Shown one piece after another: positions 1 through 64,000 of a stretch of DNA of 64,000 nucleotides. The notes beneath the pieces are model-generated. The model did not search any database. It was not told where the DNA came from and worked only from the letters and a program-made list of their open reading frames with translations. Every line of letters starts with the position of its first letter. Position 1 is the first letter of the stretch. This DNA is from Actinophytocola xinjiangensis (GTDB lineage Bacteria; Actinomycetota; Actinomycetes; Mycobacteriales; Pseudonocardiaceae), in assembly GCF_001921215.1 (NCBI RefSeq), contig NZ_MSIF01000019.1:1-64000 (forward strand), read 5' to 3'. The position numbers were made by a program, and so were the translations under genes.

Positions 1-3000
1 TTCCGCCTCGACTGGACTCCCGTTGAACTCGCCACCGAACCAGTCCCGTACGCGGTGATCGGTGACGACACCCTGGGCCTGGGCGGTACCACCTACCCCG
101 ATCTCGCCGCTGTGGGCGACGAGCAGGTCGTGGTCACGTGTGTGACCGGTGGCGCCGATGTGGTCGAGTCGGCGCATCGGCTCACGGCTCGGGTGCTGGG
201 GCTTGTCCAGGACTGGCTGGCGAGCGAGCGGTTCGTCAACGCCCGGTTGGTGTTCGTGACCGCTGGCGCGGTGGCCGGTGTCGACGTGTCCGCTGCGGCG
301 GTGTGGGGTTTGGTCCGGGCGGCGCAGTCGGAGCACCCCGATCGGTTTGGGTTGGTCGACCTGAGCGACGGCTGGACTCCGAGCCTGGCGGCCCGCGCGT
401 TCACGACCGACGAACCGCAGCTCGTCGTCGGCGCCGAGGCCAGTGCCGCTCGCCTGGCCCGTGCCACCGGCGGCACGGTCACCTGGGATCCGGGAACGGT
501 TGTCGTCACCGGTGGAACCGGTGGTCTTGGTGCGTTGGTGACTCGTCACCTTGTCGAGGAGCATGGCGTCAGCGATGTGTTGTTGTTGTCGCGTCGTGGT
601 GTTCTTCCTTCGGAACTGTCCGACCTTGGCCGTGTGCGGTCGGTGGCGTGTGATGTGTCGGACCGGGCGGCGCTCGCGGCGGTGCTCGACGGCGAGACCG
701 TGACCGGGGTGATCCACGCGGCGGGTGTGCTGGACGACGGTGTCGTGGAGGCGCTCACCCCTGAGCGGCTTGGCACGGTGTTGGCGCCGAAGGCTGATGC
801 CGCGTGGTATCTGCACGAGTTGACGCCTGAGGCGACGAACTTCGTCCTGTTCTCCTCGGCTGCCGGTACGTTCGGTAACGCTGGTCAGGCGAACTACGCG
901 GCGGCCAACGCGTTCCTCGACGCACTGGCCGAACACCGCAATGCCCTCGGCCTGCCGGCGGTGTCGCTGGCCTGGGGACCGTGGGACACCGAGGGCATGG
1001 CCGAACGTCTCACGCGGTCCGGTACGCCGCCCCTGTCCCCGGCGCTGGGCCTGCGGTTGCTCGACACCGCCACCGACGCCCCGACCTTCGTCACCACCCG
1101 GCTCGACCTCGCCGCCATCCGCCGGCACGGGCACGTGCCGCCACTGCTCCGTGGCCTCGTCCGCACCACCACGCGACGTCGCACCGTCACCGGCACCGGC
1201 GTCGCGTTGCGCAACCGGCTCGCGGGCCTGCGCGACACCGAACGCCGTACGGCGCTGCTGGACCTGGTCCGCACCGAGGCCGCCGCCGTGCTCGGGCTCC
1301 CGGGCGGCGACCGCGTCCAACCGGACCAACCGTTCCGCGACCTCGGGTTCGACTCGCTCATCGCGGTCGAGTTCCGCAACCGGCTCGGCACCGTCACCGG
1401 CCTGCGGCTTCCGGCCACCCTGGTGTTCGACCACCCCACCGGCGACCTGCTCGTCACCCACCTGCTCGACGAGCTGTTCGACACCACCGGCAACGTCACC
1501 GACACCGTCACCTCGGCCGTGGACGGCGACCCGATCGTCGTGGTCGGCATGGCCTGCCGCTACCCGGGCGGGATCACCACACCGGAACAGTTGTGGGAGT
1601 TCGTCACCGGCGGCGGCGACGCGATCACCCCTGTGCCCGGCAACCGCGCCTGGGACACCGACGCCCTCCTCGGCCCCGACGCACCTGAACTGGCCGGCGG
1701 ATTCCTGGCCGACGCGGGCCTGTTCGATCCCGGGTTCTTCGGGATGAGCCCGCGTGAGGCGCTGGCCACCGACGCCCAGCAGCGGTTGCTGCTGGAGGTG
1801 TCGTGGGAGGCGCTGGAACGGGCGGGTGTCGACCCGGTCTCGTTGCGTGGCAGCAGGACCGGTGTGTTCGCGGGCGTGATGTACAACGACTACGGGATGC
1901 TGTTACAGGGTGAGGAGTTCACGGGCTTCCGTAGCAACGGATCCTCGCCGAGCGTGGTGTCCGGTCGGGTCGCGTACACGTTCGGTTTCGAGGGTCCGGC
2001 GATGACCGTGGACACCGCGTGTTCGTCGTCGTTGGTGGCGATGCACCTGGCCGCGCAGGCGCTGCGGTCGGGGGAGTGCACGCTCGCGCTCGCCGGTGGC
2101 GTGACGGTCATGTCGACGCCGACGTCCTTCGTCGAGTTCGCCCGGCAGGGTGGCCTCGCACCCGATGGGCGGTGCAAGGCGTTCGGGGACTCCGCCGACG
2201 GTGTCGGCTGGTCCGAAGGTGTCGGCATCGTCGTGCTGGCACGTCAGTCGGACGCGGAGCGTCTGGGCTACCCGGTGTTGGCGGTGGTGAAGGGTTCGGC
2301 GGTGAATTCGGATGGTGCGTCGAACGGGTTGACGGCGCCGAATGGTCCGTCGCAGCAGCGGGTGATCCGTCAGGCGTTGGCCAACGCTGGTCTGTCGGCT
2401 CGGGACGTCGACGTGGTGGAGGCGCACGGCACCGGAACCACGCTCGGTGATCCGATCGAGGCGCAGGCGTTGTTGGCGACTTATGGCCAGGATCGGGAGT
2501 CGCCGCTGTTGTTGGGTTCGGTGAAGTCGAACCTGGGTCACACGCAGGCGGCGGCCGGTGTGGCGGGCATCGTGAAGGTGATCATGGCGATGCGGCATGG
2601 TGTCGTGCCGCCGACGCTGCACGCCGACACTCCGTCGTCGCACGTTGACTGGTCGGCGGGGGCGATCGAGCTGGCGACCTCCGCGACCGACTGGCCCGCC
2701 ATGGACCGAGCACGGCGGGTCGCCGTGTCGTCGTTCGGCCTGAGCGGCACCAACGCGCACATCATCCTGGAAGCCCCGAGCACCCCGGCTCCGGCGCTGG
2801 CCCCCGTGGCCGATTCGTCGGTCCCGCTGGCGGTCTCGGCCAAGTCCGCAGCCGTACTCGACGACCAGCTGGCCTTTCTGTCCGAAGTGGACGCCGCACC
2901 ACTGGACATCGGGTTCTCGTTGGCGCGACGCTCTCTGTTCACTCACCGCGCCGTGCTGCTGGATGGTGTGGAGATCGCCCGTGGTGCCGCGCGGCCAGGC

Positions 3001-6000
3001 CGGCTGGGTTTCGTGTTCGCCGGTCAGGGTGCCCAGCGGCTGGGCATGGGTCGAGAACTGTATGACCGTTTCCCGGTGTTCGCGGCAGCGTTCGACGAGG
3101 TAGTGGATCGTTTCCCGGGCCTGCGGGAGGTCATGTGGGGCGATGCCGGGGCGCTGACTCGCACGGGTTGGGCGCAGCCCGCGTTGTTCGCATTGGAGGT
3201 GGCCCTCTTCCGGTTGGTGGAGTGGTTGGGTGTCCGGCCGGATGTGCTGGTGGGTCATTCGATCGGTGAGATCGCCGCCGCGTATGTGGCTGGAGTGTTC
3301 TCGCTCGAAGACGCGTGCTCGCTGGTGGGGGCTCGTGCTCGGTTGATGGAGGCGTTGCCTGAGGGTGGGGTGATGGTCGCGGTCCGTACGGCGGACGTGA
3401 CGTTGACCGAGGGTGTGTCGGTCGCAGCGATCAACGGTCCGGACAATGTTGTCTTGGCTGGTGTCGAGGCTGAGGTCATGGCGGCGGTGGGTGACCGTGA
3501 CTACAAGCGTCTCGAGGTGTCGCACGCGTTCCATTCACCGTTGATGGATCCGATGCTGGATGACTTCCGCGAGGCGATCGCCGGGATCTCGTTCCACGAG
3601 CCGGTGATTCCGTTGGTGAAGGACGTGTCGAACCTGGAGTACTGGGTGCGGCACGTCCGGGAGACTGTGCGGTTCGCCGACGATGTCGCTGCGGCGGAGG
3701 CGGACACGTTCCTGGAGATCGGTCCGGACGGGACGCTCTCGGCGTTGATTGACGGGATTCCCTCGCTGCGCAAGGACCGCGACGAGAAGACGGCGTTCTT
3801 CACCGCCGTCGCGCGACTGCACGTCACCGGTTCCACGGTGGACTGGACTCCGTTGTTGGCCGGCGGTCGACTCGTCGAGCTGCCCACCTACGCCTTCCAC
3901 CACGAATGGTTCTGGCCCCACCGTTCCCACCAGAACGGCGAACCGACCGACGGTCACCCGCTGCTCGGCGCCGTGGTCGCGCTCGCCGACAGCGACGAGT
4001 ACCTGAGCACGGCCAGAATCTCCCTCGGCTCCCACCCGTGGCTGGCCGACCACGTCATCGGCGGCCAGGTCCTCGTCCCCGGCGCCGCGCTGCTCGAACT
4101 CGCCATCCGTGCGGGCGACGACGCCGGGTGCGGCCGCGTCGAGCGCCTCACCCTCGCCGAGCCACTCACCGTCCCCGACCGCGGCGGCGTGCACGTCCAG
4201 GTCCGCGTTGGCGCCCCCGACCCCACGGGGTCCCGCGCCGTCACCATCCACAGCCGCCCCGGTGACGCGGGGGACCTGCCCTGGACCGCCAACGCCACAG
4301 GCCTGCTGTCCCCGACCGCCGGCACCGCACGCCCCGCCGAACGACCGGCCGACGCACAGCCAGTCCCCATCGACGGCTGCTACGACGGGCTCGCCGACGC
4401 CGGATTCGCCTACGGACCGCACTTCCAGGCCCTGCGCGCCGCCTGGCGCCACGGCGGCGACGTGTACGCCGAGGTCGCCCTCGCCGACACGGTCACCGAC
4501 GCCGCCCGGTTCGGTCTGCACCCGGCCCTGCTCGACGCGGGCCTGCACGCCGTCATGGTCACCGGCGAGCAGGGCGGCCAGGCCGAACTGCCCTTCGAAT
4601 GGCAGGGCGTCACCCTGCACGCCACCGGCGCGACCGCCGCACACCTGCGGCTCACCCGCCACGACAACGGCCTCGCGATCGACGTCACCGACGAGACCGG
4701 CGCGCCCGTGCTGACCGTGGACACACTCTCCGTCCGTCCGGTCGACCTGGCTCGCCCACCCGCCGACCCCCGCCGCGAGGCACTGTTCGGTCTCGAATGG
4801 ACCCCCGTCGGCACCCCGGCCGATCCCGCGACCGTCCCCTTCGTCGGGCCCGATCCCTTCGGTGGCAACGGCACGCTCGCCGACATCGACGCGGTCGCCG
4901 ACGAACCGGTCGTCGCGGTGTTCCTCAGCGGTGTTCCGGACGTCATCCCCGCCGCGCACCGCGTCGCCGCCCGCGCGCTCCACCTCGCGCAACGCTGGCT
5001 CGCCGCCGACCGACCGGGCAGGCTCGTGTTCGTCACCCGCGGAGTCGTCGACGGCGAGGACGTCGCGGCGGCGACCGTGTGGGGGCTCGTCCGCTCCGCG
5101 CAGTCCGAGCACCCCGGCCGGTTCGGGCTCCTCGACCTCGGCCTCGGCGCCACCCCCGAACTGGTCGCGCGCGCCCTGGCCACCGACGAACCGCAGCTGT
5201 CGGTCACCGCGTCCGGCGCCACCGCACCACGCCTGGCCAGGCTCACCGGCGAGCACGACCCGTCGACCTGGGACCCCGACGGCACCGTGATGATCACCGG
5301 CGGCACCGGCGGGCTCGGTGCTCTGGTGGCCACCCACCTCGCGCGCGGCCACGGCGTGCGGCACCTGCTGCTGCTGTCCCGCCGTGGCCCGGCCGCGGCC
5401 GGTGACCTCGTCGAGGACATCGCCGACCTCGGCGCCACCGCGACCGTCGTCGCGTGCGACGTCACCGACCGGGCCGCCCTGGAGAAGGTGCTCGCCGACA
5501 TCCCGGCAGCCCACCCGCTCACCGCGGTCGTGCACACGGCGGGCGTGCTCGACGACGGGGTGCTCGGCGCGCTGTCCCCCGAGCGGATGGACACCGTGCT
5601 CGCACCGAAACTGGACGCCGCCTGGCACCTGCACGAGCTGACCGCGGGACACGACCTCACCGCGTTCGTCGTGTTCTCCTCCGCCGCCGGCACGTTCGGC
5701 GGACCAGGCCAGGGCAACTACGCCGCCGCCAACGCCGCCCTCGACGCGCTCATGACGCACCGGTCGACCACCGGCCTCCCAGGGGTCTCCCTCGCGTGGG
5801 GTCCCTGGGACCAGGCCGCCGGCATGACCGGCGGTCTCACCGAAGCCGAGGCCCGCCGCCTCGCCGCCTCGGGCCTGCCGCCCATCACCCCCGCCGACGG
5901 ACTCGCCCTGTTCGACGCGGCCCTGTCCACCGGCGCGGTCAACGCGCTGCCCGTCCAGCTCGACCTCGCCGCCTTCCGCGGGCGGGGAACCGTGCCGCCG

Positions 6001-6579
6001 CTGCTGCGCGGTCTCGTCCGCACCCCGACCCGCCGGGCGAGCGCGGGCGGCACCCCCGACCCGGCGGCGCTGGCCGCGAAGCTCGCCGGGCTCGACCAGT
6101 CCGGACGCACCGAGCTCCTGCTCGACCTCGTGCGAACCGAGGTCGCCTCCGTGCTCGGCCACACCGACACCGCCGAGATCGAACCGGACCGCCAGTTCCG
6201 GGACCTCGGGTTCGACTCGCTCACCGCCGTCGAACTGCGCAACCGGCTCGGCGCCGTCACCGGGTTGCGCCTGCCGGCGACCATGGTGTTCGACCACCCC
6301 ACCCCCGAGGAACTGGTGGCCCGGCTCGGTACGGAGCTGGGCGGCGACACCGAACCCGGTGCCGCGCTGCTCGCCACCCTGGCCGCGCTGGAGAAGGCGT
6401 TCGGCGCGGTCGAGGCCGACGCGTCGCTGCACCAGCACGTGGCCGGACGGCTGGAGGTGCTTCGCGCGCGCTGGGCGGCCGGCCGTGACGGCGGCGAACC
6501 GGCGGAGGGGCCCGACCTCGACAACGTGTCCGACGACGAGATGTTCGCGTTCCTCGACGGCGAGCTGGACCCGTCGTGA
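1..6579 (+). CDS. Modular type I polyketide synthase, 5'-partial: (KR-ACP)-(KS-AT-DH-KR-ACP)-docking
   Basis: The frame is open from base 1, so the N-terminus lies outside the window. Counting residues from base 1: KR1 (nucleotide-binding TGGTGGLG near 170, LDD near 244, Tyr 299), ACP1 (Ser 452 in GFDSL), KS (from 510; Cys 674, His 809 and 847), AT (Ser 1087 in GHSIGE; HAFH 1175-1178), DH (His 1351 in HxxxGxxxxP; Asp 1512), KR2 (from about 1766; LDD 1850-1852; Tyr 1907), ACP2 (Ser 2073). The tail after about 2115 is acidic/helical like a C-terminal docking domain, and there is no thioesterase. From family knowledge, GHSIG and HAFH indicate malonyl-CoA and LDD marks B-type ketoreduction. All active-site residues checked are intact, so the complete module should add an unsubstituted C2 unit and leave a double bond. 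The docking tail implies that a further PKS subunit exists elsewhere. Confidence 0.96.
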   Translation, partial: FRLDWTPVELATEPVPYAVIGDDTLGLGGTTYPDLAAVGDEQVVVTCVTGGADVVESAHRLTARVLGLVQDWLASERFVNARLVFVTAGAVAGVDVSAAAVWGLVRAAQSEHPDRFGLVDLSDGWTPSLAARAFTTDEPQLVVGAEASAARLARATGGTVTWDPGTVVVTGGTGGLGALVTRHLVEEHGVSDVLLLSRRGVLPSELSDLGRVRSVACDVSDRAALAAVLDGETVTGVIHAAGVLDDGVVEALTPERLGTVLAPKADAAWYLHELTPEATNFVLFSSAAGTFGNAGQANYAAANAFLDALAEHRNALGLPAVSLAWGPWDTEGMAERLTRSGTPPLSPALGLRLLDTATDAPTFVTTRLDLAAIRRHGHVPPLLRGLVRTTTRRRTVTGTGVALRNRLAGLRDTERRTALLDLVRTEAAAVLGLPGGDRVQPDQPFRDLGFDSLIAVEFRNRLGTVTGLRLPATLVFDHPTGDLLVTHLLDELFDTTGNVTDTVTSAVDGDPIVVVGMACRYPGGITTPEQLWEFVTGGGDAITPVPGNRAWDTDALLGPDAPELAGGFLADAGLFDPGFFGMSPREALATDAQQRLLLEVSWEALERAGVDPVSLRGSRTGVFAGVMYNDYGMLLQGEEFTGFRSNGSSPSVVSGRVAYTFGFEGPAMTVDTACSSSLVAMHLAAQALRSGECTLALAGGVTVMSTPTSFVEFARQGGLAPDGRCKAFGDSADGVGWSEGVGIVVLARQSDAERLGYPVLAVVKGSAVNSDGASNGLTAPNGPSQQRVIRQALANAGLSARDVDVVEAHGTGTTLGDPIEAQALLATYGQDRESPLLLGSVKSNLGHTQAAAGVAGIVKVIMAMRHGVVPPTLHADTPSSHVDWSAGAIELATSATDWPAMDRARRVAVSSFGLSGTNAHIILEAPSTPAPALAPVADSSVPLAVSAKSAAVLDDQLAFLSEVDAAPLDIGFSLARRSLFTHRAVLLDGVEIARGAARPGRLGFVFAGQGAQRLGMGRELYDRFPVFAAAFDEVVDRFPGLREVMWGDAGALTRTGWAQPALFALEVALFRLVEWLGVRPDVLVGHSIGEIAAAYVAGVFSLEDACSLVGARARLMEALPEGGVMVAVRTADVTLTEGVSVAAINGPDNVVLAGVEAEVMAAVGDRDYKRLEVSHAFHSPLMDPMLDDFREAIAGISFHEPVIPLVKDVSNLEYWVRHVRETVRFADDVAAAEADTFLEIGPDGTLSALIDGIPSLRKDRDEKTAFFTAVARLHVTGSTVDWTPLLAGGRLVELPTYAFHHEWFWPHRSHQNGEPTDGHPLLGAVVALADSDEYLSTARISLGSHPWLADHVIGGQVLVPGAALLELAIRAGDDAGCGRVERLTLAEPLTVPDRGGVHVQVRVGAPDPTGSRAVTIHSRPGDAGDLPWTANATGLLSPTAGTARPAERPADAQPVPIDGCYDGLADAGFAYGPHFQALRAAWRHGGDVYAEVALADTVTDAARFGLHPALLDAGLHAVMVTGEQGGQAELPFEWQGVTLHATGATAAHLRLTRHDNGLAIDVTDETGAPVLTVDTLSVRPVDLARPPADPRREALFGLEWTPVGTPADPATVPFVGPDPFGGNGTLADIDAVADEPVVAVFLSGVPDVIPAAHRVAARALHLAQRWLAADRPGRLVFVTRGVVDGEDVAAATVWGLVRSAQSEHPGRFGLLDLGLGATPELVARALATDEPQLSVTASGATAPRLARLTGEHDPSTWDPDGTVMITGGTGGLGALVATHLARGHGVRHLLLLSRRGPAAAGDLVEDIADLGATATVVACDVTDRAALEKVLADIPAAHPLTAVVHTAGVLDDGVLGALSPERMDTVLAPKLDAAWHLHELTAGHDLTAFVVFSSAAGTFGGPGQGNYAAANAALDALMTHRSTTGLPGVSLAWGPWDQAAGMTGGLTEAEARRLAASGLPPITPADGLALFDAALSTGAVNALPVQLDLAAFRGRGTVPPLLRGLVRTPTRRASAGGTPDPAALAAKLAGLDQSGRTELLLDLVRTEVASVLGHTDTAEIEPDRQFRDLGFDSLTAVELRNRLGAVTGLRLPATMVFDHPTPEELVARLGTELGGDTEPGAALLATLAALEKAFGAVEADASLHQHVAGRLEVLRARWAAGRDGGEPAEGPDLDNVSDDEMFAFLDGELDPS

Positions 6580-6601
6580 GCCGGTAGACGGGCACAGGGC
6601 C

Positions 6602-9244
6602 ATGGAACCGGTCGAACGCGACGGTCAGCTCGCGGTGTTCCGCGAGTTCCTCGCCGACGCCGTCGCGGGCCGGGGCCGGATCCTGCTCGTGTCCGGCGCC
6701 GTCGGGTCCGGCAAGACCGAGTTCCTGACCCGGTGCGCCGAGCTGTCGCACGACGCGGGTGCCCGCGTCCTCACCGCGACCGCGGGCTGGGCCGAGCGGG
6801 AACTGGACATGGCCCTGATGGAACAGCTGTTCCACAGCACGGAGCTGCCAGCGCCGATGGCCGCCAGAGCGTGGGAGCTCGCGCTCGCCGAGGTGCCCGG
6901 ATCCCGCGCCGGGGCCACCATCCGGCAGTCGGACGCGCGGCTCATCCAGGAGACGTGCGCGGTCCTGCTGACCGCGGCCAGGGACCGGCCGCTGGTGCTC
7001 GTCCTCGACGACCTGCAGTTCGCCGACCCGGCGTCCCTGGCCACCCTGCTGTACCTGCAACGGCGCATCCGGTCCGTGCGGCTGTTGCTGCTGCTCGCCG
7101 AGGTCGCCAACCACCGCCCGGAACACCCGGTACTGCACGACGAGATCGGCCGGGCGCCCGGATTCCGGCACCTGCGCCTCGACCCGCTCAGCAGGGCCGG
7201 CGTCGCCGAACTGCTCGCTCGCGGGCTGGGGCCACTCGCCGGCGCGCGGCTGGCCGAGTCCTGCCACGCCCTCAGCGGTGGCAACCCACTGCTCGTGCAC
7301 GGCCTGGCCGAGGACCACCTCACCGCCCGCGCGTCACCCAACGCCGAGCTGGTGCCCGGCGCCGCCTACGGGCGTGCCGTGCTGCGCTGCGTGCGCCGTG
7401 GAGACGGGCAGGCGTCGCGCCTGGCCCAGGGACTGGCCGTGCTCGACGAACTCGCCACCCCCGACCGGCTCGCCCGACTGCTCGGCCTCACCGCCGAGGA
7501 CGTCAGCTCGGCACTGTGGTCGATGACCGACGCCGGCCTGCTCACCGACGGCCGGTTCCGCCACCCGGCGGCGGGCGCCGCCGTGGTGGGAGACCTGCCC
7601 CAGCAACCACTGTCCGCGCTGCGTGCCGCCGCGGCCAGGCTGCTGCACGCCGACGGTGCGGGCGCCGCCGAGGTGGCCAGGTTCCTCACCGGCACGCCCA
7701 CCGCCACGGAAGGCACCGACCAGGCATGGGCGTTCCCGGTGCTGCGCGCGGCCGCGCTCGAGGCGCTGGCGCGCAACGACCCGCGCCACGCGGTCGAGTG
7801 CCTCGAACTGGCCGGCGCGGGACGCGCCGACGACCGGGACAGCGCCGCGGTCACCGCCCAGCTCGTCGCCGTGCAGCGGCTCGTCGAGCCCGCTGGCGCG
7901 GCCCGGCACCTCCCCGCGCTGCGCCACGCGTTCGACGCCGGCCTGCTCGACGACGCCGAGGCGGGCGTGCTGCTGCGAGCCCTGGTGTGGCAGGGAAACA
8001 CCGACGAGGCGGCTACCGTCCTCGCTGGGCTTCCGGTCGGGCCGAGCCAGGCCACCCGCGACTGGCTGTCCTACGCCGCACCCGCACTGCTGTCCGACAC
8101 CCACGGCCCGGGCGCCCTCGCGGCGGTGGTCGGCGACGAGCCGGACGCCGAGGCCATCGGCGTCGCGGAACGGGTGCTGCAGAGCTGCCGGATCGGTGAG
8201 ACTCCGCTCGAGGACGTCCTGTCCTCGGTGCTGGCGCTCAACCACGCCGACCGAGGCGACCGCGCCGGGTACTGGTGCGACGAGCTGCTGGCCGAGGCGG
8301 TGGCGACCGGCGCGACCACGGTCTGGCAGGCGGTGCTGTCCGACGCCGCCGCGAGCGTGGCGCTGTGGCGGGGCGACTTCCCGGCGACCAGGCGGCTCGC
8401 CCGCGCGGCACTGGACCTGATGCCGCCCGCGAGCTGGGGCGTGGCGATCGGGTCACCGCTGGCGCACCTGCTGACCGCCACCACCCGCCTTGGCCGGTTC
8501 GACGAGGCGGAACGACTGGCGCGCGAGGGCCTGTCGCCGCCGGTGCTGCGGACCACGTTCGGGCTGCGGTTCCTCACTGCCCGGGGCGAGCTGCACCTGA
8601 GCGCCGGACGGTTGCGGGCAGCGCTCGGCGACTTCCTCGCCGTCGGCGAGCGCGCCGCGAAGTGGGACGTCGACCTGCCGGTGCTCCTGCCGTGGCGGCA
8701 ACAGGCCGCACGGGTGTACGCGCGGCTGGACCGGCGGGCCGAAGCAGCCGAACTGGTGGCCGAACAGCTCCGCCTGCCCGGCGGCAGGCGAACCAGGGGA
8801 GTGCCGCTGCGGGTGCTCGCCTCGGTGGCCGAGCCGTCGGCGCGGCTGCCGCTGCTGACCGAGGCCGTGGACCTGATGCGTGAGCGGGGGGAGTGGTACG
8901 AGCTGGCGCTCGCGTTCGCCGACCTGAGCCGTACCTACCAGACGCTGGGCAGACCGGACCAGGCCACGGTCGCGGCCCGCCGCGCACGGCAGCTGGCGCA
9001 GCGGTGCTCGGTGCCCGACCCGGGTGAGGACGCGGCCCGGCCCGACGAGTCCTCGGTGCTGAGCGCGGCCGAGCGCAGAGTAGCGAACCTGGCCGCGCTC
9101 GGCCACACCAACCGGGAGATCAGCCGGATGCTGCACGTCACGGTCAGCACCGTCGAACAGCACCTGACCCGCACCTACCGCAAGCTGAACATCAACCGCC
9201 GCGCCGACCTTCCGCTCGTCACCGCACCCGGCGCGGTGCCATGA
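6602..9244 (+). CDS. LAL-type LuxR family transcriptional regulator (LAL1)
   Basis: About 880 aa. Large ATP-binding LuxR regulators are usually pathway activators in actinomycete polyketide clusters. The N-terminal AAA/STAND ATPase has a canonical P-loop (GAVGSGKT, about residues 33-40) and Walker B (LVLVLDDLQFADP, about 133-145). A long helical middle follows, and the C-terminal LuxR HTH (LSAAERRVANLAALG, NREISRMLHV, TVEQHLTRTYRKL) fills the last 65 residues. ATG 6602 was chosen because the protein then begins, as usual for LALs, just before the ATPase; the frame stays open upstream into the PKS gene, but that part is a shadow. It lies 22 nt after the PKS stop, so it may be cotranscribed. 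It converges with the type II thioesterase gene, with only 7 nt between the stops. Confidence 0.93.
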   Translation: MEPVERDGQLAVFREFLADAVAGRGRILLVSGAVGSGKTEFLTRCAELSHDAGARVLTATAGWAERELDMALMEQLFHSTELPAPMAARAWELALAEVPGSRAGATIRQSDARLIQETCAVLLTAARDRPLVLVLDDLQFADPASLATLLYLQRRIRSVRLLLLLAEVANHRPEHPVLHDEIGRAPGFRHLRLDPLSRAGVAELLARGLGPLAGARLAESCHALSGGNPLLVHGLAEDHLTARASPNAELVPGAAYGRAVLRCVRRGDGQASRLAQGLAVLDELATPDRLARLLGLTAEDVSSALWSMTDAGLLTDGRFRHPAAGAAVVGDLPQQPLSALRAAAARLLHADGAGAAEVARFLTGTPTATEGTDQAWAFPVLRAAALEALARNDPRHAVECLELAGAGRADDRDSAAVTAQLVAVQRLVEPAGAARHLPALRHAFDAGLLDDAEAGVLLRALVWQGNTDEAATVLAGLPVGPSQATRDWLSYAAPALLSDTHGPGALAAVVGDEPDAEAIGVAERVLQSCRIGETPLEDVLSSVLALNHADRGDRAGYWCDELLAEAVATGATTVWQAVLSDAAASVALWRGDFPATRRLARAALDLMPPASWGVAIGSPLAHLLTATTRLGRFDEAERLAREGLSPPVLRTTFGLRFLTARGELHLSAGRLRAALGDFLAVGERAAKWDVDLPVLLPWRQQAARVYARLDRRAEAAELVAEQLRLPGGRRTRGVPLRVLASVAEPSARLPLLTEAVDLMRERGEWYELALAFADLSRTYQTLGRPDQATVAARRARQLAQRCSVPDPGEDAARPDESSVLSAAERRVANLAALGHTNREISRMLHVTVSTVEQHLTRTYRKLNINRRADLPLVTAPGAVP

Positions 9245-9251
9245 CACCTCA

Positions 9252-10004
9252 TCAGGCGACCGCGTCGACCCTGGCGGTGATCAGGTCGAGGATCAGCGGC
9301 TGGTGGTCCTGCAGGAAGAAGTGCCCGCCTGGCAGGACCTTCAGGTCGAACGGGCCGCTGGTGTGCGCTGCCCAGTCACGGGCCTCCTCGACGGTGACCT
9401 TCGGGTCGTCGTCGCCGACCAGCGCCGTGACCGGGCAGCGCAGCGTCTCACCGGGGGAGTGGCGGTAGGTCTCCGCCGCCCGGTAGTCGGCCCGCAACGC
9501 GGGCAGGATCATCGCCACCATGTCGGGGTCACCCAGCAGCGAGCCGTCGGTGCCCGACAGCCGCCGCAACTCCGCGAGCAGGCCCTCGTCCGTGCGCTCG
9601 TGCACCCGTTCGTCCCGCTCGGCGGTCGGTCCTCGGCGGCCGGAGGCGAACAGTCCGTGCACCTGCGTGCCCGCCGCCTGCAGCCGTCGCGCGGTCTCGA
9701 ACGCGACCGACGCGCCGAGACTGTGGCCGAACAGCACCAACGGAAGATCGGTCCACTCGGCCAGCGCCTCCACGGTCCCGTCAGCCAGCGCCGTCACCGA
9801 GTCGAGGCACGGCTCGGCTCTGCGGTCCTGCCTTCCCGGGTACTGCAGGCAGATGACCTCGATCGACGGCGCCAGCGCGCGCGAGACCGGGAAGAAGTAG
9901 CTCGCCGATCCGCCCGCGTGCGGGAAGCAGACCAGGCGGGCGCGTGGGTGCGGCGCCGGGTGGAACCGCCGCACCCACGCGGCGTCGTCCAGGGTGGTCG
10001 TCAT
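9252..10004 (-). CDS. Type II thioesterase (alpha/beta hydrolase)
   Basis: 250 aa. Type II thioesterases free PKS/NRPS carrier domains of aberrant or stalled acyl groups. The protein shows the family's opening FHP...P..RLVCFPHAGGSAS, the nucleophile elbow GHSLGA (Ser near 94), the Asp of GDDDPKV (near 201) and the catalytic His of GGHFFL (near 229). The length matches RifR/PikAV/GrsT-type enzymes. ATG 10004 has an AGGGAG Shine-Dalgarno. It is the third gene of the minus-strand operon with the DrrAB-like exporter, 33 nt after the permease stop, which ties that operon to the polyketide pathway. Confidence 0.94.
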   Translation of the reverse strand: MTTTLDDAAWVRRFHPAPHPRARLVCFPHAGGSASYFFPVSRALAPSIEVICLQYPGRQDRRAEPCLDSVTALADGTVEALAEWTDLPLVLFGHSLGASVAFETARRLQAAGTQVHGLFASGRRGPTAERDERVHERTDEGLLAELRRLSGTDGSLLGDPDMVAMILPALRADYRAAETYRHSPGETLRCPVTALVGDDDPKVTVEEARDWAAHTSGPFDLKVLPGGHFFLQDHQPLILDLITARVDAVA

Positions 10005-10037
10005 CGTCGCGGAAACTCCCTCACTTCCGACGATCCC

Positions 10038-10755
10038 TCATTCCCAACGGAAGATCTTCGCGGTGATCGGACCGAAGATCACGACGATCGCCGCCATGGT
10101 CAGCAGGTGCCACGGGTTGGCGCCGTCCCCGGTCCACGAGTCCTGCAACGCCTGCACGCTCGGTGGGAAGTAGCCGCCGAAGGTCACGACGAAGTCCGGC
10201 AGGAACGCCCTCGGCGCGTACACGCCGGCGAAGAACAGCGTCGGGATGAAGATCACGAAACTCGCGGCTGTCGCCGAACGGCCGTTGGGCACGACCGCGG
10301 CCAGCAGCAGACCGAGGGTCATCAGCGCGGACAGGCCGAGCAGGAACGAGAGGATGAAGTCGAGCGGATGCGCGGGCAGGGGGACACCGATGAACAGCGT
10401 GCCGACCAGCATCAGCAGCACCAGCGCGGACACCGCGGCGGCGAGCTGGGTGAGCAGCTGCGCGGTGATGAGCATGGCCGGTGAGACCGGCGTGGTGGAC
10501 AGTCGCTTCAGCACGCCCTTCTCGCGGTAGTTGGCGATGTAGGAGGGCATCGACTGCAGCGCGAGCACCGCCACGATGATCACGACCATCGACGGGGTGA
10601 AGTAGTCGATGAACCGCAGACCGCCCCATAACGGATCCGGGACGTTCATTCCGTCGATGTTGCCGAAGATGATCAGCAACGCGGTGGGCAGTCCGACTGC
10701 GACCCCCGTGTTGATCGGTTCCCGCAGGAACTGCTTGACCTCGACGAAGGTCATG

Positions 10756-10772
<17 letters not shown>
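10038..10772 (-). CDS. ABC-2 type transporter permease (DrrB-like)
   Basis: 244 aa from a TTG start. It is the membrane subunit of a two-component drug/polyketide exporter, partner of the upstream ATPase. Six hydrophobic segments are visible (near INTGVAVGLPTALLIIFG, MVVIIVAVLAL, AAVSALVLLMLVG, DFILSFLLGLSALMTLGLLL, ASFVIFIPTLFFAG and LLTMAAIVVIFGPIT), with the ABC-2 cytoplasmic loop REKGVLKRLSTTPVSP between the second and third. The TTG at 10772 has a GGGGAG Shine-Dalgarno five bases upstream, inside the 3' end of the ATPase gene, so the two genes overlap by 17 nt and are probably translationally coupled. The alternative ATG at 10754 has no ribosome site. Confidence 0.92.
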
Positions 10773-11688
<916 letters not shown>

Positions 11689-12166
11689 GTGGGACTCCCC
11701 GATGCTGTGACTGTTACTGAGTACCGCCGCCACAGTGATGTTTTCCCCAGTGGTGGAGGAGGAGGCTGGGGTGGGTCCCCGAGCCGACGTAAAAGTGATA
11801 TCAGAATAATAGCCATATGACGGCGGCTGAGGCAACTACCGTGAGTGAGCGAGTGGAGGGCCTTGGTAAAGGCAAAGTCAAGTGCGCGCAAGATGGCGAC
11901 GATCCGACGAAACGGGTCGGTGTGCTGTCGCGGAGTGGTCACACGATACCCGTTCGTGGTCGGGAGTCTTGCCAAGTGACCGTCGCCGTGACCCCGATGT
12001 GGTTAACTCCGTCCGCATCGGAGGTGGTCAGGCGTCGATTTTTCCGAGGTTGATGACTCGTCGTCATCGGCATGGTCGGTTGCGTGCCGCGAGCGGCACG
12101 GCCGTCCGCGCACGGCCTCGTCCGATTCCTACCGTTTACCAGGCTTTGAGCAACGCGGGAGCGCGC
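11689..12166. other. Divergent intergenic region, exporter operon / LAL2
   Basis: 478 nt with no convincing gene. It must hold the promoters of the minus-strand exporter operon and the plus-strand LAL2 gene. An AT-rich patch lies at 11790-11816 in otherwise GC-rich DNA. A 78-codon frame at 11817-12053 has no ribosome site or recognisable family and is not called. Confidence 0.6.
11806..11835 (-). promoter_or_regulatory. Candidate promoter of exporter operon
   Basis: On the minus strand TTGCCT (11835-11830) and TATTAT (11811-11806) are 18 nt apart, a fair match to a primary sigma factor promoter, in an AT-rich patch about 120 nt upstream of the ATPase start. No start-site data. Confidence 0.35.
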
Positions 12167-15067
12167 ATGAATCCGAGCGGCGGTGGTGTGGCGACAGTAG
12201 CGCCCGGCTGCCCCGATCGGACCAATCATACGGCTGATCAGGTGATGCCTACCGGTCGGCTGCCGGAGCGCCTCACGGTGCTGGACGCGGCGACACGTGC
12301 GGAAGCCGACGCGGTCTTGCGCACCGTCCACGACGGCGGCTCCCGAGCGCTGGTCGTGTCCGGTGCCCCCGGCACCGGGCGCACCACCATGCTCGCCGTG
12401 GTCGAGCACACCGCCCGGCAACTCGGCATGACCGTGGCGCACGCCCGCGCCATGCCCGGCGAATGGGGCATCGGTCTCGGCGTCGCGAGCAGGTTGTTCG
12501 ACGCGCTGCCCGGCCAGGCTCCCCCCGGCTGGCTGCCCGACCACTGGCACGAGCCGCCGGGGCTCGACCGGCTGGCGAAGCTGTGTTCCGCGTTCGCCGC
12601 CGCCGCCCGGCGCAACCCGCTGGCCCTGCTCGTCGACGACGTTCGATTCGCCGACCCGGCATCGGACACGCTGCTGCGCATGGTGCTGCGCAGGGTGCGT
12701 CACGCGCCGCTGGCACTGGTCGTGACCACCTCCGGCGCGTGGCCGTCCGTGCCGCCCGGCCTGCCGGACAACGATGACATCCCACCGGCCGAGGACATGA
12801 CGCTCCGCCTCGGGCCGCTGTCCGACGACCAGGTGCGCGAGGCATGCAGGCGCATCTGCGGCCGAGCCTCGGACGACGAGTTCACCTCCGGCGCGCTCGC
12901 GGCGTCCGGTGGGAACCCCCGCGTCCTCACCGGCGCGCTCACCGACTTCTCCCATGTCGGGCACCCGGTCGGCAGGCCAGGTCCCGCGTTCACCAGCCTG
13001 GTCACCGAGCACCGCCGCCGCCAGGTCGTCGCCGTGCTCGACTCGCTGTCGCGGGCCGCGGTCGAGGTGCTCCGGGTGCTCGCGGTCGCCGACGGCGACC
13101 TCGACTACGCCCCGCTGCGTGCGATGGCGGGCTCCGGAGACCTGCCAGGCGACGTGCTCACGGAACTGCGTGCCAGCGGCCTGGTGACCGGGTCCCGGCC
13201 CGTGCGCCCGGCCGATCCCGTCGTCCGCGAACGGGCGTTGGCCGGCATGCCCGTACCCGCCCGCCGTGTGCTGCACGCCGCTGTCGCCGCACTCGCCCAC
13301 CGGAGCGCCGCGCCGGACCGCGTCGTGTCCCGGATCCTGCTCGGCACCCACCACCCGCCCGGCGCGTGGTCGGTCGGCGCGCTGCGTCGTGCCGCCGCGA
13401 CCGCGCTGGACGCGGGCGACACCGAGGACGCCGCCGCGCTCGTCGAGTGCGCGCTCGGTGGTCACCTCACCGTCGACCAGCGTGCCGAGCTGCTGCTCGA
13501 GCGCGGCGCCGCGCTCGTCGCGGACCAGCCGGTGGCCTCGGACCGCGCGCTCGCACTCGTGGTGGCCGCGCCAGGTGACCATCCGGAGACCCGGATGCGC
13601 AGGCTCCGCGCGGTCGACCTGCTGATCACCAGGGGCGCCGCCACCGTGGCGCGGCGCGCGATCACCACCCGGCTGGCCGTGCTCGGCCAGGACGACTCCG
13701 CCGGGGCGATGGCCGAACGGCACTCGCTCGTCGCGCTGCACACCCTGGCCCGCGGCATGATGCACCCGCCGGTCGCCGAGACCCCCCTGCCCGTCCGAGG
13801 GCCCGAGTACAGCGACGACCCGGTGGCCGCCGGCGTCAACTCCCGCCTGCTCGCGGTCAGGGGCACCGACCGCGGCCGCGCCACCATGCTCGCGGCCAGG
13901 GCACTCGTGCCGGCCTTCGACGAGCAACCCCTCGGCCTGCCTCGGCTCGCCGCGGCCACCGCGCTGCTGCTCGCCGACGAGTTCGACGCCACCGACGTCG
14001 GGCTCAACACGCTGCTCGGCGACGCCCGGCGACGCGGGGCACGCGCGACCGCCGCCTGCGCCAGGCTCGGCCTCGGTATCCAGGCGGTGCACCAGGGACT
14101 GCTCGACGACGCGGAGGAACACCTCACCGAGGCACACGCCGAGCTGCCCCGGTCGTCGTGGCATCCGCTGATGCGTCCGGTCGTGGCCGCGCACCGGGTG
14201 GTGGTCGAGGTGCGCCGGGGTGACCTCGACGCCGCGGCGCGGATCCTGGCCGACGAGGGTGGCGCCGCGGCCGCGCCCGCCGACGGTCTGATCCGCGACG
14301 CGGAGCGCGGGTTCGCCCACGCCTACCTGCTCTTCGCCCGCGGCGCGTTCTCGCTGGCCGCCGACGACCCGGCCGAGGCGGAACGCGACCTGCGTGAGTG
14401 CGGCCGGCGGCTCGTCGCCCGGCGCTGGCACAACCCGCTGCTGATCCCGTGGCGGGCGTTGCTCGCCGCCGCGATGCACGCCAACGGCGGTGAGGAGGCC
14501 GAGATCCGCGAACTCGTGGCCGACGAACGGCGGATGGCGGCCGCGTGGGGCTCCCCGTGCGCGATCGGGTCGGCCGACCTCACGGCCGGAGTCATGCTCG
14601 GCGTGCTCGGTGACCCGGCCGCCCCCGGCCTGCTCGCCGACGCCGAACGGGTCCTGCGCGCGACCCCGATGCGCCTGCGGCACGCGGAGGCGCTCGCCGC
14701 GCTCGGCCGATCCCTGCTCGACGACGGCGTGGCCGAGGCCGGCGTCGAGCTGCTGACCGAGGCCTGCGGAATCGCCGAGGAGACCGGCGCCGCCCCGCTG
14801 CGCGTGCGGGTCGAGCGGGACCTGCGTGCCACCGCCGAACCCTCGGCTCGCCGTGCCGCCGCGTCCGGCGTGCTCGCGAACCTGACCGCGGCCGAGAGCC
14901 GGGTCGTCGAGTACGCCGTGGCCGGCCTGTCCAACCCGGAGATCGCCAGCGCGCTGTCGGTCAGCCGCCGCACGGTCGAGCTGCACCTGTCGCGGGCGTA
15001 CCGCAAGCTCGGGGTGTCCCGACGCGCGGAGCTGCCGGGCTTCGCCGTCGCCGGGACGACACGGTGA
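12167..15067 (+). CDS. LAL-type LuxR family regulator with altered P-loop (LAL2)
   Basis: 966 aa from ATG 12167, preceded by GGGAG; ATG 12245 is an alternative in-frame start. The architecture is LAL: N-terminal ATPase-like region, long helical repeat region, C-terminal LuxR HTH (LTAAESRVVEYAVAGLSNPE, RTVELHLSRAYRKLG). The Walker A reads GAPGTGRTT (about residues 65-73): the invariant Lys is Arg. Walker B is LALLVDDVRFADPA, with Arg-Phe where LALs usually have Gln-Trp. ATP binding may therefore be weak or lost (inference). Its TGA overlaps the GTG of the next LAL gene as GTGA, so LAL2 and LAL3 form a translationally coupled pair. Confidence 0.92.
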   Translation: MNPSGGGVATVAPGCPDRTNHTADQVMPTGRLPERLTVLDAATRAEADAVLRTVHDGGSRALVVSGAPGTGRTTMLAVVEHTARQLGMTVAHARAMPGEWGIGLGVASRLFDALPGQAPPGWLPDHWHEPPGLDRLAKLCSAFAAAARRNPLALLVDDVRFADPASDTLLRMVLRRVRHAPLALVVTTSGAWPSVPPGLPDNDDIPPAEDMTLRLGPLSDDQVREACRRICGRASDDEFTSGALAASGGNPRVLTGALTDFSHVGHPVGRPGPAFTSLVTEHRRRQVVAVLDSLSRAAVEVLRVLAVADGDLDYAPLRAMAGSGDLPGDVLTELRASGLVTGSRPVRPADPVVRERALAGMPVPARRVLHAAVAALAHRSAAPDRVVSRILLGTHHPPGAWSVGALRRAAATALDAGDTEDAAALVECALGGHLTVDQRAELLLERGAALVADQPVASDRALALVVAAPGDHPETRMRRLRAVDLLITRGAATVARRAITTRLAVLGQDDSAGAMAERHSLVALHTLARGMMHPPVAETPLPVRGPEYSDDPVAAGVNSRLLAVRGTDRGRATMLAARALVPAFDEQPLGLPRLAAATALLLADEFDATDVGLNTLLGDARRRGARATAACARLGLGIQAVHQGLLDDAEEHLTEAHAELPRSSWHPLMRPVVAAHRVVVEVRRGDLDAAARILADEGGAAAAPADGLIRDAERGFAHAYLLFARGAFSLAADDPAEAERDLRECGRRLVARRWHNPLLIPWRALLAAAMHANGGEEAEIRELVADERRMAAAWGSPCAIGSADLTAGVMLGVLGDPAAPGLLADAERVLRATPMRLRHAEALAALGRSLLDDGVAEAGVELLTEACGIAEETGAAPLRVRVERDLRATAEPSARRAAASGVLANLTAAESRVVEYAVAGLSNPEIASALSVSRRTVELHLSRAYRKLGVSRRAELPGFAVAGTTR

Positions 15068-17892
15068 ACGCCGTGCTCGCCGATCGCGAGATCGAGCTGA
15101 CCCTGCTCGACGACCTCGTGCGCACCGCCGACAACGGGGGCGGTGCGCTCGTCGTGGTCAGCGGACCCATCGGGGTCGGCAAGACCGCGTTGCTCGGCGC
15201 GGTGGCCGCACGGGCGGAAGCCGGCACCGCGGTGCTCGGCGCCACCGGCTCCACACTGGAACGGTTGTTCCCCCTCGGTGTCGTCCGCCAGCTGTGCGAG
15301 CCGGTGCTCGCCGAACTCGACGAGGACGCGCGCGCCAGGGTCGACGCCGGCCTCACCGAGTTCGCCAAACCGTTGTTCAGCGCCGAGAACTGCCTCGGCG
15401 TGCCGATCGACACCCGCGATCCGGCCATGCAGCAGGTGATGCACGGCGTGCGTCACGTGCTGACCGTGCACGGCGAGGCGCGTCCGGTGCTGCTGCTCGT
15501 CGACGACGTGCAGTGGGCCGACGCCGAGTCGTTGCGCTGCCTCGGTTATCTGGCCAACCGGCTCACCGGCACCGGCGTGGTGATGGTGGTGACCGTCCGC
15601 GAAGGCAGCCCGGACGGCGACAACCAGGGGGTGCGCGCGCTGCTCTCGTGCGCGAGCAGGCTCCTGCGCCTGGGGCCGCTGTCGGCCACCGGGGTGCGCG
15701 CGATCGTCCGCCAGCGGTTCGGCGAGTCGGGCTCGGACGGGTTCGTCCAGGCGTGCGGCGAGGTGTCGCGCGGCAACCCGATGGTGCTGCGGGCCGTACT
15801 CGACGAACTGGTCGCCGAGCAGGGGGAACCGGTCGACTCGGCCGTCGACTGGGTGCACGCGTGCCGGCCCGCGCTGTTGCGGGACCGGATGGCCGCACGG
15901 CTGCGGGCCCAGCCGGAGCCGGCCATGGTCCTGCTGCGCGCACTGTCCTGCCTGGGCCAGGCGGCCGACCAGGACACGCTCTCGCGACTCACCGGCCTCG
16001 ACGCCCTCGGCTACGCCGAGATCGTGCGATCCCTTACCGCGCAAGGTTTCCTGCTGCCCAAGGCGATGCCGGTGTTCGCCCACCCGGTTGTCCGCGAGGC
16101 GGTCGACCGGCTCACCTCGCCCGCACAGGCCGAACGACTGCACGTCAACGCGGCCTCGCTGCTGCACTCCGCGGGCAGGCCGGCGGAGGAGGTCGCCGCG
16201 CACCTGCTCGCGGTGCCATCGCCGCAGGCGATGTGGGCGGTCGACGTGCTGCGGGAAGCGGCGGAGTCGGCCGCGCGTCGCGGCGACGTCGAGGCGGCCG
16301 CCCGCCACCTGCGGCGTGCGTTGCTCGACACCGCGCCGGAGAGCGTCGACCGGGCCGACCTGTTGCTGGAGTTGGCGGCGGTGGAGCGGGTGGTCGACGC
16401 GCCCGCGGCCACCCGCCACGTGCTCGAGGCGGTGTCGCTGTCGGTCGGCGCCGCTGGCCAGGCCGCGGCCTTCGCGAGGCTCGCCCCCGCCTCGTTCGCC
16501 ATGAGCCCACCGACGGTGCTGAGCGCGCTGCGCCGGGTGGCCGACCAACTCGGCGCGCCATCGGAGTTGACCGGGTCGGAGCGGGAACTGGCTCTGCGGC
16601 TGGAAGCCAGGGCCATGATGGGCGACTGTTCCGGCGGCCCCCGGATCGAGGCCGCCGTGCGGCGGTTGCGCGAGGGCGACCACGACCGTCTGCTGGAGAC
16701 CCAGGGCGGCCGTGAGCTCCTCGCGGTCTCGTTGGAGCTCACGGCCGTCGCGGGCGCGATGTCGGCCAACGAGGTCGCCCGGCGCTGCCAGCAGGTCATG
16801 GATCGGGAGCCGGCGACGGCGGGGCAGCACGGCACCGGGCCGCTGCTGGTGTGCGCGCTGTCGCTGGCCGACAGGGCCGAGCAGGCAGGAACGTGGCTCG
16901 AGGACGCGTTGGCCAGCGCCGTGCGCCAACACGACCGGGTCGCGCAGGCGGTGGTCGAGGCCTGCCGCACCCTGGTGTTGGCCGGTATGGGTCGCGGAGA
17001 GGAACTGTCGGTGGCCGCCACGGGCCTGGCCGCGGTGGACGGCTGGTTCGACGCGGTCTCGGCCGCCGGCATGCTGCGTGTGCTCACCTCCCTGGAGCTG
17101 ACGGTGGGTCCCGGTTCGTTCGCCGTGAACCCGTTGGCGGCGCGGACCCTCGAACTGAGCGGGCACCGCACCGATCACCCGGCGATCTCGGCGATGCTGC
17201 GGATGGTGGCCGCGTCCCGGGTGCGCGGCGAGAACGACCGGCACGCGGTCGAACTGTTGCTGGACGCCGGTCGGCAGCTGGACCGCGCGGGCTGGCGCAA
17301 CCCCGCGCTCGTGCCGTGGCGCAGCTGCGCGGCACGGGAACTGCACCGGTTCGGCGACACCGACGACGCGGTGGAGCTGGCCGAGGCGGAGTACGAGCTC
17401 GCCGTGGCGTGGGGGAGCCCCGCCGCCATCGGCCACGCGCTCGTCGTGCGGGGCGCGTTGACCCCCGGCGAGGAGGGGATCCGCCTGCTGCGTACGGCGG
17501 TGGACGTGACCCAGGATTCGGAGAACACGTTGATCCGGGCCACCGCGCACCTCTCGCTCGGCGGAAGGCTGGCGGCCGACGGGGACGCCGAGGCCGAGCA
17601 GCACCTGCGCCGCGGTCGTGACCTCACCGACCGGACGACGGCGAGACGTCTGGTCGAACAGCCGGTGAACGGGTCCGGTGGTTCGGCCGGCCAGGTGGAA
17701 CCGGGGCGGCCACTCACCGTCACCGAGGAACGCGTGATGGCGATGGTCGTGGACGGGCTGACCAACCAGGCCATCGCCGACGAGCTCGGGGTGACCAGGC
17801 GCGCGGTGGAGAAGCATCTCACCAACGTGTACGCGAAGTTCGACGTCACGGGGCGTGCGGAGTTGAAGGGCGCGTTCGTGGTCAGCTCCTGA
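15064..17892 (+). CDS. LAL-type LuxR family regulator (LAL3)
   Basis: 942 aa, starting at a GTG that overlaps the stop of LAL2 by 4 nt. P-loop GPIGVGKTA (about 34-42) and Walker B VLLLVDDVQWADAES (about 144-158) are canonical. The C-terminal HTH (LTVTEERVMAMVVDGLTNQA, RAVEKHLTNVYAKF) is a complete LuxR DNA-binding domain. As an intact ATPase paired with the P-loop variant LAL2, the two may work together (inference). The middle part is Ala/Leu-rich helical repeat as in MalT-like proteins. No inducer-binding motif can be named. Confidence 0.93.
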   Translation: MNAVLADREIELTLLDDLVRTADNGGGALVVVSGPIGVGKTALLGAVAARAEAGTAVLGATGSTLERLFPLGVVRQLCEPVLAELDEDARARVDAGLTEFAKPLFSAENCLGVPIDTRDPAMQQVMHGVRHVLTVHGEARPVLLLVDDVQWADAESLRCLGYLANRLTGTGVVMVVTVREGSPDGDNQGVRALLSCASRLLRLGPLSATGVRAIVRQRFGESGSDGFVQACGEVSRGNPMVLRAVLDELVAEQGEPVDSAVDWVHACRPALLRDRMAARLRAQPEPAMVLLRALSCLGQAADQDTLSRLTGLDALGYAEIVRSLTAQGFLLPKAMPVFAHPVVREAVDRLTSPAQAERLHVNAASLLHSAGRPAEEVAAHLLAVPSPQAMWAVDVLREAAESAARRGDVEAAARHLRRALLDTAPESVDRADLLLELAAVERVVDAPAATRHVLEAVSLSVGAAGQAAAFARLAPASFAMSPPTVLSALRRVADQLGAPSELTGSERELALRLEARAMMGDCSGGPRIEAAVRRLREGDHDRLLETQGGRELLAVSLELTAVAGAMSANEVARRCQQVMDREPATAGQHGTGPLLVCALSLADRAEQAGTWLEDALASAVRQHDRVAQAVVEACRTLVLAGMGRGEELSVAATGLAAVDGWFDAVSAAGMLRVLTSLELTVGPGSFAVNPLAARTLELSGHRTDHPAISAMLRMVAASRVRGENDRHAVELLLDAGRQLDRAGWRNPALVPWRSCAARELHRFGDTDDAVELAEAEYELAVAWGSPAAIGHALVVRGALTPGEEGIRLLRTAVDVTQDSENTLIRATAHLSLGGRLAADGDAEAEQHLRRGRDLTDRTTARRLVEQPVNGSGGSAGQVEPGRPLTVTEERVMAMVVDGLTNQAIADELGVTRRAVEKHLTNVYAKFDVTGRAELKGAFVVSS

Positions 17893-18113
17893 ATGCCGCG
17901 CCCCGTTTCGGTGGATCTCCGGACAACGGTGGGGAAACGATTACTCCGCGATGACGGTGCGTGCCGGCGGCGTGGCGCGTCCTGGTGTGGCGAATGGACG
18001 CTGATCGTCCGGGTGGGATCGGGTTCGGCGTCAGCGATCCGACGACGGACCACCCATGTTAGTTTTCGTCGATCACGGACGATCAGCAACGAGTGGCCAG
18101 GGCGGAGGTCGCT

Positions 18114-21089
18114 GTGTTCGCGGAATCAATGGCGGAGGCCGTGGCGGACACGTCCGCCACCCGCCTGGTACGGGAGCGCGTCGAGGAGGCGGTCGCGTCC
18201 CGTGGCCGCGCCCTGATCCTGGTCCGTGGCGGCCTGGGCACCGGCAAGAGCACGGTGCTGAACTCGGCGTTGTCCACCCTGCGCGAGGACGGCGAGGGCG
18301 CGCCGACCGTCGTGCGGGTGCGGTGCGTCGAGGACTCGGCCAAGCAGCCGTTCTGGCTCGCCCGCGCCGTCGTCAAGGCGCTCGGCCTCACCGGGCCCGG
18401 CGCCCAGAACTCGCCGCTGCTCGACAGCGGGGGCAACACCATCCGGCCGGCGCTGTGGGCGGTCGCCGACCGCACCGGACGCCGGTTCAGTCGCGTGGGG
18501 CGAGGAACACAGGGCGACGCCAACTCGGAGCCGGTCACCGCGCGCATGCCGACCACCGAGTACACGGTCCTGTCCGGGCTGTCCAAACTGGCGGGCAACG
18601 TCATGGCGACCGGTCCGTTCGTGCTCGCCATCGACGACCTGCAGTGGTGCGACGAGCAGTCGCTGAGGTTGCTCGACTATCTCCTGCGCCGGGCCAGGAA
18701 CGAGCCGCTCATCGTGCTCGCCACCGTCCGCACCCCCGCGCCGGAGGCCGTGCTCGGGGTCGCGGGCGACCACCTCGGCGCGGACTACGGCACGATGGTC
18801 GCCCTCGGCCCGGTCGACCTCGACGGCATCCGTGCCATGGTCGCGATCGGCACCGGGTCCGAACCAGGGCCCGAGTTCGTCGAGGTGTGCAGGCTCATCA
18901 CCGGTGGTCACCGCAGCTCGCTCGGCCACCTGGTGGCCGCCGTGGTCGAGGCGGGACTCACCCCGGACGACGAGGCCGTCGGCAAGCTGCACCACGTCGC
19001 CATGGGCGTGATCGAGGAGTTCGTGGCGACGAGCTTCGCCGGCCAGCCGCAGCACGTCCACCACGTCGTGCGCGCGGTGGCCGTGCTCGCGAGCACCGAC
19101 ATCGACCTGGTCTGCGCCCTGTCCGGGGTGCCGGTGCGCGGTGTACGGGAGAGCCTGGAGTTCCTGCGAGACCACCACTTCCTCGACGAGAACGGCAGCG
19201 ACTTCCGGCACGAGCTCGTCCGCGCCGCACTGCTGCGGGCGGCACCGGACGACGAGGTCAGCTGGATGCGGGACCGGGCCGCGCGCCTGCTCAACGACGC
19301 GGGCGTGCCCGCCGAGGTCGTCGCGAGCCAACTGCTGCCCCTCGGTGTCGCGCCGGAACCGTGGATGCAGAACGTGCTGCGCGAGGCGGCACGGGACGCC
19401 AGCAGCCGAGGCGCGCCCAAGGTGGCGTTGCGGCACCTGAGTCCGCTGATCAACCAGAGCCCCGGCGACGTCGGGCTGCGCGAGCAGGTCGCGGGCATCC
19501 TCGTCAAGTTCAACCCCAAGGAGGCCGTCGACCACCTGCGGGCGGCGCTCGATCTCACCACCGACTTCCGGGCCCGCGCCGAACTCGCCATCGAGTTCGG
19601 CCACTGCCTGGTCGCCGTCCAGGACGCCGCCGCCGGCGTCGACCTGCTGCTGTCGGCCACCGACGAGCTGTACGAGGCCATCGCGGGCGAGGCCGACGCG
19701 CCCGCCGCCGAAGCATCGGAGCCCCTCGCCGGGGCGCCGGCCGCCTACGACAGCGAGCTGTGCAAGCGGCTGGAGGCGACCGTGATGTTCGTCGGTGCGA
19801 ACCACCGGTCCACATTGGCCACGGTGCGCGAGCGGCTGGCCACCGTGCCGGAACCGGGGGAGGACACCCCCGCCGACCGCTACCTGATGTCGATGTTCGC
19901 GCTCGAACGGACCATCGCGGGCAGCGAGCCGGAACGGGCCGTCGCCTTCGCCCGTGCCGCGCTGCCCCTTGAACCAGAGGTCTACGACACCCCGGCCACG
20001 ATGGCCGCGTCGTTCGTGTTCACCCTCGCCGACCAGTGCCCGCAGGCGCTCGCCGCGCTGGACGTGGTCGTCGCCAGCAACACGGCCGACGGCGCGTTGT
20101 GGTCGCTGTGCCGGTTGCTCGGCCAGCGCGCACAGGTCCGTCTCAGCGCCGGTGACCTCGCGGGCGCGGTCGCCGACGCCCGGTTGTCGATCGAGCTCGC
20201 CCAGGGGGAGAACTGGCCGGTCACCTCGATGGTGCCATCGTTGCTGGTGCTCGCGCAGGCGTTGATCCCACTGGGTGAACTCGACGAGGCGCGGACGGTG
20301 CTGGAGTCGGTCACCGGACCCGAGCTGGCGGACTCGCCGTTCGAGCTGCACAGCCGCACGCTCGTCGAGGCGAAGGTGCTGGCCGCGACCGGCGACCGGG
20401 GCGCGGCCGTCAAGCGGCTGCAGCAGTGCGGACGCGGCCTCGAACAGGACGGCGTCACCAACCCCCTTTTCCTGCCGTGGTGGGCGGAAGCCACGCTGCT
20501 GCTCGCCGAGCGCGGCCGCGCGCAGGTCGCGATGCCGCTGGTCGAGTGCGGCGAGGACCTGGTCTCACGCTGGGACGTGCCACGGGCGCGTGCCCTGTCG
20601 CGGACCGCCCGGGCCATGGTGTGCGACGGCACCGAGCGGATCGACCTGCTCAGCGACGCGGCCGCGGCCATGGAGTCCTCCGCCGCGCTGCTCGACCGGC
20701 AGCGTGTCGCGTACCTGCTCGGCCGCGAGCTGCTGCGGCGCGAGGACCTGAAGCCCGCCCGGGAGCATCTGCGCACGGCCGCCGAACTCGCCACCCTGTG
20801 TGGCGCGACCGCCGCCGCGGTCGAGTCCCGCGCCCTGCTGGTGTCCGCCGGCGGCCGGATGCGTCAGGTCACCGGCGCCCGCACCGACGTACTGACGCGT
20901 AGCGAGTTGCGGGTCAGCGAGCTGGCGGTCGGCGGCGCCTCGAACCGGGAGATCGCCGAGGAGCTGTTCGTGACCTCCCGCACCGTCGAGGTGCACCTGA
21001 CGAACGTCTACCGCAAGCTGGGCCTCGCCGGCCGCGCCGACCTGCCTGCCGCGATGCGCAAGCTCGGGGGTCCGTCTCCCCGCGACTGA
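18114..21089 (+). CDS. LAL-type LuxR family regulator (LAL4)
   Basis: 991 aa from GTG 18114, which has a perfect GGAGG five bases upstream; the longer in-frame GTG at 18093 lacks one. P-loop GGLGTGKST (about 38-46), Walker B FVLAIDDLQWCDEQS (about 171-185), long helical middle, and C-terminal LuxR HTH (LTRSELRVSELAVGGASNRE, RTVEVHLTNVYRKLG). It is the fourth LAL gene on this strand in 15 kb. The 221-nt gap after LAL3 suggests its own promoter, though none was found. Confidence 0.93.
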   Translation: MFAESMAEAVADTSATRLVRERVEEAVASRGRALILVRGGLGTGKSTVLNSALSTLREDGEGAPTVVRVRCVEDSAKQPFWLARAVVKALGLTGPGAQNSPLLDSGGNTIRPALWAVADRTGRRFSRVGRGTQGDANSEPVTARMPTTEYTVLSGLSKLAGNVMATGPFVLAIDDLQWCDEQSLRLLDYLLRRARNEPLIVLATVRTPAPEAVLGVAGDHLGADYGTMVALGPVDLDGIRAMVAIGTGSEPGPEFVEVCRLITGGHRSSLGHLVAAVVEAGLTPDDEAVGKLHHVAMGVIEEFVATSFAGQPQHVHHVVRAVAVLASTDIDLVCALSGVPVRGVRESLEFLRDHHFLDENGSDFRHELVRAALLRAAPDDEVSWMRDRAARLLNDAGVPAEVVASQLLPLGVAPEPWMQNVLREAARDASSRGAPKVALRHLSPLINQSPGDVGLREQVAGILVKFNPKEAVDHLRAALDLTTDFRARAELAIEFGHCLVAVQDAAAGVDLLLSATDELYEAIAGEADAPAAEASEPLAGAPAAYDSELCKRLEATVMFVGANHRSTLATVRERLATVPEPGEDTPADRYLMSMFALERTIAGSEPERAVAFARAALPLEPEVYDTPATMAASFVFTLADQCPQALAALDVVVASNTADGALWSLCRLLGQRAQVRLSAGDLAGAVADARLSIELAQGENWPVTSMVPSLLVLAQALIPLGELDEARTVLESVTGPELADSPFELHSRTLVEAKVLAATGDRGAAVKRLQQCGRGLEQDGVTNPLFLPWWAEATLLLAERGRAQVAMPLVECGEDLVSRWDVPRARALSRTARAMVCDGTERIDLLSDAAAAMESSAALLDRQRVAYLLGRELLRREDLKPAREHLRTAAELATLCGATAAAVESRALLVSAGGRMRQVTGARTDVLTRSELRVSELAVGGASNREIAEELFVTSRTVEVHLTNVYRKLGLAGRADLPAAMRKLGGPSPRD

Positions 21090-21181
21090 GAGTACTTGTG
21101 CTCCGTCGCGGTGTGTTGACACGTGCGTTCCAGAGCACAGAGGTGCATAGTTGTTGGTGGAACCATGCCCCTGTCGTCCCT

Positions 21182-21318
21182 TTCGGACCGAAGCACTGGT
21201 TCCGTACCCCGGGTTCGGAGGTTCGGTACGGTACGGTCCCATAATCTGGGGGTTTCCTTGGTACGGACCCCGGCGGGCCGGGGCACCCGCACCGAACACG
21301 GGGGGTTCGGGACCGAAC
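21182..21318. repeat. Clustered short inverted repeats (TTCGG/CCGAA and CCGTACC/GGTACGG)
   Basis: In 137 nt there are TTCGGaCCGAA (21182-21192), CCGTACC (21202-21208), two overlapping GGTACGG (21225-21236), another GGTACGG (21260-21266) and the perfect palindrome GTTCGGgaCCGAAC (21305-21318). They lie between LAL4 and the PAS-LuxR gene, just upstream of its candidate promoter. Such density suggests regulator binding sites; the binding protein is unknown. The rest of the 408-nt gap (21090-21497) shows no gene. Confidence 0.55.
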
Positions 21319-21364
21319 CTGCCAGCCGGGCACCCCAGGGTTTGCCGCGACCGTCCCGGTTTCG

Positions 21365-21394
21365 TTGACACGCTTCCGCGCCACTTCCTAGAGT
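21365..21394 (+). promoter_or_regulatory. Sigma-70-like promoter of PAS-LuxR gene
   Basis: TTGACA (21365-21370), an 18-nt spacer and TAGAGT (21389-21394) closely match actinomycete housekeeping promoters. Transcription would start near 21401, about 97 nt before the TTG start of the regulator. Confidence 0.65.
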
Positions 21395-21497
21395 CTCGCT
21401 CACAGCAACAGATGTCGTGGGGAACACATTTTTTGAATGTGGTCGGCTCGGTTGTTGAGGTTGGTTTCCCTAAAGGGCGGTAAAGGGGTCGATCTAG

Positions 21498-22190
21498 TTG
21501 TACGTGGATTCAGTTGTTGCCGACTTGTCTGGCGGGTCCGGGGCTGTTCGGTCACATGAGTACGTGGACGCGTACCGGTCACTGTTCGACCGGTCCGGTA
21601 TCTGCATGGCGAGCCTGAACGCCGACCTACGGGTGCAGGAGGCCAACGAGCCCTTCCTCTCCGAGCTGGCCGGGTCGGGCCAGTCACTGAAGGGCAGGGA
21701 GCTGTTCGACTTCCTCCAGCTGCGCACGCAGTCCGACCTGCGTCGCCAGCTGATGCGGCTCGCCGCGGGCTGGACGGAGCGCGTGGTGGAGCGGGTGAAC
21801 GCCGTCCGCTTCGGTGAGCAGGCGAATCCCGCGCAGCTGACCGCGGTGTCCACCAAGGCGGAGAGCCACTCCGACCTGCGCGTGGTCGTCATGCTCCAAC
21901 TGGAGGAGGAAGCGGACGCCGGTGCCGGTCCGGCGGTCCGCGCCGGGTCGCGGACGCAGCTGACAGAGCTCGACGCCCGCATCCTCAAGGGCGTCGCGAT
22001 GGGCATGTCGACGGTCAACCTCGCCTCCAAGCTCTTCCTGAGCCGCCAGGGCGTCGAGTACCACGTCGGCACCATGCTCAAGAAATTCAAGGCAGGCAAT
22101 CGCCCGGCGCTGGTTTCCCGGGCATACTCGCTCGGTATCCTCGACGCCAGCTGCTGGCCACCCAGGGTTGCCCCCGAGTTCATCAAGTAA
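21498..22190 (+). CDS. PAS-LuxR family transcriptional regulator
   Basis: 230 aa from TTG 21498, with AGGGG about ten bases upstream. An N-terminal PAS-like sensor region (about 20-130, including SGICMASLNADLRVQEANEP) precedes a LuxR HTH (LTELDARILKGVAMGMS, RQGVEYHVGTMLKKF, about 155-210). The tail SWPP-like CWPPRVAPEF resembles the ends of PimM/AmphRIV/NysRIV. Proteins of that family activate polyene macrolide genes (family knowledge), which supports a polyene-like product here. PAS ligand unknown. Confidence 0.85.
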   Translation: MYVDSVVADLSGGSGAVRSHEYVDAYRSLFDRSGICMASLNADLRVQEANEPFLSELAGSGQSLKGRELFDFLQLRTQSDLRRQLMRLAAGWTERVVERVNAVRFGEQANPAQLTAVSTKAESHSDLRVVVMLQLEEEADAGAGPAVRAGSRTQLTELDARILKGVAMGMSTVNLASKLFLSRQGVEYHVGTMLKKFKAGNRPALVSRAYSLGILDASCWPPRVAPEFIK

Positions 22191-22311
22191 CCCCGCTGAC
22201 GTCCGTGTATCCGGACGGGAACCAGCGCGGAACAAGTCGGAAACAATCACCGGAATACCACCGTGCACCGAGAGTGGCGTACGTACCTGCGGTGCCGATT
22301 ACTCGGGGTGT

Positions 22312-24042
22312 GTGTTGCTGAGGCAATTACTGTTCACCTATCTACGTCCCTACCGCGGCCAACTGGCGGCGCTCGTCGCCTGTCAGACGGTCGGAGTGCT
22401 CGCGTCGCTGTACCTGCCGAGCCTCAACGCCGACATCATCGACTTCGGCGTGACGCTGGGCGACACCGGCTACATCGTCAGCACCGGCGGGTGGATGTTG
22501 CTCGTCACCGTCGTCCAGGTGCTCGCCACGGCGGGCGGGGTGTACTTCGGCGCCCGGGCCGCCCTGGGGCTGGGCCGCGACCTGCGGGAGGCGGTGTACA
22601 CCAGGTCCGGTACGTTCTCGGCGCGCGAGATCGGCCACTTCGGCGCGCCCTCGCTGATCACCCGCACCACCAACGACGTGCAGCAGGTACAGCAGCTGGT
22701 GGTCATGCTCGCCACGATGTTCGTCGCGGCGCCGGTCACGTGCGTCGCGGGGGTCGTGATGGCCCTGCAGGAGGACGTGGGGCTGTCGTGGCTGCTCGCC
22801 GTCTGCGTGCCGGTGCTCGCGGTCGCGGTGGGCGTGGTCATGATCCGCCTGGTTCCCAAGTTCCGGCACATGCAGGAGCGGCTCGACGAGGTCAACCGGG
22901 TGCTGCGCGAGCAGCTGTCCGGGATGCGCGTGGTCCGCGCGTTCGTCCGCGAGCCCGAGGAGACCAGGCGGTTCGCCCACGCGAACAGTGCCCTCACCGA
23001 CACCGCACTGCGGGTCGGCAGGCTCCAGGCGCTCGTCTTCCCGATCGTCATGCTGGTGCTCAACCTCTCCAGCATCGCCGTGCTGTGGTTCGGCGCCATC
23101 CGGGTGGACGAGGGCGAGATGCGGATCGGCGCGCTCACCGCGTTCCTGAGCTACCTGTTGCAGATCCTCATCGCGGTCATGATGGCGACCTTCGTCTCCT
23201 CCGCGATCCCGCGCGCCGCGGTCTGCGCCGAACGGATCGCCGAGGTCCTCGGCACCGAATCATCCGTGCGGTCGCCGGTGAACCCCCTGCGCGCCCACGG
23301 CCCGGCCTACGTCGAGTTCCGCGACGTCGAACTACGCCACCCCGGTGCGGAGCGACCGGTGCTGCGCGGGCTGTCCTTCCTGGTGCCGCCCGGCACCACC
23401 ACGGCGATCGTCGGCAGCACAGGGTCGGGCAAGACCACGCTGCTCTCGCTGGTGCCCCGCCTGCTCGACGTCACCGGCGGCGCGGTGATCGTGGGCGGTG
23501 TCGACGTCCGAGGGCAGGACCAGGACACGCTGTGGCGGCGCATCGGTCTGGTGCCGCAGCAGGCGTACCTGTTCAACAGCACGGTCGCGGCCAACCTGCG
23601 CTACGGCAGGCCCGACGCGACCGACGCCGAGCTGTGGGCGGCGCTGGAGGTGGCCCAGGCACGAGGCTTCGTCGAGGCGATGCCCGGTGGGCTGGCCGCC
23701 CTCATCGAGCAGGGCGGCGCCAACCTCTCCGGTGGACAGCGGCAGCGGCTGACCATCGCCCGTGCCCTCGTCCGCCGCCCGGACGTGTACCTGTTCGACG
23801 ACTCGTTCTCCGCGCTCGACCTCGGCACCGACGCCGCCCTGCGTGCGGCCATGCGGCCGTGGACGGCGGGCGCCGCCGTGATCGTGGTCGCGCAGCGGGT
23901 GTCGAGCATCCGGCACGCCGACCAGATCGTCGTCCTGGAGGGCGGCATGATCGTCGGCCGCGGCACCCACGACCAACTCATCGCGACCTGTCCCACCTAT
24001 CGCGAGATCGTCCAGTCCCAGCTGACCCCGGAGCCGGCATGA
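22312..24042 (+). CDS. ABC exporter half-transporter, degenerate-site subunit
   Basis: About 576 aa: an N-terminal six-helix exporter domain (residues 1-310) and a C-terminal ATPase domain with Walker A GSTGSGKT, Q-loop VPQQAYLF and signature LSGGQRQR. Two catalytic residues are changed: Walker B is VYLFDDSFSALD (Asp for the catalytic Glu), and the switch histidine is Gln (VVAQRVSSIRHAD). This is the pattern of the non-catalytic subunit of heterodimeric exporters such as TM287/288. GTG 22312 is the start used; TTG 22315 has better spacing from GGGG. The stop overlaps the next gene as ATGA, so the two subunits are coupled. Substrate unknown; export of the polyketide is a guess from position. 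Confidence 0.93.
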   Translation: MLLRQLLFTYLRPYRGQLAALVACQTVGVLASLYLPSLNADIIDFGVTLGDTGYIVSTGGWMLLVTVVQVLATAGGVYFGARAALGLGRDLREAVYTRSGTFSAREIGHFGAPSLITRTTNDVQQVQQLVVMLATMFVAAPVTCVAGVVMALQEDVGLSWLLAVCVPVLAVAVGVVMIRLVPKFRHMQERLDEVNRVLREQLSGMRVVRAFVREPEETRRFAHANSALTDTALRVGRLQALVFPIVMLVLNLSSIAVLWFGAIRVDEGEMRIGALTAFLSYLLQILIAVMMATFVSSAIPRAAVCAERIAEVLGTESSVRSPVNPLRAHGPAYVEFRDVELRHPGAERPVLRGLSFLVPPGTTTAIVGSTGSGKTTLLSLVPRLLDVTGGAVIVGGVDVRGQDQDTLWRRIGLVPQQAYLFNSTVAANLRYGRPDATDAELWAALEVAQARGFVEAMPGGLAALIEQGGANLSGGQRQRLTIARALVRRPDVYLFDDSFSALDLGTDAALRAAMRPWTAGAAVIVVAQRVSSIRHADQIVVLEGGMIVGRGTHDQLIATCPTYREIVQSQLTPEPA

Positions 24043-25904
24043 CCGCGGTAACGAGCAAGCCCGCCGACGAGGAACCCCAGCAGGAGCCGGTCATGCCCGG
24101 CATGCCGGACCCGGCCGCCAAGATCAAACAGTTCGGTCCCACGGTGGGACGCCTGGTCGGCCTGCTGACGCCGCACCGGGGAACGGTGTGGGTCATCCTG
24201 GCACTCGGCGTGATCAGCGTCGCTCTCTCGGTGACCGTCCCGCTGCTGCTCGGCGAGGCGACCGACGTCATCTTCAACGGTGTGATCGAGCGGTTCGAGG
24301 GCGTGCCCGGTGGCGGCGTCGAGTTCGGCGCGCTCGGGACCGTGCTCGCCTGGGCGTTGGGCATGTACCTGGCCTCCGCGCTGTTCGGCGTCGTGCAGGG
24401 ACGCCTGGTCAACCGCGTGGTGCAGCCGGTGATGTACCGCATGCGTTCCGACGTCGAGGACAAGCTGCACCGGTTGCCGTTGCGCCACACCGACAACCAG
24501 CCACGCGGCGACCTGCTCTCCCGCGTCACCAACGACATCGACAACGTGTCCACCGCGTTGCAGCAGACGATCAGCCAGCTGCTCACCTCGATACTGACCG
24601 TCGTCGGTGTCCTGGTGATGATGCTGATGATCTCCCCGCTGCTCACCCTGATCGCGGTCCTGGCGCTGCCACTGTCCGGCGTGGCCGCGGCGGTGTTCGG
24701 CGGTAAGGCGCAGAAGCGGCACTCCGCGCAGTGGCGACACACCGGTCTGCTCAACGCGCACGTCGAGGAGTCGTTGAGCGGGCACCAGATCGTCCGCGTG
24801 TACGGCAGGCAGGCCGAGGCGGTCGACGAGTTCCGGCTGCGCAACGAGGAGGTGTACAAGGCGACGCTCGGCGCGCAGGTCCTCTCCGGCCTGATCATGC
24901 CCGCGATCCAGGCGGTGTCGAACCTCGGCTACGTCGTCCTCGCCGTCCTCGGCGGCCTGCGGATCGCCTCCGGCACGATGAGCCTCGGCGACGTGCAGGC
25001 GTTCATCCAGTACTCCCGGCAGTTCACCCAGCCGTTGACCCAGATGGCCGGGATGGCCGGTGTCATCCAGTCCGGTGTCGCGTCCGCGGAACGCGTCTTC
25101 GAGCTGCTGGACGCCGAGGAGCAGGAACCGGACCCGGCGAACGTCGTGCCACCGGCCCCTGTCCGTCGGGGGAGGGTCGAGTTCGAACGCGTGTCGTTCT
25201 CCTACGACCCCGACCAGCCCCTGATCGAGAACCTGTCGCTGGTGGCCGAGCCGGGCCAGACGGTGGCGATCGTGGGTCCGACCGGCGCGGGCAAGACCAC
25301 GCTGGTGAACCTCATCATGCGGTTCTACGAGCCGGAGTCCGGCCGGATCACGCTGGACGGCGTCGACATCACCACCATGCGCCGCGCGGACCTGCGAGCC
25401 CAGACCGGCATGGTCCTGCAGGACACCTGGTTGTTCGGCAGCACGATCCGCGACAACATCGCCTACGGCCGTCCGAACGCCACCTACGCCGAGATCGAGG
25501 CCGCCGCCCGCGCGACGTGCGTCGACCGCTTCGTACGCACGTTGCCCCACGGCTACGACACGGTGCTGACCGAGGACAACACCGCCATCAGCGCGGGCGA
25601 GAAGCAGCTGCTGACCATCGCGCGAGCGTTCCTGGCGAACCCGGCCCTGCTGATCCTCGACGAGGCCACCAGCTCGGTCGACACCAGAACGGAAGCCCTG
25701 GTACGCAAGGCGACCGAGGCACTGCGGGCATCGAGGACGAGCTTCCTGATCGCCCACCGCCTGTCCACCATCCGTGACGCGGACCTGATCCTGGTCATGG
25801 AGAACGGCCGTATCGTCGAACAGGGCACCCACCAGGCGCTCCTGTCCCGCCGCGGCGCCTACCACCGCCTGTACTCAACCCAGTTCACAGCCCCGGTCTC
25901 GTAG
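24039..25904 (+). CDS. ABC exporter half-transporter, catalytic subunit
   Basis: 621 aa, ATG overlapping the preceding stop by 4 nt. A charged N-terminus (about 35 aa) precedes six membrane helices and an ATPase domain: Walker A GPTGAGKT, Walker B ALLILDEATSSVD with catalytic Glu, and switch His (LIAHRLSTIRDAD). The signature is ISAGEKQ instead of LSGGQ, as in many heterodimeric exporters whose second site is degenerate. It complements the partner, which has the normal signature but lacks Glu and His, so one full catalytic site forms per dimer. A very strong hairpin follows the stop. Confidence 0.95.
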   Translation: MTAVTSKPADEEPQQEPVMPGMPDPAAKIKQFGPTVGRLVGLLTPHRGTVWVILALGVISVALSVTVPLLLGEATDVIFNGVIERFEGVPGGGVEFGALGTVLAWALGMYLASALFGVVQGRLVNRVVQPVMYRMRSDVEDKLHRLPLRHTDNQPRGDLLSRVTNDIDNVSTALQQTISQLLTSILTVVGVLVMMLMISPLLTLIAVLALPLSGVAAAVFGGKAQKRHSAQWRHTGLLNAHVEESLSGHQIVRVYGRQAEAVDEFRLRNEEVYKATLGAQVLSGLIMPAIQAVSNLGYVVLAVLGGLRIASGTMSLGDVQAFIQYSRQFTQPLTQMAGMAGVIQSGVASAERVFELLDAEEQEPDPANVVPPAPVRRGRVEFERVSFSYDPDQPLIENLSLVAEPGQTVAIVGPTGAGKTTLVNLIMRFYEPESGRITLDGVDITTMRRADLRAQTGMVLQDTWLFGSTIRDNIAYGRPNATYAEIEAAARATCVDRFVRTLPHGYDTVLTEDNTAISAGEKQLLTIARAFLANPALLILDEATSSVDTRTEALVRKATEALRASRTSFLIAHRLSTIRDADLILVMENGRIVEQGTHQALLSRRGAYHRLYSTQFTAPVS

Positions 25905-25912
25905 GTCTCGAA

Positions 25913-25957
25913 ATGCGGTGAAGGGGCCCTTCTCAACGAAGGGCCCCTTCACCGCAT
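25913..25957. terminator. Perfect 20-bp hairpin terminator
   Basis: A 20-bp perfect inverted repeat (25913-25932 with 25938-25957) with loop TCAAC, between the convergent ABC exporter and GH43 genes. There is no T-run on either side, as is common for actinomycete bidirectional terminators. Confidence 0.85.
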
Positions 25958-26068
25958 CCGCATCCACGGCTCGTAGAACACCGAGCGGGAGACCCGGGCC
26001 CGGCGTATGGTGTGGAACCTCGCCCCGGCCCACACGGTGGCAACGGCGCCACGAGCGACGTCCTACCG

Positions 26069-27367
26069 CTAGGCCACCTCCAGGTAGTCCAGTTCCGCCC
26101 AGCGGCCGCGGAACTGCAGGCGGACGGTGTTGAAGCCGGCGTTGAGGGTGACGTGCGCGGCGACCTGGGTCCAGTTGTCCCAGCCCCGGTCGGGGTAGGT
26201 GACGACCTGGGCGGCGCCGCCGTTGACGGTGAGGGTGTGCTGGGCCTCGCCGTAGCCGGCGGCGTAGCCGATGTGCACGGTGTAGGTGCCGGCGACCGGG
26301 GCGAACACCGACGTGTCGGCCCAGCTGTCGGCGAAGTCGATGCCGGCGGCGACCGCGCCCTGGGACGCCCCGGCCGCACCGGAGCGGACGTAGGCGTGGT
26401 TGAGGGTGCCGCGTTCGACCTCGTAGCGTACCCGGCTGCCGCGGACCACGGGGTAGTCGTTGGCCCAGCCGAGCGCGGCGGTGTACATGCCCCGGCCGCC
26501 GGCGGCCAGGTGGCCGTGGAAGAAGATCCGGTTGCCGACGACGTCCGCGCCGCCGGGTCCGTTGACGGCGCCGTCGAGGGTCGTGGTGGTGATCAGTGGC
26601 CGGTAGGCGCGGGTGTAGGGCCCGTTCAGCGCCCCGGAGACGGCGTAGCTGGTGTGGTAGTTGCCGGTGGTGTACACCCCGGCCGAGTAGAACAGCACGT
26701 ACTGCGAGGCCCGGCGGACCAGCACCGGCGCCTCGATCACGCCCTGGTCCTCCGGGCGGTTGTTGCGCAGCAGCTCCCGGCGGGCGCCGGTGAACGTGAT
26801 GCCGTCGGCGGCGGTCGGCTGGAGCCAGATGATCGTGGGCTGTCCGATCGCGTTGCCGTCGTTCTTGTACAGCAGGTACCGCGCGCCGTTGGTGTCGACG
26901 AAGCTCGACGGGTCGATGTCGCCGCCCTCACCGGCGTTGCACACCAGCGGCTGGCCGGAGGTCGGCACGAACGGCCCGGCGGGACTGTCGGCGAGCGCGG
27001 CCCCGAGGCACATCCGCCCGGCGGCGGCGCTCGGACCGGTGAAGTACATGAGGTACCGGCCGTCGGCGCGCCGGGACACGTCCGGCGCCCAGAAACCACC
27101 GCTGCCCGCCCACGACGGCTTCTGCGGGAGCGCGTCGCCCCTGACCGTCCAGGGGCCGGTGGCGGCGGGCGCGGTGGCGTACGGGACGCGGCCGGGGGAG
27201 GAGCTGGTGGAGTAGGCGTGGAAGGTTCCGTCGACCTGGAGGATCTCGGGGTCGGGGAAGTCGCGGTTGATCACCGCGGCGGGGGGAACGGTCTGGGCGG
27301 CGGCCGGCGCGGCGGCCAGACCACCGGCCAACGCGACGACCACGGGCAGGACGAGTAACCGCTTCAC
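26069..27367 (-). CDS. Secreted glycoside hydrolase family 43 protein with CBM35-like domain
   Basis: 432 aa from GTG 27367 (GAGG upstream). Signal peptide: MKRLLVLPVVVALAGGLAAA then AAAQ. The five-bladed-propeller GH43 catalytic domain (about 30-300) shows the base Asp in NRDFPDPEI, the Asp in GGDIDPSSFVD and the acid Glu in QGVIEAPVL. The last about 130 residues (YEVERG..., ending WAELDYLEV) look like a CBM35/CBM6-type carbohydrate-binding module. Likely an extracellular arabinan/xylan-directed enzyme; the exact substrate cannot be read. It lies downstream of the HNH gene across a hairpin. Confidence 0.88.
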   Translation of the reverse strand: MKRLLVLPVVVALAGGLAAAPAAAQTVPPAAVINRDFPDPEILQVDGTFHAYSTSSSPGRVPYATAPAATGPWTVRGDALPQKPSWAGSGGFWAPDVSRRADGRYLMYFTGPSAAAGRMCLGAALADSPAGPFVPTSGQPLVCNAGEGGDIDPSSFVDTNGARYLLYKNDGNAIGQPTIIWLQPTAADGITFTGARRELLRNNRPEDQGVIEAPVLVRRASQYVLFYSAGVYTTGNYHTSYAVSGALNGPYTRAYRPLITTTTLDGAVNGPGGADVVGNRIFFHGHLAAGGRGMYTAALGWANDYPVVRGSRVRYEVERGTLNHAYVRSGAAGASQGAVAAGIDFADSWADTSVFAPVAGTYTVHIGYAAGYGEAQHTLTVNGGAAQVVTYPDRGWDNWTQVAAHVTLNAGFNTVRLQFRGRWAELDYLEVA

Positions 27368-27387
27368 TGCTACCTCGCAGGGGGGCG

Positions 27388-27418
27388 GGTCCGGGGCGGC
27401 GGGACACCGCCCCGGACC
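27388..27418 (-). terminator. Hairpin between HNH and GH43 genes
   Basis: A 12-bp perfect stem (27388-27399 with 27407-27418), 7-nt loop, immediately after the stop of the HNH gene. It probably limits read-through into the GH43 gene. Confidence 0.65.
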
Positions 27419-27423
27419 GAGGA

Positions 27424-28089
27424 TCAGTACGAGCAGGTGTTGAGCATGGTCTGCAGGGCGGACTTCTCCGCCGACTGCAGCGTCAGTCCCCACCGGTACT
27501 TGGTGTGGATCCAGAACTTCGAGTAGCCGCAGTGCGAACTGGTCCTCGGCGGCTTCCACGCCGACGGGTCACGGTCGCCCTTGGAGCTGTTCACCTCGGT
27601 GGTCACCGCGATCAGCTGCGGGCCGGTGACGTCGTTGGCGAACGCCTCGCGCCGGGCCGTGGTCCAGCCGCTGGCGCCGGAGCGCCACGCCTCGGCCAGC
27701 GCCACGACGTGGTCGATGCTGATCTGCGAGGCGGTCGTCCTGGTCACGCCGTCGAAGTAGCTGTACCAACTGCCCGACGTCGGGTAGCAGTCCGAGCCGA
27801 CGCTGACGTTCGTGCCGTCCCGCTTGAGGACCGTCTCCCGGGTGTTGCAGCTGCCGGAAACGGTGTGCCAGTGCGGGAACTTCTCTCGGGAGTAGCCGGT
27901 CATCGAGCCCTCGCCGGCCACGCGCAGCGCGTTGAGCTCGGACTGCACCTGGGCCTTGGGTGGGACGTCCGGCGGGAACGCGCCGGCCGTCGGCGCCCCG
28001 ACGACGGCGGCCACGCCGACGAGTAGTACCGCGGCGATCAGGATGATCAGGCCGCGGACGGGGCGAGTGAGTTGCAGGGTGGGAAACAC
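27424..28089 (-). CDS. Secreted HNH endonuclease family protein (DUF1524-like)
   Basis: 221 aa. GTG 28089 with GGAGGG five bases upstream. An N-terminal hydrophobic stretch (LIILIAAVLLVGVAAVVGA) and AGA cleavage site indicate export. The catalytic signature IDHVVALAEAWRSGA and the later NSSKGDRDPSAW, with four Cys likely in disulfides, fit the secreted HNH/DUF1524 nucleases common in actinomycetes. Role in DNA scavenging or defence is unknown. Confidence 0.85.
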   Translation of the reverse strand: MFPTLQLTRPVRGLIILIAAVLLVGVAAVVGAPTAGAFPPDVPPKAQVQSELNALRVAGEGSMTGYSREKFPHWHTVSGSCNTRETVLKRDGTNVSVGSDCYPTSGSWYSYFDGVTRTTASQISIDHVVALAEAWRSGASGWTTARREAFANDVTGPQLIAVTTEVNSSKGDRDPSAWKPPRTSSHCGYSKFWIHTKYRWGLTLQSAEKSALQTMLNTCSY

Positions 28090-28306
28090 GTGCGCCCTCC
28101 GTTTTCAGATGTAGGGCGGACCCGCGACGGCCCGCCCATCACCCGATCGTGGCACGTCGACCCGGTTGACCGGAACGGTCACAAGTCGTGAGCCGGCCCC
28201 GGAACGTCGGGCGGATCACCGGTTGGTGTGACCTCACCGGCGGTTACCTCGGCTCCGGGCGGGAATCCGGGGGAGCGGGGTCCGCACGGTGGAAGGAGCG
28301 GGGCTG

Positions 28307-29179
28307 ATGTGTCGACTGTTCGGGATGTCGGCGTCACCGAGGCGGGTGCTGGCGACGTTCTGGTTGCTGGAGGCGCCCAACAGCCTGGCCGAGCAGAGCC
28401 GGCGCGAACCGGACGGGACGGGGCTGGGGGTGTTCGACGAGGACGGCACACCCGAGGTGGACAAGCAGCCGCTGGCGGCCTACGCGGACGAGCGGTTCGC
28501 CACGGAGGCCAAGGAGCGCGAGTCGGCGACGTTCGTGGCGCACATCCGCTACGCGTCCACCGGTGGCCTCGACACGCGCAACACTCACCCGTTCGAGCAG
28601 CACGGTCGGCTGTTCGCCCACAACGGGGTGATCGAGGACCTGCCGAAGCTGGAGGCCGCGCTCGGCGACTACCGCGATCTGGTGACGGGCGACACCGACT
28701 CGGAGCGGCTCTTCGCGTTGATCACCAAGAACGTGGACCTGCACGGCGGGGACGTCACCGCCGGCATCACCACGGCGGTGCGATGGGTCGCCGACACCCT
28801 GCCGGTGTACGCGATGAACCTGATCGTGACCACGCCGTCGGAGCTGTGGGCACTGCGCTACCCCGGCACGCACGACCTGTTCGTCCTGCAGCGTGCCGCC
28901 GGTGGTCCGGACGGCGACCGGAACCTGGAGCACACCAGTCGGCTGGGCCGCATCCACGTGCGGTCCGGGGCGCTGTCGGACCACCCGGCGGTCGTGGTGG
29001 CCTCCGAGCGGATGGACCGGGACCCCGGCTGGCACGAGCTGCGCCCCGGCGAACTGCTGCACGTGGACGAGCACCGGAACCTGGCCCGGCGGGTCGTCCT
29101 GGACCGTCCGCCGCGCCGCCACCTGACCCTCGACCAGCTCGACGCGCACGCCGCCGCCTCCCAGGCCGGCCACGGTTGA
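28307..29179 (+). CDS. Class II glutamine amidotransferase
   Basis: 290 aa. ATG 28307 was chosen because it makes Cys2 the N-terminal nucleophile (MCRLFGMS) and has GGAAGGAG upstream; longer frames would bury the Cys. The N-terminal Ntn glutaminase domain shows HIRYASTGG, NTHPF and the loop HNGVIEDL with GDTDSE, as in YafJ/EgtC-like amidotransferases. There is no second synthase domain, so the acceptor is unknown. It is followed 14 nt later by a DUF2804 gene. Confidence 0.88.
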   Translation: MCRLFGMSASPRRVLATFWLLEAPNSLAEQSRREPDGTGLGVFDEDGTPEVDKQPLAAYADERFATEAKERESATFVAHIRYASTGGLDTRNTHPFEQHGRLFAHNGVIEDLPKLEAALGDYRDLVTGDTDSERLFALITKNVDLHGGDVTAGITTAVRWVADTLPVYAMNLIVTTPSELWALRYPGTHDLFVLQRAAGGPDGDRNLEHTSRLGRIHVRSGALSDHPAVVVASERMDRDPGWHELRPGELLHVDEHRNLARRVVLDRPPRRHLTLDQLDAHAAASQAGHG

Positions 29180-29193
29180 CCTATTCTGCGCCG

Positions 29194-30174
29194 GTGACCC
29201 ACGAGAGGGAGCTGACGGCTCCGGTCGACCTGTGCCTGCCGGACGGGCGGCTCAACCCGGCGGCCGTTGGCTGGACGCGCCGGCCGCTGCACACCGCGAA
29301 CCTGCGCGGCTGGGGCCGGACCAAGCGGTGGGAGTACTGGGGGATCGTCATACCGGGGCACATCGTCGGCCTGGTGGTGTCCTCGTTGGACTACGCCGGG
29401 GTGCACGGCCTCTACGTCCTGGAGCGCGCCACCGGCCGGGAGACGTCGGTCGACGCGGTGGTGCCGCTGGCCCGCGCGACGGCGTTCCCGCCGCGCAGCG
29501 GTGAGGGCGAGGTGTCGGCACGGTCGGCGACCCAGGCCGTGCGGATCTCCCAACGCCCCGACGGTACGACCCTGCATGCCGCGTCCGGCCCGGTCCGGCT
29601 GGACCTGGAGGTCCCGCTGCCGGCGGGCCACGAGTCGCTGGGCGTGGTGGTGCCGTGGAGTGAGCGCCGGTTCCAGTACACGGTCAAGGACGTCGGCCGG
29701 CCGGTGCGTGGCACGCTGACGCTGAACGGTTCGGTGCACGAGCTGGGCGGCCCGGAGTCGTTCGCCGTCCTGGACCACGGCCGTGGCCGGTGGCCGTACG
29801 CGATCACCTGGAACTGGGCGGCCGGTGCCGGCGCCGGGCGGGCGATCCAGCTGGGCGGCAAGTGGACCGACGGCACCGGCGTCACCGAGAACGCCCTGTT
29901 CGTCGACGGGCGCCTGCACAAGGTCGGCGAGGACCTGCGGTGGACCTACGACCGCTCGGACTGGTCGCGTCCGTGGCGGATCACCGGTGACCGGGTGGAC
30001 GCCGAGTTCCACCCGTTCCACGAGAAGGTGGCCAGGACCAACCTGGGCGTCGTCGCGAACGAGACCCACCAGTGCTTCGGCCACTTCACCGGCTGGGCCC
30101 TCACCGACAACGACACCCCGACGTCGCTGGACGGCCTGACCGGCTGGGCGGAGGAAGCTCGCAACCGCTGGTAG
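29194..30174 (+). CDS. DUF2804 family protein
   Basis: 326 aa from GTG 29194. The sequence matches my memory of the DUF2804 family: opening RELTAPVDLCLPDGRLN, central LDHGRGRWPYAITWNWA, and QLGGKWTDGTGVTENAL. These are soluble beta-rich proteins of unknown function, distantly like lipocalin/AttH-type domains. No signal peptide. Probably cotranscribed with the amidotransferase gene. The Shine-Dalgarno is weak. Confidence 0.8.
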   Translation: MTHERELTAPVDLCLPDGRLNPAAVGWTRRPLHTANLRGWGRTKRWEYWGIVIPGHIVGLVVSSLDYAGVHGLYVLERATGRETSVDAVVPLARATAFPPRSGEGEVSARSATQAVRISQRPDGTTLHAASGPVRLDLEVPLPAGHESLGVVVPWSERRFQYTVKDVGRPVRGTLTLNGSVHELGGPESFAVLDHGRGRWPYAITWNWAAGAGAGRAIQLGGKWTDGTGVTENALFVDGRLHKVGEDLRWTYDRSDWSRPWRITGDRVDAEFHPFHEKVARTNLGVVANETHQCFGHFTGWALTDNDTPTSLDGLTGWAEEARNRW

Positions 30175-30177
30175 GAC

Positions 30178-30459
30178 TCAGGTCGGGACCACCCGCGCGG
30201 CCGCGATCACGATCGTCCACAACGGACTGGTCGTGATCTCGTAGTACACCCGCCGGCTGCCGCTCTCGCGGTGCTCGGTCAACATTCCGAGGTGCACGAA
30301 CCGCCGCAGCTCGGTCCCGGCGGCACTTTGCGGAATGACCTCCGGTGGCGGCTCCGACTGGTAGAACCGCCGCCCGCCCCGGGCATGGATCCACAACGCC
30401 ACCCGCAGCCGACACGGACGGCCGAACAGCAGTCGGCCCACCTCATCGACTCCCTCCAT
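30178..30459 (-). CDS. Small winged-helix transcriptional regulator (ArsR/PadR-like)
   Basis: 93 aa from ATG 30459 with AAGGAGG upstream. Residues about 10-85 look like a compact winged helix: LFGRPCRLRVALWIHARG (helix 1-2), a recognition-helix region around PQSAAGTELRRFVHLGML, and a wing ESGSRRVYYEIT ending in a hydrophobic helix. A promoter with AT-rich inverted repeats lies directly upstream, so self-regulation is likely. Regulator family assignment is tentative. Confidence 0.7.
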   Translation of the reverse strand: MEGVDEVGRLLFGRPCRLRVALWIHARGGRRFYQSEPPPEVIPQSAAGTELRRFVHLGMLTEHRESGSRRVYYEITTSPLWTIVIAAARVVPT

Positions 30460-30489
30460 GCCCGCCAACCTCCTTGTATCAACTATAAG

Positions 30490-30514
30490 CTATATAGTTG
30501 TCCGATATTATCGC
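30490..30514. repeat. Dispersed 25-nt element, copy A
   Basis: Identical at 24 of 25 positions to 37531-37555. It contains the palindromes CTATATAG and CGATA-A-TATCG (minus strand). This copy overlaps the candidate -10 of the winged-helix regulator and adjoins AACTATA-N5-TATAGTT (30481-30499), so it is a probable operator. Confidence 0.7.
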
Positions 30515-30533
30515 CTTGACGTGGTCCTGTCCA
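30505..30533 (-). promoter_or_regulatory. Candidate promoter of winged-helix regulator
   Basis: On the minus strand TGGACA (30533-30528) and TAATAT (30510-30505) are 17 nt apart, about 45 nt upstream of the ATG at 30459. The -10 sits inside the dispersed 25-nt element. Confidence 0.5.
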
Positions 30534-30573
30534 GCGCACCCCAAAAGAAAGCCAGGAAGGGATCACGGATATC

Positions 30574-31784
30574 TCAGGCCGGGGTGAACGAGATCCGAAG
30601 TGACGCCGGGCCCCGGGTGAAGACGCCCTCGTCGACCGGGGATTCCTCGGCGAGCCGAAGGTCGGGCAGGGCGTCGAGGAGCTGGTTCGTCGCGACCTCG
30701 ATCTCGGTTCTGGCGAGCAGGGCGCCGACGCAGAAATGGCGGCCCAGGGCGAAGGCGACGTGGTTGGCGGCGGCGGAGAACGCGGTGCCGGTCGGGAGGT
30801 CGTCGCGGAACAGGGTGAAGGTGTCGGGGTCGGTGAACTGGTGGGGGTCGCGGTTGGCGGCACCGATGAGGCAGATGACGGTGCTGCCGGCGGGGATGGT
30901 GCCGCCGGTGACCGGGACGTCCTCGGCGACCTGGCGCATGATCATGTGGACGGGTGGGCTGTGGCGCAGGGTCTCGGCGAACGCGCGGTCGATCAGGGTC
31001 CGGTCGGCGCGCACGGCCGCCAGCTGGTCGGGGTTGTCCAGCAGGTTGCGGAACAGGCTGGCGACAGCCTTGTCGGTGGTTTCGCCCCCGGCGGCCAGCA
31101 GCAGGCTGACGAACGCCTTGATCTCCTCGTCGGACATGCGGGTGCCGTCGATCTCGGCGCGGCACAGGGCGGAGAGCAGGTCCTCGCCCAGGTTCTCCCG
31201 GCGGTGGCGGATGATGGGGATCACGTGGGCGGCGAGTTCGTCGCGGGTCCGCAGGCCGGCGGCAGCGACGTCCTCGTCCTGGCTGAGGTTGCCGAGGTAG
31301 GCGATCATCGCCGTGTACCACTTCTGGAAGCGGTCGTGGTTGTCCCGGTCGAGACCCAGCATGTCCACGATGACGTTGATCGGGAACCGGCGGGCGAACT
31401 CGGTGACCAGGTCGGCCGTTCCGCGCTCGCGGAACCGGTCGATCAGTTCCCGCGCGTTGCGTTCGATCACCGGGCGGAACCTGGTCTCCAGCTCGTGTCC
31501 GCGGAACGCGGGGGCCACGAGGGCGCGGCGGACGGCGTGTTCCCGGCCGCTCAGCTGGAGAATTGTCCGGCCGTGCACGGGGGCGATCTGCCAGTCGTAG
31601 TTCTCCGTGGTGAAAACCGGATCGCGGAAGGCGCGGGACACGTCCTCGTACCGGGAGATCACGTAACTTCGGGTGGCTTCGTGCCACAGCAGCGGGTGTT
31701 CCTCGCGCAGGGGCGGTAGACCGGGTACGGGTCGGCGGCGAATTCGGCGGACAGGAGGTCGGGGATTTCTCGTGCCGAGCTCAT
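30574..31784 (-). CDS. Cytochrome P450, with a 1-nt frameshift near the N-terminus (possible pseudogene)
   Basis: The main frame has the P450 hallmarks: I-helix LLLAAGGETTDKA, ExxR in FAETLRHSPP, and heme loop FALGRHFCVGALLA. The normal N-terminus, MSSAREIPDLLSAEF then ADPYPVYRP, lies in another frame from ATG 31784 (or 31793). The two frames would join if the G4 run at 31710-31713 had one more G: DPYPVYRP would continue as LREEHPLLWHEA. Restored length is about 403 aa, normal for bacterial class I P450s. The rest is intact, so this is either a sequencing error, a very recent mutation or a pseudogene. Redox partners are not nearby. Substrate unknown. Confidence 0.85.
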
Positions 31785-31828
31785 CTTTCCCATGATGACA
31801 GGGAAAAGACCGTACGGCGACACGGTCC

Positions 31829-33838
31829 TCAGCCGGCCGGGAGCCGCCACAGCTGGATCGCGTTGTCGTTGTTCCCGGTGACCAGAATGCCGTTGGGGGT
31901 GAAGGCGACGGCGGTGACACCGGGAATCTTCTCGCCGATCCGGTTCCCGGTGTCCAGGTCCCACACCGTCGCGCCGGTCATCGCGTCGACCGTGGCGAGG
32001 CGCCGGCCGTCCGGGCTGAGCGCGATCCGCTCGGCGCTGGTGGCGATGGTGAGCGGTTGCCGCAGCTGGTTGCGGCTGGCCGTGTCCCACCAGCGCACCA
32101 CGGCGTCCTCGGCGTCGGTGGACCGGTCGGGGCTGACCGTCAGCTGGGTGGCGCCGTCGTCGGTGTAGACGTAGCTCCGGAGCTGTTCGTCGTCCGGCAG
32201 GGAGATGCCTTCGGCGATCTTCCGCCGGGTCGCCACGTCCCAACCGGCCAGGCCGCTGGTGATCAACGTGCGGGAGTCGGGGCTGAATCCCCAGGCCGAT
32301 CTCTCCTCGACACCACCGAGCGATCGGCGGGCGTTGACGTCCCAGAGCCGGATCTGCCGGTCGTAGTCGCTGCTCACGGCCAGGACGCGGCCGTCGGGGC
32401 TCAGCATCGGCCAGACGTTGCCGTAGAAGCGGTCCTCGCCGGTGAGGTCGGGGCTGAACGGTCCGACCGGTTGCCGGCCGGTGGTCAGGTCCCAGTGCTC
32501 CACGACGATCCGCTGGTCCTCGTCCTCGCCTTCCACGCGGGCGGTGACCAGGGTGCGGTTGTCGGGGGCGAACACGGCGTGGCGGACCCCGTCGCCGCTG
32601 AACGAGCCGAGGATCTGTCCGATCTGGTCCTGGGTCGCCGAGTCCCACGACTGCACGGTCCGGTCCTCGAACCGGGCGGTGATCACGGCGCCGTCCGGGC
32701 TGACCATCAGGGACGTCACCGGGGACGTGCCGGTCATGTCGGTGCCGATCCGCTCGATCACCGGTGCCTGCTGGGACGGTGCCGGCCGTGCGGGCCGCTC
32801 CGAGGGCCACACCGACCAGACCAGGGCCCCGGCGAGCGCGAGCACGACGACCAGCGCGGCGGCCGCGATCCACCGCCGGGGGCGCCGCGCCCGGGCCTCG
32901 ACCCTGGTCGAACGCGGGGGAGGGCCGGTGACCAGCACGGTGGCGTCGCGTCCCGGTTCGAGGAACTCGCCGACCTCGGCCTGGCGGCGCACGATCAGCT
33001 GGTGCACGTCCTGCGGCCACGGCCGCACGGCCGGCGCGATCTGCCCGATCGACGCCAGCACCGCGGCCGGCGTCGGCCGGTCGGCGGGGTCCTTGGCCAG
33101 GCAGGGTTCGACGATCCGCCGCACCGCGTCGGGCACACCGGCCAGTCGCGGGTCGTGGCGCACGATGTTGGTCAGCGTGTGCAGGGTCGTGGCTCCCACG
33201 AACGGGCTGGCTCCGGTCGCGGCCGCGACCACCACCGACCCCAGCGCGAACACGTCGCCCGCCGGTCCGACCGCACCGCCGTCGGCCTGCTCGGGCGACA
33301 TGAACGCCGGTGAACCCACCAGCCACCCCGTGCGGGTCAGCTCGTCGCTCTCGCTGACCGCCCGCACGATCCCGAAGTCGATCACCCGGGGCCCGTCGTC
33401 GGTGAGCAACACGTTGGAGGGTTTGAGGTCGCGGTGCACCAGCCCCGCGCGGTGGATGTGGGTCAACGCCGACGCGAGCCCGGCGGCCAGGCGCAGCACC
33501 GCCGGCTCGGGCAGCGCACCGACCGTGGTGAGTGCCTCGTGCAGCGACGGTCCCGGGACGAACACCGACGCCAGCCACGGTGTCGGCGCGTCCGGGTCGG
33601 CGTCCACGACGGCGGCGGTGTAGGCGCCGGACACCGCTTTCGACGCCGCCACCTCGCGCCGGAACCGCGCCCGGAACCCGTCGTCGTCGGCCAGTGGCTC
33701 GTGCACCAGCTTCACCGCGACCAGCCGGCCGTCCGGTGCGCTGCCCAGCAGCACCCGGCCCATGCCGCCCTGCCCCAACTCGGCCACCACCCCGTAGGGC
33801 CCGACCGTCGAGGTCGCGGCCGTCCGCAACGCCTTCAC
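31829..33838 (-). CDS. Ser/Thr protein kinase with WD40 repeats
   Basis: 669 aa from GTG 33838, just before the kinase domain. Kinase (about 10-270): glycine loop GQGGMGRVLLG, VAVKLV lysine, HRDLKPSNVLL catalytic loop, DFGIVRA, and SPEQ in place of APE. A single membrane helix near 340-360 (AAAALVVVLALAGALVW) is followed by a C-terminal WD40-type propeller with repeats such as LSPDGR, LWDV, FSPDSRTL and LSPDGRRLATV. The sensor half should be extracellular and the kinase cytoplasmic. Signal and substrate unknown. Confidence 0.92.
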   Translation of the reverse strand: MKALRTAATSTVGPYGVVAELGQGGMGRVLLGSAPDGRLVAVKLVHEPLADDDGFRARFRREVAASKAVSGAYTAAVVDADPDAPTPWLASVFVPGPSLHEALTTVGALPEPAVLRLAAGLASALTHIHRAGLVHRDLKPSNVLLTDDGPRVIDFGIVRAVSESDELTRTGWLVGSPAFMSPEQADGGAVGPAGDVFALGSVVVAAATGASPFVGATTLHTLTNIVRHDPRLAGVPDAVRRIVEPCLAKDPADRPTPAAVLASIGQIAPAVRPWPQDVHQLIVRRQAEVGEFLEPGRDATVLVTGPPPRSTRVEARARRPRRWIAAAALVVVLALAGALVWSVWPSERPARPAPSQQAPVIERIGTDMTGTSPVTSLMVSPDGAVITARFEDRTVQSWDSATQDQIGQILGSFSGDGVRHAVFAPDNRTLVTARVEGEDEDQRIVVEHWDLTTGRQPVGPFSPDLTGEDRFYGNVWPMLSPDGRVLAVSSDYDRQIRLWDVNARRSLGGVEERSAWGFSPDSRTLITSGLAGWDVATRRKIAEGISLPDDEQLRSYVYTDDGATQLTVSPDRSTDAEDAVVRWWDTASRNQLRQPLTIATSAERIALSPDGRRLATVDAMTGATVWDLDTGNRIGEKIPGVTAVAFTPNGILVTGNNDNAIQLWRLPAG

Positions 33839-33951
33839 CCGCCCAGTCTTCCCCCGGTGCCGCGAACGGCTCCGGAGGTGGCACCGGGCGGTCAGCCGGA
33901 ATGCACCTGGCGAGGACCCCGAGGTGATCACGGTCCGTACGATGCGCTGGT

Positions 33952-34317
33952 ATGAGCAGGCTTCTCGCGGGACTGGGGGCCGTGGCGGTGCTGGTGGGGT
34001 GTGTTGGCTGTTCGTCGGCCGACGCGCCCGCCGAAGACGACACGGGGCCGGTGACGGTGACGTTGAAGGTGTCCAGCTACACCCGGACGGTGACGGTGAG
34101 CTGGAGCATGCTGGGCACCACGGCGGTCCCGCCGGCGCCCCGGGAGGTGACGCCGCCGTGGTCGGAGGAACGGGAGGTGGAGCGGGGGACCAGGGTGGCC
34201 CTGGTCGCGTCCGTCTCCATCGCCGCGTGCGAGATCCTGGTCGACGGGAAAAGTGTGGTGAAGGCGCATTCGCGGCTGTCGGGGGAGGGGGCGGAATGCG
34301 TGCACTCCGTGGAGTGA
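33952..34317 (+). CDS. Small lipoprotein, MmpS-like
   Basis: 121 aa. Signal peptide MSRLLAGLGAVAVLVG ends in a lipobox-like LVGCVGC. The mature part has VTVTLKVSS near the start and CEILVDGKSVVKAHSRLSG near the end, shared with the next gene and with the MmpS family (beta-sandwich partners of MmpL transporters). It is shorter and more divergent than its neighbour. The two overlap by 22 nt. No MmpL gene is in the window. Confidence 0.68.
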   Translation: MSRLLAGLGAVAVLVGCVGCSSADAPAEDDTGPVTVTLKVSSYTRTVTVSWSMLGTTAVPPAPREVTPPWSEEREVERGTRVALVASVSIAACEILVDGKSVVKAHSRLSGEGAECVHSVE

Positions 34318-34700
34318 TCGTCGCGGCCCTGCTGTGCGCGGGGTGTTCGGCGCAGGACACCCCGGCCGAGCCGGCCGGTCCGCGTGAGGTGACGTTACGG
34401 GTGACCGGTGAGGACTGGGACAGCGCCGACATCGCGATCACCGCCGACGACGAGGCCTTGCCGATCGAGTCCGTGCCGCTGCCGTGGACGCGGGAACTGC
34501 CCTACGACTCGTCGAGCACGCTGTGGCTGTTCGCGAGGTTCACCTACCAGGAGGGGAAGAACACCACCGGCGCCGACCTGGCCTGCGAGATCCTGGTCGA
34601 CGGCAAGCGGGTGGACAGGGTCGACGCCCGGTCGCGGCTCAACGAGGAGGGCGACGCGGTCGTCGAGGAGCACGCGGTGTGCTCGTACACGCCGGCATGA
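34296..34700 (+). CDS. MmpS-family-like lipoprotein
   Basis: 134 aa from ATG 34296 (GGGGGAGGGGG upstream), overlapping the previous gene. Lipobox LLCAGC after a short signal. The mature domain follows the MmpS pattern: VTLRVTG, SADIAIT, LPWTRELP, ACEILVDGKRVD and a final Cys. It is a paralogue of the preceding gene (VTLKV/VTLRV, CEILVDGK). MmpS proteins normally help RND-type lipid exporters; here the next gene is a MurJ-like flippase, so the partner is unclear. Confidence 0.72.
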   Translation: MRALRGVIVAALLCAGCSAQDTPAEPAGPREVTLRVTGEDWDSADIAITADDEALPIESVPLPWTRELPYDSSSTLWLFARFTYQEGKNTTGADLACEILVDGKRVDRVDARSRLNEEGDAVVEEHAVCSYTPA

Positions 34701-34765
34701 GAGCCGGATGAGGATCGCTTCACCTTCGGTGCCTGGCCGGTGGGTCTGGCTAGGGTCCGTGGCCG

Positions 34766-36247
34766 ATGAGTGTGCGAGGGGCGGCGTTGCTGACCGCCGC
34801 GTTGACCGCGGCCGGCGCCGCGCTGGGACTGGGACGCGACGTGGTGGTCGCCGCCGTGTTCGGGGCCGGCCCGGCGATGGACGCGTTCCTGGTGGCGCAG
34901 GGGCTGATGAACCTGGTGCTGGGGCTGGTGTCCGGTGCGCTGGCCAAGGCGGTGGTGCCGGTGGTGGCGCGGGCCGGGGCCGAGGGGCTGGTCACGGTCC
35001 GCGCGGCGCTGGGCCTGTCGTGTGTGGTGCTGGCGGCGGGCGGGGTCGCGATGTGGCTGGGGGCGCCGGCGGTGGTGGCGGTGCTGGCCCCCGGGTTCGG
35101 CCCGGCGACCACGGCGCTGGCCGTCGACCTGACCAGGGTCGTGCTGGTCGCCACCGTGCTGGTCAGCGCGACGAACCTGCTGGCCGGCGCCGGTCAGGCG
35201 GTGGGCCGTTTCGCCCCGGCGGCGTCGCAGGGGGTCGGGTTCAACGTGGTGATGATCGCCTCGGCGGCGTTGGCCGGCCCGGTGTTCGGGGCGCACGCGC
35301 TGGCGTGGGGTTTCGTGGTGGGCTCGGCGGTGCGGCTGCTGATCCAGCTGCCGGCGTTCGGGTGGCGGCTTCCGCTGCCGTCGCTGCGGTGGCGTGATCC
35401 CGGCCTGGCCGAGGTGGTGCGGCTGGTGCCGGCGTTGCTGGTGGGCAGCGCGGCGTCGACCGTCAACACGCTGGTGGACCGGGCGGTGGCGTCGACGGTG
35501 TCCGACGGGGCGATCGCGTCGGTGAACTTCGCGGCGCGGCTGGTGTCGACGGTGGACCTGGTGTTGGTCGCGACGGTCCTCGCGGCGCTGTACCCGAAGC
35601 TGGCGCTGGCGGCGCGTCCCGGGCGGCTGGCCGAACTGCGTGGGTTGGTCGAGCGGGGCGCGGGGGCGCTGGTCGCCGTGCTGGTGCCGGTGGTGGTCGT
35701 GGTCGTGTTGACCGCGCAGCCGGTGGTGCGGCTGGTGTTCGCCCGTGGCGCGTTCGACGACCGGGCGGTGGCGATGACCGCGTCGGTGACCGCCGTGCTG
35801 GCCTGCGGGTTGCCGGCCCTGGCGGTGCGGGAGGTGTGTGCCCGCACCGCGTACGCGGTGGGCGACGGCGGGATCGCCGTGCGGTCGGCGCTGGTGGCGG
35901 TCGTGGTCAACGTCGGCGGTGATGTGCTGCTGGCGCCCCGGTTCGGTGTCGCCGGCATCGCCGGGGCGACGGTGGCCGCCGGTGTGGCCGGCGCGGTCGT
36001 GGCCGTCGTCGGCCTGCATCGCCGACATGGCGCGTTGCCCGCGTTGACCCGCCCACTGCTCGGTGTCGCGGCGGCGGGGTCGGTGGCGGCGGTCGCGGGT
36101 CTGGTGGCTCGCTGGCTGACCGGGGGAGTGCCGGACGTCGTGGCGGTCGCGGTCGTCGGTGCGGTCGTGCTGGTCAGCTATGTGGCGGTGGTGCGGGTGA
36201 CCGCGCCGGGACCGTTGCGGCTACTGCTCGGCACCGTGCGCCGGTGA
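34766..36247 (+). CDS. MurJ/MviN-family lipid flippase
   Basis: 493 aa, about 13-14 hydrophobic segments, few charges between them. The N-terminus GRDVVVAAVFGAGPAMDAFLVAQ and the central FSGARLVS-like VNFAARLVSTVDLV are typical MviN/MurJ (lipid II flippase) features. It lacks the long cytoplasmic pseudokinase of mycobacterial MviN. It may be a paralogue for another polyprenyl-linked substrate. Its 3' end overlaps the convergent CofE-like gene by 27 nt. Confidence 0.85.
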   Translation: MSVRGAALLTAALTAAGAALGLGRDVVVAAVFGAGPAMDAFLVAQGLMNLVLGLVSGALAKAVVPVVARAGAEGLVTVRAALGLSCVVLAAGGVAMWLGAPAVVAVLAPGFGPATTALAVDLTRVVLVATVLVSATNLLAGAGQAVGRFAPAASQGVGFNVVMIASAALAGPVFGAHALAWGFVVGSAVRLLIQLPAFGWRLPLPSLRWRDPGLAEVVRLVPALLVGSAASTVNTLVDRAVASTVSDGAIASVNFAARLVSTVDLVLVATVLAALYPKLALAARPGRLAELRGLVERGAGALVAVLVPVVVVVVLTAQPVVRLVFARGAFDDRAVAMTASVTAVLACGLPALAVREVCARTAYAVGDGGIAVRSALVAVVVNVGGDVLLAPRFGVAGIAGATVAAGVAGAVVAVVGLHRRHGALPALTRPLLGVAAAGSVAAVAGLVARWLTGGVPDVVAVAVVGAVVLVSYVAVVRVTAPGPLRLLLGTVRR

Positions 36248-36901
36248 GCGCAGCAGGACGGCCGGGGTGGACTGGCGGCGGTGCCCGAGCGGGTTGTCGG
36301 CCAGCACGGCGAGCAGCGTCGCGGCCGGTGGGCAGCCGGGTGAGCGGCCTCGCACGGATCCACCCCGGTCGTTGACGTCGACGACCGCGACCGGCAGGCC
36401 CAGCCGCACCGCGAGGTGGTGGGCCAGTAGCTGCGCCTCGCCCTCGGACAGCGGCGGCAGCAGGGTTTCCGGGTAGGCGCCGCGGGCGCCGTCGAGGTCG
36501 CGGGCCACCGTGCCGGCGATCCGGTAGAAGACGCCGGGCACGCCCAGCGGGCGGGTCAGCGCGGACGCCGCGGCGGCCCAGAGCACCCGCAGGTAGCCGG
36601 TCTCGTCCAGGACGTACTGCATCTTCGCCGGGACCGAGAGGCCTTCGGAGTCGCCGACCGGGCGTACCGCGTTGGCGAGGACCCTGGCCAGCCAGCGGGC
36701 CCGGTCCGCCGGGATCGTCCGGCCGCTGGTGACGATCGCCGCCTTCTCCGCGACGGCCAGCACGCGGTGTTCCTGGCCGGGCGTGTCGACGTCGGCGAGC
36801 GCGGCGGCCAGGACCGCGCCGAGGTCGTGGTGCTCGGTCAGCCACGGTGTGCGCAGCACCGTCCGTTCCCAGCGGCGGCCGTCGATCCGCGCGTCCGACA
36901 T
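36221..36901 (-). CDS. F420-0:gamma-glutamyl ligase-like (CofE-related) protein
   Basis: 226 aa from ATG 36901 with GGAAGGGG upstream. Motifs EKAAIVTSGRTIP, GVPGVFYRIAGTVARDLDGA, VVDVNDRGGSVRGRS and ADNPLGHRRQSTP match proteins annotated as F420-0:gamma-glutamyl ligase outside the F420 operon. Whether this branch makes F420 is not established, and no other F420 gene is nearby. Converges on the MurJ-like gene. Confidence 0.68.
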   Translation of the reverse strand: MSDARIDGRRWERTVLRTPWLTEHHDLGAVLAAALADVDTPGQEHRVLAVAEKAAIVTSGRTIPADRARWLARVLANAVRPVGDSEGLSVPAKMQYVLDETGYLRVLWAAAASALTRPLGVPGVFYRIAGTVARDLDGARGAYPETLLPPLSEGEAQLLAHHLAVRLGLPVAVVDVNDRGGSVRGRSPGCPPAATLLAVLADNPLGHRRQSTPAVLLRSPAHGAEQ

Positions 36902-37060
36902 CGGTTTCCCCTTCCCGCGCACCGCTGATCACTGACTGAGCGCAGCATGGCCACCGGGGATGAAGCCACGATGAAGGTCGTCTGACGGCGTAACCTTCCG
37001 CTGCCCGCCGGTCCTGGCCCGGTGCGACGCTGGCCGCGACGGCGACGGGAGTTGAGCGCG

Positions 37061-37507
37061 GTGACGGTGACGTTCGGCCGGATCGGCCAGGTGTTCCTGC
37101 TGATGGCGGTGGTGCTCGCGGCGGCGGCGCTGGCGTGTCTGGCGGTGCTGGACGCGCCGGTCAGGGGCGTGGCGACTCCGGTGGTCGCGGGCGCGGGCCT
37201 GATCCTCGGGGCGCAGGGCCTGGTGTGGACGGTGGTGCAGCGCCAGATGTTCGGCAGTCTGGCGGCGCTGCGTCGCGCGGCGGGGGAACCGCTGCGCACC
37301 GCGACGGTCCTCGCGGTGCGTGGCACGTCCAGCCAGATCGGCGCGGAGGCGGTGGCCCGCCTGGACCTGGTGATCGACGGCCGGCCGGTGCGCCGCTACG
37401 TCCGGGTCCCGTTCAACCACGCCGCGACCGTCCACCCGGGACGTGAGCTCCCGGTCCGTACCGACGGCACCCGGGCGTTGATCGTCGAATGGGACCTACT
37501 CCCCTGA
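37061..37507 (+). CDS. Membrane protein of unknown function
   Basis: 148 aa from GTG 37061 (GGGAG 9 nt upstream); GTG 37022 would add 13 mostly basic residues. Two membrane helices near the N-terminus (VFLLMAVVLAAAALACLAV and ATPVVAGAGLILGAQGLVW) precede a soluble domain of about 85 residues with beta-strand pattern (TATVLAVRGTSSQIGAEA, ending ALIVEWDLLP). I do not recognise the family. Confidence 0.65.
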   Translation: MTVTFGRIGQVFLLMAVVLAAAALACLAVLDAPVRGVATPVVAGAGLILGAQGLVWTVVQRQMFGSLAALRRAAGEPLRTATVLAVRGTSSQIGAEAVARLDLVIDGRPVRRYVRVPFNHAATVHPGRELPVRTDGTRALIVEWDLLP

Positions 37508-37530
37508 TCACTATTTTTATTAACTAACAA

Positions 37531-37555
37531 CTATATAGATGTCCGATATTATCGC
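37531..37555. repeat. Dispersed 25-nt element, copy B
   Basis: Same element as at 30490-30514 with one mismatch. It lies between the 3' ends of convergent genes in an AT-rich patch. A second block (37591-37606) resembles 30547-30562, at nearly the same distance, so about 75 nt may share ancestry. Confidence 0.65.
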
Positions 37556-37646
37556 TCGATCTCGAGCTGATCCGGTTGACACCACAGACAAAGAAGCCAG
37601 GACGGGAGAGGTCAGGCTCCGGGCCGGAGCCAGACCTCGTCGCGGA

Positions 37647-37997
37647 TCAGTAGACCTGGTAGGCCATGACGAGTTTGTTGCCGACGTTCCACTCGCCGGA
37701 ACCGGCCTGGAAGATCTTGCTGGTGCACTCGCGGTCGTCGAACAGTTCGATCGTGTCGGCGTACTCGTTGCCCACGAAGAACAACGACGTCATCGGCCCG
37801 TTCTTCCACGGCGCGACACAGCCGGAGTTGTAGGTGCCGTAGACGTTGATGGCGTCGCCGTCTTGGAAGCTCAGGATGGCCTGCCAGCGCAGTTGTTGGG
37901 TGTCGGCCTGGGCGGTGGCGCCGGTGGACAGTGTGCCGAGCACACCGATGGCCAGCACGGCGATCAGGCGTCGAAGGTGCGCGAGGGTGCGCGACAT
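37647..37997 (-). CDS. Small secreted protein
   Basis: 116 aa; strong ribosome site (GGGGGAGGAACC). Signal peptide with RRLIAVLAIGVLGTLSTGATA and cleavage near AQA. The mature about 85 residues hold two Cys (CVAPW, ECTSK) and aromatic strands; probably a small beta-rich extracellular protein. Family not recognised. Confidence 0.68.
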   Translation of the reverse strand: MSRTLAHLRRLIAVLAIGVLGTLSTGATAQADTQQLRWQAILSFQDGDAINVYGTYNSGCVAPWKNGPMTSLFFVGNEYADTIELFDDRECTSKIFQAGSGEWNVGNKLVMAYQVY

Positions 37998-38161
37998 GAC
38001 GGTTCCTCCCCCTTGGATGACAGCGTCGTGGCGAGCATAGGCACGGCCGGTGACGGTGCACCATCGCGCGATCGGCGGTCACCCGATGTTCGGTGGGGGT
38101 TGTTGGGGTGCGTTCCGGCGCCGCCGTGGGTGGGGTTGGGCGGACCCACGGCGGCGGGTGC

Positions 38162-38524
38162 TCAGTGGGGTCCGGGTGCGGTGGGTCGCTGGGGGTACTG
38201 CTGCTGGGGCGGGTAGGGCTGGGTGGGTGCCGTGGGTGCGGCCGGCGCGGTGGGGCGGCGGTTGCCGACGGCGGCCGCGGCGACCATGCAGGCGACGCCG
38301 GTGAGTCCGAGCAGGACCGAGGTGGTGACCTCGATGATGTCCAGTCGCAGGAAGGTGTCGTCGTTGCCGGTGGTGTAGCACTCGGTGTTCTTGTCTGTTT
38401 CGGTCGGTGGTTCGCAGCGCCACTCGACGCCGCCGGCGAGCCGGGCCTCGGGTTCGGTGGCGTAGTTGTAGGCGAAGGCTGCGCCCAGGAACAGGAACCC
38501 GAGCACCAAGAAAACGATCTTCAC
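38162..38524 (-). CDS. Small membrane protein with Pro-rich tail
   Basis: 120 aa. N-terminal helix (IVFLVLGFLFLGAAFAYNYA), a short loop with two Cys, a second helix (TTSVLLGLTGVACMVAAAAVG), and a Pro/Gln-rich cytoplasmic tail (about 30 aa). Unknown function; the preceding minus-strand gene ends at 38624. Confidence 0.62.
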   Translation of the reverse strand: MKIVFLVLGFLFLGAAFAYNYATEPEARLAGGVEWRCEPPTETDKNTECYTTGNDDTFLRLDIIEVTTSVLLGLTGVACMVAAAAVGNRRPTAPAAPTAPTQPYPPQQQYPQRPTAPGPH

Positions 38525-38623
38525 TGTGTCATTCCTTCTGCTTCGCCTCAGTACGGCTGTGGCTACCGTGTCCTGGGCTCGTGATCGGCGGGTTGCCGCA
38601 GAATGATGGCACTGTCCACTGTG

Positions 38624-39508
38624 CTAGCCGCTGGTGGGAGCGGGTTTGGTGGCGAAGATCCAGCGGTTGGCGGCCAGGGCGTCGTGGGGTTCGGGCAGGG
38701 GGCCCCGGCCGTGGTGGCGGGTGAAGTCGTAGGGGGTGTGGGTGGTGGTGGTCCAGCCTCGGGTGGTGAGGTCGGCGGCGGAGTCGGGGCGGGGTTCGCG
38801 GTCGAACAGGGCGAGCAGGTCCACGCCGGTCTGGCGCAGGGTGGCGCTGTAGACGGGGCTGGCGCGGACTTCGGGGCGTTCCCAGCCGGTTTTGATTTCG
38901 TAGGCGAGGGTGCTGCCGGGGGCGGAGAGTCGGTCGACGGTGTCGATGAGGTGGCGTTCGGGGGCGCTGGGTAGGTAGAGCAGTAGTCCTTCGGCGAGCC
39001 AGGCGCAGGGGGTGGTGGGGTCGAATCCGGCGGCGGTGAGGGCGGGTGCCCAGTCGGTGCGCAGGTCGGCGCTGATGGGGGTGCGGGTGGTGTGGGGGGT
39101 GAGGTGGAGGCGGTCGAGGACGTGGTGTTTGAAGGTGAGGACTTCGGGGCGGTCGATTTCGTAGACGTGGCAGTCGGGTGGCCAGGGGAGGCGGTAGGCG
39201 CGGGTGTCGAGGCCGGCGCCGAGGAGCACGATCTGGCGGGCGCCGTGGTGGGTGGTGTGGAGGAGGTGGTCGTCCAGGACGCGGGTGCGTAGTCCGAAGT
39301 AGCGGGCGAGGCGTCCCCACAGGGGGTTGGTGTCGCCGCCGGGGATGTCGTGGGGGTGGAGGGGCCAGGTGCGGCAGGGGTGGGCGGCGCGGACGAAGTG
39401 TTCGGCGTGGTGGTCCTGGGCGAGGCTGTCGGTGCGGTGGGTTTCGATGGCGCGGGCGGCGGCGACGAGGAGGGCTGTCAGGCCGACGCCGTGTGGGGTG
39501 TCGGTGAT
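38624..39508 (-). CDS. SAM-dependent methyltransferase (TIGR00027/LCMT-like), apparent ATC start
   Basis: About 294 aa. It matches the actinobacterial TIGR00027 family: GVGLTALLVAAARAIETHR, LLGAGLDTRAYRLPWP (SAM motif I), VYEIDRPEVLTFK, and CAWLAEGLLLYLP. There is no ATG, GTG or TTG near the family N-terminus. An ATC at 39508 has GGAG five bases upstream and gives ITDTPHGVGLT, as expected for the family, so I use it; CTG (Leu of GVGLTALL) is another option. It overlaps the isochorismatase gene by 31 nt, suggesting coupling. Last gene of the EF-hand operon. Methyl acceptor unknown. Confidence 0.82.
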   Translation of the reverse strand: MTDTPHGVGLTALLVAAARAIETHRTDSLAQDHHAEHFVRAAHPCRTWPLHPHDIPGGDTNPLWGRLARYFGLRTRVLDDHLLHTTHHGARQIVLLGAGLDTRAYRLPWPPDCHVYEIDRPEVLTFKHHVLDRLHLTPHTTRTPISADLRTDWAPALTAAGFDPTTPCAWLAEGLLLYLPSAPERHLIDTVDRLSAPGSTLAYEIKTGWERPEVRASPVYSATLRQTGVDLLALFDREPRPDSAADLTTRGWTTTTHTPYDFTRHHGRGPLPEPHDALAANRWIFATKPAPTSG

Positions 39509-40113
39509 GGTGGCTCCGTGTTGTCGGGGGTGAACCGGGTCCAGGTGTGGGGGTGGTCGTGGGTGGTGGTGCGGGCGCCGTAGAGGGCGCGTTGGAATCG
39601 CAGGATGTCGTCGTCGGCGAGGTGGAGGGCGGTGGTGCAGTCGGTGAGGATGGTGATGTGGTAGCCCTTTTGGAAGGCGGTGCGGGCGGTGGTGTCGACG
39701 CAGACGTCGGTGTAGAGGCCGGCGAACACGAGGTGGTGGGCGGCTCGGCGGGTGAGGTGGTGGTGCAGGTCGGTGTGGAGGAACGCGTCGAAGCAGGCTT
39801 TCTTGGTGAAGACGCGTTCGCCGGGGGCGGGGGTGACGGTGTGGAACTGGGCGCCCCAGGTTCCTTCGCGGCACTTGGGTGGGCGGCCTCGGGTGGCGTC
39901 GCGGTGTCGCCAGCTCGGTGGTTGGTGTTCGAGGTCGCCGATGAATCGGACGAACACGACTTCGGTGCCGTGGGTGCGGGCGGTGTCGATGGCGCGGGCG
40001 GTGTTGGTGGTGACGGCGTGCAGGGTGTCGGGGTTGTGTTGGTGGCGGGTCGCGGTGCAGAAGTCGTTCTGCAGGTCGACGACGATCAGCACGGTTCCTG
40101 GTTGGACGGTCAC
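39478..40113 (-). CDS. Isochorismatase-like cysteine hydrolase
   Basis: 211 aa from GTG 40113, whose GTGA overlaps the stop of the preceding gene. The triad of the superfamily is present: Asp in VVDLQNDF, Lys in TKKACFDAF, Cys in YTDVCVDTTAR, with the usual fold order. These enzymes hydrolyse isochorismate, nicotinamide, N-carbamoyl compounds and others; the substrate cannot be told here. There are no isochorismate synthase or siderophore genes nearby, which argues against siderophore function. Confidence 0.88.
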   Translation of the reverse strand: MTVQPGTVLIVVDLQNDFCTATRHQHNPDTLHAVTTNTARAIDTARTHGTEVVFVRFIGDLEHQPPSWRHRDATRGRPPKCREGTWGAQFHTVTPAPGERVFTKKACFDAFLHTDLHHHLTRRAAHHLVFAGLYTDVCVDTTARTAFQKGYHITILTDCTTALHLADDDILRFQRALYGARTTTHDHPHTWTRFTPDNTEPPSPTPHTASA

Positions 40114-41156
40114 CGTCCGGCCGCCGACGTGGTGTGGGGGTGGAGGTGGTCGAGGAGGGTGTCGACGAGGTCGGTGGTGGTGGCGGTGGTGGTGTCGCTG
40201 TGGGCGGTGTGGAGGGCTTGTTCGACGGTGTCGATGGCTCCGGCGCAGCCGCCGTGGTGTTGGGCGATGGCGGCGGCGGCGCGCACGGTGGCGGTGGGGT
40301 TGACGGTGTTGTGGCCGGTGAGGTCGTCGGCCGAGCCGTGGACGGTTTGGTATTCGATGAGGCCGAGGACGTCGGGGTGTAGGTAGGTGTTTTCGGTGTG
40401 GTGGTTTTCCTGGCGTTGGCCGCCGAAGCGGTCGAGGAGCACGACGTGCATGATGTCGGCCCATTCGTTGCCGGCGATGAGTAGGGTGCGGCCGGGCAGG
40501 CCGTGTTCGATCAGGTCGCGGTTGACGGTGTCGGGTTGGCACAGGCGGATCGGGGTGCCGGTGCGGCGGGTGAGGTCGGTGACCCAGTCGTCGAGGGCGC
40601 CGTCGAGCAGGTGGAACTTGTAGGCCATGAGGATCTGGTGGGGTCCGGTGTCGGGCCATTCCCGGTGGGCGCGGGCGAGGGCGTAGCCGATGACCTGTTC
40701 GGTGGTGTCGCGGCTGAAGCGCATGGTGCGGGTGATTTCGCCGGGGGCGTGGCTGTTGTGGCCGGTGTAGAAGCCCTGGGCCTCGTCGCGGATCAGCAGC
40801 AGGGTGGTGTCGTGGGTGGTGAGCAGGTCGGTTTTGACCGCGCGGAGTCGTTGGCGGACCAGGTAGAGGGATTGGGCGTTGATGGCGGTGCGGAACACCG
40901 CTGTGACGCTGCGGTCGGCCAGTTCGCGGCAGTACTGTTCGTAGTGGTCGGCGTCGTCGCGGGTGGTGGCGCGGATCTGGTCGAGGCCGGCGTGGCGTAA
41001 GGACCGGTAGGTGTGGTAGGTCCTGGGCGAGCGCACGATGTGGAAGGTGACGCCGTGGGTGTCGCCGAGGTGGGTGAGGACGCGGTCGAACACGGCGGCC
41101 AGTTCGGGTCCGGTGCCGTGGCCGATCGCGAGCCCCACTGTGACGGTGTTGGCCAT
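40110..41156 (-). CDS. Isocitrate/isopropylmalate dehydrogenase-like protein
   Basis: 348 aa. The opening VTVGLAIGHGTGPELA corresponds to the GDGIGPE motif of the family. RDEAQGFYTGHNSHAPGEIT aligns with the RENTEGLYSG region, EWADIMHVVLLDRFGGQ with the metal-site strand, and TVHGSADDLTGHNTVNPTAT with the EPVHGSAPDIAG...NP nucleotide-binding loop. The metal-binding Asp/Asp pattern and substrate Args are altered (HGTG for DGIG), so the substrate is likely not isocitrate or isopropylmalate. It is 4 nt after the EF-hand gene and overlaps the hydrolase gene. Probably an oxidative step of an unknown small-molecule pathway. Confidence 0.82.
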   Translation of the reverse strand: MANTVTVGLAIGHGTGPELAAVFDRVLTHLGDTHGVTFHIVRSPRTYHTYRSLRHAGLDQIRATTRDDADHYEQYCRELADRSVTAVFRTAINAQSLYLVRQRLRAVKTDLLTTHDTTLLLIRDEAQGFYTGHNSHAPGEITRTMRFSRDTTEQVIGYALARAHREWPDTGPHQILMAYKFHLLDGALDDWVTDLTRRTGTPIRLCQPDTVNRDLIEHGLPGRTLLIAGNEWADIMHVVLLDRFGGQRQENHHTENTYLHPDVLGLIEYQTVHGSADDLTGHNTVNPTATVRAAAAIAQHHGGCAGAIDTVEQALHTAHSDTTTATTTDLVDTLLDHLHPHTTSAAGR

Positions 41157-41160
41157 CTGG

Positions 41161-41694
41161 TCAGGCCCCGGGTTGTCCGACGAGGTGGTCGCCGGCGATG
41201 CCGGCCTTGTCGGGGCGGTAGTAGTCCTTGATTCCCTGGACCCAGGTGGTGACGGTGATCTCGTCGTCGTCGTTGGGTTCGAACGCGTCGAACAGTGCTT
41301 CGATGTTGGCGCGGTCGAATCCGATGGCGAGCATGAGGGCGATGAACACGGGGCGTTCGATGAGGCCGTCGCCGTCGGGGTCGCCGAGGGCGGCGAGGGA
41401 GAGTGCGAAGTCCTCGATGGTGTCGTCGAAGCGTTCGGGGGAGAGTACGCACGCCGAGAATTCTTCGAGGGTGATCATGTTGTCGCCGTTGGTGTCGAGT
41501 TCGGCGGCGAGGGTGGTCCAGTAGCGGCGGAACGCGGCGAGCATGGCTTCCTTGGCGGCGTCGCTGGAGGTGTCGGCGGCGTCGATGACGCGGTGGGCCA
41601 TGAGGTCGAAGTCGTTGGCGCCGAGTTGGCCGGAGCCGTCGGCGTCGAACAGGGTGAAGACGAGGTGGACCCGGTTGGTCGCTTCCGCGCGCAT
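41161..41694 (-). CDS. Four-EF-hand calcium-binding protein (calerythrin-like)
   Basis: 177 aa, the same length as calerythrin of Saccharopolyspora erythraea. Four EF loops: DADGSGQLGANDF (about 18-30), DTNGDNMITLEEF (about 67-79), DPDGDGLIERPVF (about 104-116) and the degenerate PNDDDEITVTTW (about 140-150). No signal peptide, so cytoplasmic. It leads the operon with the IDH-like, hydrolase and methyltransferase genes. Calcium control of that pathway is a possibility, not shown. Confidence 0.9.
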   Translation of the reverse strand: MRAEATNRVHLVFTLFDADGSGQLGANDFDLMAHRVIDAADTSSDAAKEAMLAAFRRYWTTLAAELDTNGDNMITLEEFSACVLSPERFDDTIEDFALSLAALGDPDGDGLIERPVFIALMLAIGFDRANIEALFDAFEPNDDDEITVTTWVQGIKDYYRPDKAGIAGDHLVGQPGA

Positions 41695-41932
41695 GGTATT
41701 TCCGGCCTTTCGCTATTGTTTCTCCGGATTTCGCACACCGTTGTGTCGGTAAATGCGCTTGTACTATGCCAGACGTCGACCGGGGCGCCTACGACGAATT
41801 TCGCGATCACCGGAAAGAGTGAATTCCGCAGGATTGGTCTCGCATTACGTCAATTACGCCGACCGGGTGGCTGTTCCGGGGGCCGCACCCACTGTCGGTC
41901 CCACCTGCGGCGGCGTCGGTGTCAGGACGGCG

Positions 41933-42925
41933 TCAGGACGGCGTCGAGTAGCGGGCGGCGAACGCCTCGGCCCGCTCACGCAGCGTGGTGCGCAACGATT
42001 CCGGCGCCAGGACCTCCGCGCCCGTGCCGGCCTGCCACAGCGCCCACTCGGCGTGCCGCGCGTCCTGGAAGGTGACCTCCACCCGCGTCCAGTCCTCAGT
42101 GTCCGGGGCAGTGTCCGGGGCGGGTTTCTCGGCGCGCACGGCCAGTGCCGTGTCCACCAACGCCTCCCGCCGCCACGGGCTCACCCGCGCCACCACCGTG
42201 AGTTGGTCGCTGCCGGCGAGGAACCGCGCGCACCGCTCCCGCCACAGCCGGTCCAGGTCGACGTGGTCGGGTCGCCGCGCGGGCTCGGCGAGTTCGGTGA
42301 CCTCCGCGATGCGGGAGAGTCGGTAGGTGCGGTCCTGGCCGTCGCGGATGGCCAGCAGGTAGGCGCGGTCGCGCACGGTCACCAGGCCGATCGGGTCGAC
42401 CGTGCGCCAGCGGGGTGGTTGGCCGGTGGCCGCGTAGTGGAGGCGCAGCCGCCGCCCGGTCAGCACCGCGCGGCGCACCGCGACCAGCGTGGTGTCCGGG
42501 ACGTCCTCGGTGACCAGCGGGTGGGACAGCAGGTCGGTGTCCGGGTCGACCAGCAGGCGTCGTGCGCCGTCACTGGCCAGCGCCCGGTGGTCGTCGGGCA
42601 GCGCGTCGAGGACCTTGCGCAGGGCGGAGGCGAGCGCGGATCCGAGGCCGAGCACCTGCTCGGCGCGGCCCAGGCCGGCGACCAGCAGGGCCAGCGCCTC
42701 GTCGTGGTTGAGCCCGGTGAGTTCGGTGCGGAAACCGGGCAGCAACGCGAAACCGCCTCGGCGGCCGCGTTCGGCGTAGACGGGGACCCCGGCGGCCGAC
42801 AGTGCCTCGATGTCGCGCAGCACCGTGCGCGTGGACACCTCCAGTTCGCGGGCGAGTGCGGCGGCGCTGAGTTGTCCGCGTTGGCGCAGCAGCAGCACCA
42901 ACGACACCAACCGGTCGGCACGCAC
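41933..42925 (-). CDS. WYL-domain transcriptional regulator (YafY/DeoR-type)
   Basis: 330 aa from GTG 42925. N-terminal HTH_11 domain (RADRLVSLVLLLRQRGQL, STRTVLRDIEALSAAG), the YAERGRRGGFALLPG wing, a central WYL domain (RRLRLHYAATGQPPRWRTVD, DRAYLLAIRDGQDRTYRLSRI) and a C-terminal WCX extension. Divergent from the RidA gene, with a candidate operator between them. Confidence 0.9.
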   Translation of the reverse strand: MRADRLVSLVLLLRQRGQLSAAALARELEVSTRTVLRDIEALSAAGVPVYAERGRRGGFALLPGFRTELTGLNHDEALALLVAGLGRAEQVLGLGSALASALRKVLDALPDDHRALASDGARRLLVDPDTDLLSHPLVTEDVPDTTLVAVRRAVLTGRRLRLHYAATGQPPRWRTVDPIGLVTVRDRAYLLAIRDGQDRTYRLSRIAEVTELAEPARRPDHVDLDRLWRERCARFLAGSDQLTVVARVSPWRREALVDTALAVRAEKPAPDTAPDTEDWTRVEVTFQDARHAEWALWQAGTGAEVLAPESLRTTLRERAEAFAARYSTPS

Positions 42926-42939
42926 CGCCGCAGAATACC

Positions 42940-42954
42940 TGACAGTGGATGTCG
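42940..42954. promoter_or_regulatory. Candidate WYL operator
   Basis: TGACA-GTGGA-TGTCG, an inverted repeat with one mismatch, in the 93-nt gap between the divergent WYL regulator and RidA genes. Confidence 0.4.
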
Positions 42955-43018
42955 TGTATTGCCGGAAAGGTGGGTTCCTGACGGCGCCGACGGGCGCCCC
43001 ATCGGAAACGGAGCACAC

Positions 43019-43426
43019 ATGCAACGCACGGTCGAGCGCACGCCGGTCAACCCCTGGGCCTGGTCGGCGGCCCTGGGCTACCACCAGGGTGAGGTCGTCG
43101 CCGGCCACACCCGAACCCTGTTCTGCGCCGGCCAGAGCGCGATGGCCGGTGACGGCACGCCTCGCCACGCCGGTGACCTGGCCGCGCAGTTGGCGTTGAG
43201 CCTGGACAACCTGGAGTCGGTTCTCGCCGAGGCCGGTATGACGCTGGCCAACCTGGTGCGCCTGACCGTCTACGCCACCGACGTCGACGGTCTGCTGGAG
43301 CACTACGGGGTGCTGGCGGGCCGGCTGGGTGCCGCCGGCGCGACCCCGCCGACGACGATGCTGGGCGTGTCCCGGCTGGCGGTTCCCGACCTGCTCGTCG
43401 AGGTGGAGGGAACCGCCGTCGCCTGA
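43019..43426 (+). CDS. RidA family protein
   Basis: 135 aa from ATG 43019 (GGAG upstream). YjgF/RidA fold: FCAGQSAMAGDG, DLAAQLALSLDNLESVLAEAG, LVRLTVYATDVD and a C-terminal LLVEVEGTAVA. The Arg that binds the enamine/imine acid in true RidA (usually in the motif C-IP-R/V..EI.A) is not evident, so it may belong to another Rid subgroup. Divergent from the WYL regulator, its likely controller. Confidence 0.88.
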   Translation: MQRTVERTPVNPWAWSAALGYHQGEVVAGHTRTLFCAGQSAMAGDGTPRHAGDLAAQLALSLDNLESVLAEAGMTLANLVRLTVYATDVDGLLEHYGVLAGRLGAAGATPPTTMLGVSRLAVPDLLVEVEGTAVA

Positions 43427-43430
43427 GCCG

Positions 43431-44414
43431 CTAGCGGGGGTCGACCCACCAGCGGGCCTTGTAGATCTGCGCGTCGGGCAGGGTGTGGGAGTCGGTGGGC
43501 AGGTGCAGGCGGACCGTGGCCGTGCACCAGGTGCAGCCCGTTCCCGGTTCCGGCGCGGTGGTCAGTGTCTGGCCCGTGGTGGGGTTGGTGGTCACCGATT
43601 TGATGCCTGTGACGTCGATGGACTCGGCGCCGCGGTAGTCGTCGTGGAACACGCCGGTGCGCGGGTCGAGTTGGTAGACGCGGCTGCCGGTGCTCACCCA
43701 CAGTCGGTCACGGCCGGCGACCGGCTGCAGGTCGTGGCCCCACGGGGTGGGCAGCGCGTGCCGCACGCTGGGGGTGAGTGTCGGCGCCGCCGCCGTGCCC
43801 CCGACGGTCAGCCCGACGACCTCGTGGTCGCCGACCGTCCACAGCAGTGCGCGGCCGGTGTCCCAGTACACCGCGTGGGCCCCGGGGAACGCGAACTCGG
43901 TGTGGTCGGTGGACCGGGGGCCCTGTGAGGCGGTGTAGACCCGCACCCAGCCGCCGGTGCTGGCCGCGACGGCCACGTTGCCGTCGGGCAGGACCTCGAT
44001 GCTGTGGGGGTTGGCCGAGCGGCCGACGTCGCCGGCCCAGTAGGAGCCGGTGCCCGACGGGTAGGGGACCATCGCGGCCAGCCCGTAGGAGTCGGTGGTC
44101 AGCAGGTAGCGCCGGTGGCGGTAGGTGCGCAGTTTCGCCTCGTCGGGCAGGCCCCAGTTGTCGAGCAGGTCGGCGAATCCCTGGTCGGCGGTCGGCCGCC
44201 AGGACCAGCGGACCGCGCGCGGGTCGTTCCAGTCGCCGCGGGTGTCGAGCACGGTGATCTGGTCGCGGGCCTGGTCGGTCACCACCACGTCGCAGCAGCG
44301 TCCGGTGTTCGGGTTCTGTCCCCGTTCGGCCGTGGCGCCCGGCGGGGCGACGGTGAGGGCGGCGGACACCGCGAACCCGATGGTCAGCGCCCGGGCAACA
44401 CGGGACATGCGCAT
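43431..44414 (-). CDS. Secreted beta-propeller-like protein (DUF6528-like)
   Basis: 327 aa from ATG 44414 (GGAGGA upstream). Signal peptide VARALTIGFAVSAALTVA with APPGATA. The mature protein starts with VVVTDQARDQITVLDTRGDW and repeats strand motifs such as HSIEVLPDGNVAVAAS, HAVYWDTGRALLWTVG and DRLWVSTGSRVYQLDP, consistent with a propeller. Two Cys pairs (RCCD; CTWC). The domain name is from memory. Ends 5 nt from the convergent RidA stop. Confidence 0.7.
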   Translation of the reverse strand: MRMSRVARALTIGFAVSAALTVAPPGATAERGQNPNTGRCCDVVVTDQARDQITVLDTRGDWNDPRAVRWSWRPTADQGFADLLDNWGLPDEAKLRTYRHRRYLLTTDSYGLAAMVPYPSGTGSYWAGDVGRSANPHSIEVLPDGNVAVAASTGGWVRVYTASQGPRSTDHTEFAFPGAHAVYWDTGRALLWTVGDHEVVGLTVGGTAAAPTLTPSVRHALPTPWGHDLQPVAGRDRLWVSTGSRVYQLDPRTGVFHDDYRGAESIDVTGIKSVTTNPTTGQTLTTAPEPGTGCTWCTATVRLHLPTDSHTLPDAQIYKARWWVDPR

Positions 44415-44535
44415 GGCTTCCTCCATGATCGGCAAGGGTCACGAGCCCATCAGAGCGGAGGAAACATACGACCTTTGCCGGTCGAACACCACCGGCCCGG
44501 CGGGTAACGTCCCGGCGAACGTCTCAGTGAAGGTC

Positions 44536-44862
44536 TCAGCGAGCGCACCGAATGCAGGTCGTGGCCGCCGGCAGCGCTTCGAGGCGTCCCTGGCCGATGG
44601 GGTCGCCGCAGCGTGCGCACAGTCCGTAGGTGCCGGCCGCCAGCCGCCGCTCGGCGGCGTCCAGTTCGCGTAGTTCGGTTCGTGCCTGCTCCAGCAGTCC
44701 CGCGACCTGGGCGCGCTCGAAGGCGACGGTCACGCCTTCCGGGTCGTGCTCGTCGTCGTTGGTCGTGTAGGCGGCGGACTCCAGGATGCTGTCGAGTCGC
44801 CGCGTCAGCGCCGCCACCAACTCCACCGTCTCCCGGCGTCGTCGCGCCAGCGGATCGGTCAT
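44536..44862 (-). CDS. TraR/DksA-type zinc finger protein
   Basis: 108 aa from ATG 44862 (GGGGGC upstream). Helical hairpin (ETVELVAALTRRL...EQARTELRELDAAERRLAAG) and a C-terminal four-Cys zinc finger: CARCGDPIG...CIRC. Such proteins bind the RNA polymerase secondary channel; the actinobacterial branch's role is less clear. Confidence 0.87.
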   Translation of the reverse strand: MTDPLARRRRETVELVAALTRRLDSILESAAYTTNDDEHDPEGVTVAFERAQVAGLLEQARTELRELDAAERRLAAGTYGLCARCGDPIGQGRLEALPAATTCIRCAR

Positions 44863-44922
44863 GCCCCCATTGAACACCCGCCCCGGGGTGCCATATCGGG
44901 AACACCCCTCCCCGAACGATAT

Positions 44923-44955
44923 GGTCTAGACCTATTGACCAGTGGTCTGGACCAC
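44923..44955. promoter_or_regulatory. Two DasR-like (dre) palindromes upstream of doxX-like gene
   Basis: GGTCTAGACC (44923-44932) and GTGGTCTGGACCAC (44942-44955) share the GGTCT-N-GACC core. The DasR consensus TGGTCTAGACCA differs from each by one position over 12. They end 49 nt before the DoxX ATG. Confidence 0.5.
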
Positions 44956-45004
44956 GTAGGGTGGAACTCCCCGTACACGACCGACTACTCCACGGAGAGC
45001 ACCG

Positions 45005-45424
45005 ATGGCCATCACCGACCGTGCCAGGGCCACCATCGCCGCCGCCACGGGCGCACCCGGATTCCAGGACCGGGTCATCGGCGCCACCCGCGTCGTCGTC
45101 GCGTTCCTGTTCGTCTGCCACGGGTTGGGAGGCGTCTTCGGCCTGTTCGGCACGGTCGCCACCCCGGTCGGCGCCTGGCCGAACTGGTGGGCCCACATCA
45201 TCGAACTCGTCGCCGGCACCGCCATCGCACTCGGCCTGTTCACCCGCCCCGCCGCCCTGCTGTGCTCCGGCGCGATGGCCTTCGCCTACTTCACCGTGCA
45301 CCAGCCGCAGGCGCTGTTCCCCATCAGCAACAACGGCGAGCTGGCGGCGCTGTTCTGCTGGACGTTCCTGCTCATCGCCGTCATCGGACCCGGCGCCTTC
45401 GCCCTGGACAACCGCCGCCGGTAA
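45005..45424 (+). CDS. DoxX family membrane protein
   Basis: 139 aa. Four membrane helices and the DoxX/SURF4-like signature: RVVVAFLFVCHGLGGVFGLFG, IIELVAGTAIALGLFTRPAA and NNGELAALFCWTFLLIAVIGPG. ATG preceded by GGAGAGCACCG. Function in the family is poorly defined (thiol/redox membrane complexes in mycobacteria). Two palindromes upstream suggest GntR control. Confidence 0.9.
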   Translation: MAITDRARATIAAATGAPGFQDRVIGATRVVVAFLFVCHGLGGVFGLFGTVATPVGAWPNWWAHIIELVAGTAIALGLFTRPAALLCSGAMAFAYFTVHQPQALFPISNNGELAALFCWTFLLIAVIGPGAFALDNRRR

Positions 45425-45431
45425 CGGTCTG

Positions 45432-45657
45432 TCAACCGGGCCACACTGGTTGTCAGCATCACCGCCGACGCCGACGTGCTGCGCGACGCCGCGAACACCC
45501 TGACCCCGGCCCACGATCACTTCGCCGCCCAACTCGCCGCAACGGCACCCGCGTGTCCGACGACCTCCCCGGCCGGATGATCGGCATGAACGACCAGTAC
45601 GCCGTGTTCCTCACCGACGACGGTGTCGCCGTCCACACCACCGGCCGAGGCGGCTGA
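45432..45657 (+). pseudogene. Possible frameshifted gene remnant
   Basis: One frame reads VNRATLVVSITADADVLRDA and on to QLA; a second frame then reads RVSDDLPGRMIGMNDQYAVF...TTGRGG before a stop. The two would join by a single shift near 45545. Composition looks coding, but I recognise no family; it may be a decayed or non-coding stretch. Confidence 0.25.
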
Positions 45658-45663
45658 GCCGGC

Positions 45664-46818
45664 TCAGCCTCGGCCGTACTTGCGCAGGAGCTTGCGGACC
45701 CGGTCCAGCGGGATCGCGTGCCGGGTGGTGCCGCCGTTGCCGGTGACGGTGGTGGCCATGAACATCGAGTTGTAGATGGCCTCCTCGGTCGCGTCCAGCG
45801 CACCGAGGAACAACCCCGACATTCCGGCGTTGGGCACGTACTTGGCGTCCTGGACCGCCGACCCCGGCGCCTCCCGCACGTGTGGGGACGTGGAGAACGC
45901 GATCGCGAAGTCGCCGCTGCCGTTGCTGTAGGACGACCCGGTCCGGGCCATCGCGAACACCGCCCGCGCGGCAAGGCGCTCCAGGTTGCGGGAGGTCAGC
46001 GGCGCGTCGGTGGCGACGACGAGCATGCACGACCCGTCACCGGAGGTGTCGGCCATCGACGGCGGCGACAGCTCCTCACCGACCGGCACCCCGTCGACCC
46101 GTAACGAGCCGCCGTAGTTCGTCTGCACGAGCACCCCGACGGTGAAGTCGCCGACCACCCGCGACGAGGTCCCGATGCCGCCCTTCCAGCCGAAACAGGT
46201 CGTGCCGGTGCCCGCGCCGACCGAACCCTCCGCCACCACGCCGCCCCGCGCCGCCTCGATCGCGGCGATCACGTGGTCCTCGGTGACGTGCCGGCCGCGG
46301 ATGTCGTTGAGCGCGCCGTCGTTGGTCTCCCCGACCACGGCGTTGACCGACTGCACCGACCCGTTGCCGGCCTGCGCCAACGTCCACGCGACCGTCCCGT
46401 CCACCCCGCGTGCCACGCTGAGCGTGTTGGTCAGCACGATCGGCGCCTCGATCGTGCCCAGCTCGCTGACCTGCGTCGACCCGGCCAGCTTGCCGAAGGC
46501 GTTGCCGATGAACACCCCGCCGGCGACCTTGTCCTGGAACACGTTGTCCGGGTGGGGCACGATCGCGGTGACCCCGGTCCGCACCCGGTCGCCCTCGACC
46601 AGCGTCACCTGCCCGACCCGCACCCCCGCCACGTCGGTGATGGCGTTGTGGTCACCGGTGGGCAGGTCACCGGGCGCCACCCCCAGCTCACGCGCCCTGG
46701 CCCGCCCGCCGGGCGGCGGCGCGGCCTGGGCGGTGCCGGCCGCCAACCCGCCGGTCATCACCCCACCAGCCAGTGCGGCACCGGTGGACATGACGGTGCG
46801 TCGAGACATGGCCGACAT
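45664..46818 (-). CDS. P1 family (S58) peptidase, DmpA-like, Tat-exported
   Basis: 384 aa. Twin-Arg signal MSRRTVMSTGAALAGG at the N-terminus. Family motifs: ITDVAGVRVGQVTL, PHPDNVFQDKVAGGVFIGNA, and GDGSCMLVVATDAPL, whose Gly-Ser is the autocleavage site that exposes the nucleophile Ser. L-aminopeptidase/D-esterase type. GGAGG before ATG 46818. Confidence 0.92.
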   Translation of the reverse strand: MSAMSRRTVMSTGAALAGGVMTGGLAAGTAQAAPPPGGRARARELGVAPGDLPTGDHNAITDVAGVRVGQVTLVEGDRVRTGVTAIVPHPDNVFQDKVAGGVFIGNAFGKLAGSTQVSELGTIEAPIVLTNTLSVARGVDGTVAWTLAQAGNGSVQSVNAVVGETNDGALNDIRGRHVTEDHVIAAIEAARGGVVAEGSVGAGTGTTCFGWKGGIGTSSRVVGDFTVGVLVQTNYGGSLRVDGVPVGEELSPPSMADTSGDGSCMLVVATDAPLTSRNLERLAARAVFAMARTGSSYSNGSGDFAIAFSTSPHVREAPGSAVQDAKYVPNAGMSGLFLGALDATEEAIYNSMFMATTVTGNGGTTRHAIPLDRVRKLLRKYGRG

Positions 46819-47035
46819 ACAGAGCCCTCCTACGTGACGGCGACAGATCCGATCATCATGCGTCCTGCCGCGGCCCGGGAACAGGTTGAGTTTTCCCCGC
46901 TCATGAGCTATGGCCCCAGGTCAGGGCAGGTGTCGGCGCGGCGGACGGAATGTCAAGGAAACGTGCGTCCGGTGTCAAGGCGGCACCGTGAACATCCCGG
47001 CAGACTCGCGGTACGGCACGGCATGAGAGGAAAAC

Positions 47036-47536
47036 ATGAAAAGAATCGCGCTGATACTCACGTTACTGGCGTCCGCTTTCTCCCTGTCCATGATGTCCCC
47101 CGCCCAGGCGGAAACCAGTGCACCGGCGGAAACCGCCGCGCGGTCCGCACTGGTGTCGGTGACGCCCAACGCCGCCGGAATACGGGTGTGCGTGCCAGCC
47201 GGCTGCGGTGTCGGCTACGCGGATTTCTACCCCGACGGTGACCGCATGACCGTGTGCGACGTGTACGCCAACGACCTCGGGGTGCGGGTGTCGGTCTGGA
47301 ACCAGACCAAGGACCCCGACGTCCACGAGTACTACCTGTCCGACGGCAACGGCAGCGGCAACAGCTGCAACTCGAAGGACGCCAGCGACGGCCAACCCTG
47401 GAACATGGCCGAGAAACACTGCTTCAGCCTCGGCGTCTACCAGACGCTGGACGGCTCGCAGATCGGCCCGCGCACCGTCGTGCAGGTGCGCAACTACAAC
47501 GTGGACGGCCCGGTCGACTGCTCCGGGGTCGACTAG
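47036..47536 (+). CDS. Small secreted protein
   Basis: 166 aa; AGAGGAAAAC before ATG. Signal peptide MKRIALILTLLASAFSLSMM with PAQA. The mature part has six Cys (CVPAGC, TVCDVY, SCNSK, KHCF, DCSG) in an aspartate/asparagine-rich beta-type sequence. Unknown family. A 13-bp hairpin follows. Confidence 0.75.
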   Translation: MKRIALILTLLASAFSLSMMSPAQAETSAPAETAARSALVSVTPNAAGIRVCVPAGCGVGYADFYPDGDRMTVCDVYANDLGVRVSVWNQTKDPDVHEYYLSDGNGSGNSCNSKDASDGQPWNMAEKHCFSLGVYQTLDGSQIGPRTVVQVRNYNVDGPVDCSGVD

Positions 47537-47550
47537 CCGCCACGGCCTGG

Positions 47551-47584
47551 TCGTGGCGAGGCGAACACGGCCGCCTCGCCACGA
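47551..47584 (+). terminator. Hairpin terminator after secreted protein gene
   Basis: Perfect 13-bp stem (47551-47563 with 47572-47584), 8-nt loop, 15 nt after the stop at 47536. No T-run. Confidence 0.75.
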
Positions 47585-47660
47585 TTAGCCGTGGATTAGC
47601 CGTTCGGTAACCGCGTTCTGGGAGGCTGCCCCGCGACCACCGGATATCGCGGGAGCCCCC

Positions 47661-48620
47661 ATGATGGAACCAGTTTTCCGATCCGAGGAGTTACCGACCG
47701 AGGACAGGTTCGACAGCTGGCGGGAATGGAACAGAACAACCGTCGCCCCGGTCGCCGTCGCCAGCGTCCACGACCCCGACTACCGCGCCCGGATCACCAA
47801 ACTGCGCCTCGGTGACATCGCCGTCATCCACGGACTGTTCCAGACCGGTGTTCTGCGCAGAACACCGGCCCTCATCCGGGAATCCGACCCCGACAGCTAC
47901 AACCTCACCCTCGTCCTGCACGGCACCGCACACCTGTCCAGCGGCGACGGCGAGTTCACCTACCGACGCTACGACCTCGTCCTGCGCAGCTCCTCACACC
48001 CGCACACCGTCCACGTCGACGGCGGCCAACGCGCGTTCGCGAAACTGTCCCTCGACCTCCCCGCCGCCCTGCTGCCCCGGGACAAGGCCGACCAGCTCAT
48101 CGGACACCCCCTGTCCGGGCGCACCGGCATCGGCGCGCTGCTCGCCGGCTACCTCACCCGCCTGGCCCGCGAGTCCGGCACCTGCCGCGCCGCCGAAGGC
48201 CCCCGCCTGGGCGCGGTGGCCACCGACCTGGTGTCGGCGCTGATCGCCCACACCCTCGACACCGACCAGCCCCCACCCGCCGACACCCGCCGCGTCCTGA
48301 CCCTGCGCGTGCGGGCCTTCATCGAACAGCACCTGCGCGACCCCGACCTCGACCCCGCCACCATCGCCGCCGCCCACCACATCTCGCTGCGCCACCTGCA
48401 CCACCTGTTCGACCTCGACGGCCTGTCGGTCATGGCCTGGGTCCGCCGCCAACGCCTCGAACGCGCCCGCCACGACCTCACCGACCACACCCTGCCCGTG
48501 CATGCCATCGCCCAACGGTGGGGCTTCTCCCGGCATTCGGTGTTCACCCGCGCCTTCCGCGCCGCCTACGGCCTCTCACCCACCGACCAGCGACACCGCA
48601 CGGACACCCCACGGACGTGA
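47661..48620 (+). CDS. AraC family transcriptional regulator
   Basis: 319 aa; GGGAG upstream of ATG. N-terminal AraC-binding-like (OruR-type) domain from PTEDRFDSWREWNRTTVAP, then a C-terminal AraC double HTH (LRDPDLDPATIAAAHHISLR, VRRQRLERARHDL, IAQRWGFSRHSVFTRAFRAA). Same strand as, and about 70 nt before, the molybdopterin oxidoreductase gene, a plausible target. Confidence 0.91.
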   Translation: MMEPVFRSEELPTEDRFDSWREWNRTTVAPVAVASVHDPDYRARITKLRLGDIAVIHGLFQTGVLRRTPALIRESDPDSYNLTLVLHGTAHLSSGDGEFTYRRYDLVLRSSSHPHTVHVDGGQRAFAKLSLDLPAALLPRDKADQLIGHPLSGRTGIGALLAGYLTRLARESGTCRAAEGPRLGAVATDLVSALIAHTLDTDQPPPADTRRVLTLRVRAFIEQHLRDPDLDPATIAAAHHISLRHLHHLFDLDGLSVMAWVRRQRLERARHDLTDHTLPVHAIAQRWGFSRHSVFTRAFRAAYGLSPTDQRHRTDTPRT

Positions 48621-48692
48621 AGTCGCCAACGAGGGGTCTGTCGGCGTCTACTGGAGGTGGACGATCCCGACGGACGTGGGGTGGAAACGCTG

Positions 48693-51011
48693 ATGCCGAC
48701 CGAGAACATGTCGACCGGGAAACGCAGGTACGTCGGGGCGCCGGCCCCGCGGCGGGAGGACGCGCGGCTGATCGCCGGGCGGGGGCGGTTCGTCGGGGGA
48801 ACCCGCGTCGCCGACGCCGCGCACGCCGTGGTGGTGCGCAGCACCGTCGCGCACGGGCGGATCGTCGGCTACGACCTCGACGACGCGCGGGCCCTGGACG
48901 CGGTGCTGGACATCATCACCGTCGAGCACGCGCGCACGGTCGAACTGCCGTGCTCCGGACTCGGACCCGACCGGCCGACCCACTATCGGGCGTTGGACGA
49001 CACCGTGCGTTACGTCGGGCAGCCGGTGGCCGTGGTGGTCGCCGAGACCGCCGCCGCCGCGAACGACGCCGGGGCGCTGGTCGGGGTGAACATCGAGCCG
49101 TTGCGGCCGGTGGTCGGGGTGGAAGCGGCGATGGACACCGACGCCCCGCTGCTGTACCCCGACTGGGGCACCAACGTGGGGATCGACTTCCCCCTGGGGG
49201 ACGCCGACGCGGCCACCGCCGACGCCGAACACGTCGTCGACCTGACGTTTCGGCTCGCGCGGGTCGCACCCCGGCCTATCGAACCGCGCGGCGTCGTGGC
49301 CGACTACGACGGCCAGACCCTCACCGTGCGGACCGCCTCCCAGGCACCGCACGCCGTCCGAGACCAACTGGCGGCGGCGCTGGGACTGGCCGTGAGCGCG
49401 GTGCGGGTCGTGGGCTGCGACGTCGGCGGCGGGTTCGGCGCCAAGGAACACGCTTACCCCGACGACGTCCTGGTCTGCCTCGCCGCGCTGCGGCTGCGGC
49501 GCCCGGTCCGCTGGGACGAGGCCCCCGGCGACCACCTGGCCGCCACCCTGCACGCCCGCGACGCAGCCCACCACGGCCGCCTCACCCTCGACCGCGACGG
49601 CCGGTTCGTCGCCCTGTACTGCGACATCATCGGCGACCTCGGCGCCCACCCCTCCAACGTCGGCGCCGGGCCGCTGGCCGTGTCGGCGATGATGGCCACC
49701 GGCCCCTACCGGTTCGACGCCGTCGGCGCGCGGGTCCGCGCGGTCGTCACCACCACCGCCCCCACCGGCTCCTACCGCGGCTACGGCCAACCGGAAATCA
49801 CCTGGACCCGCGAACGGCTCATCGACGAGGCCGCCCGCCGCCTCGGCATCGACCCCGTCGACCTGCGGCTGCGCAACATGCTCGACCCCCACGACCTGCC
49901 CTACCGCACGGCCATGGGACCCGAGTACGACACCGGCGACTACGCCACCGGCCTGCGCACCCTGCGCGACCAGGTCACCAGCCAGGTCACCAGCCAGAGC
50001 GACAGCCGGGTCGACGGCCGGCGGCGCGGCACCGGGTACGCCTGCCACGTCGAGATGACCGGCATGGGCCCCTCCATGGCCATGAAAGCCGAAGGGCTGG
50101 GCACCGGAGGCTTCGAGAAAGCCGTCGTCCGCATGGAACCCGACGCCTCCGTCATCGTCCACACCGGACTCGCCGGGATGGGACAGGGCCTGGAGACCAC
50201 CCTCGCGCAACTGGCCGCCGACGAACTCGGCGTCCCCCTCGACCAGGTGCGGGTCGTCCTCGGCGACACCGCCAGCACCCCCTACTCACCCATCGGCTCC
50301 ATCGCCAGCCGCTCCCTGCCCGTCGGCGGCGGCGCCCTCATCCACGCCGCGACCGCCCTGCGCGACAAACTGCTCACCATCGCCGCCCACCGCCTCGAGG
50401 TCGCCACCGCCGACCTGGAGATCACCGACGGCGTCGTGCGCGTGCACGGCGTGCCCGGCGCCGAGGTCAGCCTCGCCGACCTCGCCGCCGCCGCCTGGCG
50501 CGGCTGGGACCTGCCCGAGGGCACCACCCCCGGCCTGGAGGAACAGGCCACCTACGACCCGCCCGCCTACCTGTACTCCTCGGCCGCCCACGCCGCCGCG
50601 GTCGCCGTCGACCCCGACACCGGCGACGTCGAGATCGAGGGCTACTGGGTCGTCAACGACGCCGGTGTCCTGGTCAACCCGGCGATCGTCGAGGGCCAGA
50701 TCCGCGGCGCGGTCGTCCAGGGCATCGGCATGGCCCTCTACGAACAGGTCGTCTACACCCCCGAAGGCCAACCCGCCGCCGGCTACGACCTGCCCACCGC
50801 CCGCGAAGCCCCCGACATCACCATCGTCCACCAGCGGACACCGTCACTGACCCCCGGCGGCACCAAAGGAGTCGGCGAATCCGGCACCATCAGCTCCCCG
50901 GCCGCCATCGGCAACGCCGTCGCCGCCGCCCTCCCGGAGATCGCCGACCGGATCACCGCCACCCCACTCACCCCCCACGCCCTCCACCGGGCACTGACCC
51001 AACGGAACTGA
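48693..51011 (+). CDS. Xanthine dehydrogenase family molybdopterin-binding subunit
   Basis: 772 aa from ATG 48693; GTG 48657 is an alternative. Opening RRYVGAPAPRREDARLIAGR, GCDVGGGFGAKEH (Moco loop), SYRGYGQPEITWTRE, and the catalytic Glu in GVGESGTISSPAAIGNAV. It lacks the AYxCSFR loop of CO dehydrogenase form I, so a hydroxylase or aldehyde oxidase of unknown substrate. The usual 2Fe-2S and FAD subunit genes are absent on both sides. Confidence 0.92.
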   Translation: MPTENMSTGKRRYVGAPAPRREDARLIAGRGRFVGGTRVADAAHAVVVRSTVAHGRIVGYDLDDARALDAVLDIITVEHARTVELPCSGLGPDRPTHYRALDDTVRYVGQPVAVVVAETAAAANDAGALVGVNIEPLRPVVGVEAAMDTDAPLLYPDWGTNVGIDFPLGDADAATADAEHVVDLTFRLARVAPRPIEPRGVVADYDGQTLTVRTASQAPHAVRDQLAAALGLAVSAVRVVGCDVGGGFGAKEHAYPDDVLVCLAALRLRRPVRWDEAPGDHLAATLHARDAAHHGRLTLDRDGRFVALYCDIIGDLGAHPSNVGAGPLAVSAMMATGPYRFDAVGARVRAVVTTTAPTGSYRGYGQPEITWTRERLIDEAARRLGIDPVDLRLRNMLDPHDLPYRTAMGPEYDTGDYATGLRTLRDQVTSQVTSQSDSRVDGRRRGTGYACHVEMTGMGPSMAMKAEGLGTGGFEKAVVRMEPDASVIVHTGLAGMGQGLETTLAQLAADELGVPLDQVRVVLGDTASTPYSPIGSIASRSLPVGGGALIHAATALRDKLLTIAAHRLEVATADLEITDGVVRVHGVPGAEVSLADLAAAAWRGWDLPEGTTPGLEEQATYDPPAYLYSSAAHAAAVAVDPDTGDVEIEGYWVVNDAGVLVNPAIVEGQIRGAVVQGIGMALYEQVVYTPEGQPAAGYDLPTAREAPDITIVHQRTPSLTPGGTKGVGESGTISSPAAIGNAVAAALPEIADRITATPLTPHALHRALTQRN

Positions 51012-51142
51012 TCAACGACACAGCGCGACAGCGACGTTTTGACCACGTCCCAACCACGCCCCACCACCATCCTTGCCCCAGGGCAGCTCGGCGGTGGGGT
51101 TGCGGGCGCTGGGGGTGCCCGCACCTCCCGCCCGACGGGCGT

Positions 51143-51433
51143 TCACGCCACCTCGACATAGCCGAGGATGCCGAGCAGCACCGCCGCGACCACCCACGCC
51201 CCCCGGAACAGCGACACCGCGTCGGGCCGCAGTTCGGTGTCCATGCCGTTCTCGTCCTGGTAGTACCAGGACGAGCTGCGCAGCCGCGGCATGATCTCGT
51301 TCTGGTCGGCGAACGCGCCACTGAGTGTGGCCGCCGCGCTCACCCAGATCAGGATCGCCGCCGTGACGGCGTCGTCGACGAACGCGTACGCGATCAGGCC
51401 GGGAATGATCCCCACAGTCGTGACGAACCGCAT
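51143..51433 (-). CDS. Small membrane protein
   Basis: 96 aa from ATG 51433. Two or three hydrophobic segments (TVGIIPGLIAYAFV, AILIWVSAAATLSGA, GAWVVAAVLLGILGYV) around a soluble loop with SSWYYQDENG. No clear ribosome site. Unknown family. Confidence 0.6.
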   Translation of the reverse strand: MRFVTTVGIIPGLIAYAFVDDAVTAAILIWVSAAATLSGAFADQNEIMPRLRSSSWYYQDENGMDTELRPDAVSLFRGAWVVAAVLLGILGYVEVA

Positions 51434-51487
51434 GCCGAAAGACAGTAACCGGCCACACCCGACGGCATCGCCGCTTCGATCAGAAAA

Positions 51488-51523
51488 GCCTTGTGCGGCG
51501 GCCCGAAGGCCACCGCACAAGGC
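51488..51523 (-). terminator. Rho-independent terminator of crystallin/propeller operon
   Basis: Stem 51488-51503 with 51508-51523, 15 of 16 paired, tetraloop CGAA; on the minus strand TTTTCTG follows. It sits 23 nt after the stop of the crystallin-like gene. Confidence 0.88.
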
Positions 51524-51546
51524 CACCGCAGGCCGACGTCAACGAA

Positions 51547-52155
51547 TCAGGACCACTGGATCGAGCTGGCCTCTCCGTCCAGCGAGCCCATTCCACCGCT
51601 ACCGGTGTCCCAGCCCATCGCCAATCCCTGGAAGCCGGCGTGCTCGAAATGCGCCGAGTAGCAGAAGTTGTGGTTGCCGTAGGCGTTGATCCGGTCGTTC
51701 CAGCCGTAGTCGTCCAGGTTCCACACCTGCCACTTGACCGCGCCGATCGGGTTGCCCCAGCAGCTGTCGTTCTCCACCCACCAGGTGAACGTGTCGGTGC
51801 CGAAGAAGTGGTAGTCGTAGTCGATCTCCAGGACGTTCTGCACCTGGACACCCGGCTCGGCGGCCGCCTTCGACAACGATCTCAGCTCGGCCTCGAAAGC
51901 CTTGTTCGTGGCCGCCTTCCCCGCGTCGGCGGGGGCGTCGGCGACCCGCCCGCCGGTCGCCGTCGAGATCGCCTCGGTGAAGCTGTCGAAACACCGCACC
52001 TCGGCCTTCGGGGTCGTCACGTTCCCGATGCAGTGACTGACCTTGCCCTCCACGGCGCCACCCGGCGCGGAGCCCTCCTCGGCCTGCGCCGGCGCACCCG
52101 CGACGGTCAGTCCGGCGACGGCGACAACCAGCGGAACGAGAACACGAAAACGCAT
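51547..52155 (-). CDS. Secreted beta/gamma-crystallin-like protein
   Basis: 202 aa. Signal peptide MRFRVLVPLVVAVAGLTVAG with AQA. C-terminal about 80 residues have a Greek-key pattern: DDYGWNDRINAYGNHNFCYS, FEHAGFQG, and GSLDGEASSIQW, resembling bacterial crystallin/I36 inhibitor domains. The first about 110 residues are unassigned. 12 nt after the Tat propeller gene, so cotranscribed. Confidence 0.72.
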   Translation of the reverse strand: MRFRVLVPLVVAVAGLTVAGAPAQAEEGSAPGGAVEGKVSHCIGNVTTPKAEVRCFDSFTEAISTATGGRVADAPADAGKAATNKAFEAELRSLSKAAAEPGVQVQNVLEIDYDYHFFGTDTFTWWVENDSCWGNPIGAVKWQVWNLDDYGWNDRINAYGNHNFCYSAHFEHAGFQGLAMGWDTGSGGMGSLDGEASSIQWS

Positions 52156-52167
52156 GATCTGTCTCCT

Positions 52168-53406
52168 TTACTGGGGTTGGGTCAGCGTCACGCCCACCGC
52201 GAAGTTCGTGCGCATGGGCAACACCGACGGGATTCCGAACAGGTCGTGATACGGGTCCGGAGGTGGGGGAGGCGGCGGCGGGAACCTGCGGTGCAACCAC
52301 CACCAGATCAACCAGAACCAGCGGTCGAGCCCACACCAGCCGAGGTAGAGGTAGTCGTCGCCGCCGTAGGTCAACCCCAGCGGGCCGCCAGGGGCGTGCG
52401 CGCCCGGCGGGGCGATCACCCACGGATCCGGCAGCGGGGTGAACGCGTCGGTCGCCGCCCGGATCGCCCCGTCCGCGCCCGCGTAGGTCACCACGAACTC
52501 ACCGGTCGGTGCCATCGTCGCCGCCAGCTGCGCCCCCACCGGCACCGTCCCCGGCCCGGACAACGCCACCGGCTGCTGCGGCGTCACCCCGGCCACCGGG
52601 ATCCGCCACACCCGCCCGTCGACACCGGTGAAGAACGTCGCCGCACCCCCGGTCCCCGACGCGGCCGCCACCGGCGACCCCAGCGGCGCCACATTCGGCT
52701 GGGTCGCCGCGGTCGTCGTCCAGATCGGGATCGGCCCCGCCGGCCCCGACCCGATCCGGCCCACCGCGACCCGCACCGCCCGGTCCCCGCCGACGAACAC
52801 CACCCCGAACCGGTCACCCACCGCGAACGCGGCCAGCGACGTCGTCTGCGGCACCGAACCCGTCGGCGTCACCGGCGCCAGCGGCAACCCCAACGCACCC
52901 GACCGCGAGTACATGGCGTGGTAGACCGCGCCGTTCACGCCCGTGAGGAACACGTGCGTGCCGGTCAGCCCCTCCACCGCCGCGATCCGGCCACCCGGCG
53001 GCGCCACCCCACCCTGCGGGTGCCACACGAAACTCAGGCCCGACCCGGCGGCGCTGGTGAACCCCGCGACCAGACCACCGTGGGTGCCGACCGTGAACAC
53101 CGCGACGAGCCCGTCGGAGCGGCGTACCGTGGCCACCCCACCGCCCGGCGCCCCGATCACCGCCGCACCGGCCCGGCCGAGCGTGCTCGGCCCCGCCGCG
53201 TACAGCCGACCGTCACCACCGAGATGAAAACCGGCCAGTGACGGCACCGCGGCCGCCGCCCCCTTCTCCGAAGTCATTTTCTCCGAGGACACCGCCGCTG
53301 AGGCCGTCGAGGCCAACCCGACCGGCAGTGCCGTTGCCACACCGCACGCGACCATCCCCCGAAGCAGGTCACGCCGGCTGGAAGCCGTGCTGTTCCTGGA
53401 AATCAT
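52168..53406 (-). CDS. Tat-secreted beta-propeller-like protein
   Basis: 412 aa. The Tat signal has SSRRDLLRGMVACGVATALP and cleavage near ASA. The mature part has repeated units such as FHLGGDGRLYAAG, TGTHVFLTGVNGAVYHAM, ATFFTGVDGRVWRIPV and EFVVTYAGADGAIRAA, consistent with a tectonin/PLL-type lectin propeller. A Trp-rich stretch and a run of eight Pro precede the C-terminus. First gene of the two-gene operon. Ligand unknown. Confidence 0.75.
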   Translation of the reverse strand: MISRNSTASSRRDLLRGMVACGVATALPVGLASTASAAVSSEKMTSEKGAAAAVPSLAGFHLGGDGRLYAAGPSTLGRAGAAVIGAPGGGVATVRRSDGLVAVFTVGTHGGLVAGFTSAAGSGLSFVWHPQGGVAPPGGRIAAVEGLTGTHVFLTGVNGAVYHAMYSRSGALGLPLAPVTPTGSVPQTTSLAAFAVGDRFGVVFVGGDRAVRVAVGRIGSGPAGPIPIWTTTAATQPNVAPLGSPVAAASGTGGAATFFTGVDGRVWRIPVAGVTPQQPVALSGPGTVPVGAQLAATMAPTGEFVVTYAGADGAIRAATDAFTPLPDPWVIAPPGAHAPGGPLGLTYGGDDYLYLGWCGLDRWFWLIWWWLHRRFPPPPPPPPDPYHDLFGIPSVLPMRTNFAVGVTLTQPQ

Positions 53407-53431
53407 GCGGCCATGCTAGGAATGCCACATG

Positions 53432-53462
53432 GCTGTCCGGCGCCTTCCGGAACCCGGACAGC
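53432..53462. promoter_or_regulatory. Inverted repeat upstream of NB-ARC gene
   Basis: GCTGTCCGG (53432-53440) and CCGGACAGC (53454-53462), perfect 9-bp arms, 13-nt spacer, ending 12 nt before the ATG at 53475 and between divergent genes. May be an operator or an mRNA hairpin. Confidence 0.45.
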
Positions 53463-53474
53463 AGGGGGTACCGC

Positions 53475-55865
53475 ATGACGCAGGACTCCCGGCGGGCGCT
53501 GGACGCGTTCGTCGGCGAACTCCACCGGTTGCGCGGGTGCGCGGGGGCGCCGTCGCTCAACCAGATCACCTCGACCTCGGCGACGATCGGCCAGCCGCTG
53601 GCCCGATCCACCGTCAGCGACAAACTCAACGCGAAGTCGTTGCCCGAGTGGGACTTCGTCGTCGCGTTCGTCCGCGCGTGCCTTGCCCACGCCGAACACA
53701 CCGGCCACCCGGTCCCCGACGACCTGGCCGACCTGGCCCGGTGGGACACCGCCCACTGGGAGCTGCTGTCGTCCATCGACGCCCAACGCACCACCGACCG
53801 ACTCACCGTCGCCGCCCAGAACGAGGTTCGCCGCCGGCAGGCAAGCACCCGCCACCAGGACCCGGACACGGGGGTCGTGCCGCACCAACTTCCCGCGCCC
53901 ACACCACATTTCGCCGGCCGGCTGGAGCAGCTGGCCGGGCTCACCGACCTGATCACCACGGGGACCGCCACCGGGATCGTCATCGCCGCCGTGAGCGGCA
54001 CCGCCGGCGTGGGGAAGACGACCTTCGCCGTTCACTGGGCCCACCGGGTCGCCGACCAGTTCCCGGACGGGCAGCTCTACGTGAACCTTCGGGGTTTCGA
54101 CTCGGTGCCCGCCCAGGTCGATCCCGTCGACGCGCTGCGCGGGTTCCTGGAGACACTCGGTGTTCCGGTCGAGCGCATCCCCACCGGACTCGCGGCCCAG
54201 ACTGGTCTCTACCGCAGCCTGTTGATCGGCCGCCGGATCCTGGTTCTGTTGGACAACGCGCGGGACGCCGACCAGGTTCGGCCGTTGCTGCCCGGCTCGC
54301 CCGGTTGTCTCGTTCTCGTCACCAGCCGCCAGCGCCTCACGGGGTTGGTGGCGGTCGAAGGGGCCCGTCCGATCGCCCTGGACCTGCTGTCCGGGCCGGA
54401 GGCGTGGGACCTGCTGTCACTGCGGCTGGGAACCCGTCGGGTCGCCCAGGAACCGGACGCGGTAGCACGGATCGTCAGCGCCTCAGCCGGTCTTCCCCTG
54501 GCACTGGCCGTCGTGGCCGCCAGAGCCCAGACCTTTCCGGCCTTTCCGCTGGAACATCTGGCCGAGGAACTCGACAACGCCCGGCTGGACGGTTTCGCCG
54601 GAGCCGACCCGGCGATGGATCTGCGATTCGTGTTCTCCTGGTCATGTCGAAAACTGGACGCCGGACCGGCGCGACTCTTTCGTCTTCTCGGACTACATCC
54701 CGGCGGCGGTTTCGGTGTGCACGCCGCCGCCAGCCTGTCCGGTCAGACCCTGGCCGAAACACAACGACAGTTGGCGGTGCTGTCCCACGCGAATCTCGTG
54801 TCCGAACCGTCCCCCGGGCGGTTCGTCATGCACGACCTGCTCCGGGCCTATGCCGCGGAGTTGGGGGAGGAATCCGTCGACCGCGACGCCGCCCTTGGCC
54901 GGATGCTCGACCATTACCTGCAGGCCGTGCACCACGCGGACCTGGTCCTCTACCCCCACCGGGACGCCATCACCCTGCCGCCCATCGCCGAGGGGGTGTC
55001 GGTGCCGTCGTTCGGGGGGCGGGAGCAGGCCTGGGCGTGGCTCAGCGCCGAACACCAGGTGCTGCTCGACGGGATCGAACTGGCGGCCGGCGGGTTCGAC
55101 ACGCACGCCTGGCAGCTCGCCTGGTCGATGACGACCTACCTCGACCGGATCGGGGCGTGGGCCGAACAGGGGCGGGTTCAGGAGATCGCGGTGGCGGCCG
55201 GGGTGCGGTTGGGGCACCGGGACGCCCAGGCGCGGGCGCGCCGGAACTGGGCGGTGGCGTGCCTGCGGCGCAAGCAGTATCCGGAGGCGGGGGAGCACCT
55301 GCGGGTGGCGCTGGCGTTGTACGACGAGCTGGGAGACCAGGTGGGGGCCGCCCGGACGGTGCTGAACCTGGGGATTCTGGCCGAGCAGCAGGGCGAGTAC
55401 GCGGAGGCGTTGGGGTTCGCCCAGGGGGCGTTCGAGAGGTTCTCGGTGGCTGGGCTTGTGTCAGGGCAGGCGAACGCGCTGAACAACATCGGGTGGTACC
55501 AGATCCAGTTGGGGGACCATGCGAGCGCGTTGGTCAACTGTCGGCGCGCACTGGGGCTGCAGCAGGCTTCCGGAAATGTGTACTGGCAGGCCCATGCCTG
55601 GGACAGTGTCGGGTTCGCGCATCATCATCTGGGGGAGTACGGGGAAGCCGTTCGGTGCTTCGGAAAGGCCTTGGAACTGTGGCGGGAGTCGGGCGAGAGA
55701 TATTTCGAGGCCACCACGCTGACCCATCTTGGGGATTCCCTGGGGGCTGTGGGGGAGGTTGACGAGGCCCGGGGGGTGTGGTTGCGGGCCGCTGATGTGC
55801 TTGACGAGTTGGGACATCCGGATGCTGGCGGTGTTCGCGGTCGGTTGCATCCTGGTTGGGGATAG
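53475..55865 (+). CDS. NB-ARC/TPR STAND protein
   Basis: 796 aa from ATG 53475 (AGGGGG upstream). N-terminal small helical domain (LHRLRGCAGAPSLNQI..., about 1-75), NB-ARC ATPase with P-loop GTAGVGKTTF (about 176-185), LVLLDNARDADQVRPLLPG, and GLPLAL, then a winged-helix region and C-terminal TPRs (VNL GILAEQQGEYAEAL-type units from about 610). Such proteins act as regulators or in phage defence. Its last residues (VRGRLHPGWG) may come from junction sequence with the GH12 fragment. Confidence 0.9.
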   Translation: MTQDSRRALDAFVGELHRLRGCAGAPSLNQITSTSATIGQPLARSTVSDKLNAKSLPEWDFVVAFVRACLAHAEHTGHPVPDDLADLARWDTAHWELLSSIDAQRTTDRLTVAAQNEVRRRQASTRHQDPDTGVVPHQLPAPTPHFAGRLEQLAGLTDLITTGTATGIVIAAVSGTAGVGKTTFAVHWAHRVADQFPDGQLYVNLRGFDSVPAQVDPVDALRGFLETLGVPVERIPTGLAAQTGLYRSLLIGRRILVLLDNARDADQVRPLLPGSPGCLVLVTSRQRLTGLVAVEGARPIALDLLSGPEAWDLLSLRLGTRRVAQEPDAVARIVSASAGLPLALAVVAARAQTFPAFPLEHLAEELDNARLDGFAGADPAMDLRFVFSWSCRKLDAGPARLFRLLGLHPGGGFGVHAAASLSGQTLAETQRQLAVLSHANLVSEPSPGRFVMHDLLRAYAAELGEESVDRDAALGRMLDHYLQAVHHADLVLYPHRDAITLPPIAEGVSVPSFGGREQAWAWLSAEHQVLLDGIELAAGGFDTHAWQLAWSMTTYLDRIGAWAEQGRVQEIAVAAGVRLGHRDAQARARRNWAVACLRRKQYPEAGEHLRVALALYDELGDQVGAARTVLNLGILAEQQGEYAEALGFAQGAFERFSVAGLVSGQANALNNIGWYQIQLGDHASALVNCRRALGLQQASGNVYWQAHAWDSVGFAHHHLGEYGEAVRCFGKALELWRESGERYFEATTLTHLGDSLGAVGEVDEARGVWLRAADVLDELGHPDAGGVRGRLHPGWG

Positions 55866-56360
55866 GCGGGGTCTCGCCACGCCAACCACCCCAACACCGG
55901 CGGGGTCAAGTCCTACCCCAACGCCACCCGCTACGTGAACCGGCAGCTCAGTTCGCTGAACTCACTGTCCAGCAGCTTCAGTACGCGGGTTCCCGGCGGC
56001 GGCGCCTATGCGAGCACCTACGACATCTGGGCCAACAACAACGCCTACGAGATCATGTTGTGGGTCAACCGGACCGGGCCGGTCGGGCCCATCGGCTCCT
56101 ACCAGACCAGTGTCTCCGTCGGTGGGCACGGGTGGGACGTGTACCGGGGGATGAACGGGTCCTTCGAGGTGTTCTCGTTCCTGCGGCAGGGGAACGCCTC
56201 GTCGGGGACGGTCGACGTCAAGGCGGTGCTCGACTGGATCCGGGGGCGGGGCTGGTTCGGTGACGTCACCGTGGGCTACGTGCAGTTCGGGTACGAGATC
56301 ACCTCGTCCAGCGGGGGGATGGACTTCGTGACGAACAACTTCTCCGTGTCCTACAACTGA
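55866..56360 (+). pseudogene. Glycoside hydrolase family 12, 5'-truncated
   Basis: About 160 codons of a GH12 endoglucanase directly follow the NB-ARC stop. Family motifs: HPNTGGVKSYPNATRYVNRQ, the nucleophile Glu in AYEIMLWVN, and the acid/base Glu in FGYEITSSSGGMDF. An in-frame TAG lies at 55863-55865, and the signal peptide plus the first about 60 residues of the catalytic domain are missing, so it should not be active. A GTG at 55935 could start a fragment of 141 aa. Confidence 0.8.
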
Positions 56361-56373
56361 CTTCCCTCACGGT

Positions 56374-56405
56374 GCGCCGGTCACGCCCAACGACGTGACC
56401 GGCGC
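56374..56405. terminator. Hairpin between GH12 remnant and PLP enzyme
   Basis: Perfect 12-bp stem (56374-56385 with 56394-56405), 8-nt loop, between convergent 3' ends. Confidence 0.7.
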
Positions 56406-56418
56406 GGCCTCGACGCGT

Positions 56419-57372
56419 TCACGCGGACACCAGCTCCGCGAGCAGCTCCTCGGAGAAGTTGCTGCCGGTCACGATCGTCGCGGTCGCGAGGCCACGGTCA
56501 CCGTCATAGCGCATCGCCGCCGCGATCCCCAGTGCCCCGGCGGGTTCCAGGATCAGACCCAGCGTGTCCCGGGCGATCCGCAGCGCCGCACGGAGATCGT
56601 CCTCGCCGACGAGCACCACGTCGTCGACGTAGTCGCGCATGGCCTCCACCGCCTCCGGTACGGGCACCCGCACCGCGACACCGTCGGCGATGGTCTCGGC
56701 CGTCGCGGTGGCGACCGGGGTGCCGTCGCGCCAACTGCGGGCCATCGCCGGTGCGCCGGTCGCGCACACGCCGACGATCCTGGTCGAGGGCGCGTGGGCG
56801 CGGGTCCAGCAGCCGATGCCGTTGACCAGGGCGCCGTTGCCGACCGGCACCAGCACCACCGCCGGCCCGGCCGCCGCGAGCTCCACGGCGATGGTGCCGG
56901 CGCCCTCGGCGATCCTCGGCTCGGCACCGTCCTCCACGAACAGTCGCCCGGCGTGCTCGGCGGCGTGGGCGCGGGCGGCCGACTTCGCCGCGTCGAAGTC
57001 CGCCCCGGCCGACCGCACGGTCGCGCCGAGCTCCCGCATCCGGGCGACCTTGACCGGGTTGGCGTTGTGCGCGCAGAACACCGTCACGCCGATGGCCCGC
57101 GCGCGGGCCGCGTAGGCGATGGCCTGGCCGAAGTTGCCGGCCGAGGCGCACACCACCTCCCGGTCCGGGTCCACCGCGCGCAGGAAGTAGTCCGCGCCCC
57201 GGCCCTTGAACGACCGGATCGGGTTGCACGTCTCCAGCTTCACGATCAGCTCGCGTCCGATCCGCCGCGACAGCGACGAGTCGGTGAACTGCGGCGTGTT
57301 GCGGAAGACCGGGTCGATCAGCGCGGCGGCCCGCTCGACGGACTCGACCTGAAGACGACTCGACACCCGCAC
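56419..57372 (-). CDS. PLP-dependent fold-II enzyme (threonine dehydratase/synthase-like)
   Basis: 317 aa from GTG 57372 (GTG 57366 also possible). PLP Lys in NPIRSFKGRGADYF, glycine-rich phosphate region ASAGNFGQAIAYA, VPVGNGALVNGIG, and a C-terminal SNFSEELLAEL. Shares the threonine/serine dehydratase core but lacks an ACT regulatory domain. Divergent from a GntR regulator that probably controls it. Confidence 0.85.
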   Translation of the reverse strand: MRVSSRLQVESVERAAALIDPVFRNTPQFTDSSLSRRIGRELIVKLETCNPIRSFKGRGADYFLRAVDPDREVVCASAGNFGQAIAYAARARAIGVTVFCAHNANPVKVARMRELGATVRSAGADFDAAKSAARAHAAEHAGRLFVEDGAEPRIAEGAGTIAVELAAAGPAVVLVPVGNGALVNGIGCWTRAHAPSTRIVGVCATGAPAMARSWRDGTPVATATAETIADGVAVRVPVPEAVEAMRDYVDDVVLVGEDDLRAALRIARDTLGLILEPAGALGIAAAMRYDGDRGLATATIVTGSNFSEELLAELVSA

Positions 57373-57384
57373 ATCGTATACGAT
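57373..57384. promoter_or_regulatory. GntR operator, perfect 12-bp palindrome
   Basis: ATCGTATACGAT fills most of the 18-nt gap between the divergent PLP-enzyme and GntR starts; it fits the GT-N-AC core of FadR/VanR-type sites. Confidence 0.65.
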
Positions 57385-57390
57385 TCTTCG

Positions 57391-58104
57391 GTGCCTGTGC
57401 GCAAGCCCGAACCGACGCGGACCTCGCGCCCACCCGGTCTCCAGGAACCCATCGCCCGCGCCGAACCCCTGCGCGACGCCGTCCACGCCAGGCTCGTCGA
57501 GCTCATCTCCTCCGGGGAGTACCCGCCGGGCGCCGCGCTCACCGAGGCCAGCCTCAGCCGCGCCCTCGACGTCTCCCGCACCCCGATCCGCGAGGCACTG
57601 CTGCGTCTGGAGGCCGAAGGGGTCCTGCGCTCGGCCCTGGCCCGAGGCTTCACCATCCGGCCGCTGGTCCGCCGCGAGGTCGAGGAGCTGTACCCGATCC
57701 TGGCCGGCCTGGAGGCGCTGGCCGTCCGCACCGCCATCCCGGTCCCGAAACCGACCGTGAAGGCACTGCGCGGCACGCTCACCGAACTGGAACGCTGCCA
57801 GGACCCCATCCGCCGCTGGAAACTCGACACCCGGTGGCACGCCACGATCGTCGCCGCCAGCGGGAACGAACACCTGCACGCCATGATCGGCCAACTGCGG
57901 GTCAACCTCTCCCGCTACGAACTCGCCCACCTGCGCGAGGTCCCCACCCGCGAGCACGCCGACCAGCAGCACCGGGACATCCTGGCCGCCCTCGAGGCCC
58001 GCGAGACCGACCGCGCCGCGGAACTGCTGGAAACCCACTGGCGCGAGGGCCAACAACGGGTTCTCGACTGGCTCACCCCCGCCGCTCCCCGGACGACACC
58101 CTGA
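57391..58104 (+). CDS. GntR family regulator (FadR/FCD type)
   Basis: 237 aa from GTG 57391. Winged HTH: LRDAVHARLVELISSGEYPP, LSRALDVSRTPIREALLRLE; FCD domain from about 95 with the metal-binding pattern (DTRWHATIVAASGN, EHADQQHRDILAAL). FCD regulators sense carboxylic acids. Likely represses itself and the divergent enzyme through the palindrome between them. Confidence 0.9.
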   Translation: MPVRKPEPTRTSRPPGLQEPIARAEPLRDAVHARLVELISSGEYPPGAALTEASLSRALDVSRTPIREALLRLEAEGVLRSALARGFTIRPLVRREVEELYPILAGLEALAVRTAIPVPKPTVKALRGTLTELERCQDPIRRWKLDTRWHATIVAASGNEHLHAMIGQLRVNLSRYELAHLREVPTREHADQQHRDILAALEARETDRAAELLETHWREGQQRVLDWLTPAAPRTTP

Positions 58105-58161
58105 TGTCGTCACGGTCAGTGCGCGGGGGTAGGTGAACGAATCCACTCTATTCGGGGATAT

Positions 58162-58172
58162 ACAACGGTTGT
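58162..58172. promoter_or_regulatory. Palindrome upstream of SulP-carbonic anhydrase gene
   Basis: ACAACgGTTGT, flanked by GGGGA and TTCCC, 126 nt before the ATG; candidate operator only. Confidence 0.35.
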
Positions 58173-58297
58173 TTCCCATGCGACAGCGGTGGAGCGTGAC
58201 CGCGAACCCGATGGGGGGAATCTTAAATCCACTGCGGACATTCTCGGGCGTCTTCCTGTCTCATAGGAGGTATCGACCACACCGAGAAGGGAGCGCC

Positions 58298-60484
58298 ATG
58301 GCGCGGTGGGCCGGTCTACGCGGAACGACCCTCGGTCACGACCTGTCCGCGTCGCTCGTGGTGTTCCTGGTCGCCGTCCCGCTGTCACTCGGGATCGCGC
58401 TCGCGTCCGGGGCACCGATCGTCGCCGGACTGATCGCCGCCGTCATCGGCGGCATCGTCGTGGGCGCGCTCGGCGGGGCACCGCTGCAGGTCAGCGGCCC
58501 AGCCGCCGGCCTGACACTGGTACTGGCCGAAACCATCACCCGCTACGGCTGGGCCGCCACCTGCGGCATCACCGTCGCCGCCGGACTGCTGCAGATCCTG
58601 TTCGGACTCAGCGGGATCGCGCGCGCCGCCCTGGCCATCACCCCGGCCATCGTGCACGGCATGCTCGCCGGCATCGGCGTCACGATCGTGCTCGGCCAAC
58701 TGCACGTCGTCCTCGGCGGCGAGGCCAACAGCTCAGCGGTGGAGAACCTGCTGGGCCTGCCAGAACAGATCGCCGCCCACCACGACGCCGCCGCCATGCT
58801 CGGCCTGCTGACGATCGGCATCCTCCTGGGCTGGGGCCGGCTGCCCGCCACCCTGCGCCGGGTGCCCGGCCCACTGGCCGCCATCGCCTCGGTCACCGTG
58901 CTGGCCACCGTCACCGGCCTGTCGGTGGACCGGGTGACCCTGCCCGAGGACATCCTCGACATCGGCCTCGTCGCCCGGCTGCCCGACGGCGGCTGGTTCG
59001 ACCTCGGTCTCGCCGTGCTCACCGTCGCGCTCATCGCCAGCGTCGAGACCCTGCTCTCGGCCGTGGCCGTCGACCGGCTGCACGACGGGCCACGCGCCAA
59101 CCTCAACCGCGAACTGGTCGGCCAGGGCGTGGCCAACATGACCTCCGGCTCGCTCGGCGGCCTACCGGTCACCGGCGTCATCGTGCGCAGCTCCGCCAAC
59201 GTCGCCGCCGGCGCCCGCACCCGGGCCTCGGCGATCCTGCACGGCGTGTGGGTGCTGCTGTTCACCGTGGCACTGGCCGGCCTGATCGGCGCCATCCCGC
59301 TCGCCGCCCTCGCCGGGCTGCTCGTCTACATCGGCGCGAAACTCGTGAACCTCAAAGAGGTCAAGGAGATCCGCAAACACGGCAACCTGTGGCTGCTGCT
59401 GGTCACCCTCGTCGGCGTGGTCGCCGTCGACCTGCTCACCGGCGTGCTGGCCGGCATCGCCTGCTCGCTCGCGCTCACCCTGCGGCGCACGATGTGGTCG
59501 GGCATCCACGCCGAGGGCGACGGCGACCGGCGGCGCGTGGTGATCGAGGGCGCGCTGACGTTCCTGTCCGTCCCCCGGCTCTCCGCCGTGCTCACCTCGC
59601 TGCCGCCGGGCAGCACGGTGACCGTCGCGCTGGTCGTCGACTACCTCGACCACGCCGCGTTCGACTGCCTGTCCAACTGGCAGCACGCCCACGAACGCGG
59701 CGGCGGCCGGGTCCGCGTCGACGAGATCGGCCACCCCTGGTTCGCCAAGGGCAAGACCGACACCCCGACCATCCGCCGCCACCACGCCCGACCGGCCCTG
59801 CCGCGCTGGCTCGCGCCCTGGTCGGACTGGATGGCCCAGGACAGCACCCTGGACAGCACCCTGGGCAGTGGCGTCGAGGTCCCCGACCAGCGCACCGAAC
59901 TGTCCGCCCCTCACCCCGATGCCCGGCCCCGCACCCTGCTGCTCACCTGCTCCGACGCCCGCGCCCTGCCCGACCCGCTGACCGGCGGCGACCTGTTCAC
60001 CGTCCGCAACGTCGGCAACCTCGTGCCCACCGACCACGACACCTCCGTCGGCGCGTCCATCGACTACGCCGTCACCGGCCTGGGCGTGCGGGAGATCGTG
60101 GTGTGCGGGCACTCCGCGTGCGGGGCGATGGCCGCCCTGCGCGAACAGACCCCGGCCGACACGCCCGTCGAGATGCCGGACGAGATGCCGTTGCTGGCGC
60201 ACTGGCTGCGCCACGGCGAACCCAGCACCCTGCGCCAACGCGACCGGCCACCGGTCACCCTCGACGGGACCGAACCCGACACCCCGCAGGACCGGCTCGC
60301 GCTGCACAACGTGCTCCAGCAACTGGACAACCTGCGCCGCCACCCGCAGGTCGCCCAGGCCGAGAAACGCGGCGCGCTGCGCCTGACCGGGATGTACGTC
60401 GACGTCGCCGCCGCCCGGGTCTACCTGTTCGACGCCGCCACCGGCACGTTCGCCCACACCCAACTGTCCGACCTGATCGCCTGA
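58298..60484 (+). CDS. SulP family transporter fused to beta-carbonic anhydrase
   Basis: 728 aa from ATG 58298 (AGAAGGGAG upstream). N-terminal SulP membrane domain (about 1-410; DLSASLVVFLVAVPLSLGIA, GLPVTGVIVRSSANVAAGA), a STAS-like region (about 420-490), then a C-terminal beta-carbonic anhydrase with zinc ligands in CSDARALPDP and GHSACGAM and the NVGNLVPT loop. All zinc ligands are present, so the enzyme is probably active. Known fusions of this kind are proposed bicarbonate uptake systems. Confidence 0.92.
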   Translation: MARWAGLRGTTLGHDLSASLVVFLVAVPLSLGIALASGAPIVAGLIAAVIGGIVVGALGGAPLQVSGPAAGLTLVLAETITRYGWAATCGITVAAGLLQILFGLSGIARAALAITPAIVHGMLAGIGVTIVLGQLHVVLGGEANSSAVENLLGLPEQIAAHHDAAAMLGLLTIGILLGWGRLPATLRRVPGPLAAIASVTVLATVTGLSVDRVTLPEDILDIGLVARLPDGGWFDLGLAVLTVALIASVETLLSAVAVDRLHDGPRANLNRELVGQGVANMTSGSLGGLPVTGVIVRSSANVAAGARTRASAILHGVWVLLFTVALAGLIGAIPLAALAGLLVYIGAKLVNLKEVKEIRKHGNLWLLLVTLVGVVAVDLLTGVLAGIACSLALTLRRTMWSGIHAEGDGDRRRVVIEGALTFLSVPRLSAVLTSLPPGSTVTVALVVDYLDHAAFDCLSNWQHAHERGGGRVRVDEIGHPWFAKGKTDTPTIRRHHARPALPRWLAPWSDWMAQDSTLDSTLGSGVEVPDQRTELSAPHPDARPRTLLLTCSDARALPDPLTGGDLFTVRNVGNLVPTDHDTSVGASIDYAVTGLGVREIVVCGHSACGAMAALREQTPADTPVEMPDEMPLLAHWLRHGEPSTLRQRDRPPVTLDGTEPDTPQDRLALHNVLQQLDNLRRHPQVAQAEKRGALRLTGMYVDVAAARVYLFDAATGTFAHTQLSDLIA

Positions 60485-60488
60485 GCGG

Positions 60489-61853
60489 TCACCGCGTCCC
60501 CAACTCGGTCCCGCGCGGCTCACGGACCAGCGACACCGCCACCAGCGACACCACCGACAACACCATGATGTAGCCGCCGACCGCGACCGCCGTCCCGGTC
60601 CAGCCCACCAGCGCCTGCGCGATCGCCGGGGCGAACGCGCCACCCAGGATCGCGCCCAGGGCATAGCCGATCGACACCCCCGAGTAGCGGACCTGCGGCG
60701 GGAACATCTCGGCGTACATCGCCGACATCGGACCGTAGGACAGGCCGAGCCCGAACGAGAGCACCACCACCGCCACCACGAACAACGCCAGCTGGCCGGT
60801 CTCCATCAGCAGGAACATCGGGATCATCCACACGAACAGCGCCGCGTAGCCGATCTGGAAGGTCCGCACACGGCCGATCCGGTCCGACAGCGACCCCGCC
60901 CACAGCGTGCACACCAGCCACACCACGGCGCCGGCGATCGTGGCCGCCAGAACACTGGGCCGGGTCAGGCCCAGCGACGTGCCGTAGCCGATGAAGTAGG
61001 CGATGAGCAGGTAGCCGGCGGCGTTGTTCGCCACGAAGATCAGCGCGGTGAGCACCACGTTGCGGGTGTGCGAGCGGAACAGGTCCCGCAGCGGGGCCGA
61101 GGAGTGCGCCCGGCGCTCCAGCATCTCCCGGAAGACCGGGCTCTCCTCCACGATGCGCCGGATGACGTACCCGCCGACGATCAGCACGACCGAGAACAGG
61201 AACGGGATCCGCCACCCCCACGACAGGAACTGGTCCTCGGTGGTGGTCGAGCTGACCAGCCACAGCACGCCGCTGGCCAGGATCAGCCCGATCGGCACAC
61301 CGATCTGCGGGTAGGCGCCGAACAGGCCACGCCGCCGCGTCGGGGCGTGCTCGACGGCCATCAACGCCGCCCCGCCCCACTCGCCGCCGGCCGAGAAACC
61401 CTGCACGATCCGCAGCAGGATCAGCAGGACCGGCGCAGCGACACCGAGATCGGCGTGCGTGGGCAGCAGACCGATCAGCGTCGTCGCACCGCCCATCAGC
61501 AGCAACGTCAGCACGAGCATCCGCTTGCGGCCCAACCGGTCGCCCAACTGCCCGGCGACGACCGCGCCCAGCGGGCGGAACAGGAAGCTGATCCCGATCG
61601 TGGCCAGCGAGACCAGCTCGGACAGCCCGGCGGACTGCTCGCTCAGCGGCGAGAAGAACAGCGGGGCGAAGACCACGCTCGCGGCCTGGGCGTAGATGAA
61701 GAAGTCGTACCACTCGATGGTGGTGCCGGCGAGCGTGCTCGCGAGAACGCGCCGTTCCTCCCGCGTTCTGACGGCACCGACCGATTCGGCACCCACGGAA
61801 TCGGCGCTGCTGGACTCGGTTTCGCTGGAATCGGCGTTGACGGATTCGGACAT
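60489..61853 (-). CDS. MFS transporter, metabolite:H+ symporter (MHS) type
   Basis: 454 aa, twelve helices. A Ser/Glu-rich N-tail (about 28 aa) precedes the MHS signature STLAGTTIEWYDFFIYA; then GDRLGRKRMLVLTLLLMG, RIVQGFSAGGEWGGAA and SDRIGRVRTF. Members carry shikimate, citrate, proline or alpha-ketoglutarate; the substrate is not readable. Ends 5 nt from the convergent SulP stop. Confidence 0.9.
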   Translation of the reverse strand: MSESVNADSSETESSSADSVGAESVGAVRTREERRVLASTLAGTTIEWYDFFIYAQAASVVFAPLFFSPLSEQSAGLSELVSLATIGISFLFRPLGAVVAGQLGDRLGRKRMLVLTLLLMGGATTLIGLLPTHADLGVAAPVLLILLRIVQGFSAGGEWGGAALMAVEHAPTRRRGLFGAYPQIGVPIGLILASGVLWLVSSTTTEDQFLSWGWRIPFLFSVVLIVGGYVIRRIVEESPVFREMLERRAHSSAPLRDLFRSHTRNVVLTALIFVANNAAGYLLIAYFIGYGTSLGLTRPSVLAATIAGAVVWLVCTLWAGSLSDRIGRVRTFQIGYAALFVWMIPMFLLMETGQLALFVVAVVVLSFGLGLSYGPMSAMYAEMFPPQVRYSGVSIGYALGAILGGAFAPAIAQALVGWTGTAVAVGGYIMVLSVVSLVAVSLVREPRGTELGTR

Positions 61854-61923
61854 CGCGAACCACCCCGTTCTGCCGTCGCTGCGGGCGCGCAGGGAACGAG
61901 GATCAGCATGACATCGATCCGCC

Positions 61924-62880
61924 TCACCGGGCGGCCGCGAGCCGCAGCGCCTCGCCGAGTTCGCTGCGCCCGTAGAGCACGTGCCGGCCGTGGCGGTGCG
62001 CGACGAGCAGCCCGGCGGCGCGCAGCGCCCGCAGGTGCTGGTTGACCGCCGAGGTCGTCACGCCCGTGCGGCGCGCGAGTTCGGTCGAGGACGCCGGCTC
62101 GCCCAGGGCGTCGAGCAGGTCCGCCCGTACCTGGCCGAGCACCCCGGCCAGCGCGGCGGCCGAACGCGGACGGTGGGTCTCCCACAGGGTGCCGGTGCCC
62201 CGCGCGGCGTAGATCAGCAGCGGCGGCCCCGCCGGGTCCACCGGCACCGCCGTGTGCAGCGCGAACAGGCTGGGCAGCAACGTCATCCCACTGCCGGCGA
62301 CGTCCACCCGGCGCGGCGGCGCACCGTGGATGCGCACCCGCAGCACCGGCGATTGGAAGGACACCCGTTCGGACAGGCCGTCGAGCATCGCGCCCAGCCC
62401 GGCCTGGGCCAGCACCCGGCCCCGGTGCACCACGTCGCCCTCCAACACCGACCGCATCCGCTCCCAGTGCGGCGAGAGCGCCGCCTCCCAGTAGCCGCGC
62501 AGCGCCGCCACGATGCGCTCGGGTGCCCGCCGCCCGTCCGCCACGGCGGGCGGTGTGCCGTGGATGGCGGTCAGGTCCCGCCGCACGACGCGCGGCGGGG
62601 TGGCCAGGATCCGGTCGAACTCGTCGTCGAGGCGGGTGAACGGGGTGTCCGGGCGGGGGCTGAGGAAGTCCGGGGTCCAGCCGCGCGGGTTGATCAGCGC
62701 GCCGAGCACACCCAGGTCCAGTTCCGGGCGCAGGTCGGCCAGCCGGCGGCTCCACGGCAGGTGCAGTGGGTACCGGCCGGGGTCGCGCAGTACCCGCAGG
62801 CTCAGCGTGAGCTCGTTGAGCGGCGAGATCGCGAACCGCACACCCACCAGGTCCGCCTCGCGCAACACGAACTCGATCAT
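61924..62880 (-). CDS. ArsR-like winged-helix regulator with N-terminal DUF5937-like domain
   Basis: 318 aa from ATG 62880. N-terminal about 240 residues (IEFVLREADLVGVRFAISPL, ELTLSLRVL) match actinobacterial regulators with a DUF5937-type domain; the C-terminal ArsR HTH is LLDALGEPASSTELARRTGV, AVNQHLRALRAAGLL, HRHGRHVLYGRS. A 7-bp inverted repeat overlaps its start codon, so self-repression is likely. Confidence 0.87.
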   Translation of the reverse strand: MIEFVLREADLVGVRFAISPLNELTLSLRVLRDPGRYPLHLPWSRRLADLRPELDLGVLGALINPRGWTPDFLSPRPDTPFTRLDDEFDRILATPPRVVRRDLTAIHGTPPAVADGRRAPERIVAALRGYWEAALSPHWERMRSVLEGDVVHRGRVLAQAGLGAMLDGLSERVSFQSPVLRVRIHGAPPRRVDVAGSGMTLLPSLFALHTAVPVDPAGPPLLIYAARGTGTLWETHRPRSAAALAGVLGQVRADLLDALGEPASSTELARRTGVTTSAVNQHLRALRAAGLLVAHRHGRHVLYGRSELGEALRLAAAR

Positions 62881-62897
62881 GTAGCACAACGCTACAT
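62879..62897. promoter_or_regulatory. ArsR-type operator over regulator start codon
   Basis: ATGTAGC-N5-GCTACAT, perfect 7-bp arms, overlapping the ATG of the minus-strand regulator and lying 30 nt before the divergent phosphatase start. Confidence 0.6.
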
Positions 62898-62927
62898 CAA
62901 TGACGTCCGGACGCCCTCGGCCCGACG

Positions 62928-63722
62928 ATGGCCGCCATGACCCCACCCGCCTCCGCCGACGAACTCGACCAGGCCATCGGCCTGGTCCGCGACGCCGCCC
63001 GCCTGGCCGCCGACGCGTTCCACGCCAGCACCCGCGAGGTCCACCACAAACCCGACGGCAGCGTGGCGACCCCCACCGACCTCGCCGTCGAGGACCACCT
63101 CCGCGAGCACCTGCGCCGCCACCACCCGCACGACGGCGTCACCGGCGAGGAACGCCCACCGCACACCGGAACCTCGGGCCGCCGCTGGATCATCGACCCG
63201 ATCAGCGGCACCCACGACTTCCTCCACCGGGTGCCGCTCTACTCGGTGGACCTGGCCCTGGAGGACGCCCACGGCCCGGCCATCGCCGTCACCGCCCTGC
63301 CGGCCAGCGACCTGGTCACCGCCGCCGGCCGGGGCCTGGGCGCCTGGCTGCTCACCGGCGACCAGCGACTCCCGGCATCACCCGCCGCCGTGAGCACCCG
63401 CACCGACCTCGCCGGCGCCGTGGTCTGCGTCCACGGCCTCGCCGCCTGGCCGACGACCCTGATCACCGCCCTGCACCGGCAGTGCCGCCCGCGCGACGGC
63501 GTGCACTCCGTCCAACGCCTGCTCACCGGCCGCGCCGACGCGATCCTCGCCACCGGCCTGGCCTACGAGGACCTCGCCTGCCTCCCGCTGCTGGTCGACC
63601 AGGCCGGCGGCCGGGTCACCGACACCACCGGGCGGCCCGTCCTGTCCGGCGACGGCACGGTCCTGGTCACCAACGGCCACCTGCACGACCAGTTCCTCGC
63701 CCTGATCGGCGACAACCGTTGA
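62928..63722 (+). CDS. Inositol monophosphatase family protein
   Basis: 264 aa from ATG 62928 (or 62937). Metal-site motifs: GEERPP, WIIDPISGTHDFLHRVP, and AYEDLACLPLLVDQAGG. The second Asp of the DPxDGT motif is Ser, so metal binding may be altered; the others are retained. IMPase, HisN-type histidinol phosphatase or 3'-nucleotidase roles cannot be told apart. Divergent from the ArsR-like regulator. Confidence 0.87.
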   Translation: MAAMTPPASADELDQAIGLVRDAARLAADAFHASTREVHHKPDGSVATPTDLAVEDHLREHLRRHHPHDGVTGEERPPHTGTSGRRWIIDPISGTHDFLHRVPLYSVDLALEDAHGPAIAVTALPASDLVTAAGRGLGAWLLTGDQRLPASPAAVSTRTDLAGAVVCVHGLAAWPTTLITALHRQCRPRDGVHSVQRLLTGRADAILATGLAYEDLACLPLLVDQAGGRVTDTTGRPVLSGDGTVLVTNGHLHDQFLALIGDNR

Positions 63723-63761
63723 ACCGCAACGCGATGGGCACCGGTCAGCCATACTGGAACC

Positions 63762-64000
63762 GTGAGCGAGCCGCCCTCGGACCGGGACGGCGTCAACAAC
63801 ACCGTCACCTTCTCGTTGCCGCCGCCGGACGCCGACAGCGCGCCGCAGCGGCTGGCCAGGGCCACCGACGAGCGACTGACACGCGAGGCCACCGACCAGG
63901 GACTGTTCCGGCCCACGCCGCTGCCGGTGCACTGGCGGGACGGACCCGCGGACCTGGCCGACCACCACGAGAACATCCAGGGCCAGGTCTCCGGTAACGA
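63762..64000 (+). CDS. N-terminus of probable NACHT NTPase (3'-partial)
   Basis: 79 codons from GTG 63762, running off the window. The sequence starts MSEPPSDRDGVNN and reaches PLPVHWRDGPADLADHHENI, which resembles the stretch before the P-loop in actinobacterial NACHT proteins. The P-loop itself is outside the window, so the assignment is tentative. Confidence 0.5.
   Translation, partial: MSEPPSDRDGVNNTVTFSLPPPDADSAPQRLARATDERLTREATDQGLFRPTPLPVHWRDGPADLADHHENIQGQVSGN

Follow-up and report, generated by a model that had tools for sequence, protein, structure and literature searches.

The EF-hand and methyltransferase genes are the steadiest part of a free-standing actinobacterial gene cassette

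With which enzyme, if any, does a bacterial EF-hand protein work when its gene stands at the head of a row of enzyme genes? The question is raised by a locus in a stretch of 64,000 nucleotides from Actinophytocola xinjiangensis, called the window below, in which four genes on the minus strand, spanning 38624–41694, would be transcribed in the order EF-hand protein, IDH-like enzyme, isochorismatase-like hydrolase and methyltransferase (MT; Table 1). Knowledge of calerythrin-type EF-hand proteins in bacteria goes back to 1987 (PMC10574481). In the part of that review cited here, calerythrin and CabB appear as buffers and/or transporters and CabC has a role in spore germination, with no enzyme partner named for these proteins. 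The cassette provides a bacterial calerythrin-type EF-hand protein with a nearly constant candidate enzyme partner.

Table 1. Features of the cassette and its predicted promoter in the window
Feature	Position	Strand	Basis or remark
EF-hand protein, SCP (sarcoplasmic-calcium-binding-protein) type, 177 aa	41161..41694	-	operon's first gene; Pfam EF-hand_7
IDH-like enzyme (isocitrate/isopropylmalate dehydrogenase fold), 348 aa	40110..41156	-	Pfam Iso_dh
Isochorismatase-like cysteine hydrolase, 211 aa, GTG start	39478..40113	-	Pfam Isochorismatase
LCM-type SAM-dependent methyltransferase, TIGR00027, probable ATC start	38624..39508	-	Pfam LCM and TIGR00027
GGAG, probable MT ribosome-binding site, within the hydrolase gene	39514..39517	-	sequence reading
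Operator-like imperfect palindrome TTCACTCTTTCCGGTGA, upstream of the EF-hand gene	41807..41823	-	18-base consensus
-10-like box TGGCATAGT, 34 bases past the 18-base palindrome consensus	41763..41771	-	spacing conservation

Layout and conservation of the cassette

The EF-hand and IDH-like genes are separated by a 4-nt gap, the IDH-like and hydrolase genes overlap by 4 nt and the hydrolase and MT genes overlap by 31 nt; these coordinates agree with the spacing given in the original prediction for this locus. The 31-nt overlap holds as it had been stated, but it needs a rare ATC start codon for MT at 39508. This ATC is the probable start, as the MT frame contains no ATG, GTG or TTG between 39874, a GTG within the hydrolase gene, and the conserved part of MT. 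A GGAG sequence lies five bases upstream of the ATC. An EDxW-like tail of the hydrolase, judged by eye with one relative seen, was considered as a peptide motif and put down to the MT ribosome-binding site and start being read in the hydrolase frame. An odd codon usage was also considered as an optimum for high expression, which was rejected on finding no such usage in EF-Tu of the same genome.

The cassette occurs sporadically across actinobacteria. When loci were fetched with the IDH-like protein, 25 of 30 carried all four genes, always in the order EF–IDH–hydrolase–MT, and a search of 249 genomes of the window's bacterial family gave 22 IDH-like copies, each of them, by coordinates, in a complete cassette. 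Some of the genomes with G labels are the same assemblies as named loci, so the G-genome count and the named-locus count are not independent. The 4-nt overlap between the IDH-like and hydrolase genes was kept in 23 of 27 cases, based on script-chosen starts, which are rough, as is the GC-based picking of genes. The coupled operon originally proposed was thus borne out in its tight spacing and constant order, and its genes are conserved together in other actinomycetes, the reverse of the outcome that had been named as counting against it. The alignments comprised 31 IDH-like, 27 EF-hand, 27 hydrolase and 27 MT rows, the trees 60 EF-hand and 61 MT rows and the comparison of identities 22 rows, leaving out rows with an odd length, a stop codon or a missing gene.

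Outside the cassette, no flanking ORF family was common to more than 4 of the 30 loci; a first check of the flanks had used a rough gene picker, which missed the hydrolase in most loci. The cassette is free-standing, and its arrangement is beyond chance. The WYL-regulator gene that neighbors it in the window was rejected as a member on the same count of flanking families. Some loci depart from the four-gene form. Two of the 30 (L001 and L016) have an IDH–hydrolase–MT arrangement, and a search of both draft genomes found no cassette-type EF-hand gene. One genome (G766) carries only hydrolase and MT, and the Microtetraspora loci L006 and L007 lack the hydrolase.

Carriage on mobile elements was considered and rejected: the IDH-like protein had no match in 72,556 plasmid records, and viral contigs yielded no confirmed relative of either the IDH-like or the MT alignment. 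A defense system was likewise rejected, with PADLOC matching none of the four proteins at E 0.01. No published account of the cassette was found in the literature searched, among the matches listed.

The EF-hand protein and the methyltransferase

The first gene product matches Pfam EF-hand_7 at 45.8 bits, above the curated cut-off, and its AlphaFold2 model (pLDDT 92.5) has a compact four-EF-hand fold. All of the top 24 fold matches in the PDB are SCP-like or photoprotein folds; the best-ranked include juvenile hormone diol kinase, calexcitin, S. coelicolor 3akb, coelenterazine-binding protein and calerythrin, some with small-ligand names. The protein shares the fold of these SCP-type proteins with a TM score of 0.63–0.78 on the query, and its C-terminal tail resembles that of calexcitin and the juvenile hormone diol kinases. 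It differs from them in its low identity (≈18–26%), two mostly degenerate loops and a nearly constant MT partner gene. The acidic residues D17 and D28 of loop 1 and D67 and E78 of loop 2 are present in 54 of 54 copies, making loop 2 a canonical calcium loop, whereas position 12 of loops 3 and 4 is mostly non-acidic. By its sequence and model, the protein is a putative calcium binder of the SCP type, as the label "calerythrin-like" had anticipated. EF-hand genes apparently without a stop codon in two loci (L009 and L026) are probably an artifact of the script, in which the tblastn match overran the stop.

MT passes both curated cut-offs of its class, with 181.1 bits for Pfam LCM (PF04072; cut-off 22.3) and 253.4 bits for TIGR00027 (cut-off 93.55). 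The nearest solved structures are ML2640 (profile match 1.1e-65) and Rv0731c, which are named putative methyltransferases only; unlike other LCM/TIGR00027 enzymes, the cassette subfamily is tied to an EF-hand gene. P450 genes lie next to two MT paralogues, a near one (L194) and a more distant one (L197), the latter overlapping its P450 gene by 4 nt; these neighbors count for a small-molecule substrate. One of three outgroup rows chosen for the MT tree fell inside the family. An MT that appeared broken, giving two tblastn pieces (L004), proved to be open; its insert, which keeps the frame, is rich in RGDDR-like repeats.

Directly downstream of the close EF-hand matches (at least 240 bits), MT was found in 32 of 32 cases, and 10 of these 32 loci lack an intact IDH-like or hydrolase gene. 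By contrast, tblastn detected MT within 4 kb of none of 41 distant EF-hand matches (at most 168 bits) from the same search, five of the searched stretches being shortened by contig ends. The steadiest part of the cassette is therefore EF-hand plus MT, and the two genes that usually lie between them, for the IDH-like enzyme and the hydrolase, are optional. The four-gene unit originally described is indeed conserved together, but its nearly constant pair is EF-hand plus MT. The middle pair has probably been lost several times: on the EF-hand tree, the EF–MT-only state requires eight changes, at least four of them forced by starred branches, a count that was as low in 48 of 500 label shuffles and that does not separate loss from gain. 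One genome (G913) retains remnants of the IDH-like and hydrolase genes between EF-hand and MT. The distance correlation between EF-hand and MT (r 0.55) is in the range of most other pairs (0.50–0.58), and IDH–hydrolase alone stands out at 0.84. Three genomes have a solo MT in addition to the EF–MT pair; together with L001, L016 and G766, these show that MT is able to exist without the EF-hand protein.

We tentatively read the cassette as free-standing actinobacterial equipment for a calcium-responsive small-molecule pathway, in which the EF-hand protein would act at the MT step. It could be a calcium-dependent regulator of MT, or a calcium-triggered carrier of the substrate or product of MT. 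The carrier option is modelled on the coelenterazine-binding protein, which has the same fold and is thought to hold its ligand.

It is improbable, in our estimate, that MT instead methylates the EF-hand protein itself, on a carboxyl group or a side chain, tuning the calcium sensor while the IDH-like enzyme and hydrolase serve another use of the operon. The steadiness of the pair would suit such a role, and the LCM family includes PP2A leucine carboxyl methyltransferases, which the MT profile reaches weakly (best match 1.5e-05). However, the EF-hand protein ends in variable residues, which makes methylation at the C terminus as in PP2A unlikely, and both the MT copies without an EF-hand protein and the two relatives beside P450 genes speak against MT acting on the EF-hand protein.

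Nor do we give much credence to the EF-hand protein being a mere calcium buffer co-expressed with an unrelated small-molecule pathway. The degenerate loops 3 and 4 would be compatible with this, as would the description of calerythrin and CabB as buffers and/or transporters in the part of the review cited above (PMC10574481). A buffer does not fit the difference in MT neighbors between close and distant EF-hand matches, or the retention of EF-hand with MT where the middle enzymes are absent. Furthermore, the EF-hand protein is conserved nearly as well as the cassette enzymes, with a mean pairwise identity of 0.63 vs. 0.65–0.67 across 22 genomes.

The IDH-like enzyme and the hydrolase

The second protein matches Pfam Iso_dh (PF00180) at 44.7 bits, above the curated cut-off of 27, and falls far below the NCBIfam equivalogs for isocitrate, isopropylmalate, homoisocitrate and tartrate dehydrogenases, the best score being 33.9 bits against a cut-off of 393. 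The top 50 PDB matches of its AlphaFold2 model (pLDDT 89.4) are IPMDH, homoisocitrate dehydrogenase, IDH3 and their kin, with TM scores of 0.60–0.68. Like the 3-isopropylmalate, homoisocitrate and isocitrate dehydrogenases of PF00180, it has the fold, the NAD-loop HGSA-x-D and the catalytic R, R, Y, K, D, D set: R101, R123, Y130, K180, D209 and D234 are invariant in the profile alignment (31 of 31), positions that we take to be the two substrate arginines, the Tyr/Lys catalytic pair and the first two metal aspartates. Unlike in those enzymes, the sequence match lies mostly within the NAD loop, there are invariant RSxRxYH and FRTAxNAQ blocks, and the third metal-site aspartate (the IPMDH D245 position) is replaced by V in 25, P in 4 and L in 2 of the 31 members, next to an invariant H237. 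At the position of the remaining substrate arginine (IPMDH R104), the profile alignment has a gap, and K108, invariant in 31 of 31, is a candidate.

The change in the GDGIGPE motif that had been reported was found again, as GHGTGPE in the window and G-x-G-T-G in 31 of 31 aligned members. It had been taken to make a new substrate likely. This motif is weak evidence by itself; a new substrate is better supported by the missing third metal aspartate and by the new blocks of invariant sequence. What stands is that the family is divergent and that the enzyme probably has its own substrate: family members score 542–672 bits and all others at most 59, a value exceeded in 296 genomes of the phylum only by the window's own copy. 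A variant of a housekeeping enzyme was rejected, since intermediates were absent from those 296 genomes. The IDH-like family forms a branch that stands well apart within a textbook superfamily and has an altered metal site.

The hydrolase matches Pfam Isochorismatase at 138.8 bits, above the curated cut-off, and its nearest solved relatives are the putative isochorismatase 3kl2, biuret hydrolase and ureidoacrylate amidohydrolase. With these and nicotinamidase it shares the Pfam family and the Asp-Lys-Cys triad (D13, K104 and C138, kept in 27 of 27). It differs in falling far under all five NCBIfam equivalog cut-offs listed, including biuret amidohydrolase (72.4 of 370 bits, the best), RutB (54 of 377.95) and nicotinamidase (44.7 of 174). 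The invariant catalytic residues would fit the IDH-like protein and the hydrolase both being active enzymes.

Beyond the gene anatomy of the cassette, which the data show, we infer a calcium dependence, a contact between the EF-hand protein and MT, and the following chemistry. The IDH-like enzyme would bind NAD together with a divalent metal and a malate-like acid, which it would oxidize, probably with decarboxylation, although decarboxylation is not assured given that the third metal aspartate is missing in all 31 members. The hydrolase would act on the same precursor by cutting an amide or a comparable bond, and MT would presumably cap a carboxylate or hydroxyl of the resulting small molecule. 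Since no transporter or regulator accompanies the cassette, the product may be small and diffusible.

The EF-hand protein might alternatively regulate the IDH-like enzyme, which we think distinctly improbable. The model here would be the NAD-IDH of the diatom Phaeodactylum tricornutum, a true isocitrate dehydrogenase; according to the part of that study cited here, its fused C-terminal EF-hand domain contributes to the enzyme, and deleting the domain disrupted the dimer and the activity (PMC7460673). In the cassette, too, an EF-hand unit is genetically tied to an IDH-fold enzyme, their genes adjoining with the 4-nt gap in the window. Unlike in the diatom enzyme, however, it is a separate protein with MT as its steadiest partner: EF-hand and MT persist in the 10 loci without an intact IDH-like gene, and two loci have IDH–hydrolase–MT without EF-hand.

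The predicted promoter

Upstream of the EF-hand gene, 39 of 56 regions matched at least 13 positions of the 18-base palindrome consensus, compared with 0.8% of shuffled regions. The spacing between palindrome and -10-like box was 33–36 bases in 23 of the 56, and 18 of these 23 matched the box at 8 or 9 of its 9 positions. Among 12 genomes picked for carrying the promoter motif or a near form, eight had the composite pattern once per genome, at the cassette. The predicted promoter is conserved and, by these matches, cassette-specific.

With its own promoter, the pathway might go further and constitute a new calcium-controlled module, in which the EF-hand protein and its dedicated methyltransferase switch on or release a small methylated signal made from a malate-like precursor via a new IDH branch; we hold this extended form to be rather unlikely. 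Since the cassette comes with a candidate partner, a defined promoter and variants in which genes were lost naturally, the function of a bacterial EF-hand protein becomes testable with two purified proteins.

The cassette's enzyme classes are common in biosynthetic clusters, and P450 genes adjoin two relatives of MT, yet it is very improbable that the cassette belongs to a known type of antibiotic cluster, as a remnant with tailoring functions or as a sub-cluster, given the lack of an outside ORF family common to more than 4 of the 30 loci and a predicted promoter specific to the cassette.

The cassette and its distribution

The original prediction of four genes separated by a gap of 4 nt and then overlapping by 4 and 31 nt was borne out; all lie on the minus strand. 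The encoded proteins were assigned to the Pfam families EF-hand, Iso_dh (isocitrate/isopropylmalate dehydrogenase fold, referred to in the following as IDH-like), Isochorismatase (the hydrolase) and LCM (methyltransferase, MT), all above cut-off. No in-frame ATG, GTG or TTG was read near the start of the MT gene, and translation probably begins at an ATC; in the nearest relative, G887, MT apparently starts with a GTG preceded by GAGGAG. The composition of the window cassette is extreme: the third codon position is C in 79% of its 1030 codons and T in a single one. On the coding strand, GC skew was −0.25 to −0.43 in its genes and averaged −0.01 to −0.08 in relatives (26–30 per gene), where individual MT copies reached −0.31. 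The codon skew was absent from EF-Tu of the same genome; a milder form was seen in the gene of the small downstream protein, for which a Pfam search returned nothing over a cut-off.

Coordinates of the cassette and associated features
Feature	Location	Strand	Remarks
Four-gene cassette	38624-41694	minus	
Probable MT start codon	39506-39508	minus	ATC at 39508, GGAG five bases ahead
Small protein	38162-38524	minus	Apparently membrane-bound; 99 nt downstream of MT
DUF6528 protein	43434-44435		N terminus signal-like, judged by eye
MT of Actinomadura atramentaria (locus L004)	9797-10864		In-frame insert of ~68 residues, RGDDR-like repeats abundant
Second EF-hand copy of genome G810 (locus L200)	4765-5608		Downstream MT in broken frames

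The same neighbourhood was sought in other actinomycetes, with the IDH-like protein as query and one genome per species, and was found: of 30 loci (56–64% identity) in Streptomyces, Kitasatospora, Actinokineospora, Amycolatopsis, Saccharothrix, Streptosporangium, Microtetraspora, Actinomadura and others, 25 had all four genes, in identical order every time. The EF-hand gene was present beside the IDH-like gene in 28/30 loci, the hydrolase in 27/30 and MT in 29/30 (the insert-bearing L004 copy counted), and the 4-nt overlap of the IDH-like and hydrolase genes recurred in 23/27. Two loci (L001 and L016) had an IDH–hydrolase–MT arrangement, and a cassette-type EF-hand gene was not found elsewhere in those genomes (best match 65 bits in one, nothing in the other). 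Microtetraspora lacked the cassette-type hydrolase. In Streptomyces albidoflavus NRRL B-1271 (locus L023), the cassette is reduced to the EF-hand and IDH-like genes plus a 24-residue MT remnant.

The cassette is rare, occurring in 4/394 genomes at class level and 22/249 in the window's family, the window's own counted in both. When the IDH-like profile was run against 296 phylum genomes, no sequence other than the copy in the window scored above 59 bits, and the weak matches were mostly confined to the NAD loop. The cassette might instead be a tailoring sub-cluster, a much less likely rival reading; when as much as 8 kb of flanking sequence (less at some loci) was compared across the 30 loci, a set of 2,436 reading frames running from stop to stop over ≥80 codons, every reading-frame family outside the cassette was common to at most four loci. 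In full-text literature searches that covered few subscription papers, neither the gene set nor an EF-hand/LCM pair was described among the matches listed.

EF-hand and MT genes as the steadiest pair

The steadiest pair of the cassette is EF-hand and MT. A search of the 249 family genomes with the EF-hand profile gave 32 matches of ≥240 bits (31 genomes), followed by 41 of ≤168 bits. By coordinates, 22 of the 32 sit in complete cassettes, which include all 22 IDH-like copies; the other ten (G790, G016, the second copy of G810, G913, G817, G919, G920, G737, G702 and G722) have neither an intact IDH-like gene nor an intact hydrolase gene alongside, and MT is nonetheless present, at most ~320 bases downstream in all ten. 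As a control, 4 kb on each side of the 41 lower matches (five stretches being shorter owing to contig ends) was searched by tblastn (E 0.001), and MT, IDH-like or hydrolase sequences were detected in 0/41. The 35 MT matches above 360 bits comprised 22 full cassettes, nine EF-hand–MT pairs, one hydrolase–MT pair (G766) and three solo copies, whose host genomes each carry an EF-hand–MT pair as well. Pairwise gene distances were most strongly correlated between the IDH-like and hydrolase genes (r 0.84); the EF-hand–MT value (r 0.55) was not above those of the remaining pairs (0.50–0.58).

The EF-hand–MT-only state required eight changes on the EF-hand tree, of which starred branches force at least four, and seven on the MT tree (at least three forced), such counts not distinguishing loss from gain. 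Fragments of both the IDH-like and hydrolase genes persist between EF-hand and MT in G913, showing at least one loss of this middle pair. Because of these remnants, the scattered EF-hand–MT-only copies likely reflect repeated loss.

A conserved promoter of the cassette

The cassette is preceded by a promoter of its own. Of 56 regions lying ahead of the EF-hand gene, 39 matched the palindrome TTCACCCTTTCCGGTGAA at ≥13/18 positions versus 0.8% of shuffled regions, a level biased upward since the consensus was built from the same sequences. Unaffected by this bias is the fixed spacing: the best palindrome match lay 33–36 bases ahead of the best TGGCATAGT match in 23/56 regions, three of them from EF-hand–MT-only copies, and in 18 of the 23 the TGGCATAGT box had at most one mismatch over its 9 positions. 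With three mismatches tolerated, the composite pattern had exactly one match in each of 8 of 12 cassette genomes searched whole, always directly upstream of the cassette's EF-hand gene, and none in the remaining four; a reversed control pattern had none in the 12. In the window, the palindrome lies upstream of a weak-looking −35 region, and its position would be that of an activator site.

Predicted roles of the four proteins

Tentatively, and with slightly less than even confidence, we read the cassette as a calcium-responsive pathway of small-molecule methylation, in which the EF-hand protein would bind calcium and serve MT, presumably by contact, and the IDH-like enzyme and hydrolase would supply optional steps ahead of methylation; the substrate and methylated product would both be small molecules. 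A small-molecule substrate is favoured because P450 genes accompany MT paralogues: the near paralogue L194 is adjoined by a PNPOx-like gene and a P450 gene, and the more distant L197 has a 4-nt overlap with a P450 gene. These neighbours set the small-molecule reading against a rival one, compatible with the steady pairing, in which MT methylates the EF-hand protein itself.

In the EF-hand protein (predicted model, pLDDT 92.5), the key residues of loops 1 and 2 were kept in 54/54 copies, position 12 of loops 3 and 4 was mostly not acidic, and the C terminus varied. Its nearest folds were juvenile hormone diol kinase, calexcitin, S. coelicolor 3akb and coelenterazine-binding protein. Mean pairwise identity over 22 genomes was close to that of the enzymes (0.63 vs 0.65–0.67). 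Two further, less likely rivals are that the EF-hand protein is a plain calcium buffer and that it regulates the IDH-like enzyme.

The IDH-like model (pLDDT 89.4) matched isopropylmalate dehydrogenase (IPMDH), homoisocitrate dehydrogenase and IDH3 at TM 0.60–0.68. By profile alignment, R101, R123, Y130, K180, D209 and D234 fall on catalytic positions and were kept in 31/31, whereas V, P or L, next to an invariant His, stands in place of the third metal aspartate of the IDH family. One substrate arginine aligns with a gap; the invariant K108 could fulfil its function. The substrate-determining helix of the IDH superfamily reads AQSLYLVR and appears closer to the hydrophobic IPMDH type than to isocitrate dehydrogenase. 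In the hydrolase, the D, K and C residues were kept in 27/27.
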